Positions 1 through 37,293 of a stretch of DNA of 37,293 bases are shown piece after piece. A model generated the notes under the pieces. It did not search any database and was not told the DNA's origin. It saw only the letters and a list, made by a program, of their open reading frames with translations. Source of the DNA: Candidatus Omnitrophota bacterium (GTDB lineage Bacteria > Omnitrophota > Gorgyraeia > Gorgyraeales > Gorgyraeaceae). The stretch covers positions 1 to 37,293 of the forward strand of contig JAHIYJ010000041.1 in assembly GCA_018814825.1 (NCBI GenBank), written 5' to 3'. The translations under genes were made by a program, and so were the position numbers. How positions within the stretch are numbered: position 1 is the stretch's first letter; every line of letters starts with the position of its first letter.

Positions 1-3
1 GAG

Positions 4-417
4 ATGAGCGTATTCATTGAATACCTGAAAAAAAAGGACTTCAAGCTGACAGAGCAGCGAAAAGAAATACTCAGCACCTTCTTAAAAATTGATAAACATC
101 TTAGCGTGGAAGAGCTATATGATATCGCAAAGAAAAAAGATCCGAGTATTGGCCAGGCCACTGTATTTAGAACGCTCAAACTCTTATGCGATGCCGAGAT
201 AGCTAAAGAGGTGGATCTGGGGGATGGCAAGGTAAGATACGAGCACAAATACGGCCACGAACATCACGACCATCTGATTTGCACTAAGTGCGGCAGGTTT
301 ATCGAAGCGGTGGATCCTGAGATAGAGAATCTTCAGGATGAATTGTGCGAGAGATTTAGGTTTAAACCACAGCGTCATAACATGGACATATTCGGCATTT
401 GTAAGAGATGCAGATAA
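4..417 (+). CDS. fur: Fur-family ferric uptake regulator
   Basis: A 137-aa metal-dependent repressor of the Fur family. The N-terminal winged helix includes LTEQRKEIL (about residues 16-24) and the recognition-helix region GQATVFRTLKLL (about 50-61). The C-terminal dimerisation/metal domain has the His-rich HEHHDHLICTKCG stretch (about 85-97) and a second CxxC near the end (ICKRC), the usual structural zinc site. Length is normal. The ATG is 3 nt from the window edge, so its ribosome-binding site is not visible; the start matches the usual family N-terminus. It lies 10 nt before feoA, so it probably controls or is co-transcribed with the Feo iron transporter. Related PerR or Zur function cannot be excluded from sequence, but the feo linkage favours iron. 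Confidence 0.9.
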   Translation: MSVFIEYLKKKDFKLTEQRKEILSTFLKIDKHLSVEELYDIAKKKDPSIGQATVFRTLKLLCDAEIAKEVDLGDGKVRYEHKYGHEHHDHLICTKCGRFIEAVDPEIENLQDELCERFRFKPQRHNMDIFGICKRCR

Positions 418-427
418 GGAGATATAA

Positions 428-670
428 ATGATCGTAGATTTGACTCAAATGCGCACAGGGGAATCAGGTATTATAAAGGAATTGCGTGGAGGATGTGGTT
501 TTGAGAGAAGGATTAACAGTATGGGACTCAGGCCTGGCAAGCAGATAAAAAAAGTGAGTTCACATTTCTGGCGCGGGCCACAGACTGTGGAAGTTGACAG
601 GGTGTGTTTTTCAATTGGATTTGGAATGGCAAAAAAGATATCCATCGAGGTTAAAGGTGAAAATAAATAA
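428..670 (+). CDS. feoA: FeoA, ferrous iron transport accessory protein
   Basis: An 80-aa SH3-like FeoA protein, a small cytoplasmic partner of the FeoB iron permease. Typical features are the RINSMGLRPGKQI segment (about residues 28-40) and the C-terminal VCFSIGFGMAKKI stretch. The ATG is preceded by AAGGAG with good spacing. The end overlaps the likely GTG start of feoB by 14 nt, indicating translational coupling. No feoC is present. Confidence 0.92.
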   Translation: MIVDLTQMRTGESGIIKELRGGCGFERRINSMGLRPGKQIKKVSSHFWRGPQTVEVDRVCFSIGFGMAKKISIEVKGENK

Positions 671-2372
671 GATTTTATTGATTGGCAATCCTAATGTCGG
701 TAAGAGTGCTATATTCTCACGTCTTACAGGCGCGAAGATAATAATCTCTAACTATCCTGGCACTACTGTAGAATTTACCCATGGCCGGATGAAGATAGGT
801 GAGGAAAGGCCTGTGGTGATAGACGTGCCAGGCACATATACTCTAAACCCGACTTCAAAGGCAGAAGAAGTGGCCACCCGCATGTTAAGGGAAGGAGACC
901 TGGTTATAAATGTAGTCAACGCTACAAATCTAGAAAGGAATCTCTACCTTACTTTAGAATTGCTGGAAAGAAAGATCCCTGTGGTTATTGCCTTAAATAT
1001 CTGGGATGAGACCAGGCATCAGGGGATATATATTGACGTAAAAAAATTAGAAGAAGCATTAGAAGTCCCTGTTATTCCTACATGCGGTTTGACAGGCGAG
1101 GGGATAAAAAAACTGATTACCCGTCTGCCGGAAGCAAAGGCCCCTGATGTCAGGATATCTTCTGATAGCGACAAATGGGAACGGATAGGGAAGATTGTAG
1201 AATCCACGCAAAAGTTAACTCACCATCACCATACTTTTTTAGAGAGGCTGGAGGAATGGAGTATAAAACCGGTTTCAGGAATTATAATAGCGGTGGCTGT
1301 TGTATACTGCGCGTTCTGGGCCATACGTTTGATAGGAGAGGGCCTGATAGCCTTTGTCTTTGAGCCTTTATTTGAAAACGCGTGGTTGCCTTTGATGTTA
1401 AAACTAAGCGCAGTGCTGGGGCCTGAGACATTTTTACACAATGTTATAATAGGCAACATTATAGATGGCTCTATTGACTTTAAGATGTCTTTCGGAGTTT
1501 TAACCACGGGTTTTTTTGTGCCTATGGCTATGGTCTTGCCTTATATAGCCAGTTTTTACTTTATATTAGGCATATTGGAAGATTTTGGTTATCTTCCGAG
1601 GCTGGCTGTTCTTTCTGATAATTTTATGCATCATATAGGCCTGCATGGGTTCGCGGTGGTGCCCATGATGCTTGGCCTGGGGTGTAATGTGCCTGGCGCC
1701 CTATCACTGAGGCTCTTGGAAGAGCGCAGAGAAAAATTTATAGCCGCCACGTTAATGGCGATATCTGTCCCCTGCATGGCGCAGATAGCTATGATAGTGG
1801 GGTTAGTAGGAGAGAGAGGGGGGCAGTATCTGGGAATAGTATTCGGCACGCTTTTTGTTCTTTTTATAGTAAAAGGCCTTATTATGAACAAGGTATTGCC
1901 CGGGGCAAGCCCTGAGATACTGGTTGAGATGCCGCCGTACAGGACCCCTCATATTACGGCTGTCTTTAAAAAACTCTGGATGAGGGTATTTGGTTTTTTG
2001 AAAGAGGCAGTGCCGTATGTGCTTCTGGGAGTATTATTCGTTAATATACTTTACGCCTTAAATATAATAGACGCTTTGTCGGGATTATTCGCGCCTGTTC
2101 TGACAGGCTTATGGGGGCTTCCCAGAGAGGCTATATCAGCTCTCATAATAGGTTTTTTGAGAAAAGATGTCGCTGTGGGAATGCTAGGGCCGCTTAACCT
2201 GACAACCAAGCAATTGGTAATAGGCTCTACGATTCTCGCGATCTATTTTCCATGCATAGCTACATTTACAGTAATGGTGCGGGAACTGGGGATAAAAGAT
2301 ATGATTAAATCAGCTGTAATAATGATGTTCGTGGCCCTTATGGTAGGGGCAGTTCTTAACCTAATATTGTAA
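657..2372 (+). CDS. feoB: FeoB, GTP-dependent ferrous iron transporter
   Basis: FeoB brings Fe2+ across the inner membrane. I choose the GTG at 657, preceded by GAGG, giving 571 aa; an in-frame ATG at 594 would add 21 non-homologous residues read through feoA. The N-terminal G domain shows G1 GNPNVGKS (10-17), the G2 threonines in NYPGTTVEF (32-40), G3 DVPGT (56-60) and G4 NIWD (114-117). The C-terminal half is a polytopic membrane region with the two Gate-type repeats, including the conserved GLGCNVPGA segment. The protein is on the short side for FeoB (often 600-770 aa). Overlaps feoA and forms the fur-feoAB unit. Confidence 0.93.
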   Translation: MKINKILLIGNPNVGKSAIFSRLTGAKIIISNYPGTTVEFTHGRMKIGEERPVVIDVPGTYTLNPTSKAEEVATRMLREGDLVINVVNATNLERNLYLTLELLERKIPVVIALNIWDETRHQGIYIDVKKLEEALEVPVIPTCGLTGEGIKKLITRLPEAKAPDVRISSDSDKWERIGKIVESTQKLTHHHHTFLERLEEWSIKPVSGIIIAVAVVYCAFWAIRLIGEGLIAFVFEPLFENAWLPLMLKLSAVLGPETFLHNVIIGNIIDGSIDFKMSFGVLTTGFFVPMAMVLPYIASFYFILGILEDFGYLPRLAVLSDNFMHHIGLHGFAVVPMMLGLGCNVPGALSLRLLEERREKFIAATLMAISVPCMAQIAMIVGLVGERGGQYLGIVFGTLFVLFIVKGLIMNKVLPGASPEILVEMPPYRTPHITAVFKKLWMRVFGFLKEAVPYVLLGVLFVNILYALNIIDALSGLFAPVLTGLWGLPREAISALIIGFLRKDVAVGMLGPLNLTTKQLVIGSTILAIYFPCIATFTVMVRELGIKDMIKSAVIMMFVALMVGAVLNLIL

Positions 2373-2484
2373 GAGACCGCGCTGAACAGATCGAACGTCA
2401 ACTTGCAACCCCGCCTTATTATAGGTAACCCCTTCTAAAAAAAGTTCATTTTATAAAGGCCATAGGCGAATAGGCTGATTGATA

Positions 2485-2513
2485 TTGACAGAGTATTGCT
2501 ACTATGGTTTAAT
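2485..2513 (+). promoter_or_regulatory. Promoter of the thiamin operon
   Basis: TTGACA at 2485-2490, a 17-nt spacer and TTTAAT at 2508-2513. Transcription would begin near 2520, just before the first conserved strand of the TPP riboswitch at 2529. The stretch 2373-2484 between feoB and this promoter holds no gene or clear terminator that I can see. Confidence 0.7.
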
Positions 2514-2528
2514 AAGATTAGTAAACAA

Positions 2529-2789
2529 CGGGGAGGTCGTGGAACGGCCTGAGAGTTCCGCTGAGACCCCATTCCAAATTCTAATCGGTAATCTAGTTAT
2601 TGTTTGTAACTAATTGCTGACAATTCTTGTAGGTTATTTGGTAATAATTAAGAATTTGGAACGGGGCAAGGCGGATTACCCGAAAAACCTGATGCCGAAT
2701 GAAGAGATTAAGATAAGCTATTCTTCGGCATCCCGAAGCATAACTAAATAAGTTACTGCATTTGGGACTGGATAATGCCAGCGTAGGGA
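2529..2789 (+). promoter_or_regulatory. TPP (THI-element) riboswitch with two large insertions
   Basis: All conserved pieces of a thiamin-pyrophosphate aptamer are present in order. P2 5' strand is CGGGG (2529-2533). P3 is a 7-bp hairpin, 2539-2545 with 2555-2561. J3-2 is TGAGA (2562-2566). P2 3' strand is ACCCG (2678-2682). J2-4 is ACCTGAT (2687-2693). P5 is CTGG-ATAATG-CCAG (2768-2781), followed by CGTAGGGA (2782-2789). A normal aptamer is about 100 nt; this one spans 261 nt because of about 100 nt between J3-2 and P2' (long stem 2567-2582 with 2651-2666) and 74 nt between ACCTGAT and P5 (hairpin 2691-2699 with 2724-2732, second hairpin 2738-2745 with 2751-2759). It sits upstream of thiM, as expected. 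Confidence 0.85.
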
Positions 2790-2807
2790 GAATAACTTAG
2801 AGATTGT

Positions 2808-2837
2808 CCCTGCGCCGTGGCGCAGGGATTTTTATTT
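2808..2837 (+). terminator. Riboswitch-controlled intrinsic terminator
   Basis: CCCTGCGC (2808-2815) pairs perfectly with GCGCAGGG (2820-2827), followed by ATTTTTATTTT. The 5' arm region TCCCTGCGC (2807-2815) can instead pair over nine positions with GCGTAGGGA (2781-2789), the 3' strand of the aptamer core. This gives a classic OFF switch: with TPP bound the core strand is held in the aptamer and the terminator forms; without TPP the antiterminator forms. Confidence 0.85.
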
Positions 2838-2851
2838 TAGGAGGTATCGCG

Positions 2852-3637
2852 ATGGATATATATGGTATTTTAGAAAAGGTAAGGACTGAAAAACCCCTGG
2901 TGCACCATTTGACGAACTGGGTCACTATTTATGATTGTGCTAATATAGTAAAGGTGTTGGGCGCTTCTCCTGTCATGGCGCATGCCAGGGAAGAATCCGG
3001 TGACATGGCGAGCCTTGCCTCCAGCCTTGTACTGAATATAGGAACGCTTACGCCAGAATTTATCGAATCAATGAAGATCGCGGCTAGAGCGGCAAATAAA
3101 AAAGGCATACCTATAGTCCTTGATGTGTGTGGTGCCGGAGCGACTAAATTAAGAGATGAAAAATCATTTGAGCTGTTAGATCAGGTAAAGATTGATGTGA
3201 TAAAGGGTAATACTTCTGAGATAGCCAGGATATCAGGTGAGAATGTACAGACAAAAGGCGTTGATTCAGTTGAGGTAGAAAAGAATCTGATAGAGCTTGC
3301 CGAGCATCTGGCAGAACAAAGAAATTCTATAGTGGTTATTACGGGAAAAGAAGACATTGTAGCTGATAAGACTAGGCATTTCATTGTGAAGAATGGACAC
3401 GAGATGATGGCACATGTTGTGGGAACAGGCTGTATGGCCGCGTCAATCATAGGCGCGTTCAGCGCTGTGCATAAGGACTTGGCTGAGGCGGCGGCCGGCG
3501 CTCTTTCCGTCTACGGTATAGCGGCGGAACTTGCGGCAAGTGAATCCAGAGGCCCGGCTACATTCAAGGAAAAACTTTTTGATAATATCTACAGACTCGA
3601 CAGGGAAACCATAGAGAAGTTGCAAAGGATAGGATGA
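2852..3637 (+). CDS. thiM: Hydroxyethylthiazole kinase
   Basis: ThiM phosphorylates 4-methyl-5-(2-hydroxyethyl)thiazole for thiamin salvage. The 261-aa protein has the N-terminal PLVHHLTNWVT segment (about 15-25), the ribokinase-like VLDVCGAGATK (about 89-99), GNTSEI (119-124) and the GTGC anion-hole motif (191-194). The start is the ATG at 2852, preceded by AGGAGG (2839-2844); an in-frame TTG at 2804 lies inside the terminator and is unlikely. It is the first gene after the TPP riboswitch and overlaps thiE by ATGA. Confidence 0.92.
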   Translation: MDIYGILEKVRTEKPLVHHLTNWVTIYDCANIVKVLGASPVMAHAREESGDMASLASSLVLNIGTLTPEFIESMKIAARAANKKGIPIVLDVCGAGATKLRDEKSFELLDQVKIDVIKGNTSEIARISGENVQTKGVDSVEVEKNLIELAEHLAEQRNSIVVITGKEDIVADKTRHFIVKNGHEMMAHVVGTGCMAASIIGAFSAVHKDLAEAAAGALSVYGIAAELAASESRGPATFKEKLFDNIYRLDRETIEKLQRIG

Positions 3638-4242
3638 TAAAAGGCTATTATTTTATAACTGATGCTGAACTAAGCAAGAATGGCAACGTGAGTGATGTAA
3701 AAAACGCTATAGAGGCCGGAGTGAGTGTTGTCCAGTATAGAAGTAAGTTTGATGACACAGACCATATGTTAGAGGAGGCACGCTTACTTAGAGAGATATG
3801 TAAAGGCAAGGCGATTTTTATTATAAATGACAGGGTTGGGATAGCCATATCAGTGGACGCTGACGGCGTGCATCTTGGCCAGGGAGATATGCCGTATGAG
3901 ACTGCGCGGGCACTCATGGGAAAAGATAAGATAATAGGCGTGACAGTGCATGACCTGAAAGAGGCCATAATAGTGGAGAAAAAAGGCGCTGATTATCTTG
4001 GGGTGAGCCCTGTATTTTCAACCACTACCAAGAAAGATGCAGGAATGCCTTGCGGGGTTGAGCTCATAAGAGAGATAAGGAAAAAATGCAGTATACCTAT
4101 TACAGCCATAGGAGGCATTATCCTGGACAATGCAAGGGAGGTGATGGAAGCAGGCGCAGACGCCATATGCGCTATTTCTGCCGTAGTGACAAGGGATGAT
4201 GTAAAGGAAGAGATACAGAAGTTTCAAAAATTATTTAATTAA
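3634..4242 (+). CDS. thiE: Thiamine-phosphate synthase
   Basis: ThiE joins the thiazole phosphate and HMP pyrophosphate to give thiamin phosphate. The 202-aa TIM-barrel protein carries VVQYRSK (32-38), the IINDRVGIA substrate loop, DGVHLGQGDMP (about 77-87), the phosphate-binding GVSPVFSTTTK segment, and AIGGI near the C-terminus. The start overlaps the thiM stop (ATGA), so the two are coupled. Same riboswitch-controlled operon. Confidence 0.93.
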   Translation: MIKGYYFITDAELSKNGNVSDVKNAIEAGVSVVQYRSKFDDTDHMLEEARLLREICKGKAIFIINDRVGIAISVDADGVHLGQGDMPYETARALMGKDKIIGVTVHDLKEAIIVEKKGADYLGVSPVFSTTTKKDAGMPCGVELIREIRKKCSIPITAIGGIILDNAREVMEAGADAICAISAVVTRDDVKEEIQKFQKLFN

Positions 4243-4273
4243 TCGTATAGAATTTAAAAATGCGGGAGGCACT

Positions 4274-5056
4274 ATGTTTCAGCATGTAACAGATGCAAAG
4301 ATTACAAAGGCGATCCTGAAGGAGTTTACCTCGTGGTTTGAAGAGTATATTGTTTCAGATGTAATAATAGTGGGAGGAGGCCCGAGCGGACTAGTGGCGG
4401 CGAGGGAACTGGCGAAAGACGGATTGAAAACCCTGGTTATCGAAGCGAATAACTATCTGGGCGGAGGTTTTTGGATAGGTGGATATTTAATGAATACGCT
4501 TACCTTCAGGGGCCCGGCTCAAGAAGTATTAGATGAACTGAGCATTCCTTATAAAGAGGCTGAGCAGGGCCTTTTCACGGCTGACGGGCCGAGCGCCTGT
4601 TCAAAGCTTATTTCAGCGGCGTGCGACGCGGGAGTAAAGATATTAAACATGACAAAGTTTGATGACGTAGTGCTTAGAAACGACAAAGTAGAAGGGGTTG
4701 TCATAAACTGGACACCTGTTTCAGCTTTGCCGAGACAGATTACGTGCGTGGATCCTGTTTCCCTGGAATCAAAAGTTGTGATAGACGCGACCGGGCATGA
4801 TGCACATGTATGTAAAAGCCTGGAAAAAAGAGGTATTATAAAACTTAAAGGTTTCGGACCGATGGACGCCAATAGCTCGGAGGATTTGGTTGTGGAAAAG
4901 ACAGGCGAAATTTTTCCGGGCCTGTTCGTGACTGGCATGGCTGTTTCAACCGCCTATGGTATCCCGCGCATGGGCCCGACATTTGGTGGGATGCTCTTTT
5001 CAGGTAAAAAAGCCGCTAAACTCACGAAAGACAGGCTTCTGACCTGCCGAGTCTGA
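4274..5056 (+). CDS. thi4: Thi4-family thiazole synthase, Cys type
   Basis: Makes the thiamin thiazole moiety from NAD, glycine and a sulfur source. The 260-aa protein has the FAD/NAD dinucleotide motif GGGPSG (34-39), the GGGFWIGG loop (about 63-70) and the C-terminal IPRMGPTFGGMLFSG (about 230-244) typical of Thi4/ThiI-like enzymes. Cys158 in QITCVDP aligns with the sulfur-donor Cys of yeast THI4 (which precedes MDPN), whereas sulfide-using archaeal enzymes such as the Methanocaldococcus protein have His there. This suggests a single-turnover, self-sacrificing enzyme, an inference from one aligned position. Its ATG follows GGGAGG; third gene of the thi operon. No thiC, thiD or thiG is in the window. 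Confidence 0.85.
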   Translation: MFQHVTDAKITKAILKEFTSWFEEYIVSDVIIVGGGPSGLVAARELAKDGLKTLVIEANNYLGGGFWIGGYLMNTLTFRGPAQEVLDELSIPYKEAEQGLFTADGPSACSKLISAACDAGVKILNMTKFDDVVLRNDKVEGVVINWTPVSALPRQITCVDPVSLESKVVIDATGHDAHVCKSLEKRGIIKLKGFGPMDANSSEDLVVEKTGEIFPGLFVTGMAVSTAYGIPRMGPTFGGMLFSGKKAAKLTKDRLLTCRV

Positions 5057-5095
5057 CAGATTGTAGATTTTGCTTTAATCCTATGAGTTCAGTAG

Positions 5096-5101
5096 TATAA
5101 T
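5096..5101 (+). promoter_or_regulatory. -10 box for the Spy-like gene
   Basis: A perfect TATAAT lies 25 nt before the ATG at 5126. The best -35-like hexamer, TTGCTT at 5070-5075, is 20 nt upstream, longer than ideal. A separate transcript from the thi operon is likely. Confidence 0.45.
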
Positions 5102-5125
5102 ATAAGAATCAGAAAGGAGGATTTT

Positions 5126-5578
5126 ATGCGTAAAAGATTTATACTTATAGCATGTTTGGTATGCTTTAGCCTCTTGACATCTCAGGTTTACGCGGAACAA
5201 GGCAGGATGAAAGCCGGACACGGGGACATGGAAGGACAGTTCTGCCAAAAGGCAATGTTGATTGTTAAGAATCAGGAAGAGCTGGGCCTTTCGGATGAGC
5301 AGGTGAAAAAAATAAAGGACCTTAAGCTTGCCACGAAAAAGGAAATGATAAGGAAAAAGGCTGAGATTGACGTGCTCGCGCTTGATATAAAGGCCGGCCT
5401 ATGGGAGGACGAGATAGACGTGGCGGCTCTGAACGGTCTTATAGACAGAAAGTACGAGCTTAAAAAGGGAAAGGCCAAATCCCTGGTAGCTGCGTATGCG
5501 TCCCTGAAGAGCATGCTGACCAAAGAACAACATAAGGCATTAAAGAGTCTTCGTAAGAGAAGCAAGCCAAAAGATTAG
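5126..5578 (+). CDS. Spy/CpxP-like periplasmic protein
   Basis: A 150-aa exported helical protein. A Sec signal peptide is visible (residues 1-23, cleavage after VYA). The mature part is all-helical and strongly charged, with LGLSDEQVKKI (about 53-63) and MLTKEQHKAL (about 130-139), resembling the paired LTxxQ motifs of the CpxP/Spy/ZraP envelope-stress and metal-response family. ATG preceded by AAAGGAGG. It stands alone between the thi operon and the DUF134 operon and is followed by a strong terminator. Substrate or metal unknown; family assignment rests on motif spacing. Confidence 0.65.
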   Translation: MRKRFILIACLVCFSLLTSQVYAEQGRMKAGHGDMEGQFCQKAMLIVKNQEELGLSDEQVKKIKDLKLATKKEMIRKKAEIDVLALDIKAGLWEDEIDVAALNGLIDRKYELKKGKAKSLVAAYASLKSMLTKEQHKALKSLRKRSKPKD

Positions 5579-5606
5579 TTTTAAGGAGAACGTTGACAGG
5601 GATAAG

Positions 5607-5656
5607 GAGCATAAAAAGGCCCCGGAATCAAAAGACCCGGGGCCTTTTTTATGCTC
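5607..5656. terminator. Long bidirectional terminator hairpin
   Basis: GAGCATAAAAAGGCCCCGG (5607-5625) pairs with the complementary arm ending at 5656, one extra T being the only irregularity. The GC core GGCCCCGG/CCGGGGCC is flanked by A5 and T6 tracts, so it can terminate transcription in both directions. Confidence 0.9.
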
Positions 5657-5685
5657 ACAATAGGTTAAAACTCAAGAAAATATAG

Positions 5686-5735
5686 TTGACGCCATGAAGC
5701 TGCATGGTAAAATAGTTATGAACAAATGTTCATAA
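5686..5735 (+). promoter_or_regulatory. Promoter and palindromic operator of the DUF134 operon
   Basis: TTGACG (5686-5691), 16-nt spacer, TAAAAT (5708-5713). Immediately downstream, covering the expected start site, is a perfect inverted repeat TTATGAACA-AA-TGTTCATAA (5716-5735). Its position is ideal for autorepression by the DNA-binding protein encoded just downstream; that the DUF134 protein binds it is an inference. Confidence 0.75.
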
Positions 5736-5748
5736 TGGAGAGTGACAT

Positions 5749-6063
5749 ATGCGTCCGAAAAAAGTAAGATGGATTAAATGTGATCCGGGAGAAAAATGTT
5801 TCAGGCCATTGTGTAAGCCTTTGTCTAGGCTGGAAGGCGTTTTCTTGACACTTGATGAGTTCGAGGCGATCAGGCTCGCTGATCTGGAAGATTATATACA
5901 GGCGGACGCCTCGAAAAGGATGAAAATATCCAGGCCTACTTTCTCGAGGATAATTACGTCAGCGCACCGAAAAATAGGCGACGCATTAGTGAATATTAAG
6001 GCCATAAAGATAGAAGGCGGATGCTGTAAGGTTATAAAAAAAGGACAGCATGAGAGAGCTTAA
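5749..6063 (+). CDS. DUF134 (UPF0251) predicted DNA-binding protein
   Basis: A 104-aa protein of the DUF134 family. N-terminal cysteines C11, C17 and C22, the conserved LTLDEFEAIRLADLE segment (about 33-47) and a sigma-70 region 4-like helix-turn-helix (about 51-80, with MKISRPTFSRII) are seen, plus a GCC pair at 92-93. The cysteines suggest metal or redox sensing. It is the first gene of a five-gene operon, has a perfect palindrome at its promoter and overlaps the permease gene by 14 nt, consistent with a local regulator. Confidence 0.8.
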   Translation: MRPKKVRWIKCDPGEKCFRPLCKPLSRLEGVFLTLDEFEAIRLADLEDYIQADASKRMKISRPTFSRIITSAHRKIGDALVNIKAIKIEGGCCKVIKKGQHERA

Positions 6064-7222
6064 GAAGTTTTCATTCACTTTACTTATATTTTTAGGATGT
6101 TTTTATCTGCCGGTGAGGATACTACCTTTTAGGAATCCTTTGTTCGAGGCATTGGCTCTTGTAAGATGGTATGCGAGAGAGCATGTGCTTTTATGCCTTG
6201 TGCCGGCTTTTTTTATTGCGGGAGCGATAGCCACTTTTATAAACCAGGGGTCGGTTATAAAATATTTTGGCGCTAAGGCTAATAAGGTCTTAGCGTATGG
6301 CGTAGCCTCTATCTCCGGCACAATACTTGCTGTTTGTTCGTGTACTGTGCTCCCTCTTTTCTCAGGTATATATAAACGCGGGGCGGGGTTAGGGCCTGCG
6401 ACAGCATTTCTTTATTCGGGGCCTGCCATTAATGTCCTGGCTATTATTATGACAGCGAGGGTTCTCGGTTGGGAACTGGGCGTCGCGAGGGCGACAGGCG
6501 CGGTATTCTTCAGTATAATAACAGGCCTTCTAATGCACCTTATATTTATAAAGGAAGAGAGAGTCAGGCAGGCTAATGGTGATTTTCAGCCTGGAGAGCC
6601 GGCTGAAGAGAGATCATTATGGAAGAATACAAGTTATTTCCTTTCAATGGTCGGGATTATGGTGTTTGCCAACTGGGGCAAACCCCATTCGGGCGATACA
6701 GGGTTATGGTCACAGATACATGCTTCAAAGTGGATAATAACCGCTCTTTTATCCCTGATTCTTTTGTCCATGCTGATAAGATGGTTTAAGAAAAATGAGC
6801 TGAAAGACTGGACCGCGGCGTCCTGGATATCCGCGAAACAGATTATGCCGCTTTTACTCTTGGGTGTTATAGCGGCAGGGCTCTTATTGGGCAGACCCGG
6901 ACATGAAGGGTTTATCCCTTCGTGGGTTATTTCCAGGGCAGTCGGCGGAAACGCATTATCCGCGAATTTTTTTGCGTCTATTATGGGCGCTTTTATGTAT
7001 TTCGCCACTCTGACAGAAGTGCCGATCCTTCAGGGTCTTATAGGCGCTGGCATGGGTAAGGGCCCCGCGCTCGCCTTATTATTGGCAGGCCCGGCCCTAA
7101 GCCTGCCTAATATGCTTGTAATAAGAAACGTCATAGGGACAAAGAAGACACTTACATATGTCAGTTTAGTCGTGGTAATGGCAACTATAAGCGGTGTGAT
7201 TTTTGGTTATACAGTTAAATAG
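6050..7222 (+). CDS. ArsP/DUF318-family permease
   Basis: A 390-aa polytopic inner-membrane protein of the DUF318 (PF03773-type) permease family, members of which export organoarsenicals or other soft metals/metalloids. The hallmark segment CSCTVLPLFSGIYKRGAGLGPA (cysteines C96 and C98) and the SGPAINVLAI segment (about 123-132) are present, with an internal second repeat containing LTEVPILQGLIGAGMGKGPALALLLAGPALSLPN. A polar loop near residues 172-190 separates the halves. It overlaps the DUF134 gene and is followed by two thioredoxin-like genes. Substrate is not determinable here. Confidence 0.8.
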   Translation: MRELKKFSFTLLIFLGCFYLPVRILPFRNPLFEALALVRWYAREHVLLCLVPAFFIAGAIATFINQGSVIKYFGAKANKVLAYGVASISGTILAVCSCTVLPLFSGIYKRGAGLGPATAFLYSGPAINVLAIIMTARVLGWELGVARATGAVFFSIITGLLMHLIFIKEERVRQANGDFQPGEPAEERSLWKNTSYFLSMVGIMVFANWGKPHSGDTGLWSQIHASKWIITALLSLILLSMLIRWFKKNELKDWTAASWISAKQIMPLLLLGVIAAGLLLGRPGHEGFIPSWVISRAVGGNALSANFFASIMGAFMYFATLTEVPILQGLIGAGMGKGPALALLLAGPALSLPNMLVIRNVIGTKKTLTYVSLVVVMATISGVIFGYTVK

Positions 7223-7258
7223 GTAGGAGCAGAGGAAGCAAAAATAAAGGGGTAAAAA

Positions 7259-7489
7259 ATGAAGATAGAAATATTGGGGATGGGATGTCCGAAATGCAGA
7301 AAGCTGTACGAAAACGCCAAAAAAGCAGTGGAGAAAAAAGGTGTTCAGGCTGAGGTCCTGAAGATCGACGACATAAATAAGATTACAGAATATGGTATAT
7401 TATCAACGCCTGCCATTGCCATAGACGGAAAGATTAAGGCGTCAGGCAGGATACCCGAGCCCGGAGAGATAGAGAAATGGATCGAGTAA
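7259..7489 (+). CDS. Small thioredoxin-like disulfide protein (MTH895 type)
   Basis: A 76-aa single-domain thioredoxin-fold protein. The redox motif CPKC follows MKIEILGMG at the extreme N-terminus, and the cis-proline loop STPAIAIDGKIKASGRIP is near residues 50-67. This is the family of small redox-active disulfide proteins found beside DUF318 permeases. It has no signal peptide, so it is cytoplasmic. It overlaps the next, exported thioredoxin-like gene by 13 nt. Confidence 0.83.
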   Translation: MKIEILGMGCPKCRKLYENAKKAVEKKGVQAEVLKIDDINKITEYGILSTPAIAIDGKIKASGRIPEPGEIEKWIE

Positions 7490-7935
7490 TAAGACATGCA
7501 AGAGCGCTGTTTTCCGGATTGATTTTATTATTATTTATCTCCGCTCCTTTTGCTTCAGCTGAAGAGGCTTCTGAATATACAGATGACCATATCAATTTAT
7601 ATTATTTTCACGGTACCTCTCGCTGCGCTAATTGTTACAAGATAGAACAATATACAGAAGAAGCTGTGGAAAAGTTTTTTGAAAAAGAACTTGCTTCCGG
7701 CAGGCTCGTCTACAAGACTATAGATGTAGACAAAAAAGAAAACGCGCATTTTGTCAGAGACTACCAGCTTTATACGAAGTCAGTGGTGCTTTCTGTAATG
7801 AAAGATGGCAGAGAGACAGCTTATAAGGATCTGGAAAAGATCTGGGGGTACATCGGCGACAGAGAGAGATTTTTGAATTATATAAAAGAAGAAACAAGTG
7901 CGTTTTTGGACAGATTAGATTCAAGGGCATATTGA
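7477..7935 (+). CDS. Exported thioredoxin-like protein, ArsF family
   Basis: A 152-aa protein with a clear signal peptide (residues 1-28, cleavage after ASA). The mature domain begins with NLYYFHGTSRCANCYKIE; the CANC pair (C50, C53) sits where a thioredoxin active site would be. This pattern matches the family often annotated as nitrophenyl-compound nitroreductase subunit ArsF, found in arsenic-type clusters. It would act in the periplasm, opposite the cytoplasmic CPKC protein, with the permease between them. Function is inferred from context. Confidence 0.7.
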   Translation: MDRVIRHARALFSGLILLLFISAPFASAEEASEYTDDHINLYYFHGTSRCANCYKIEQYTEEAVEKFFEKELASGRLVYKTIDVDKKENAHFVRDYQLYTKSVVLSVMKDGRETAYKDLEKIWGYIGDRERFLNYIKEETSAFLDRLDSRAY

Positions 7936-7968
7936 ATCAGGCTTGTATAACAGAAAAAGGGGGGGGTT

Positions 7969-8241
7969 GTGGACTGGAAGATATTTTTTGCCTCTTTTGG
8001 CGCTATATTCTTTGCGGAACTGGCGGATAAAACACAGCTGGTCGGGATTGGCATGTCAGCTAAATCAGGTAAGCCTCTAGCAGTCTGGCTGGGTTCCATA
8101 TCAGCGTATATCATTGTCACCGCGATAAGCGTATTGATAGGCGCGACCCTTGGAAGGTATGTCAAGCCTGAGATAATAAAATACACAGGCGCCGCGCTAT
8201 TCATAGTCATAGGCATATTGATGTTCGCAGGCAAACTCTAA
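7969..8241 (+). CDS. Half-size UPF0016/GDT1-family transporter
   Basis: A 90-aa protein with about three transmembrane segments starting at GTG 7969, after a G-rich ribosome-binding site. It carries one copy of the family signature (FAELADKTQLVGIGMSA, variant of ExGD[KR][TS]). Two-domain members (TMEM165/Gdt1, MneA) move Mn2+ or Ca2+; single-domain proteins like this presumably dimerise. Last gene of the DUF134 operon, supporting a metal-related role for the cluster. Confidence 0.78.
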   Translation: MDWKIFFASFGAIFFAELADKTQLVGIGMSAKSGKPLAVWLGSISAYIIVTAISVLIGATLGRYVKPEIIKYTGAALFIVIGILMFAGKL

Positions 8242-8250
8242 TGAACCTTC

Positions 8251-8293
8251 CTTAACTTGACAAAACTTACAATGTAAGAATCGTCAAGTTAAG
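8251..8293. repeat. TTAACTT-type inverted repeat
   Basis: CTTAACTTGAC (8251-8261) pairs perfectly with GTCAAGTTAAG (8283-8293); an inner CTTACA/TGTAAG pair (8266-8278) extends the symmetry. It follows the UPF0016 gene but has no T tract, so it could be a weak terminator or a dispersed hairpin. The arm sequence recurs in the terminator at 18066-18112. Confidence 0.7.
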
Positions 8294-8304
8294 CTAGTCT
8301 TATT

Positions 8305-8994
8305 ATGGATAGAAGATTCACCTTTATAGAACATCTGGAAGAATTAAGAAAAAGGCTGATTTGTGCCATTGCCTTTGTGGTGATAGCCTCAATTTTTACA
8401 TATGCCTTTACGGATAAGATTCTGATCTTTTTTTCAAGGCCGGTGGGCAGACTTGTTTTTATCGCACCCGCAGAAGCGTTTACAACCAGTATAAAGATAG
8501 CTATTTTTGGCGGGCTGTATATCTCCTCACCTTTTATTTTATACGAGATATGGCGGTTTATATCTTCCGGGTTAGAAGATGTCGAAAGAAAGTATGTATT
8601 ATTGTTCGGGATTTTTTCTTTCGTGCTTTTTTTGCTTGGAAGCCTCCTGGGTTATTTTATCATAGTACCTATAGGTTTGAAATTCCTGATGGCTTTCGGA
8701 ACAGAATACCTTAAACCGATGATCTCTGTAGGGAAGTACGTGTCATTTGTAATGAGCCTGTCGTTTGCCTTCGGTGTAGTATTCCAACTGCCAATGGCCA
8801 TATTGTTTCTTACCAAAATAGGCGTCGTCACGCCTCGTTTTCTATCCTCGAATCGGAAATACGCGATAGTAATAATCTTCATAGCCGCTGCCATCTTTAC
8901 CCCGCCGGACATCATCACGCAGTGCCTGATGGCCATACCTTTATGGGTGCTCTACGAAGTGAGTATATTTCTATCCAGGATAGCCAGTAAATAA
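8305..8994 (+). CDS. tatC: TatC, twin-arginine translocase subunit
   Basis: A 229-aa six-helix inner-membrane protein, the substrate-receptor subunit of the Tat pathway for folded proteins. The conserved cytoplasmic N-terminus FIEHLEELRKRL (7-18), the first periplasmic loop with RPVGRLVFIAP, and the AIFTPPDIITQ segment near the C-terminus are diagnostic. No tatA/tatB is adjacent. There is no obvious ribosome-binding site before the ATG. Confidence 0.92.
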   Translation: MDRRFTFIEHLEELRKRLICAIAFVVIASIFTYAFTDKILIFFSRPVGRLVFIAPAEAFTTSIKIAIFGGLYISSPFILYEIWRFISSGLEDVERKYVLLFGIFSFVLFLLGSLLGYFIIVPIGLKFLMAFGTEYLKPMISVGKYVSFVMSLSFAFGVVFQLPMAILFLTKIGVVTPRFLSSNRKYAIVIIFIAAAIFTPPDIITQCLMAIPLWVLYEVSIFLSRIASK

Positions 8995-9009
8995 TTTTTT
9001 AAAAAACAC

Positions 9010-9047
9010 TTGACAATCCCGATAAATGATACTATATTAGTATTATT
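9010..9047 (+). promoter_or_regulatory. Promoter and candidate operator of the Rrf2 stress operon
   Basis: TTGACA (9010-9015), 17-nt spacer, TATATT (9033-9038). An inverted repeat AATGATACTA-TAT-TAGTATTATT (9025-9047, one mismatched pair) covers the -10 box. This is a good candidate site for autoregulation by the Rrf2 protein encoded downstream. Confidence 0.75.
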
Positions 9048-9062
9048 AAGGAGGAGAGGCTT

Positions 9063-9458
9063 ATGAATTTTATTTCAAGGGATACGGATTATGCCGTAAG
9101 GGCGCTTATGTTCATGGCGAAGGGAGAGAAGGGAGAGATCATAACGGTTGATGAAATAGTGAGGAGGGAAAAGCTTCCGGAAAGGTTCTTAAGGCGGATC
9201 CTCCAGAAACTGGCGAAGAATGATATCCTGGTCTCATATAAGGGCAAAGACGGAGGCTTCTCTCTCTCGAAGGACGCTGACAGGATAAGGATAACTGATA
9301 TCATAAATATTTTTCAGGGACATGTTGATTTCGCGAAATGTCTGCTTAAGGGTAGAAAATGCCCCAATACTAACAGCTGTTCGTTCAGGAAAAAATTAAA
9401 AGATATAGGCGCTTACGTAAATAAAGAGTTAGGTAAAATAACTATAGGATCCCTGTGA
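9063..9458 (+). CDS. Rrf2-family Fe-S transcriptional regulator (NsrR/IscR-like)
   Basis: A 131-aa winged-helix regulator. The N-terminus [17 protein letters not shown], the [19 protein letters not shown] recognition region and the GGFSLSK wing are typical. C93, C100 and C106 match the three-cysteine Fe-S ligand pattern of NsrR and IscR. With hcp and a high-molecular-weight rubredoxin downstream, an NO- or redox-sensing role is likely; distinction from IscR cannot be made. ATG preceded by AAGGAGGAG. First gene of a long co-directional stress operon. Confidence 0.85.
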
Positions 9459-9478
9459 GACGTTGGAGGAGGCGCGAT

Positions 9479-9571
9479 ATGGCGAAGAGAAAGATCGTTA
9501 AGATAGATGAGGATAAATGTACCGGTTGTGGGCTATGTATACCTAACTGCGCTGAAGGCGCGCTCCAGTGA
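9479..9571 (+). pseudogene. 30-codon ferredoxin fragment
   Basis: An ATG with ribosome-binding site GGAGGAGG opens a 30-codon frame with one complete 4Fe-4S motif, C14-x2-C17-x2-C20-x3-C24, ending at TGA. It matches the beginning of the roughly 200-aa dicluster ferredoxin often next to hcp; after GALQ the homologous sequence is lost. No continuation is seen in other frames. It may be a remnant, or an unusually small peptide; the intact start and ribosome-binding site leave the second option open. Confidence 0.6.
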
Positions 9572-9605
9572 AAGAGATCACGATAGGTATAAGAGGTGAG
9601 GTAAA

Positions 9606-9869
9606 ATGAGTTTTTTTGAAGGGTGTCCCGGCTCAAAGAGAATACGCGAGCCGTTTCCCGAGAGTATAAAATGCGGGTGCGGTAAAGAAATAGAGATCTG
9701 GTCTGACGAGGTTGAGACAGTGTGCCCATATTGTAAGAAAAAGGCCAGTCGCAACATGCCCCAGTCGTGCCTTGACTGGTGCAAGATGGCCAAGGACTGT
9801 GTAGGTCCAGATAAATTCGAGAAATATAAAAAACATAAGAAAAGTGTACCAAAAAGTAGGGGGAGATAA
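9606..9869 (+). CDS. Small cysteine-rich zinc-ribbon-like protein
   Basis: An 87-aa hydrophilic protein with eight cysteines: C7 in GCPGS, C23/C25 and C40/C43 forming a zinc-ribbon-like pair (KCGCG...CPYC), and C55, C59, C65 in SCLDWCKMAKDC. Similar short stretches occur in anaerobes next to hcp or fused to HD-type phosphohydrolases, as far as I recall. Function is unknown. ATG follows GAGGTGAGG. It ends 2 nt before hcp, so the pair is probably co-translated. Confidence 0.6.
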   Translation: MSFFEGCPGSKRIREPFPESIKCGCGKEIEIWSDEVETVCPYCKKKASRNMPQSCLDWCKMAKDCVGPDKFEKYKKHKKSVPKSRGR

Positions 9870-9871
9870 AG

Positions 9872-11161
9872 ATGTTTTGTTATCAGTGCGAACAGACAGT
9901 GGCAGGGACCGGATGTACGAAGATAGGAGTCTGCGGTAAGAACGAGGATATACAGAGTCTCCAGGACATATTATTGTACGGGTTGAAGGGCATAGCCGCT
10001 TACGCGTATCACGCGAGAGAGCTGGGCGCGAAAGACGATGACGTAGACGCCTTTATGCATGAGGCGTTATTTAAGACAGTTACCAATGTAAGTTTTAATC
10101 TGGATCAGTACCTTAATATGGTATTAAAATGCGGCGAGATGAACCTAAAGGTCATGGAGCTTCTGGATAAGGCCCATACGGAGACATTTGGCAATCCTGC
10201 CCCTACAGAAGTTGAGACAGGCACCAGGAAAGGGCCCGGTATACTTATTACAGGGCATGATTTATTGGATCTGTATGAGTTACTGAAACAGACAGAGGGC
10301 ACGGGAATAAACATATACACCCACAGTGAGATGCTTCCGGCTCACGCTTATCCTGAGTTAAAGAAATTCAAACACCTGGCCGGCAATTACGGTGGCGCGT
10401 GGCAGGAACAGAAAAAGGAGTTCAAGGATTTTCCGGGGGCTATTCTCGCGACCACTAATTGTGTTTTGATGCCTCCTGAAAATACATATCTGGACAGGCT
10501 CTTTACCATAGGGATAACAGGCGTGCCGGGAGCCAATCACCTTCAATCAAGGGATCTTACTAAGCTGATAAAGACGGCAAAATCTCTCCCTTCATTACCT
10601 GAAAAGCTAGGGAAGAAAATAATGACGGGGTTTCATCACACGGCTGTGCTGGGACTGGCGGATAAAGTGGTTGGAGCCGTTAAGTCAGGGAAGATAAGAC
10701 ATTTCTTCCTCATAGGAGGATGCGACGGCGCAAAGCCAGGCCGAAATTATTACACGGAATTCGCGGAAAACGTTCCGAAGGACTGCGTGATCCTGACTCT
10801 GGCATGTGGAAAGTACCGTTTCAACAAACTTGATTTCGGTGATATTGACGGTATACCGAGACTACTGGACATAGGGCAGTGTAATGATGCGTATTCCGCC
10901 GTGCAGATCGCCGTGGCTCTGGCAGGAGCTTTTAAAACAGATGTGAACGGTTTGCCATTGACCCTGGTCCTTTCATGGTTCGAACAAAAAGCAGTTGCAA
11001 TACTCTTGTCTTTATTGTATCTTGGTATCAAGGGCATGTATATAGGGCCTACCCCGCCTGCCTTTATATCCAAGAGCATATTTAACGTGCTACAGCAGAA
11101 GTTTGATTTAAGATTGATAGGCGAACCTAAAAAAGATCTGGAAAACATACTGAAAAAATAA
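9872..11161 (+). CDS. hcp: Hydroxylamine reductase / hybrid cluster protein, class III
   Basis: The hybrid cluster protein reduces hydroxylamine in vitro and acts as an NO reductase in bacteria. The N-terminal cluster ligands C3, C6, C15 and C21 are present. The hybrid-cluster residues appear in order: GHD, the HSEMLPAH glutamate, [34 protein letters not shown] and SWFEQK. At 429 aa it lacks part of the helical domain of the ~550-aa class I/II enzymes, fitting class III. It is the core gene of the Rrf2-controlled operon. Confidence 0.93.
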
Positions 11162-11162
11162 C

Positions 11163-11858
11163 ATGGATCCTAACATACTGCATAATATAGGGTACGGTAT
11201 GTATATTGCCTCGTCTAACAAGGGCGAGGCAATAAACGGGCAGATAGCAAACACCGCGTTCCAGATAACCAGCGAACCGGTGACTATAGCCGTTAGCATA
11301 AACAAAAAAAATCTGACGCATGAATTTATCGAAGCAAGCTTGTGTTTCAGCCTATCGATACTCTTGGAAGATACACCCTTGAGCTTTATCGGCAGGTTTG
11401 GCTTCAGGTCAGGCCGGGAGGAGAACAAGTTCAAGGACATTAAATTCGAGAGACTTGCCTCAGGTTGTCCTGTCGTGTTGGATCATTGTATAGGATATCT
11501 TGAGGCAAAGGTCATAAATAAGCTCGATTGTGGGACGCATACGCTTTTTATAGGAGAGATGACGGAATCAAAGGTCTTAAGAAGTGGAAAACCACTGACA
11601 TACGACTATTACCACCAGGTCAAACGCGGAACAACCCCAAAGACTGCACCGACATTTATTAAAGGAGAAGAAGATATAAGGTCAGGAGATCGTAAGACGC
11701 AAAAGTATCGATGCACTGTTTGTAACTATATATATGATCCTGCAAATGGCGACCCTGACAGCGGTATACAGCCAGGCACGGCATTTGAAGATATACCGGA
11801 CAACTGGAAATGCCCCATATGCGGGGTCGCAAAAGACAAGTTCGTAAAAGAAACCTAG
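11163..11858 (+). CDS. hrb: High-molecular-weight rubredoxin (flavin reductase-rubredoxin fusion)
   Basis: A 231-aa fusion. Residues about 1-155 form an FMN-binding flavin-reductase-like domain ([15 protein letters not shown] near 25-39), and residues about 181-229 form a rubredoxin with iron ligands C184, C187, C217 and C220. In Moorella such a protein (Hrb) passes electrons from NAD(P)H to a flavodiiron NO/O2 reductase. Here only the first 20 codons of such a flavodiiron gene remain downstream. Starts 1 nt after the hcp stop. Confidence 0.9.
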
Positions 11859-11860
11859 CC

Positions 11861-11900
11861 TAACTTTACACTTTCTGTGTGTCAGGAAAGTGTAAAGTTA
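11861..11900. repeat. Perfect 15-bp inverted repeat after hrb
   Basis: TAACTTTACACTTTC (11861-11875) pairs perfectly with GAAAGTGTAAAGTTA (11886-11900) around a 10-nt loop. There is no T tract, so it is a weak terminator, an RNA processing/stability hairpin or a relative of the other TTAACTT hairpins. Confidence 0.75.
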
Positions 11901-11911
11901 ACTGTAACTAT

Positions 11912-11974
11912 ATGAAAGCATTTGAGATAAAAAAAGGGATATATTGGGTAGGGGCGATAGCTGGAAGAGATTAG
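11912..11974 (+). pseudogene. 20-codon remnant of a flavodiiron protein (FprA) start
   Basis: ATG at 11912 opens a frame reading MKAFEIKKGIYWVGAI followed by four residues and TAG. This is the characteristic N-terminus of FprA/flavodiiron NO or O2 reductases (MKAxEIxxGIYWVGAIDW). The rest of the roughly 400-codon gene is absent; 32 nt later rubrerythrin begins. I read it as a deletion remnant. A hairpin (11861-11900) sits just upstream. Confidence 0.65.
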
Positions 11975-12006
11975 ATCTAAAATAAAACAAACCATAGGGG
12001 GGTAAA

Positions 12007-12579
12007 ATGAAGCTTAAGGGTAGTAAGACAGAGAAAAACTTACTGGCAGCGTTTGCCGGAGAATCACAGGCCAGGAATCGATATACCTATTTCGCGGGCG
12101 TCGCGAAAAAAGCCGGCTATGAGCAAATAGTGGGAATATTCCTGGAGACTGCGGATAATGAGAAGGAACACGCTAAGAGATTCTTCAAGCTGCTTCAGGG
12201 GGGCGAAGTTGAGATAACGGCGTCGTATCCCGCTGGGATAATAGGAGATACGCCGCAGAATCTAGAGGCGGCGGCAGCGGGCGAGCATCTAGAATGGACC
12301 AAACTCTACAAAGAGAGTGCGGACGTGGCCCGTCAGGAAGGTTTCAAAGAAGTGGCTGAGCAATTTGACGAGATAGCTAAGGTAGAAGTGGAGCACGAAA
12401 AAAGGTACAGGAAACTGTTAGATAACATAAAAAGCGGCAAGGTTTTCAGGAAGGACAAGATAATTAAATGGAGATGCAGGAACTGTGGACGCGTCATAGA
12501 GTCCAACGAAGCGCCTGGCAAATGCCCTGCATGCGAACATCCGCAGGCCTATTTTGAGTTGATCTGCGAAAATTATTAA
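12007..12579 (+). CDS. rbr: Rubrerythrin
   Basis: A 190-aa peroxide-scavenging protein of anaerobes. The four-helix ferritin-like domain carries the diiron ligands (E19 in AGESQARNRY, E52xxH55, E127xxH130 and the GEHLEW segment), and the C-terminal rubredoxin-like domain has C157, C160, C173 and C176. ATG is preceded by GGGGGG and a short A-rich spacer. It takes electrons from rubredoxin-type donors such as the Hrb encoded upstream. Confidence 0.95.
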   Translation: MKLKGSKTEKNLLAAFAGESQARNRYTYFAGVAKKAGYEQIVGIFLETADNEKEHAKRFFKLLQGGEVEITASYPAGIIGDTPQNLEAAAAGEHLEWTKLYKESADVARQEGFKEVAEQFDEIAKVEVEHEKRYRKLLDNIKSGKVFRKDKIIKWRCRNCGRVIESNEAPGKCPACEHPQAYFELICENY

Positions 12580-12602
12580 ATAGCGGCCGGAACGGAGCAA
12601 GT

Positions 12603-13169
12603 ATGAGGATATTAGGCATAAACGGAAGCCCTAGAATAGGCGGGAATACCGATATCCTGCTTGACAGGGTGCTAGAAGGCGCAAGAGCCAATAACGCTGA
12701 CACGGATAAGATTATTCTTAATAATCTGAAATTCTCCCCATGTCAGGAATGTGAGAGTGTCAATAATGAGGGAGAGTGCGTGATAAAAGACGACATGCAT
12801 GACCTTTACAAAAAAATCAAAGACGCTGATGTAATCGCGCTTGCCTCGCCGATATTCTTCGGAAGCCTCAGCGCGCAGACAAAGATAATGGTGGACCGCT
12901 TCCAGTGTCTCTGGCGGTTAAAATATATATTGAATAAGGACACTGGATATAAAAGGAAAAAAGGCGTTTTTGTATCCGTGGAAGGGTCTGACAGGGAAGA
13001 TTTTTTTGATAACGCGCGGTCAATAGTCAAAAACCTGTTTGCCACCATCAACGCTGAATACACGGAGGAACTGTTCTGTTCCAAGGTAGACGAAAAAGCC
13101 AGTATTTTAAAACATGCCGGATGCCTCAAAAAGGCGTTTGAGCTTGGCGCTAGATTAACCAGGGGGTAA
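12603..13169 (+). CDS. NAD(P)H-dependent FMN reductase / iron-sulfur flavoprotein-like
   Basis: A 188-aa flavodoxin-like protein. The N-terminus ILGINGSPRIGGNTDIL (3-19) binds FMN phosphate, and SPIFFGSLSAQTKIMVDRF (about 82-100) is the second FMN loop. C47, C50 and C59 in PCQEC...GEC resemble the compact cysteine motif of iron-sulfur flavoproteins, but only three are clear. Likely an electron carrier/reductase for the surrounding redox enzymes. Confidence 0.78.
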   Translation: MRILGINGSPRIGGNTDILLDRVLEGARANNADTDKIILNNLKFSPCQECESVNNEGECVIKDDMHDLYKKIKDADVIALASPIFFGSLSAQTKIMVDRFQCLWRLKYILNKDTGYKRKKGVFVSVEGSDREDFFDNARSIVKNLFATINAEYTEELFCSKVDEKASILKHAGCLKKAFELGARLTRG

Positions 13170-13173
13170 AGTC

Positions 13174-13650
13174 ATGGGGAATATTTTCACTGCGAGTGAA
13201 ATAGCGGAGATGGGAGTGAAGATAGAAGAGAACGGAAGGGATTTTTATCAGGAGGCGGCGCGCAAATCAAAAAACGAGTCTGTGGCAAAGGTTTTTGAGC
13301 TGCTGGCCGGTGAGGAGGAAGACCACATAAGGAAGTTCGAGGCTATCCTATCCAGGGTTAAAAAATATGAGCCAAGCGAGGCCTATCCCAACGAATATTT
13401 CAGTTATATAAGATCTCTATCCGGAGAATATGTTTTTACGAAAGAGAAGAAGGGTGCCCAGATCGCCGGAATTATCAAGACCGATAAAGAAGCGGTTGAT
13501 CTGGGCATAGGGTTTGAGAAGGACTCTATTTTATTTTATGAGGAAATGAAAAAATTCGTACTGGAAGAGGAGAAGAGTGTTGTAGATAAGCTTCTGGAAC
13601 AGGAAAAGATCCATTTGAGAAAGCTTAACGAGCTCAGGAGGGCTTTATGA
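13174..13650 (+). CDS. Ferritin-like diiron protein (rubrerythrin family, no rubredoxin domain)
   Basis: A 158-aa all-helical protein. Diiron ligand patterns are visible: EENGRDFYQEAA (about 18-29), GEEEDHIRKFEAIL (about 45-58), GFEKDSILFYEEM (about 112-124) and LEQEKIHLRKL (about 141-151). It lacks the rubredoxin-like tail of the rubrerythrin upstream. It is probably a peroxide-reducing or iron-handling protein. Overlaps the glutaredoxin start by ATGA. Confidence 0.8.
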   Translation: MGNIFTASEIAEMGVKIEENGRDFYQEAARKSKNESVAKVFELLAGEEEDHIRKFEAILSRVKKYEPSEAYPNEYFSYIRSLSGEYVFTKEKKGAQIAGIIKTDKEAVDLGIGFEKDSILFYEEMKKFVLEEEKSVVDKLLEQEKIHLRKLNELRRAL

Positions 13651-13883
13651 CAAAGACAGTAAAGATTTTTTCGACTTCAACGTGTCCTTATTGCACCATG
13701 GCCAAGGATTTTTTAAAAAATAATAATATAGTGTTCGAGGACGTAAACGTCGGAACTGACCAGGCCGCGGCCAAAGAAATGATGGACAAGTCCGGCCAGA
13801 TGGGAGTGCCTGTACTGGATATCGGAGGGGAGATAATAGTGGGTTTTGACAAGGAGGCTATAACCAGAGCGCTTGGGATATGA
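13647..13883 (+). CDS. Glutaredoxin-like protein (NrdH type)
   Basis: A 78-aa thioredoxin-fold protein with active site C13-P-Y-C16 (STCPYCTMAK) and the cis-Pro loop GVPVLDIGGEIIVGFD (about 53-68). It is cytoplasmic and reduces disulfides. It overlaps both neighbours by four nucleotides (ATGA), so translation is coupled to the ferritin-like gene and to ogg. Confidence 0.9.
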   Translation: MTKTVKIFSTSTCPYCTMAKDFLKNNNIVFEDVNVGTDQAAAKEMMDKSGQMGVPVLDIGGEIIVGFDKEAITRALGI

Positions 13884-14509
13884 GAGACCTTCTTGAGGAA
13901 TACAGGCGGAAAAAACCTGACATAAAAAAAAGATTAAATGAGTTCAGGCGGGTTTATAAAAAGAGTGACAAAGACATATTTGCTGAATTATGCTTCTGTA
14001 TCTTCACGCCTCAGGCAAAGGCGGTTTTATGTGACTCCGCGGTAAAGAGGTTAAAGGCCAAAGGCCTTTTATTCAAAGGTGCCTCTGGTGATATAAGGCG
14101 GTGTCTGAGCGGCGTGCGCTTTCCGAATAATAAGGCCAGATACTTAATAGAGGCCAGGCGGGTTTTTAAGAACGGAAAACAACTGGGTATAAAAAATAAA
14201 ATAGATTTAAAAGATTTACAGAAAACCCGCGATTGGATCGCGAAGTATGTGAAGGGGGTCGGGTATAAAGAGGCCAGTCATTTTCTAAGGAATATAGGGC
14301 TCGGCAAGGATATGGCTATACTTGACAGGCATATCCTGAAAAACCTGAAACGGTATGGCGTGATCAAAAAGATACCGGAGAGCCTGAGCAGAAAAGAATA
14401 CATAAAGATAGAAGAGAGGATGAGAGATTTTTTTAAACAGTTGAATATCCCCATGGAAGAGGTGGATCTGTTGTTCTGGTCCAGGGAAACAGGGGTGATA
14501 TTCAAATAA
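13880..14509 (+). CDS. ogg: N-glycosylase/DNA lyase, Ogg2 type
   Basis: An 8-oxoguanine DNA glycosylase of the Ogg2 family best known from archaea and Thermotoga. The 209-aa protein has the helix-hairpin-helix KYVKGVGYKEASHFLRNIG with catalytic Lys130, and AILDRHIL with Asp149; these match the K129/D147 pair of the Methanocaldococcus enzyme. It ends the Rrf2 operon, so removal of oxidised bases seems to be co-regulated with peroxide and NO detoxification. Confidence 0.88.
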   Translation: MRDLLEEYRRKKPDIKKRLNEFRRVYKKSDKDIFAELCFCIFTPQAKAVLCDSAVKRLKAKGLLFKGASGDIRRCLSGVRFPNNKARYLIEARRVFKNGKQLGIKNKIDLKDLQKTRDWIAKYVKGVGYKEASHFLRNIGLGKDMAILDRHILKNLKRYGVIKKIPESLSRKEYIKIEERMRDFFKQLNIPMEEVDLLFWSRETGVIFK

Positions 14510-14525
14510 CCGCGGGAGGCATAGC

Positions 14526-14606
14526 ATGGATATTACTATAAGGTATATGCTAAGACCTGTAGCCCACTGCAAAGAGGGTTGCTGTATAGGCCCCGTACCC
14601 TTGTAG
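14526..14606 (+). CDS. Possible 26-aa cysteine-containing peptide
   Basis: After GGGAGG (14514-14519), ATG at 14526 opens 26 codons: a basic N-terminal half and then AHCKEGCCIGPVPL. The stop codon falls in the loop of the hairpin at 14590-14614. The good ribosome-binding site and co-directional position right after ogg are the only support; I do not recognise it and it may be chance or a gene remnant. Confidence 0.3.
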   Translation: MDITIRYMLRPVAHCKEGCCIGPVPL

Positions 14607-14614
14607 TACGGGGC
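14590..14614. repeat. GCCCCGTAC hairpin, copy 1
   Basis: GCCCCGTAC (14590-14598), 7-nt loop, GTACGGGGC (14606-14614). It lies after the Rrf2 operon but lacks a T tract. The same arm core occurs at 23328-23361. A full CAAACCCGCAT palindrome follows 41 nt later. Confidence 0.7.
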
Positions 14615-14655
14615 ATGCTCCTGGGCATGAGCCTAAACTGCCTTAAATATTTATT

Positions 14656-14701
14656 CCCAAACCCGCATCGCAATTCAATTTAATTGCGATGCGGGTTTGG
14701 G
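14656..14701. repeat. CAAACCCGCAT palindromic element, copy 1
   Basis: A 20-bp perfect arm (14656-14675) pairs with 14682-14701 around the loop CAATTT. The arm reads CCCAAACCCGCATCGCAATT. Near-identical elements lie at 28578-28616 and 31471-31509, and a half copy at 23419-23447. Intergenic 14510-14787 otherwise holds only the possible peptide, the GCCCCGTAC hairpin and the promoter of the next gene. Confidence 0.85.
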
Positions 14702-14749
14702 GTTCCTACGGAAACGGCCCCAACTTTTTTCGGGAAATGGTCTTTTGCC

Positions 14750-14778
14750 TTGCTAAAACCCTATCCTTTTGATACAAT
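14750..14778 (+). promoter_or_regulatory. Promoter of the 1090-aa gene, near-leaderless
   Basis: TTGCTA (14750-14755), 17-nt spacer, TACAAT (14773-14778). The ATG is at 14788, only 9 nt after the -10 box, and no ribosome-binding site is seen. The transcript would start within a few bases of the start codon. Confidence 0.55.
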
Positions 14779-14787
14779 TACTTAAAT

Positions 14788-17700
14788 ATGGACAAGAAAG
14801 TAAGATACTATATTGAACCCAGCGGGGAGTTTGTTGTGGAAAATTATAACCACGCTACTCCTTTCTCTAATTTTCTGCCGGGTATAGCCGGCCTGTTTGG
14901 TATACCCATGTGGGTATTTTATGTAAACAGGGGGCAGTGTATATGCAGCTTCGGAGTCAAAAGCAAAGATAGCCCTATCATGGAATTTCTACCGGCGAAC
15001 AGAGCCTATCAGTTAACCTCGTCTCAGGGGTTTCGGACATTTATAAAAATAAAAGATAAAAAGAGAGCTATTTTTTACGAGCCGTTCCGCCCGCATTTTG
15101 AAGACAGCGCCGCGTTTATAGACCAAAAGATGTTTATAACATCGGAGGGATTAAGGCTTATAGATAAAAACCGGTCTCTGGGTATCGAGATCAGCGTAGA
15201 TTATTTTACAATTCCAAATGAGCCTTTCTCAGCCCTGGCAAGGGTGGTTACGTTCAGGAACATATCCAGGAAAGACATCTTCATGGACCTGTTAGACGGC
15301 GCCCCTCTTATCATACCATACGGTGTCTCGAATTTTTTCCTTCAAAAGATGAGACGCACCGTTGAGGCATGGATGACGGTGGAGAATATGGAAAACGGCG
15401 CCCCGTTTTACAAACTGAAGGTGGATCCAAGGGATGTCTCAGAAGTGGAATTCATAAACGAGGGGAATTTTTATTTATCAACACTTGCGAGGAACGGCAA
15501 AACAAATGGAGCGTTACCTGTCTTTGTTGACCCGGAGCTGATATTCGGACAGGTCAACGACTTCTCATGTCCCGTCAATTTTATAAACGATAAGAGATTC
15601 CACGCGCCGGCCAAGCAGATAGGCCAGAATAAGTTACCATGCGCCATGTCTCTGGCTTCGCTGAAACTTAAAAAAGGCTCTGCGGCCACTATCTATTCTC
15701 TCATGGGGCATATGAGCTCAAAAGAAAAACTTAACTCTATGGCCCAGCGGCTCACCAGGCCTCAGTTCTTCAGGGATAAACGTGAGGAAAACGAAAAAAT
15801 TATAAAAGAACTTCAGGGCCCGGTTTTTACTGTTTCGGGAGATAAAAGTTATGACCTCTATTGCTTGCAGACATTTCTTGATAATATACTTCGAGGAGGT
15901 TACCCCGTGAGCTGTGGGAACAACTCACATATATTTTACACTTATTCCAGGAAACACGGCGACCTTGAAAGGGATTACAATAGATTCTATATAGATCCGA
16001 CGTATTTCTCGCAGGGCAACGGCAATTTCAGGGATATGAACCAGAACCGGAGAAACGATATCTTCTTTAATCCTGATATAAAAGATTCGAACATCCTGCA
16101 TTTTTATAACCTTATACAGCCTGACGGATACAATCCTCTCGTATTGTGCGGTGTTAGGTTCAGGCTTAGGGCCGGGGTGGATTTGACCGATAGCCTGAGA
16201 GGTAAAATAGAGAATAAAGACATCGAGAAGCTCAAGGACGTCCTTACCGCGGCGTTTACTCCCGGTAGATTGTTCATGGAAATGGAATCGCTTGGTATAA
16301 AGATGAAGACTTCATGGCAAGAGCTGTTGGAAGCCGTCCTTAAAAACTGCGAGACCATATATGACGCCGAGCATGCGGAAGGGTTCTGGATAGACCACTG
16401 GACATATAATCTTGATTTGGTCGAAAGCTATCTATCCGTGTACCCTGAGAAATTAAAGGATATCCTGCTGGACAAGAAAGAATTTACTTTTTATGACAAT
16501 GTGTTCTCCGTGAAACCCCGTGTTGAGAAGAGTCTGTTAAACGGCGATAACAGGGTCAGGCAATACCATGCCCTCATAAGAGACAGCAAAAAAGATCATA
16601 TGATAAGAAAACGCAGGCATGAAGCCCATGTGGTAAGGACGCGTAAAGGAGAGGGGGATATCTACAAAACAACACTCCTTGTGAAACTATTATGTCTCAC
16701 GGCAAACAAGCTTTCTTCGCTGGACCCGTTCGGAACGGGGATAGAGATGGAGTCTGACAAACCTGGCTGGTGCGATTCAATGAACGGGCTGCCAGGTCTT
16801 TTCGGTTCTTCCACGCCCGAGGTATTTGAACTTCAAAGACAGATAGAATTTATGCTCGATGCCTTAAAAGATCTGGGCCTTGAAGATGGCTGCAGGATAA
16901 AGGTGCCGGAGGAGATGCATGATTTTCTTAAGGCCATACAATCCATAATCAAGAAAGAGGCGCGCCTGACAGCTAAAAAGAAAGACCTGTACTACTGGAA
17001 TAATGCAAATTCAAGCAAGGAGAGGTATCGCGAAAGGGTGAGGCTGGGGTTTACTGGTAATGAGAAATCAATGGCTGTATCTGAATTAACAGAGATGCTC
17101 AAACTTTTTCTCTCCAAGGTGAAAAAGTCGGCAGGGAAGGCGTATATCGCATCGAAAAAGATATACGCGACTTATTTTATAAATGAGGTTACTGATTTCG
17201 ATCGCACGGGTGAAATGGATCCTATTACTGACCTGCCGCTTGTCAAGCCAAAGAAGTTTCGGAGCGTAAGGGTCCCCCTGTTTCTGGAGGGGGTGGTCCG
17301 GGCCATGAGGACCGAGAGGGACCCTAAAAAAGCACAGGCCTTGTATAGGGCGTTGAAAAAAACAGGGCTATATGACAAGAAGATCAGGATGTACAAAATA
17401 AACGAGTCTATGGATAAGGTTTCAAAAGAGGTCGGCCGCTGCAGCATCTTTACTCCGGGGTGGCTGGAGAACGAGTCAATATGGCTTCATATGGAGTATA
17501 AGTACCTCCTTGAAATATTAAGATCCGGGCTTTACAAGGAGTTCTTCCATGAATTCAGGAATTGTCTGGTCCCGTTTATGAAACCAGAGGTGTACGGTAG
17601 GAGTATCTTCGAGAACTCGTCTTTTATAGTCTCAAGCGCCTTTCCTGATGAGCGGCTCCATGGTAAAGGGTTTGTGGCCCGCCTGAGTGGCTCCACGGCG

Positions 17701-18060
17701 GAATTACTTAGCATGTGGATATTGATGAATGTAGGCGAAAGACCATTTTTCCTGAATGAAAAAGGTGAGCTGACCCTAAGGCTCAAACCAGCCCTGCCCA
17801 GCTGGTTATTTACGAAAAAATCGCAAAACGGTTTCCCGAAAAATAGCTACGCGTTCAGATTTTTGAATAAGACCACCATAGTTTATCATAACCCCCGCAT
17901 GAAAAATACGGCCGGAAGGAATTCAGTGAAAATCAGGTTTCTTGTCTTGAGGTACGACAACGGCAAGAAGCTTGAGATTAAAAAAGACACGATAGAATGG
18001 CCGTATGCCCAGGACGTCAGGGACAGAAAAGTAAGAAGAATAGATATCTATCTAGGCTAA
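14788..18060 (+). CDS. Large cellobiose-phosphorylase-like protein
   Basis: A 1090-aa soluble protein without signal peptide. The N-terminus (EFVVENYNHATPFSNFLPGI, then VFYVNRGQCICSFG) and the segments HGDLERDYNRFYIDPTYFSQ, GNGNFRDMNQNRRNDIFFNP (about residues 390-432) and ESDKPGWCDSMNGLPGLFGS (about 655-675) match a family of about 1100-aa proteins usually annotated as cellobiose phosphorylase in Firmicutes and other phyla. That points to an N-terminal beta-sandwich and an (alpha/alpha)6 catalytic barrel, as in GH94-type phosphorylases. The true substrate is not known to me. It stands alone, with its own promoter and terminator. Confidence 0.6.
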   Translation: MDKKVRYYIEPSGEFVVENYNHATPFSNFLPGIAGLFGIPMWVFYVNRGQCICSFGVKSKDSPIMEFLPANRAYQLTSSQGFRTFIKIKDKKRAIFYEPFRPHFEDSAAFIDQKMFITSEGLRLIDKNRSLGIEISVDYFTIPNEPFSALARVVTFRNISRKDIFMDLLDGAPLIIPYGVSNFFLQKMRRTVEAWMTVENMENGAPFYKLKVDPRDVSEVEFINEGNFYLSTLARNGKTNGALPVFVDPELIFGQVNDFSCPVNFINDKRFHAPAKQIGQNKLPCAMSLASLKLKKGSAATIYSLMGHMSSKEKLNSMAQRLTRPQFFRDKREENEKIIKELQGPVFTVSGDKSYDLYCLQTFLDNILRGGYPVSCGNNSHIFYTYSRKHGDLERDYNRFYIDPTYFSQGNGNFRDMNQNRRNDIFFNPDIKDSNILHFYNLIQPDGYNPLVLCGVRFRLRAGVDLTDSLRGKIENKDIEKLKDVLTAAFTPGRLFMEMESLGIKMKTSWQELLEAVLKNCETIYDAEHAEGFWIDHWTYNLDLVESYLSVYPEKLKDILLDKKEFTFYDNVFSVKPRVEKSLLNGDNRVRQYHALIRDSKKDHMIRKRRHEAHVVRTRKGEGDIYKTTLLVKLLCLTANKLSSLDPFGTGIEMESDKPGWCDSMNGLPGLFGSSTPEVFELQRQIEFMLDALKDLGLEDGCRIKVPEEMHDFLKAIQSIIKKEARLTAKKKDLYYWNNANSSKERYRERVRLGFTGNEKSMAVSELTEMLKLFLSKVKKSAGKAYIASKKIYATYFINEVTDFDRTGEMDPITDLPLVKPKKFRSVRVPLFLEGVVRAMRTERDPKKAQALYRALKKTGLYDKKIRMYKINESMDKVSKEVGRCSIFTPGWLENESIWLHMEYKYLLEILRSGLYKEFFHEFRNCLVPFMKPEVYGRSIFENSSFIVSSAFPDERLHGKGFVARLSGSTAELLSMWILMNVGERPFFLNEKGELTLRLKPALPSWLFTKKSQNGFPKNSYAFRFLNKTTIVYHNPRMKNTAGRNSVKIRFLVLRYDNGKKLEIKKDTIEWPYAQDVRDRKVRRIDIYLG

Positions 18061-18065
18061 TTCAG

Positions 18066-18119
18066 TCCTTAACTTAACAAATCGTGTATTACGCGTTTTG
18101 TCAAGTTAAGGATTTTTTT
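18066..18119 (+). terminator. Intrinsic terminator with TTAACTT arms
   Basis: TCCTTAACTTAACAAA (18066-18081) pairs with TTTGTCAAGTTAAGGA (18097-18112), with one A-C mismatch, followed by seven T. It ends the 14788 gene. Its arms resemble the inverted repeat at 8251-8293. Confidence 0.88.
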
Positions 18120-18120
18120 G

Positions 18121-18166
18121 TTGACAGTCGCGTAAATCGTGTTATAATTTTAGAAAAAGTAACACG
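18121..18166 (+). promoter_or_regulatory. nikR promoter with NikR-type dyad operator
   Basis: TTGACA (18121-18126), 16-nt spacer, TATAAT (18143-18148). CGTGTTA (18138-18144) and TAACACG (18160-18166) form a perfect inverted repeat with a 15-nt gap, about two helical turns centre to centre, as expected for a NikR tetramer contacting two half-sites. The left half overlaps the -10 box. Autoregulation is inferred. Confidence 0.8.
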
Positions 18167-18175
18167 GAGGATAAT

Positions 18176-18589
18176 GTGCCGGAGCTAATGAGATTCGGAG
18201 TGTCGTTAGAGAAAGGCCTGCTGAAGGATTTTGACAGGCTTATAAATAATAAGCAATACGCCAACCGCTCAGAGGCGATAAGAGATCTTATACGCAATAC
18301 TCTGGTAGAGGACGAGTGGAAAAAGGGAAAGGACGTCGCGGGCGCGATTTCTCTGGTATATGACCACCATAGAAGAGAATTAATGAACGTAATCCTGGAA
18401 ATACAGCATGACTATCAGGATACCATAGTGGCGAGCCAGCACGTACATCTCGATCACCACAATTGCCTTGAGGTCATTATAGTGAAAGGCAAGTCAGATA
18501 AGATCAAAGTACTTTCTGATAAGTTACGCGCCGTGAAAGGCGTAAAGCATGGTTCGCTTACCCTGACGACGCTCGGAAAAGAGCTTTAA
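18176..18589 (+). CDS. nikR: NikR nickel-responsive regulator
   Basis: A 137-aa ribbon-helix-helix repressor with ACT-like nickel domain. The RHH N-terminus (MRFGVSLEKGLLKDFDRLI, then RSEAIRDLIR) is typical. The high-affinity nickel ligands are all present: H78, H89, H91 and C97 (QHVHLDHHNC), each exactly two positions after E. coli H76/H87/H89/C95. The start is GTG at 18176 after CGGAGG; an overlapping ATG at 18174 is in another frame. It heads the porin and nikMNQO genes. Confidence 0.95.
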   Translation: MPELMRFGVSLEKGLLKDFDRLINNKQYANRSEAIRDLIRNTLVEDEWKKGKDVAGAISLVYDHHRRELMNVILEIQHDYQDTIVASQHVHLDHHNCLEVIIVKGKSDKIKVLSDKLRAVKGVKHGSLTLTTLGKEL

Positions 18590-18652
18590 ATAAATTTTTT
18601 TGTATATCAGTAGCACGAAAATTAAAAAAGTAGCAAAAAGAAAAGAGGCTTC

Positions 18653-19993
18653 GTGAAGAGGAATGTTTTTTTTATAGTTATGTTTATTTTGACGTTTACT
18701 TGTAAGTTTTCTTTTGCCGAAGTTTCGAATGAGGAGTTCCTTAGGGAAATCGAGACCCTTAGGCAAAAGCTTGAACAGCAGGACCAAAAGATCGCGGAAC
18801 TCGAGGCAAAGATCATAAAAGAGGCTTCAATGCCAAAAACCGCGAATTTCTCCAATATGACGATCGAGGATTTTGACAGACATCTGGACGCTCACCTTTT
18901 ACACAGGGAAGAGGGGTATTTAATGCTGGGTGGGTTGAGAATGGGAATAGGCTCGACTTTTATCATACAGGGCACTGATAATGCCAATAGTGACACCCTT
19001 TCCGAAAGAGGAGAAGACGTTACGGACGCTTCTTATTCCGTGGATGTTGAATTTGAAAAGGAATTTGAGGATTATGGTAAGGCTTTTCTTCATGTCGAAA
19101 CAGGGGACGGCCCCGGCGTGGAAGACGAGCTCCAGGTATTTTCAAACGTGAACAGGGACGCGGATGATTCTGATAATTCAATGGCGGTTACAGAGGCCTG
19201 GTATGAGCATTATTTCAAGGCCGCTCCGGCCAAGCTCATGGCGGGTAAAATAGACGGTACCATATTGATTGACACAAATGAATACGCCAATGATGAGACC
19301 ACCCAGTTTTTAGGCAGGATGTTCAGGAACTCGCCGACAATAGAATTTCCCGACAATGCGGCCGGATTACGCTTAGAGATAGAGCCGTCAGATTTAGTTA
19401 ATATAAAATTTCTAATGATGGACGGAGACAATGACTGGGAAGATGTCGCGGAAGACGGTTTCTACGGGACGCAGTTAAATATCAGGCCTGGTATTTTCGG
19501 AAGACACGGCAATTATCGTATCATCGGCTGGTTGAGCGACAGGGAACATACAAAATGGCAGGATTCGACCAGCACAAAGGAAAAGGCGTATGGTTTTGGC
19601 TTGAGTCTTGACCAGGAATTAACAGATGAGCTGGGTATATTTATGCGTTATGGCTGGCAGGATCCGGACGTCTATCTGAACGGAGAGGCTTTTTCTCTGG
19701 AACAGGCTTGGAGCGCTGGGATGCAACTAAAAGGCAGTTTCTGGAATAGAGAGGATGATATACTGGGCCTTGCCTTGGGGCAGGTAACGCCTTCAGGAGA
19801 ATATAAAAAAGCAGACAGTAATCTGAGCGCAAAGGACGAAGGCCATTTCGAGGCCTATTATAATTATAAAGTAAACGAACATCTTACATTGACACCTGAT
19901 TTACAGGTAATCTGGAACCCGTATGGAGACGACGCGTCAAACGGCAAGTCAACGATTACAGTAGTAGGCATGAGAGGACAGGTAGATTTTTAA
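18653..19993 (+). CDS. OprB-like outer-membrane porin
   Basis: A 446-aa protein starting at GTG 18653 after AAAAGAGG. It has a signal peptide (1-22, cleavage after SFA), a short coiled coil (about 28-57, LREIETLRQKLEQQDQKIAE...) and then a long beta-strand-rich region of acidic and aromatic repeats ending in VDF, typical of a C-terminal barrel strand. It resembles the carbohydrate-selective OprB-like porin group. Lying between nikR and nikM, it may carry nickel (possibly chelated) across the outer membrane; this is inferred only from position. Confidence 0.65.
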   Translation: MKRNVFFIVMFILTFTCKFSFAEVSNEEFLREIETLRQKLEQQDQKIAELEAKIIKEASMPKTANFSNMTIEDFDRHLDAHLLHREEGYLMLGGLRMGIGSTFIIQGTDNANSDTLSERGEDVTDASYSVDVEFEKEFEDYGKAFLHVETGDGPGVEDELQVFSNVNRDADDSDNSMAVTEAWYEHYFKAAPAKLMAGKIDGTILIDTNEYANDETTQFLGRMFRNSPTIEFPDNAAGLRLEIEPSDLVNIKFLMMDGDNDWEDVAEDGFYGTQLNIRPGIFGRHGNYRIIGWLSDREHTKWQDSTSTKEKAYGFGLSLDQELTDELGIFMRYGWQDPDVYLNGEAFSLEQAWSAGMQLKGSFWNREDDILGLALGQVTPSGEYKKADSNLSAKDEGHFEAYYNYKVNEHLTLTPDLQVIWNPYGDDASNGKSTITVVGMRGQVDF

Positions 19994-20000
19994 ATAAAAG

Positions 20001-20040
20001 ACCCCTCGCCGCAGAGTATTGATCAAAGGCGGTTCGGGGT
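20001..20040 (+). other. Weak hairpin before nikM
   Basis: ACCCC (20001-20005) pairs with GGGGT (20036-20040) and GCC (20008-20010) with GGC (20028-20030), with bulges. No T tract follows; the GAGGAGG ribosome-binding site comes right after. It could be a weak attenuator or processing site. Confidence 0.35.
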
Positions 20041-20053
20041 TGAGGAGGTAAAT

Positions 20054-20689
20054 ATGCATATACCAGATGGGTTTTTGGCGGCTAATACTTGGGTGCCTGC
20101 TTGGGTTATTTCAGTGGGAGGGCTCGGATATTGTGTTAAGCGTGCCTCAGAAGCATTAAAAGATAAAATGGTACCGTTAATGGGAGTGATGGCCGCGTTT
20201 ATTTTTGCGGCACAGATGTTGAATTTTCCTGTTGTGGCAGGTACTTCAGGCCATCTCTTGGGGGGCGTGCTCGCGGCAGTGCTGCTGGGGCCTTACGCGG
20301 GCGCAGTTGTTATTGCCGTGGTCTTAGCTGTACAGTGCCTCGTGTTTCAGGATGGAGGATTGACAGCGCTCGGCGCAAATATATTAAATATGTCTTTTAT
20401 AGGTACTATGGGCGGATACATAATTTATAGTTTAATAAGAAAGGCAATAGGCGACAATAAGGGCATTCTCATGGGAGCGGCTATTGCGGCATGGGTTTCA
20501 GTTGTGTTGGCATCCAGCGCATGCGCTATAGAACTGGCTGTTTCAGGAACATCGCCTTTGAAGATTGTGCTTCCCGCCATGATGTTAGTCCATATGTTGA
20601 TAGGCATAGGGGAGGCGATTATTTCGGTTTTTGTCCTGAGTTTTGTTTTGAAAACAAGGCCTGACTTGATATATAATGAGGAGGTATAA
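20054..20689 (+). CDS. nikM: NikM/CbiM, substrate-binding subunit of ECF nickel/cobalt importer
   Basis: A 211-aa polytopic membrane protein starting MHIPDGFL; the N-terminal Met-His-Ile hook binds Ni2+ or Co2+ in this family. Conserved membrane motifs FPVVAGTSGHLLGG (about 57-70) and FQDGGLTALGANILNM (about 99-114) are seen. ATG after GAGGAGG. CbiM and NikM are hard to tell apart; the nikR gene upstream and absence of cobalamin genes favour nickel. Confidence 0.9.
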   Translation: MHIPDGFLAANTWVPAWVISVGGLGYCVKRASEALKDKMVPLMGVMAAFIFAAQMLNFPVVAGTSGHLLGGVLAAVLLGPYAGAVVIAVVLAVQCLVFQDGGLTALGANILNMSFIGTMGGYIIYSLIRKAIGDNKGILMGAAIAAWVSVVLASSACAIELAVSGTSPLKIVLPAMMLVHMLIGIGEAIISVFVLSFVLKTRPDLIYNEEV

Positions 20690-20690
20690 T

Positions 20691-20972
20691 ATGCATAAAA
20701 AAGAAATCTTATTATGGCTTGCGGCTGCTTTGATATTGGCGTTCTTTGTATCTCCCTTTGCGGCCAGTTCACCTGATGGCTTGGAAAAGGTCGCGGATGA
20801 TAAAGGATTTTTGGAAAAAGGAGAAACCGAACCAGTAGTCAGCTCTCCTGTGCCGGATTATACATGGCCTGGGATAAAGAACGAAGGCATGGCAACAGGC
20901 CTGGCAGGGATCTTTGGGACATTGGTTGTCTTTGGCCTGGCTTATGGAATAGGGGCCATGACAAAGAGGTAG
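20691..20972 (+). CDS. nikN: NikN-type PDGLE-domain subunit
   Basis: A 93-aa protein with an N-terminal membrane helix, the signature SSPDGLEKVA (about 26-35) and a C-terminal helix (MATGLAGIFGTLVVFGLAYGIG). This is the two-helix PDGLE subunit of nickel/cobalt ECF systems. I choose ATG 20691, preceded by GAGGAGG, over an in-frame ATG at 20676 overlapping that site. It starts 1 nt after nikM. Confidence 0.85.
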   Translation: MHKKEILLWLAAALILAFFVSPFAASSPDGLEKVADDKGFLEKGETEPVVSSPVPDYTWPGIKNEGMATGLAGIFGTLVVFGLAYGIGAMTKR

Positions 20973-20974
20973 CG

Positions 20975-21616
20975 ATGCATCATTCGTATATAGATAAATA
21001 CGCTGAACTGGATAGCGTTATTCACAAAGCGGATTCAAGGCTAAAAATAATAATATCCTTTGTTTTTATCTTATTTATAGTCTCAGCAAATCCGACGGCG
21101 TATTTATCTTTTGTCTTGTATGGATTGATATTGCTGATTCTTTTGGCTGTTTCCAGAATCCCTTTTTTATTTATATTTAAAAAGACGCTTGTCGTGATCC
21201 CGTTTGTTGTTTTAATCGCCGTATTCATCCCTTTTATGAAAGGGCAGGATGGAATTATCTTGTTCCGGGGTATAGTTTTAAGATCGTATCTTTCCATCTT
21301 ATGCATGACATTGCTTATCTCAAGCACAAAATTTACCAGATTATTAAAGGGTCTGGAACAGCTGAAGATCCCGAAGATATTTATCATGATAATGTCTTTT
21401 ATGTACAGGTACCTGTTCCTTCTTGTTGATGAAACACAGAGAATGCAGAGAGCGAAAGAGAGCCGTAGTTTTAAAAAAACCAAGCGTTTCCGTATAGTAA
21501 AGATATTGTCTAATATAATAGGCGTGCTTTTCGTCCGTTCGTATGAGAGGGCGGAGAGAGTATATCTTGCGATGTGTTCGAGAGGATTCAATGGCAGGGC
21601 AAGGACTATGGAATAG
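20975..21616 (+). CDS. nikQ: NikQ/CbiQ, ECF transmembrane coupling subunit
   Basis: A 213-aa membrane protein with about five helices. Charged ends and the cytoplasmic coupling segment (ERAERVYLAMCSRGFNG, containing the family's ARG-like turn) link it to the ATPase. The start at ATG 20975 (MHHSYIDKYAELDS) follows AAGAGGT; upstream in-frame codons are read through nikN. It ends just before nikO. Confidence 0.88.
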   Translation: MHHSYIDKYAELDSVIHKADSRLKIIISFVFILFIVSANPTAYLSFVLYGLILLILLAVSRIPFLFIFKKTLVVIPFVVLIAVFIPFMKGQDGIILFRGIVLRSYLSILCMTLLISSTKFTRLLKGLEQLKIPKIFIMIMSFMYRYLFLLVDETQRMQRAKESRSFKKTKRFRIVKILSNIIGVLFVRSYERAERVYLAMCSRGFNGRARTME

Positions 21617-21618
21617 GT

Positions 21619-22320
21619 ATGCGTAAAGTTATTGAGATAAAAAATTTGAATTACACTTACCCGGATGGCAAGCGAGCCTTGGAGAACATAACTTTGGATA
21701 TATTTAAAGGTGACTCCGTAGGGATAATTGGTCCGAACGGCGCAGGAAAGACAACTTTTCTTTTGCACCTTAATGGTATTTTTAATGGTAATAGTTCTGT
21801 CAAGGTTTGTGGTTTACCTGTGAGTGAAAATTTGAATGATATACGCAGGAAAGTAGGCCTTGTGTTCCAGGATCCAGATGACCAGCTTTTTATGCACACT
21901 GTTTTTGACGATGTGGCTTTTGGTCCGGTAAATATGGAATTGGAGTCAGGTGAGATTCGAAAAAGAGTAGATGACGCGCTCGGATCCGTGGATATGGGAG
22001 ATTACAAAGAAAGAATCAGTCATCATTTGAGTTTCGGAGAAAAAAAGAGAATATCATTGGCTACCGTCTTATCTATGAATCCTGAGATTTTAGTATTGGA
22101 TGAACCTACCGGCAACCTGGACCCTAAACACAGGAAGGACCTTATAAATTTTCTCAGGGATATGGATGTTACAAAGGTCATGGCGACTCATGACATGGAT
22201 ATGGTTTTATCAATATGCAATAAGATAGTGATAATGGACAAAGGCAGGATAGTAGCTCTTGACGCGACAGAGAATATTTTTAGGAATAAGGAGTTGTTGA
22301 GATTGTATAGTCTGGATTAA
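21619..22320 (+). CDS. nikO: NikO/CbiO, ECF ATP-binding subunit
   Basis: A 233-aa ABC ATPase: Walker A GPNGAGKT (38-45), Q-loop VFQDPDDQLF (82-91), signature LSFGE (137-141, the variant usual for this family) and Walker B ILVLDEP (157-163). The start at ATG 21619 avoids the 15 upstream codons that overlap nikQ. Its stop overlaps that of era on the other strand (shared TTAA). Confidence 0.92.
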   Translation: MRKVIEIKNLNYTYPDGKRALENITLDIFKGDSVGIIGPNGAGKTTFLLHLNGIFNGNSSVKVCGLPVSENLNDIRRKVGLVFQDPDDQLFMHTVFDDVAFGPVNMELESGEIRKRVDDALGSVDMGDYKERISHHLSFGEKKRISLATVLSMNPEILVLDEPTGNLDPKHRKDLINFLRDMDVTKVMATHDMDMVLSICNKIVIMDKGRIVALDATENIFRNKELLRLYSLD

Positions 22321-23201
22321 TACCCGAGGGTTTTTAAGGCGAACTGGTCCTTGCGCCAGTTTTTATAGATCTTTACCCACATGTCCAGGAATACTTTTTT
22401 CTGCAGTAATGTTTCTATATCTTTTCTTGAGGCCTCGCCTATCTTTTTCAACATCTGGCCGTTTTTTCCGATGATGATACCTTTCTGGTTTTTTCTTTCA
22501 ACGTATATATAGGCCCTTACGTAATAGATGTCTTTGCCTGATCTGTCTTTTTTTTCTTTCATCTCCTCCACGTTTACCGCTATGGAATGAGGGACCTCTT
22601 CACGTACGAGTTCCAGCGTCTTTTCCCTTATTATTTCGCGGATAAAGAAGCGCTCGTCTTTGTCACTCAGCTGGTCGTCAGGAAAAAACGGAAATCCATC
22701 AGGCAGATACTCAAGTATTTTTTTGAATACGATATCGGTCCCGTCTTTTTTAATAGCGGATATGGGTATTATCTCTTTAAACTGGAATTTGGCGGCTTCT
22801 TCCATGACAGGGAGGACCATGCGTTTGTCCAACCTGTCCATTTTATTTATGAGTAAGATATTTATTTTTTCAGGCGCGAGCCGTTCAAATATCCTCTTGT
22901 CTTCCTGTGTTATCCCGTCATGAGCCTCGATTAACACAAGTGTCAGGTCCGCTTCCATGATGGCGGAAGACGCTTTTGTCACCATTAATTTTCCCAGGAG
23001 CGTCTTTGGTTTATGCATTCCGGGAGTATCTATGAACACTACCTGGAACCCTTCACCTGAGAGTATGCCCTGTATATTGTCGCGCGTAGTCTCGGGTTTT
23101 CTCGAGATTATACAGAGCTTTTCCTTGATAAGCACATTGAGGAGCGTGGATTTTCCGACGTTTGGCCTGCCTATGATAGCGACTTTCCCGGCTTTGAACA
23201 T
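22317..23201 (-). CDS. era: Era GTPase
   Basis: A 294-aa ribosome-assembly GTPase that binds 16S rRNA 3' end. The G domain has GRPNVGKST (11-19), the TTRDNI switch I, DTPGMHKP and NKMD; the C-terminal KH domain has GIIIGKNGQMLKKIG. Length is normal. The ATG lies 6 nt after a -10 box with no ribosome-binding site. Convergent with nikO. Confidence 0.95.
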   Translation of the reverse strand: MFKAGKVAIIGRPNVGKSTLLNVLIKEKLCIISRKPETTRDNIQGILSGEGFQVVFIDTPGMHKPKTLLGKLMVTKASSAIMEADLTLVLIEAHDGITQEDKRIFERLAPEKINILLINKMDRLDKRMVLPVMEEAAKFQFKEIIPISAIKKDGTDIVFKKILEYLPDGFPFFPDDQLSDKDERFFIREIIREKTLELVREEVPHSIAVNVEEMKEKKDRSGKDIYYVRAYIYVERKNQKGIIIGKNGQMLKKIGEASRKDIETLLQKKVFLDMWVKIYKNWRKDQFALKTLGY

Positions 23202-23207
23202 GGTAGT

Positions 23208-23236
23208 ATTATATTATTATAACACCAGCGTTGCAA
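23208..23236 (-). promoter_or_regulatory. era promoter, predicted leaderless
   Basis: On the minus strand TTGCAA (23236-23231), 17-nt spacer, TATAAT (23213-23208), then only six bases before the ATG (23201). Transcription would begin at or within a base or two of the start codon. Confidence 0.65.
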
Positions 23237-23323
23237 TTAAAATGTTATACTTCCAATGTCCCGTTCCACTGCCATACGGGCCAACCCACTGTTTTTTCGC
23301 TCTGCCAGGGCCTTCGAAAAGAC

Positions 23324-23365
23324 GCTCGCCCCGTACCAAATCTTCGATTTTGGTACGGGGCGAGC
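23324..23365. repeat. GCCCCGTAC hairpin, copy 2
   Basis: GCTCGCCCCGTACCAAA (23324-23340) pairs perfectly with TTTGGTACGGGGCGAGC (23349-23365). The arm core GCCCCGTAC is shared with 14590-14614. In both places a CAAACCCGCAT-type element follows 41-54 nt downstream. It lies in the divergent era/EamA intergenic region (23202-23481), which holds no gene. Confidence 0.8.
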
Positions 23366-23418
23366 AGGGCTGGCTATGCGCTGAGAGGTTAGCGTAACTG
23401 TTCAGATGATACATGCTT

Positions 23419-23447
23419 TCAATTAAATTGCAATGCCGGTTCGGATT
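23419..23447. repeat. Half copy of the CAAACCCGCAT element
   Basis: The sequence CAATTAAATTGCAATGCCGG and the following TTCGGATT match the loop and right arm of the palindromes at 14656, 28578 and 31471 with about three differences; the left arm is missing. It precedes the -10 box of the EamA gene. Confidence 0.6.
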
Positions 23448-23452
23448 TTATC

Positions 23453-23461
23453 TGGTATAAT
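23453..23461 (+). promoter_or_regulatory. Extended -10 promoter of the EamA gene
   Basis: TGGTATAAT (TGn extended -10, TATAAT at 23456-23461) lies 21 nt before the ATG at 23482. No good -35 box is placed correctly, as is common for extended -10 promoters. Confidence 0.5.
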
Positions 23462-23481
23462 ATACATAAAAAAAGGAGGAT

Positions 23482-23904
23482 ATGATGAAGGCTTTCTATT
23501 TCGCGGTAATGACGGCTTTAATATGGGGGATGGTACCTGTCCTGGAAAAACTTGGACTTGCGAGAATCGCGCCGTTCGCCGGGCTTTTAATACGCTCATG
23601 CGGCGTGATTATAGGGGCCACGATGATAGCGGTGTTCAATAATGGAGCCCTTAAAGCAGCTCTGAAGGCGGATCCAAAGACTCTATTTTTTCTTGTGGCA
23701 GGAGGTTTCCTGGCCAGCGTGATCGGCCAGATGTTTTTTTATAATGCCTTAAAGTCAGGCGAGACTTCAAGGGTCGTGCCAATAGCCGGGACTTACCCCT
23801 TGGTATCGTTTTTGCTGGGTATTATTTTTCTGGGCGAAAGCATTACGGGCGTTAAACTGGCGGGCGTGAGCTTTGTGCTTCTGGGATTATTCCTTTTGAG
23901 GTAG
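23482..23904 (+). CDS. Half-size EamA/DMT-family transporter
   Basis: A 140-aa membrane protein with one EamA repeat (about five helices), starting TALIWGMVPVLEKLGL and ending with PIAGTYPLVSFLLGIIFLGESITGVKLAGVSFVLLGLFLL. Full-length DMT exporters have two repeats; single-repeat members work as dimers. ATG after AAAGGAGG. Substrate unknown. Confidence 0.8.
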   Translation: MMKAFYFAVMTALIWGMVPVLEKLGLARIAPFAGLLIRSCGVIIGATMIAVFNNGALKAALKADPKTLFFLVAGGFLASVIGQMFFYNALKSGETSRVVPIAGTYPLVSFLLGIIFLGESITGVKLAGVSFVLLGLFLLR

Positions 23905-23945
23905 AGTCTCCTTATTCTCGGAAAATACGGATATTCCATGCGTGG

Positions 23946-23974
23946 TTGCCTATTTTCTGAAATTGTGCTAAAAT
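23946..23974 (+). promoter_or_regulatory. nadE promoter
   Basis: TTGCCT (23946-23951), 17-nt spacer, TAAAAT (23969-23974) with a TGn extension directly before it. The nadE ATG is at 24008, preceded by GAAGG. Confidence 0.55.
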
Positions 23975-24007
23975 TTCCTTTATATAAAGTTAACTCATGA
24001 AGGTTAT

Positions 24008-25720
24008 ATGGATAATGTAAGAATCGCACTTGCACAGATAAATACAATAGTTGGGGGCCTTAAAGGCAATACGGATAGGATAATGAATTGCATAGGCCGG
24101 GCTCTTGAGAAAGGGACGGACATTGTCATATTTCCTGAGCTTGCTGTCACAGGATACCCTCCGGAAGACCTTCTTTTAAAACCTCATTTTATAGAAGAGA
24201 ACCTTAGATTTCTGCGCAAAATCTCAGCGCATACCAAAGATATAATAGCCGTCGTAGGGTTCGTGAACTCTAGTGAAAGTTCCGCTTACAACAGCGCCGC
24301 CATACTTAATGATAAAAAGACGGTATATGTGTATAATAAAATGAATCTTCCGAATTACGGGGTATTCGACGAAAAAAGATATTTTAAGCCCGGCTGCGGA
24401 AACGCCCTGATAAAGGCCAGGGATTTCTCTTTTGTAGTTAATATATGCGAGGACATATGGGTTCCGGAATCAAAGCATGAAAGAGAACTTTTAAGCCGTG
24501 CGCAATTTATTATCAATATCTCAGCATCGCCTTATTGCCTTGGCAAAATAAAAGAGCGCGAGAAAATACTTATTGATAAAGCCAAAAGACATAATACCCC
24601 TATTGTCTACTGTAACCTGATAGGCGGCCAGGATGAATTAGTATTCGATGGACGCAGCGCCGTGTTTAATAAAGACGGAAGACTTTTAGCCGAGGCCAGG
24701 GCATTTGAGGAAGACCTTCTTATAATGGATCTTGCTCTTAAGAAAAAGAATAAAACTAAAAATAAACAAGGGATATTGGAGATTAAAATAGATTATAAGT
24801 CAAAACAAAACCCAGAACTCATGATTCCATCAAAGGTTAAGAAGCTCGACAGAGTGGAAGAAGTATACTCGGCCCTGGCGCTTGGAGTCCATGATTATGT
24901 CACAAAAAATAATTTTAGTAAGGTCATACTGGGAATATCAGGAGGCATAGATTCCGCTTTGGTGGCGTGCGTTGTCGTGGATGCCCTGGGCAAGGCAAAT
25001 GTATTGGCTATTTCCATGCCCTCGATGTATTCTTCGAAAGAAACTCAGGGCGATGCGGAGAAAATAGCCAGGAATCTCGGGATAAGGTTAGTGAATATCT
25101 CCATATCCGGGATATTGAATTCCTACCTGTCTGAACTAAAAACGCACTTCGTCGGCATGAAGCCTGATATAACAGAGGAAAATCTCCAGGCCAGGATCAG
25201 GGGGAATCTTCTGATGGCCTTTTCCAATAAATTCGGATACCTTGTCCTTAATACAGGCAATAAGAGCGAAACCAGTGTAGGGTATTGCACGCTCTATGGT
25301 GATATGACCGGGGGGTTTGCCGTAATCAAGGATGTCCCTAAACGACTTGTCTATGAGATGGCAAGATATAAAAACAAAAAGGAAAATAAAGAAATCATAC
25401 CCGAAAGCGTTTTGACGAGATCGCCATCGGCTGAATTAAGGCCTGATCAGAAGGATCAGGATGCGTTGCCCCCATATGATGTGCTTGATAAGATCATAGA
25501 CCTTTATATAGAGGAAGACATGCCTTTTAAAGCTATAGCTAAGAGGGTGGGTGATGTAGACCTCGTAAAGAAGGTATTGAGAATGGTGGACGTAAATGAA
25601 TACAAGCGCCGCCAGGCTTCCCCTGGAATAAAGATTACCCCGCGCGCGTTTGGCAGGGACAGGCGTATGCCCATCACGAATAAATACACGGAGGTGAGTT
25701 ATGAAAGACATGACAAATGA
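24008..25720 (+). CDS. nadE: Glutamine-dependent NAD+ synthetase
   Basis: Amidates nicotinic acid adenine dinucleotide to NAD+. The N-terminal nitrilase-type glutaminase domain has the catalytic triad E44 (FPELAVTGYPPEDLL), K111 (YNKMNLPNYGVFDE) and C147 (NICEDIW). The C-terminal synthetase domain has the P-loop SGGIDS (311-316) and NKSETSVGYCTLYGD. At 570 aa it is a normal two-domain enzyme. Its end overlaps the next gene by 20 nt. Confidence 0.96.
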   Translation: MDNVRIALAQINTIVGGLKGNTDRIMNCIGRALEKGTDIVIFPELAVTGYPPEDLLLKPHFIEENLRFLRKISAHTKDIIAVVGFVNSSESSAYNSAAILNDKKTVYVYNKMNLPNYGVFDEKRYFKPGCGNALIKARDFSFVVNICEDIWVPESKHERELLSRAQFIINISASPYCLGKIKEREKILIDKAKRHNTPIVYCNLIGGQDELVFDGRSAVFNKDGRLLAEARAFEEDLLIMDLALKKKNKTKNKQGILEIKIDYKSKQNPELMIPSKVKKLDRVEEVYSALALGVHDYVTKNNFSKVILGISGGIDSALVACVVVDALGKANVLAISMPSMYSSKETQGDAEKIARNLGIRLVNISISGILNSYLSELKTHFVGMKPDITEENLQARIRGNLLMAFSNKFGYLVLNTGNKSETSVGYCTLYGDMTGGFAVIKDVPKRLVYEMARYKNKKENKEIIPESVLTRSPSAELRPDQKDQDALPPYDVLDKIIDLYIEEDMPFKAIAKRVGDVDLVKKVLRMVDVNEYKRRQASPGIKITPRAFGRDRRMPITNKYTEVSYERHDK

Positions 25721-25973
25721 GGAGCTTTTCATAAGTGTGGTAGCCAGGGTAAACAGATATCTGATCATAATGGGTATATTCTTTCTGTGGTATTTTTTAA
25801 TGAAAAAGACAGTGGACATCTTTTTATTTTTTCTGGCCCTTTCAACCATGTCTTACGCGCTTTTGTCACATAAACACCTTGAGATAACCAACAGGCTTAC
25901 CTCAGAACTCAGGAGAGCGAAAGGCACGCTCGCAGACGTTTCGGAAGAAACGCGGAAAATGCACCAGGTTTAA
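25701..25973 (+). CDS. Small membrane protein of unknown function
   Basis: A 90-aa protein with two predicted transmembrane segments (about 20-35 and 38-54) and a charged C-terminal helix (about 57-88, HLEITNRLTSELRRAKGTLA region) that may form a coiled coil. Not recognised. GGAGGTGAG precedes the ATG inside nadE, and its stop touches the next ATG, so nadE, this gene and the carboxypeptidase form one operon. Confidence 0.65.
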   Translation: MKDMTNEELFISVVARVNRYLIIMGIFFLWYFLMKKTVDIFLFFLALSTMSYALLSHKHLEITNRLTSELRRAKGTLADVSEETRKMHQV

Positions 25974-26759
25974 ATGTTCAGACGTTTTGCCATAATCTCC
26001 ATCTTATTTATTACTGTAGCGGCTTTTGCCCAGAATACGCTTCCTCTGACAGCGGATTCTGCTGTCCTGATGAATCCCATGACAAAGAAACTCATATACG
26101 CTAAGAATGAACACAAGAAACTCGCCCCTGCCAGCACCACCAAGATAATGACGGCCATTGTGGTTTTGAGGAATCGCAGTCTTGATGACAAAGTGACCGT
26201 GAGTAAATACGCCAGTTCCATGGAGCCGTCAAAGGTGTATATAAAAGAGGGGGAGGTCTATTCCGTCAGAGACCTCCTTAAGGCGGTGCTTTTGAATTCC
26301 GGGAACGACGCCAGTGTCGTGCTGGCTGAGGCAGTGGCGGGCTCTGAAAAGGATTTTTCGAGTATGATGACGGAGGTCGCTAAATCAATTGGCGCGGAAG
26401 ACACGAATTTCAGAAATTCCAGCGGCCTTCCGGCGAAAAACCAGTACTCTACGGCATACGATCTGGCCCTTATTGTGCGCGAGGCCATGAAATACAAATA
26501 TTTTGTGGAAATCATGAAGATGAAAAAAGCCGAGATAGAGGAATTTAATAGCGGCAGGAAGATAAAACTGAAAAATCATAATAAGAGCCTGTGGAAAGAT
26601 ACCCCCTACTCTATTTTCGGCAAAACAGGATATACTAAAAACGCGGGACATTGTTTCGCGGGTTATATAAGGTATAGCTGGTGGAAGAAGGTTATTGTGG
26701 TCACGCTGAAGGGGTCGAAGCTTTGGGATGACCTTGAGATATTGGCAGCCTCATATTAA
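25974..26759 (+). CDS. D-alanyl-D-alanine carboxypeptidase (S11 family)
   Basis: A 261-aa penicillin-binding protein that trims peptidoglycan stem peptides. Signal peptide 1-19 (cleavage after AFA). Active-site motifs: S54-T-T-K57 (PASTTKIMTA), S109-G-N111 and K217-T-G. At 261 aa it is short: it has only the catalytic domain and lacks the C-terminal beta domain and membrane anchor of PBP5/DacF. It begins directly after the stop of the upstream gene. Confidence 0.92.
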   Translation: MFRRFAIISILFITVAAFAQNTLPLTADSAVLMNPMTKKLIYAKNEHKKLAPASTTKIMTAIVVLRNRSLDDKVTVSKYASSMEPSKVYIKEGEVYSVRDLLKAVLLNSGNDASVVLAEAVAGSEKDFSSMMTEVAKSIGAEDTNFRNSSGLPAKNQYSTAYDLALIVREAMKYKYFVEIMKMKKAEIEEFNSGRKIKLKNHNKSLWKDTPYSIFGKTGYTKNAGHCFAGYIRYSWWKKVIVVTLKGSKLWDDLEILAASY

Positions 26760-26775
26760 ACTGTAAGGGAAAGTT

Positions 26776-27480
26776 ATGTTAAAAAAATATCTTTTGTCAG
26801 TAATTATTTTTTCAGTCTTCAGTCTTCAGTCTTCAGCCTTCAGCCCGGCCTATGCCGCGCCCGCATACGGCACCCACATGCCTGAAAAACAGCGCTGGAC
26901 ATGCGGCCTGGAGAGGAATTTTATCGTAGACAGGAATATGGACAATGATCAGGGCGCTTCCAGCGTGGATAAATATTTTGTGACATGTTCTTACGGGATT
27001 TTCCAGTGGTTGTCGTTCGACGGCAAAATAGGCGTGGGCAATGTTGACTGGGACAGGGCATCCGATTCGAGACTCCACTACGCCACGGATTTCGCAGGCG
27101 GTTATGGGTTCAGGCTCAAAGGCCCTGAAAGCGAGATATGGGGATTGAAGAGCGTGGTGGGTTTTCAGCATATAAGCGTGCATCCTGACGCCAGAAACCA
27201 GGAGGGCACAAAACACGAGACCATAATCGATGAATGGCAGGGTTCTTTGCTGGTATCAAAAGACATAGGTAGTCTCGTGCCTTATCTCGGGGCAAGGTAC
27301 GGGTCCGTGGATTTTATAAAATGGGAAAACGAGCACGACCGCAAGCGCATACAATCTGAAAAATATTATGGGGTTATAATAGGCCTGGATTTCTGGCTGA
27401 GTGATAAGTTAAAGCTTAACCTGGAAGGCGCGTTTGCGGATGGCGAAGAATACGCGGCGGGTTTCAGCTACGACTTCTGA
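26776..27480 (+). CDS. Outer-membrane beta-barrel protein with repeat in signal peptide
   Basis: A 234-aa exported protein, signal peptide 1-27 (cleavage after AYA). The mature part is rich in alternating aromatic strands and ends in a strand terminating in Phe (AAGFSYDF), typical for an outer-membrane barrel of about eight to ten strands. The signal peptide is encoded across five tandem TTCAGYC heptamers (26811-26845). Function unknown. Its stop overlaps the convergent LarA-like gene by 17 nt. Confidence 0.7.
   Translation: MLKKYLLSVIIFSVFSLQSSAFSPAYAAPAYGTHMPEKQRWTCGLERNFIVDRNMDNDQGASSVDKYFVTCSYGIFQWLSFDGKIGVGNVDWDRASDSRLHYATDFAGGYGFRLKGPESEIWGLKSVVGFQHISVHPDARNQEGTKHETIIDEWQGSLLVSKDIGSLVPYLGARYGSVDFIKWENEHDRKRIQSEKYYGVIIGLDFWLSDKLKLNLEGAFADGEEYAAGFSYDF
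26811..26845 (+). repeat. Heptanucleotide tandem repeat, five copies
   Basis: Three perfect TTCAGTC units followed by two TTCAGCC units, all inside the signal-peptide codons of the beta-barrel gene. Because seven is not a multiple of three, gain or loss of one unit shifts the frame. Confidence 0.9.
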
Positions 27481-28561
27481 TGAGTATTGTCTCAAAGGCG
27501 TTCTTTAAGTAGTAAAATTCAGCATCCTTTTTAAAAAACTTTTTAGCATCCGCTAGATCTTTAAAGAATAGAAACGGGAGGCCTTTATTTTTATAGAGAT
27601 GGCTCTTATCCGAAATAAACCCGAGCCTGCATTTCAGCATAGCCTTAGCTACCATGTACGCCCTGTGTTCCCCGGCCAGGCACCCGCCTTTTTTTATCTC
27701 GCGGATCATCTTCTCCGGGCTTTTCATGGTTATTATTTTTCGCATAAAACGTCTTTCCCCAAGCCCTTTGCCGAAACCTTCTTCCAGCCCGGTCTTTACG
27801 AGAATTAACGAACCCTTTTTTATCACGCTTTTTCTTGTATTAACGAGATAGTTGAAGGCGCGCGACGCCTGGTATATATTCGCCGCTTTTGGCCTTGGTA
27901 TGTCGCATATAATCACGTCGGGCCGGGCCTTTGTTTTCCTCTCGAATATTTTTTTGGAATACCTGACGGCGTTTCTAAAGCACGGACCGGGCCTTCCCTC
28001 GAATATCCTGGACAGTTTTCCATTTTTGTTATTTATTATGTTTATGGAATAGATAATGGGGAGCCTGCCTGCGGCTTCCTCAATAAAATCCCTGAAAGGA
28101 TTATTTTTTATCGAGCAGATCCTTGTCCCGGGGTGGTCCAGGAACCTTGGGTGATGAGTGGCGTTGATGGTCTTTTCCCCGGCCAGGCCTATCGCCGTCA
28201 CCTTTGAGCCGCCGCTATACCCGGCGTAGAGGTGCGGCTCTACCACGCCCACGGTTATGACGGCGTCAGCCTTTTTTAATTTTTTATTGAGATAGACCGG
28301 GACGTCATTTTTCGCTTTTCCAAAATAAGCGACGCTATTTTTGTCATAGTTATGACTGGATACCTTGATTTTTTTGGAAATAGACCCGAGGTTCCGGAAA
28401 ATCTCGCCTTGTGCAGGAGGTCTGTGAAGGCCCGTGCCTATTATTATCTCAATATCCTTTTCAGGCATCCCCTGTTTTTTGAGCCGGCTTAGAAGACGCG
28501 GGAGCACTTTTTTAAGGTGTGCCTCGCGTGTAAAATCCGGAACAGCAATAATAATTTTCAT
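27464..28561 (-). CDS. LarA-family nickel-pincer enzyme (lactate racemase-like)
   Basis: A 365-aa DUF2088/LarA homologue. The residues that hold the nickel-pincer nucleotide and do catalysis in Lactiplantibacillus LarA (H108, H174, K184, H200) correspond to H46 (IGTGLHRPP), H110 (EPHLYAGYSGGSK), K120 and H136 with the same 10- and 16-residue spacings. The start is ATG 28561; the roughly 60 residues that precede the first motif in LarA are absent. Upstream in-frame codons run through a palindromic repeat and are not coding. No larB/C/E is in the window. Adjacent to a D-lactate-dehydrogenase-like gene; substrate may be lactate or another 2-hydroxyacid. Confidence 0.82.
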   Translation of the reverse strand: MKIIIAVPDFTREAHLKKVLPRLLSRLKKQGMPEKDIEIIIGTGLHRPPAQGEIFRNLGSISKKIKVSSHNYDKNSVAYFGKAKNDVPVYLNKKLKKADAVITVGVVEPHLYAGYSGGSKVTAIGLAGEKTINATHHPRFLDHPGTRICSIKNNPFRDFIEEAAGRLPIIYSINIINNKNGKLSRIFEGRPGPCFRNAVRYSKKIFERKTKARPDVIICDIPRPKAANIYQASRAFNYLVNTRKSVIKKGSLILVKTGLEEGFGKGLGERRFMRKIITMKSPEKMIREIKKGGCLAGEHRAYMVAKAMLKCRLGFISDKSHLYKNKGLPFLFFKDLADAKKFFKKDAEFYYLKNAFETILIRSRS

Positions 28562-28577
28562 AGCGTAAAACCTTATC

Positions 28578-28616
28578 TCAAACCCGCATTGCAATTTAAT
28601 TGCAATGCGGGTTTGA
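28578..28616. repeat. CAAACCCGCAT palindromic element, copy 2
   Basis: Arms of 19 nt (28578-28596 and 28598-28616) are perfectly complementary around a single T. The left arm reads TCAAACCCGCATTGCAATT. It fills the gap between the flavoenzyme and LarA-like genes. Confidence 0.9.
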
Positions 28617-28617
28617 A

Positions 28618-30072
28618 TTATTTTAAAAGTTCTTTTGGGAAGATGTTGTCCAATCCCAGTATACACGCCGGATCCAGGGATTTTTTGAGCTCCGCCATCT
28701 CTTTTATGGCGTCTTTTCCGTACATCACCTCGAGAAAAGCGTGTTTCAGTTTTCCTATGCCGTGTTCCGCGGATACGGTCCCGTCCAGGCTTACAGCCTT
28801 TTTTACGAAATCCATGTAGACAGCCTTACTTTTCCTGAATTCTTCCTCTGATTTAGGAAGCATATTCACGTGCATGTGGTTCTCGCCGATATGCCCGAAT
28901 ATTACAAAATCTATCCCGGAAGGAACCAGTTTTTCCTTATAAAACCTGAACATTTCCTGGAAAGCTTCACCCGGCACAGCTATGTCTGTCCCTACTTTTG
29001 GCAGCTTGTTTCGTTTTACGATCTCGTTTATCATTTCCGGAAGGGCGTGCCTCAATTCAGCCAGTTTTTCTCTTTCTCTCTCAGAATCCGCGAAATAGGT
29101 CTTGTCCATAAGGGCGGCATGTTTCTTTAAAAGCTCCATCCATGAATCTACGACGTGCTCCTCATAGTCTTTTTTACAGTCTTGCTCAAAGTAGACCATT
29201 GCCGCTGAGCCAGCGGGTATATTAGAATGCCTGGAACGTAATAAGTCGAGGGAGTTTGAGTCCATGTATTCGATAGAAAGAGCGTTTTTTAAACGGGCCT
29301 CCCGGACAAACGAGAGCGCGTCGCGCTCGGAAGAGAAGAAGCTAAAAAAACTCATAACACTTTCAGGTCTTTTGCCCAGCGCTACATCGACTTCGAGTAT
29401 CAGCCCCAGCGTGCCTTCCTGGCCTATAAAGAGGTCCACGAGATCCATGGTGTCCTTTATGTAATAACCGGCCGCGCTTTTTATGGCAGGCATAGAATAA
29501 GAAGGGAATTTTATTCTCATTTCCTTATTTTTCAAAGGCAGCGAGATGCCCGATTTCTTTTTGGCGAATATTTTCCCACGTTCTATATTTAGCACGTCTC
29601 CCGTGGACAGCGCGACCTTGAGTCTTTTGATATAATTTCTCGTGGGGCCGTATTTGAAGCCTTTCGCGCCTGAGGCATTGGTGGATACAGTGCCTCCAAG
29701 GAAAGCATTAGGCTCAGCCGGGTCAGGAAGATAGATGAGTCCGTCCCCGGATAATTCCCTCTGTAGATCAGATAACCTCACTCCCGGTTCCAGCGTAGCG
29801 AACATATTTTTTTTATCAATGTTTATTATCTTATTGAGTGAATCAGTGGCGAGTATGGTGCCGGAGAACGGGACCCTGGCACCCGTTACGCCTGTTCCTC
29901 CTCCGGATATTGTAACAGGCCTGGACTTTGAGCCGTAATCTTTTAGTATTACCGCGGCCTCTTCCTGGTTTTCGGGCAGCAGAGCCTCGTCGGCATTTCC
30001 CCCAAGTAACCCTGATTGGTCCTCAAAATAACACTTGATAAAGTCTACATCCCGCTTTATAATCATATTCAT
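28618..30072 (-). CDS. FAD-linked oxidase, GlcD/D-lactate dehydrogenase family
   Basis: A 484-aa flavoprotein oxidising a 2-hydroxyacid. The N-terminal PCMH-type FAD domain has SGGGTGVTGA (56-65) and GGTVSTNASGAKGFKYGPTR; the C-terminal half has the metal/substrate motifs GHIGENHMHVN and SAEHGIGK. Length is usual. With the LarA-like gene it could form a lactate (or related hydroxyacid) racemase plus D-specific dehydrogenase pair. The start ATG AAT ATG has no ribosome-binding site but a TATGAT five bases before it. Confidence 0.87.
   Translation of the reverse strand: MNMIIKRDVDFIKCYFEDQSGLLGGNADEALLPENQEEAAVILKDYGSKSRPVTISGGGTGVTGARVPFSGTILATDSLNKIINIDKKNMFATLEPGVRLSDLQRELSGDGLIYLPDPAEPNAFLGGTVSTNASGAKGFKYGPTRNYIKRLKVALSTGDVLNIERGKIFAKKKSGISLPLKNKEMRIKFPSYSMPAIKSAAGYYIKDTMDLVDLFIGQEGTLGLILEVDVALGKRPESVMSFFSFFSSERDALSFVREARLKNALSIEYMDSNSLDLLRSRHSNIPAGSAAMVYFEQDCKKDYEEHVVDSWMELLKKHAALMDKTYFADSEREREKLAELRHALPEMINEIVKRNKLPKVGTDIAVPGEAFQEMFRFYKEKLVPSGIDFVIFGHIGENHMHVNMLPKSEEEFRKSKAVYMDFVKKAVSLDGTVSAEHGIGKLKHAFLEVMYGKDAIKEMAELKKSLDPACILGLDNIFPKELLK
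30035..30063 (+). promoter_or_regulatory. Promoter of the AAA ATPase gene
   Basis: TTGATA (30035-30040), 17-nt spacer, TATAAT (30058-30063). It lies inside the first codons of the divergent flavoenzyme gene, so the two transcription units overlap at their starts (coding gap is only 32 nt). Confidence 0.6.
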
Positions 30073-30104
30073 AATCTATCATAGATGGAGTTTAAAGTAA
30101 ATAA

Positions 30105-31223
30105 ATGATAAAACCCAACCCTTTTACTCCGCAATCCGGATGGGAACCAAGGGTGTTTGGCGGAAGAGAAGAAGCCATCTCTCTATTTAGTTCCAGTCTT
30201 GAATCCGCGGCTTCAATAAGACCTAACCATCTGGTGATTCTTGGCGAATGGGGCATAGGGAAGACATCTCTTTTGAAACAATTCAGGAGGGTTGCTCAGT
30301 CCAAAGGCTATCCTGCCTGTTTTTGCGCGCTTTCAAAGTTTACAAAGAGGGATCGCCCGCTGGACGCCGTTTACTTGATAGCGGAAGAGATGCTTATGGG
30401 ATTCCCCGGGCCCGGCATAGACTCAGAAGGATTATTGAAGTTATTCTCCAGGCAGAAGTCGCTTTCACAGGCGCAGACGCAGTTCACAAAATTCCTGCTG
30501 GAACTGTGGGGGAAGATTGACGCCGGGCTAGCTGTGGTGCTCCTGGACGACCTGCAGAATCTTTTGCCGATATCTAACACTATAGACATTCTGAGGGCTG
30601 TATTGAGCAAAGAAGAGGTTATTAAAGGTACCAGGTTTTTGTTCGCGCTATCTTCCACGCCGTCAAGCTGGTCAATGTTTATCGATAAGCATGATCCCGT
30701 AGGAAGATTTTTCAGGAAAAGACTGATTGTGGAAAATCTGACCCCGGGAGAGGTTGAATCGACGGTGGAAAATACCCTTGAGGATACCGGTGTTGTGTTT
30801 GAAAAGGAAGTAAAAGAGAAGGTATCCGAATACACAGGCGGCCATCCTTATGAGGTGCAGCTTTTATCAAGTCATCTTTATGACAGCCAGATAGGAGGCA
30901 GGGTCGATTCCTCAGTATGGGGCGCAGCGCTCTTAAATACGCTCAAAGAACTTGGCAAGGACTATTTTACGAGTCTGCTCTCAAAGGCTAGCGAAAGAGA
31001 AAAGCATCTCCTGAAGATACTTGCCGAGGAAAAGAAGCCTCTTGCGATAACGGATTTCAGGAACATGATGATAGTGAACCGTCGCGCCGGTAAATTTCCT
31101 ATAGCTAACATAAAGAATTTTCTATATCGCCTGGAGGAAAAAGGTATTATAACGAGAGACAGGTCCGGGAACTTTGACATACCTGACAGGATGTTCAGGG
31201 AGTTTATCCTAAAATTTAGTTGA
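30105..31223 (+). CDS. AAA/Cdc6-like ATPase with C-terminal winged helix
   Basis: A 372-aa cytoplasmic ATPase. The NPFTPxxxxxPxxFGGRE-type N-terminus, Walker A GEWGIGKT (47-54) and Walker B VVLLDD (144-149) are seen, followed by the TGGHPYEVQLL sensor-2-like segment (about 245-255) and a likely winged-helix domain (about 295-372). It resembles the Orc1/Cdc6-like and AAA_16 group of signalling ATPases. No partner is evident; function unknown. Confidence 0.7.
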   Translation: MIKPNPFTPQSGWEPRVFGGREEAISLFSSSLESAASIRPNHLVILGEWGIGKTSLLKQFRRVAQSKGYPACFCALSKFTKRDRPLDAVYLIAEEMLMGFPGPGIDSEGLLKLFSRQKSLSQAQTQFTKFLLELWGKIDAGLAVVLLDDLQNLLPISNTIDILRAVLSKEEVIKGTRFLFALSSTPSSWSMFIDKHDPVGRFFRKRLIVENLTPGEVESTVENTLEDTGVVFEKEVKEKVSEYTGGHPYEVQLLSSHLYDSQIGGRVDSSVWGAALLNTLKELGKDYFTSLLSKASEREKHLLKILAEEKKPLAITDFRNMMIVNRRAGKFPIANIKNFLYRLEEKGIITRDRSGNFDIPDRMFREFILKFS

Positions 31224-31248
31224 CACAGTAGAGGTATAACTATATATT
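31220..31248 (+). promoter_or_regulatory. Ferredoxin gene promoter
   Basis: TTGACA (31220-31225, overlapping the ATPase stop codon), 17-nt spacer, TATATT (31243-31248). The ferredoxin ATG follows at 31275 with ribosome-binding site CAGGAGG. Confidence 0.7.
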
Positions 31249-31274
31249 ATTAAAAAACAACAGGAGGGTATATC

Positions 31275-31460
31275 ATGAAGGTTATAGTAGATACGGATCT
31301 CTGTGTTGGTTGTGGATTATGTGTGAATACATGCCCTGAGGTCTTTGAGATGCAGGATGACAAAGCGGTAACCAAAGTCTCAGAAGTGCTTGCTGAACAG
31401 CAAGATAGCTGCAAACAGTCCAAGGACGAATGCCCGGTAGAGGCAATTGTTATCGAATAA
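31275..31460 (+). CDS. Single-cluster 4Fe-4S ferredoxin
   Basis: A 61-aa acidic electron carrier. Cluster ligands C10, C13, C16 and C53 are present; the additional C20 and C46 are placed like the disulfide pair of Thermotoga-type 60-residue ferredoxins. Own promoter and ribosome-binding site. Followed by a CAAACCCGCAT palindrome. Confidence 0.93.
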   Translation: MKVIVDTDLCVGCGLCVNTCPEVFEMQDDKAVTKVSEVLAEQQDSCKQSKDECPVEAIVIE

Positions 31461-31470
31461 GGCTAAAATT

Positions 31471-31509
31471 TCAAACCCGCATCGCAATTTAATTGTAATG
31501 CGGGTTTGA
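31471..31509. repeat. CAAACCCGCAT palindromic element, copy 3
   Basis: Left arm TCAAACCCGCATCGCAATT (31471-31489), centre T, right arm 31491-31509 with one G-T wobble and one mismatch. It sits between the convergent ferredoxin and MetS-like genes, 10 nt after one stop and 1 nt before the other. Confidence 0.88.
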
Positions 31510-31510
31510 A

Positions 31511-31609
31511 TTAACCTTTCTTGGACAGTATCTTTTGGAAGCAGAAAATAACCAGGCCTATAATAGTTATCCACGATATAGATAGGATCAACCAGCCGAG
31601 AAGACTCAT
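31511..31609 (-). CDS. MetS-like small subunit of NSS transporter
   Basis: A 32-aa peptide beginning MSLLGWLILSISW: one hydrophobic helix (about 3-24) followed by a basic tail (QKILSKKG). Its ATG overlaps the NSS transporter stop codon by ATGA, so it is translationally coupled. Such one-helix proteins (MetS in the corynebacterial MetP-MetS methionine/alanine importer) accompany many bacterial NSS transporters. Confidence 0.75.
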   Translation of the reverse strand: MSLLGWLILSISWITIIGLVIFCFQKILSKKG

Positions 31610-33159
31610 TTTTTATTCCCCAATCTTTTTCTCCAGGCTACTCTTACCATAATGGCCAGTGTCAATATCATAGCCAGGAGCATAAGCCTTATGCCAAGGA
31701 CATAGGGTTTGTCAGCCTGGCTTACACCTTTCATCATTATAACAGGTATCCCCTCCTGGTAAAACCAGAACCCCAGTATGCAAAATAAGAATAAAGGCGT
31801 GATGTATTTGATGATAAATTTGTAGATCCGCGGGATCTTCATATCGGCGCCGTGGTGTATCTCTTCCCACGCCTTTCCTATGCCGAATATCCAGCCAAAG
31901 AGTATAGTCTCCACTGTTGCGAAAAGAACCAGGCAGAATGTCCCTCCCCAGAAATCCAGCTCGTTTACCACGCCGTGTTTCAAAAAGAATATTGCCGGCT
32001 GGCACAGTATAAAAGAGATCACGCTGAATATTATGACAGCCTTTTTCTTTGATATGTTAAATTCATCCTCAAGGAACGCGATGCTTGGCTGAGCCATTGA
32101 TACAGAGGAAGTTATTCCAGCTAGGAACAGAAGGGTGAACCACATGCAGCCGAAAAACGCGCTCAGAGCGATCCTCTGGAATATTAAAGGCATGGTCACG
32201 AAGCCAAGATTGAACGCTCCGTCCGCGGCTATTTGTTGTATCTGATGCGGCCCAAAGAATACATAGGCCGCCGGTATCACGATTGAAGAGCCTATTATAA
32301 TCTCTGCAAATTCATTTGTACTGGCTGCCGTAAGACCTGAAAGCGCCACATCGTCCGTTTTCTTAAGATAACTCGCGTATGTCAATATCACGCCCATGCC
32401 GACGCTAAGCGTGAAAAATATCTGCCCAGCGGCCGCGAGCCACACCTTAGCGCTTTTAAGAGCCGCGAAATCAGGATTCCATAAAAAGCCCAGGCCGTTA
32501 ATGATATTCCAGTCAGGCCTTGCCGCCTCAGGCGCCCCCAGTGTCAGTACTCTGACCGCTATTATTATCCCGAATACGAAAAGAGTGGGTATCGCGATTT
32601 TGCATAATCTCTCAATTCCGCCTGATATACCTTTATATATAATAATGATATTCACCGCGAAGGTGATCAGGAAGAATATATACGCCGATTGTATATTAGA
32701 AAAAAACTGGTTTTTCTCAATGCCCTGGAACCCTTTCAAAAGAGACAGCATGGTGTTCTGGTCAGTGACCTGGCCGTATTTTCCAACGGCTGAAAAAACA
32801 GCGTAAGCAAGTGTCCAGGAGGCTATGTAATTATAATAGATAAAGATGACAAGCGGTCCGAAAATTCCTATAACGCCGAAGTATTTTATGAACCTGTTTT
32901 TGCGCCACATGTTATGGAAAATGCCCGGGGCGGTGCCATGCCCAAACCCGCCGCCAAACCTGCCGACCGTCCACTCGATCCACATAAGAGGGACACCTAA
33001 TAAGAGGAGGGAGATAAAGTAAGGTATCATGAAAGCTCCACCGCCATTCTGAGCCGCCTGCACCGGGAACCTCAGAAAATTCCCAAGCCCCACAGCGCTC
33101 CCCGAGACAGCCATTATGATACCAAGCCTGGATTTCCAGGCGTCACGTTTCTTCTGCAT
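31606..33159 (-). CDS. Sodium-dependent NSS-family (SNF/LeuT-like) amino-acid transporter
   Basis: A 517-aa inner-membrane symporter with about 11-12 helices. TM1 carries GSAVGLGNFLRFP (20-32) and GGGAFMIPY, the unwound Na+/substrate region; TM8 has the serine-rich ITSSVSMAQP. I choose ATG 33159 rather than an upstream TTG at 33195, because the -35 box of a consensus promoter overlaps that TTG. Substrate probably methionine, alanine or another neutral amino acid, by analogy with MetP. Confidence 0.92.
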   Translation of the reverse strand: MQKKRDAWKSRLGIIMAVSGSAVGLGNFLRFPVQAAQNGGGAFMIPYFISLLLLGVPLMWIEWTVGRFGGGFGHGTAPGIFHNMWRKNRFIKYFGVIGIFGPLVIFIYYNYIASWTLAYAVFSAVGKYGQVTDQNTMLSLLKGFQGIEKNQFFSNIQSAYIFFLITFAVNIIIIYKGISGGIERLCKIAIPTLFVFGIIIAVRVLTLGAPEAARPDWNIINGLGFLWNPDFAALKSAKVWLAAAGQIFFTLSVGMGVILTYASYLKKTDDVALSGLTAASTNEFAEIIIGSSIVIPAAYVFFGPHQIQQIAADGAFNLGFVTMPLIFQRIALSAFFGCMWFTLLFLAGITSSVSMAQPSIAFLEDEFNISKKKAVIIFSVISFILCQPAIFFLKHGVVNELDFWGGTFCLVLFATVETILFGWIFGIGKAWEEIHHGADMKIPRIYKFIIKYITPLFLFCILGFWFYQEGIPVIMMKGVSQADKPYVLGIRLMLLAMILTLAIMVRVAWRKRLGNKK

Positions 33160-33166
33160 ATAAAAA

Positions 33167-33195
33167 ATTATACTTTGTAAATTTACGTCTGTCAA
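33167..33195 (-). promoter_or_regulatory. Consensus promoter of the NSS gene, predicted leaderless
   Basis: On the minus strand TTGACA (33195-33190), exactly 17 nt, TATAAT (33172-33167): a perfect sigma-70 promoter. Only seven bases (TTTTTAT) separate the -10 box from the ATG, with no ribosome-binding site. Confidence 0.8.
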
Positions 33196-33224
33196 CTTAT
33201 CCAGGGTTTAACCTGGACATCTTA

Positions 33225-33252
33225 TTGACATATATAATATATGGGTTAGAAT
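33225..33252 (+). promoter_or_regulatory. Promoter of the helicase-nuclease gene
   Basis: TTGACA (33225-33230), 16-nt spacer, TAGAAT (33247-33252). The ATG is 12 nt further on and has no ribosome-binding site, so the leader would be about five bases. Confidence 0.6.
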
Positions 33253-33264
33253 ATAACTATTATT

Positions 33265-36200
33265 ATGGCAAGCTTTGAATGTTTTTATAAAGAACTCAAT
33301 GACGAGCAGAAACAGGCTGTGGATACTATAGAAGGCCCGATTCTGGTCCTTGCAGGGCCTGGTACCGGCAAGACCCAGCTTTTATCTGTCCGCGCAGCAA
33401 ATATCATTCGCCGCAAGAAGGTCCTTCCGGAAAATATCCTCATACTCACATATACAAACGCCGCAGCAAAGACCATGAAAGAACGCCTGGCAAAGATAAT
33501 AGGCATAAGAGGTTATGATGTCCAGGTGGGCACATTCCATGCGTTTGCAAATTCCATTATACTCGACTCCGAAGAGGCGGCAAACTATATCCAGGACAGG
33601 ATCCAGATCACTGACATAGAAAAGGTGAAAGCCCTTGAGTGCATACTGGACCACACGCAGGGCATTTCAGACATACGGCCTTTCAGGGCCCCGTATAATT
33701 ATATCCAGGAACTCCAGACAAGGATAAGTGAACTCAAGAGAGAAGGATTAAACCCCGAGGAATTTTCAAAATATGTAAAAACACTCAAGTCCGACGGGAT
33801 ATACGTTGAAGAAAAACATGTACCAAAGATAAAGGCCCTCGCGACAGTATATGAGCAATACGAGGCCCTTAAGGAAGGGAAGAACAAGGAAATCTTTGAC
33901 AGTCGGGGCCGCTATGACTTTGATGATATGATCATGCTGGCTACAGAGGCCCTCAGTAATGAAAAATTCCTGAAGAGAAAATATGAAGAGATGTTCAAAT
34001 TTATAATGGTCGACGAATTTCAGGATACTAATGGCGGTCAGCTCAGGTTCCTTTTTTCTCTGCTCGGCCCGGATAACCCCAACCTCTGCTGTGTCGGAGA
34101 CGATGACCAGTCTATATACAGGTTTCAGGGCGCCAGCGTAGGTAATTTTAAGGAACTAAAGAATAAATTCCAGAAAAAACTCAATGTAATTTCGCTTAGA
34201 AAGAACTATCGCTCTTCAAAAGAGATAATCGACCTTGCCCAGGACCTGATAAAGGCGGTGCCTGAGGAGGAAAGGACAGAGCTAAAATCCCTGATACCGG
34301 TAAAGGACTTCAAGAAAAAATCAATTGAGTCCTGGGAATTCACGACTGAGGAAGAAGAGCTCTGCTTTATAGTAGAAAAGATAAGAGGATTCAAAAAGCA
34401 GATCGAAGAGTCAAAGGAACTCTTGCTTGAAGAAAGGAAGTTTCCCTACAATAATATAGCGCTTCTTGTAAGAAAAAGAAACCTTATCCCCAAGGTTATA
34501 GATAAATTCCTGCAGGCAGGTATCCCCTACGCTACTGATGGCAGGGAAGATATACGTTCGGAGCCGCGCGTGCGACAGATGCTTGACATCCTTGAACTGG
34601 CTACTCTCAACCCTGAAAATTTTGAGGATAGGGATAGGATCCTATATAAAGTGCTGGTCGCCGATTATTATAGGATAAAACACGGGGATATATTGAAATT
34701 TATGGAATCCGTAAATAGGAAGAAAAAGCAGGATAGAACCACATCACTTCTATCCGAATTTTTAAAGGAGAGATCTCAGATCCCCGAGATTGAAAAGGCC
34801 AGAGACGCGATAGGGAAGCTATTGTCAGCCGCCCCATTCAAGCCTGCTCATACTGTTCTAATGGATTATATTAAGTCCGCCGGTATTTTTAAATTCACAC
34901 TCGAGAAGTACGACAAAGATGACGTCGTGAAAATAAGGGAGCTCAGGGCCTTAGCGTCTTTTGTGAATATGGTAAAGGAGGCTGACCTTTCAAATCCTGG
35001 CCTGAGCCTGGCGGATCTGGTCGAGGAGATAAGGACACGCAAGGAGCATAACATGCCTCTCCAGGGAGCGCTTGTGACTATGACTCAGGATGGCGTCAGG
35101 ATATTTACTGCGCACGGTTCAAAAGGGCAGGAATTTCACAGTGTTATCATACCGTTCTGTCTGCAGGACAAGAGCTGGCCCATAAAACCAAGGCCAGCCA
35201 CTATACCCCTGCCTCCTGAATTATTAAAGACCATAGAGAAGGTGGATGACAAGGCAAGAATAAAACAGCTTCAGTATTTTGACGAGACAAGGCTTTTTTA
35301 CGTTGCAGTCAGCAGGGCCAGAACTAACGTGCTCTTCACGGTCAGTCCGAGCGAAAAGGATATTAGCAGTTCATTCCTGCATCACCTGGACATAGAGACC
35401 AGGACGCAGCATCCGGATGAAGAAAATATCCTGGAAATGTCTCTTAAAAAGACAGAACAGCCCGATCCTTTTATAGGCACCGAAGAGGTCCTGAGGGACA
35501 TGATCGAGGTAATTTCCCTTAACCCCACGAGCCTCAATAACTACCTGAGATGCAGGAGGAAATTTCTCTATGACAATGTCCTGATGCTGCCCGGCCCTAA
35601 AAAAAAGAGCCTGATCTTTGGAAACTCGGTCCACAGCGGTCTTGAGCATTTGTACAGAGAGTACATGAGGACCGGTGTGTTTCCTGATTTTCAATTTTTC
35701 AAGGATAGGTTTATCAAGAACCTGAAGTTTCAGGGGCTCGATAAATCTATGGAACGCAGTTGCCTGGACCAGTTCGAGGGATTGCGTAAATATTATGACA
35801 GGATTTCCGCGCACCCCATCAAGCCTCTGGGTCTCGAGAACAGGATGCCCATAAATATAGACGGCATTGTCTTCACTGGAAAATATGATAAACTCGAACT
35901 CGAAGATGAGGAAAAAGGGCTTGTGCGCGTGGTGGATTATAAGACCGGCCAGCCCAAGAATCACGCCGCAGGTATGCATGGAGTCAGGAGTCTTGAAGAC
36001 GAGTCATGCGATGAATACCTGCGCCAGCTAGTTTGCTATAAGCTGCTTTATGAACGCGATAAGACCCGTGAACAGAGGGAGCTTTCGGTGAGCCACGGTG
36101 CCCTGGTGTTCGTAGAGCCTGCGAAAGAAGATATACGCAAGTATGGCATAAAAAAAGGAGAACCGACGGAATTCAAGATAGAGATAAGCGATGATATGGT

Positions 36201-36327
36201 AGATGAGATGGTGTCGATAATAAAGAACTCATGGAGAAACATGCAGGACCTGAGTTTTGAAAAACTAGAGAAAAAGGATTCTAAAAAATGCGGGTATTGT
36301 GATTTTGATTATATATGCTGGGGATAG
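33265..36327 (+). CDS. UvrD/Rep-type helicase fused to Fe-S PD-(D/E)XK nuclease
   Basis: A 1020-aa DNA-repair protein. The superfamily 1A helicase part shows Walker A GPGTGKT (31-37), TYTNAAAKTM, GTFHAFA, Walker B VDEFQDT (249-255), DDQSIYRFQGA (280-290), LRKNYRSS and a later TAHGSKGQEFHSV and VAVSRA. The C-terminal part is a RecB/AddB-like nuclease with VVDYKTGQ (D891, K893) and an iron-sulfur staple: C763 (YLRCRRKF) and C1009, C1012, C1018. It probably processes DNA ends or recombination intermediates. It overlaps no neighbour upstream. Confidence 0.9.
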   Translation: MASFECFYKELNDEQKQAVDTIEGPILVLAGPGTGKTQLLSVRAANIIRRKKVLPENILILTYTNAAAKTMKERLAKIIGIRGYDVQVGTFHAFANSIILDSEEAANYIQDRIQITDIEKVKALECILDHTQGISDIRPFRAPYNYIQELQTRISELKREGLNPEEFSKYVKTLKSDGIYVEEKHVPKIKALATVYEQYEALKEGKNKEIFDSRGRYDFDDMIMLATEALSNEKFLKRKYEEMFKFIMVDEFQDTNGGQLRFLFSLLGPDNPNLCCVGDDDQSIYRFQGASVGNFKELKNKFQKKLNVISLRKNYRSSKEIIDLAQDLIKAVPEEERTELKSLIPVKDFKKKSIESWEFTTEEEELCFIVEKIRGFKKQIEESKELLLEERKFPYNNIALLVRKRNLIPKVIDKFLQAGIPYATDGREDIRSEPRVRQMLDILELATLNPENFEDRDRILYKVLVADYYRIKHGDILKFMESVNRKKKQDRTTSLLSEFLKERSQIPEIEKARDAIGKLLSAAPFKPAHTVLMDYIKSAGIFKFTLEKYDKDDVVKIRELRALASFVNMVKEADLSNPGLSLADLVEEIRTRKEHNMPLQGALVTMTQDGVRIFTAHGSKGQEFHSVIIPFCLQDKSWPIKPRPATIPLPPELLKTIEKVDDKARIKQLQYFDETRLFYVAVSRARTNVLFTVSPSEKDISSSFLHHLDIETRTQHPDEENILEMSLKKTEQPDPFIGTEEVLRDMIEVISLNPTSLNNYLRCRRKFLYDNVLMLPGPKKKSLIFGNSVHSGLEHLYREYMRTGVFPDFQFFKDRFIKNLKFQGLDKSMERSCLDQFEGLRKYYDRISAHPIKPLGLENRMPINIDGIVFTGKYDKLELEDEEKGLVRVVDYKTGQPKNHAAGMHGVRSLEDESCDEYLRQLVCYKLLYERDKTREQRELSVSHGALVFVEPAKEDIRKYGIKKGEPTEFKIEISDDMVDEMVSIIKNSWRNMQDLSFEKLEKKDSKKCGYCDFDYICWG

Positions 36328-36340
36328 GAGGATAACAGAA

Positions 36341-36937
36341 ATGAAAAACAGGCTTTACTCTCTATGTATTGTTTTTACGGGAATGTTTTTATTGTGCGGG
36401 TGCAATATTGTACCAAAATCGGTCCAGTATCAGAATGAGGAAAAAGACCTTGTGGGTAATACCGAGATGGCGAATCCGCGCGTTGAGGAGATACAGATAG
36501 CCCTTACCAGCCTAGGATATTATACCGGGACAAAGGACGGCAGGATGGGTCAGAAAACGCGGGAGGCTATAAAAGATTTCCAGGAGTCTATAGGCGTGAA
36601 GCCCACCGGGTATATAGATGAGATTACCCTGCGTCAGATAGAGGATACAAGGAGGGCCAGGGAGCAGAAAGAGCTGGAGAAAATTTATTCTTCCGTGGAA
36701 GTACGCAGAGCGTTTCCTGAAAAAAGCACCTCTCTTGTCTCGGGATCAAAATGGACAGTAAGGGATATTCAGGCCGCCCTTAAAAACGCAGGCTTTGATC
36801 CAGGTTCGATAGACGGCAAACTCGGCCCCAGGACACAGCAGGCGATAAAAGAATTCCAGAGGACAAAGGGCCTGAAGATAGACGGCAAGGTAGGTCTACA
36901 GACATGGGAAGAGCTAAGTAAGTACTTGAAGAAATAA
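36341..36937 (+). CDS. Lipoprotein with two peptidoglycan-binding domains
   Basis: A 198-aa protein. The lipoprotein signal ends LLCGC (Cys about 21). Two PG_binding_1 repeats follow: about 44-98 (IQIALTSLGYYTGTKDGRMG...TREAIKDFQ) and about 141-196 (IQAALKNAGFDPGSIDGKLG...TQQAIKEFQ). It likely anchors to or senses the cell wall. I choose ATG 36341, preceded by GGAGG; an upstream in-frame start overlaps the helicase gene. Confidence 0.85.
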   Translation: MKNRLYSLCIVFTGMFLLCGCNIVPKSVQYQNEEKDLVGNTEMANPRVEEIQIALTSLGYYTGTKDGRMGQKTREAIKDFQESIGVKPTGYIDEITLRQIEDTRRAREQKELEKIYSSVEVRRAFPEKSTSLVSGSKWTVRDIQAALKNAGFDPGSIDGKLGPRTQQAIKEFQRTKGLKIDGKVGLQTWEELSKYLKK

Positions 36938-36939
36938 CT

Positions 36940-36957
36940 TTACCAAAAAATTGGTAA
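36940..36957. other. Small hairpin after the lipoprotein gene
   Basis: TTACCAA (36940-36946), AAAA loop, TTGGTAA (36951-36957). No T tract; at best a weak terminator or processing site. Confidence 0.4.
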
Positions 36958-36975
36958 CAATTCAGCTATCCTGAG

Positions 36976-37007
36976 ACCGTAGGGCAGGTTTAAACCTGCC
37001 CTACGGT
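36976..37007. repeat. Perfect 32-bp palindrome
   Basis: ACCGTAGGGCAGGTTT followed directly by its exact reverse complement. Palindromes of the type GTAGGGCAGGTTTAAACCTGCCCTAC are common dispersed repeats in several bacterial groups, as far as I recall. It lies between the lipoprotein gene and the promoter of the last gene. Confidence 0.85.
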
Positions 37008-37059
37008 ATGAATAGCGTCATAATACTTTACATGGCTGAACGGTTACAAAAATTGACCA

Positions 37060-37088
37060 TTGACAAAACAGACTTTAAATGGTATAAG
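37060..37088 (+). promoter_or_regulatory. Promoter of the last gene
   Basis: TTGACA (37060-37065), 17-nt spacer, TATAAG (37083-37088) with a TGG extension directly before it. Confidence 0.7.
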
Positions 37089-37122
37089 AAAATGATAAAA
37101 CGGTATGTTGGAAGGAGGGGAA

Positions 37123-37293
37123 ATGGGTAAATATATAACAGTGCTTGGTGGTTTAATCTGTATTATCATCGGGATATGGGGGATATTGGCGTGGAAGTGG
37201 AATTTTATAGCCTTATTAAAGGGCTGCTTGCCCCCTATACTTGCCTTGGGAGGCCTCGCGGCGTTTTTTGCCGGGATCAGTGAGATAAAAGAC
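37123..37293 (+). CDS. Small membrane protein, incomplete at window edge
   Basis: The first 57 codons of an open frame starting MGKYITVLGGLICIIIGIWG after ribosome-binding site GGAAGGAGGGG. Two hydrophobic helices (about 5-20 and 32-51) flank a short KWNF loop; the visible part ends GISEIKD, which is likely near the true C-terminus. Not identified; similar short two-helix proteins seem common in Omnitrophota-like genomes. Confidence 0.6.
   Translation, partial: MGKYITVLGGLICIIIGIWGILAWKWNFIALLKGCLPPILALGGLAAFFAGISEIKD

Follow-up and report, generated by a model that had tools for sequence, protein, structure and literature searches.

The window, that is, the whole stretch of 37,293 nucleotides analysed here, derives from a MAG of a Candidatus Omnitrophota bacterium (G000; 1.30 Mb, 92% complete). 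The genes around the leader under study follow the order fur, feoA/B, leader, thiM, thiE and thi4, and the leader itself (positions 2529–2828), which precedes thiM, holds a complete TPP (THI-box) aptamer that is interrupted twice, together with a matching terminator/antiterminator. The features are as follows:

2485–2513, +: probable promoter TTGACA ... TTTAAT, 5′ of the leader (direct reading)
2529–2532, +: P2 5′ strand CGGG, with its partner CCCG at 2679–2682 (orthologs; unconstrained MFE)
2535–2549, +: P3 hairpin, GGUC (2535–2538) and GGCC (2546–2549) (conserved, with compensatory variants in orthologs)
2551–2555, +: UGAGA, T-loop of J3-2 (pyrimidine pocket), which aligns with the Rfam CUGAGA in orthologs
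2557–2675, +: optional stem P3a, UCCGC (2557–2561) and GCGGA (2671–2675), with insert 1 in its loop (orthologs)
2567–2666, +: insert 1, a dispersed MITE of ~100 bp with 16-bp terminal inverted repeats CCCCRTTCCAAATTCT ... AGAATTTGGAACGGGG (repeat matches; aligned copies; same site in G003)
2679–2682, +: P2 3′ strand CCCG (orthologs; fold)
2687–2692, +: ACCUGA, with the P4 5′ strand CCU (2688–2690) and the equivalents of G60 (2691) and A61 (2692) (orthologs; residue roles from PMC3764141)
2693–2766, +: insert 2, a REPIN-like double hairpin in J4/5, hairpin 1 at 2692–2731 and hairpin 2 at 2732–2766 (empty sites; dispersed repeats; fold with P4 and P5 enforced)
2768–2781, +: P5 hairpin CUGG-AUAAUG-CCAG with L5 (orthologs; fold)
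2781–2789, +: GCGUAGGGA, comprising J5/4 (C77, G78), the P4 3′ strand and the antiterminator arm (nine-position pairing with 2807–2815; free MFE)
2807–2833, +: intrinsic terminator UCCCUGCGC-CGUG-GCGCAGGGA followed by UUUUU (direct reading; forms with the aptamer enforced)
2853–3637, +: thiM, hydroxyethylthiazole kinase (ORF; Pfam HK family PF02110, E 6.7e-79)
3634–4242 and 4274–5056, +: thiE and then thi4, 3′ of thiM (ORFs; Pfam)

Comparison of the window with orthologous leaders placed all THI-box strands (P2 GGG/CCC, P3, UGAGA, ACCUGA and GCGNAGGGA) in order, in line with the first-pass annotation, which had recognized an interrupted TPP riboswitch at this location, followed by a terminator and thiM. 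The uninserted leaders of close relatives are ordinary TPP riboswitches (61–65 bits with the Rfam TPP model), and the window aligns with such leaders on both sides of each insert. This alignment of thiM leaders bounded both inserts and set the register of the aptamer, namely P2 CGGG/CCCG, P3 GGUC/GGCC, UGAGAG, P3a UCCGC/GCGGA, ACCCG, ACCUGA, P5 CUGG-AUAAUG-CCAG and GCGUAGGGA; upstream, most of the orthologous leaders share a TTGACAG ... TTTAAT pattern in the alignment. The leader region is much more stably folded than its shuffled counterparts (z = -8.0), and P2, P3 and P3a, the latter with insert 1 in its loop, are already present in the unconstrained MFE. In addition, helices P2 to P5 are mutually compatible, as indicated by a free energy of -115.0 kcal/mol for the enforced aptamer with the terminator versus -117.3 kcal/mol for the free fold.

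Two other placements of the aptamer were rejected. A register based on the second UGAGA, beside the insert, and on P3 as GUGGAAC/GUUCCGC is not conserved, G003 having GGUCGUGAGCGGCC instead. Likewise, the covariance model located no complete standard aptamer elsewhere in the leader, its sole TPP match (2714–2806, 15.9 bits) being misplaced and restricted to the 3′ half, without P2 and P3.

The two inserts, with the lengths originally proposed (~100 nt and 74 nt), are real, since orthologous leaders lack one or both. The 16-position stem described for insert 1 (2567–2582 with 2651–2666) was likewise confirmed, its single mismatch being an A•C. Both inserts had been assigned to the conserved core of the aptamer, a view that holds for insert 2, in J4/5, but not for insert 1, in the loop of P3a. 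This optional stem, found in 552 of 907 TPP riboswitches, is the variable site of the TPP class (PMC2258182), and insert 1 is therefore outside the core; in orthologs the same stem closes a loop of 3–9 nt (e.g., UUCCGC-UGUA-GCGGAU in G001).

When the leader was searched against 60 genomes, insert 1 (leader positions 39–139) matched on its own at dozens of places, with eight matches in G000, this locus included, and many in G001, G003, G005 and G006. Alignment of 33 copies defined an element of ~100 bp with the ends CCCCGTTCCAAATTCT/AGAATTTGGAACGGGG, several copies of which are flanked by 4-bp direct repeats (CGTG, CTCG, CAAG, TACA, TAAA, CCCG, CACG). Insert 1 is a MITE: it has terminal inverted repeats and many copies devoid of a coding region, and its family shows target-site duplications at several copies. 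In its length, 16-bp terminal inverted repeats, copy number and 4-bp direct repeats it resembles the prokaryotic MITEs reviewed in PMC10969869, from which the riboswitch copy differs by the absence of a clear target duplication (GAGA/CAAG). Because insert 1 occupies the corresponding position in G003, a member of another genus (164 nt at 90% identity), the insertion appears to predate the split of the G000 and G003 lineages or to have moved between them, with the core left intact.

Elsewhere in G000 (L341, contig C70), three copies of this MITE stand in tandem beside a tRNA-Pro gene; the genome has two Y1 transposases, one of which lies ~3 kb away. Mobilization of insert 1 by this enzyme was considered but seems less likely, since target repeats of 4 bp are indicative of a transposase of a different kind. 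A further copy lies ~1.1 kb from a Y1 gene in G003 (contig C28), and two copies in G006 (L029, L037) share the same flanks with the MITE in opposite orientations, as if located inside a larger palindromic repeat.

Insert 2 is absent from G003, G001, G004 and G006, where CCTGA directly adjoins ACTGG, and is thus without counterpart in the closest ortholog. The site before P5 had been correctly identified; the empty site of G003 indicates that the bounds are better given as 2693–2766 than as 2694–2767. Insert 2 lies within the core, after U59-G60-A61 and before P5, 2 nt past the conserved G60. This residue, together with C77 and G78, contacts metal and pyrophosphate, and A61 and U62 are not among the highly conserved residues (PMC3764141).

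Insert 2 is composed of an inverted pair of hairpins, the arms A and D of which are also partly complementary. It matches repeats at other loci in three further genomes of the same class (72–77%; G052, G021, G019) and, partially, in a fourth (G038). No second copy was found in the 92%-complete MAG G000, and evidence for its mobility is therefore provided by the other genomes. For a related arm motif, CGAAGC...GCGAAGNNGGA, 46 copies were counted in G300, 15 in G046, 10 in G005 and 8 in G007, compared with 0–1 occurrences of the reversed control (1 in the G300 comparison). As an inverted pair of imperfect, hairpin-forming palindromes belonging to a family dispersed in genomes, insert 2 resembles REPINs, the REP doublets forming hairpins (PMC3116915), and most of the genomes checked here likewise contain Y1/RAYT-type transposases. 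It departs from REPINs in that the J4/5 insert is single-copy in G000, as it also is in G071, and in that such elements have landed repeatedly at one site within a riboswitch core. We call insert 2 REPIN-like, and do not file it as a member, because it is not multicopy in its own host genome. Y1 transposases are the type of enzyme that moves REP/REPIN elements, and genes for them were detected in 13 of the 17 genomes checked, including the two in G000. Overall, both inserts match dispersed repeats, insert 1 in its own genome and in relatives and insert 2 in other genomes, which bears out the suggestion, one of several made at first, that small self-structured mobile hairpins had entered the riboswitch.

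The orthologous leaders of G007 and G055 contain unrelated inserts at the very nucleotide occupied by insert 2. A census with fixed anchors (AACCTG, gap, TGGNTAATGCCNGCG) was conducted on 384 Omnitrophota genomes of the class; it relies on exact patterns and thus samples only some of the TPP riboswitches rather than all of them. The normal 3-nt gap was observed at 55 places (a few of these switches being incompletely parsed in P2/P3), and no other gap of 0–30 nt occurred. Inserted riboswitches fell into gaps of 31–59 nt (n = 8), 60–90 nt (n = 8) and 91–121 nt (n = 4), after exclusion of one match in the shortest class, in which a UGAGA was misread as J4/5, and, in the longest, of two matches without TPP context and one duplicate row. 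In total, 20 switches with an insert of 38–97 nt at exactly this site stand against 55 normal ones, so that unrelated hairpin pairs occupy J4/5 in roughly one in four of the switches sampled from relatives. This repeated invasion of J4/5 across Omnitrophota is the more unusual fact, and one that was invisible to a reader of the window alone.

For further analyses, the 20 census cases were combined with L099 and L156 from named genomes to give a set of 22 inserted switches. Every readable gene 3′ of these is a thiamine gene (thi4 15, thiM 2, thiG/thiS 3, thiE 1, unreadable 1), and the J4/5 inserts of G000 and G007, which are the two that precede thiM, are not related to each other. The inserts are unlike in sequence between genomes, and a homologous insert has been common to G071 and G114 after speciation. 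Moreover, on the Thi4 trees the inserted/uninserted label changes at least eight times in one subfamily (five changes forced by well-supported branches) and at least three times in the other (two forced), and the insert is patchily distributed even among near-identical Thi4 proteins. As judged from these trees, many independent gains or losses of J4/5 inserts are required, and J4/5 is a recurrent landing site for double hairpins in Omnitrophota.

That the inserts might be assembly artefacts of metagenome bins deserves mention, most of the genomes used here being MAGs; however, J4/5 also carries an insert in Candidatus Velamenicoccus archaeovorus (L097/G071), whose genome is complete and in a single contig, as well as in many assemblies that are independent of each other, and insert 1 is common to G000 and G003, and we give this explanation the least credence of all.

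Among the 118 stretches listed from a collection of 84,980 species, inserted TPP riboswitches were confined to Omnitrophota when P2/J3-2 was required, 52 of the listed stretches being normal TPP riboswitches with a chance AACCTG upstream and the remaining non-Omnitrophota matches being due to chance. J4/5 inserts in other phyla, absent from the matches listed under this requirement, are therefore likely to be rare. P3 is constant in the census riboswitches (11–18 nt), and a P3a of at least 60 nt was found in G000 and G003 only. In a further TPP riboswitch (L334; G164:C24), the parser missed mobile-looking hairpins at other positions, of which two lie within the P3a region and a third in J2/4.

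The Rfam TPP model (RF00059) at its gathering threshold reported nothing in the window and nothing in the whole genome G000; a score over this cut-off, which the window as it stands does not reach, is a criterion of detection and not of definition. Applied with its own cut-off to further loci, the model found none of 20 inserted riboswitches versus 19 of 20 uninserted ones, and the failure is thus attributable to the inserts. Apart from the 74-nt double hairpin in J4/5, the MITE in the P3a loop and this failure of the model, the window element corresponds to the TPP riboswitch/THI element in P2, P3, P3a, P4, P5, UGAGA, ACCUGA, GCGUAGGGA, its thiamine genes and its terminator platform. Since every inserted switch tested is missed by the current model, thiamine-gene regulation in Omnitrophota is under-annotated.

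With regard to switching, GCGUAGGGA is complementary to the terminator arm UCCCUGCGC (2807–2815) at nine of nine positions in the window, and relatives have CCCUUAUGC or CCCUAUGY as terminator arm. The free fold corresponds to the antiterminator and is 2.3 kcal/mol more stable than the aptamer-plus-terminator state; the insert hairpins are kept in both. A mutually exclusive terminator/antiterminator operating through the P4 3′ strand, a usual though not definitional property of bacterial TPP riboswitches, is thus present. According to the model that we propose, the riboswitch would control the thiM-thiE-thi4 operon through transcription termination. In the presence of TPP, GUAGGGA would be held by P4 and the terminator would form; in its absence, GCGUAGGGA would pair with UCCCUGCGC and thiM would be read. 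Both inserts, the MITE in the loop of the optional P3a and the REPIN-like hairpin pair between the A61 equivalent and P5, fold on themselves and leave P2, P3, P4, P5 and the ligand-contacting bases unchanged in sequence. We infer on this basis that a TPP-controlled OFF switch is at work in the window, which agrees with the initial view that the element is very likely functional.

Insert 2 adjoins the pyrophosphate-metal site, and affinity could be reduced or lost. In the extreme case, inserted aptamers would no longer bind TPP, the J4/5 insert having broken the pyrophosphate pocket and turned the riboswitch into a recent pseudogene. The proximity of insert 2 to G60, a metal-binding residue (at most 2 nt; PMC3764141), would fit such a scenario, and its absence from the closest ortholog implies that decay may have had little time to set in. 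Furthermore, one inserted switch (L167, G055) has lost the P4 3′ strand, reading UUCCGA in place of UAGGGA; its terminator arm UCGGGACGU still pairs with the changed strand, and this switch may be altered or at an early stage of decay, as may some other inserted switches. However, the A80-GG of P4 is retained in 21 of the 22 inserted switches (55/55 normal ones), and among inserted switches both P2 (GGGG/CCC versus GAGG/CCTC) and P3 (GGTC/GGCC, GGCTA/TAGCC, GGCTG/CAGCC) vary in a compensatory manner. The terminator arm of the window still matches its P4 strand, and G071 and G114 have a homologous insert in common after speciation. A general loss of binding is therefore unlikely in our judgement.

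The first-pass annotation had also raised a second sensor or a tertiary-contact domain as the origin of the inserts, neither of which found support. Only the position beside the ligand would speak for a second sensor or an altered ligand specificity; insert sequences from different genomes show neither relationship nor a common unpaired core, every base of the TPP pocket that contacts the ligand is retained, and it is thiamine genes that are controlled, which makes this idea highly improbable.

Taken together, these results support, with a probability of roughly 0.8, a reading in which the inserted elements are functional TPP riboswitches that tolerate mobile double hairpins in J4/5, the window switch having been invaded by two different non-autonomous repeats.

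A possible extension of this reading concerns the form of the inserts. With P4 and P5 enforced, 20 of 22 J4/5 inserts fold into exactly two hairpins, and in 19 of 22 the two hairpins leave no more than four unpaired junction bases, compared with 1.1 expected from shuffled sequences; for G300 and G315, another fold is favoured over two hairpins by 3–6 kcal/mol. Such inserts convert the internal loop between P4 and P5 into a four-way junction (P4, hairpin 1, hairpin 2, P5). The double hairpin could accordingly be a selected module, beyond tolerated mobile DNA, that defines a four-way-junction TPP subclass and tunes folding or affinity. Use of one site throughout, the nearly invariable presence of two hairpins with essentially no linker, the lack of single-hairpin or short J4/5 inserts in the census and the similarity, with compensatory changes, of the G174, G149 and G119 inserts would all be in keeping with selection. 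On the other hand, an adjacent hairpin was also found in 38 of 48 dispersed elements, so that the pairing needs no structural explanation and the two-hairpin rule, which we had considered as proof of selection for a four-way junction, is weakened and cannot serve as such; the patchy presence of inserts among near-identical Thi4 proteins argues in the same direction. We regard selection as a tentative proposal that is rather less probable than simple tolerance. The same degree of doubt attaches to a distinct four-way-junction TPP aptamer in Omnitrophota, in which double-hairpin elements enter J4/5, beside the P5 hairpin, with some preference and a number of them have since been retained and reshaped into helices that tune folding or ligand affinity; if true, the ligand-binding junction of a riboswitch class would here be rebuilt time and again by mobile RNA hairpins.

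As for the choice of site, TGG follows immediately after 11 of the 48 dispersed elements (background 1.1%), in most of these cases as the complement of the tRNA 3′ CCA, and the TPP insert precedes the CTGG of P5. Both the tRNA-end and the J4/5-P5 sites would be accounted for by insertion beside stem-loops; survivorship, with J4/5 as the only junction tolerating inserts, would also suffice. At L230, L231, L239, L243, L250 and L252, REP-like hairpins immediately abut the 3′ CCA of tRNA genes.

Few RNA folds have been studied as thoroughly as the TPP aptamer, whose J4/5 junction is regarded as invariant. In Omnitrophota, by comparison, J4/5 accommodates an additional 38–97 nt at a distance of two bases from a metal-binding residue, and the core appears to be preserved. 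Like the variable stem-loop insertions described for riboswitches (PMC2258182), the inserts are self-folding and leave the aptamer core free; unlike these, they occupy a ligand-contacting junction and not a peripheral loop. In the mostly open-access literature searched, we met no account of inserts in J4/5 or of REPINs inside riboswitches. The Omnitrophota switches thus amount to a naturally occurring series of insertion mutants in a ligand pocket and offer a means of measuring the entry of mobile hairpins into structured RNA.

The same kind of double-hairpin element is also contained in an RNA-like block present several times in G300 and G046 (L218, L236, L237, L240, L242, L238), with the arrangement GAACCGAGGATG, double hairpin, TTTGAGG...CCGAGTTCCGCAGGTTCCCCTTTTT; this block gave no match to Rfam at E 0.1. 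Two further structured RNAs were observed near TPP riboswitches. In G053, the TPP riboswitch is preceded, at a distance of ~240 nt and on the same strand, by a c-di-GMP-I-GGC riboswitch (L016, 14–109 and 345–457), and in G202 an inserted TPP riboswitch has a group I intron (71 bits; L303, 47–290, minus strand) ~1.2 kb on its upstream side.
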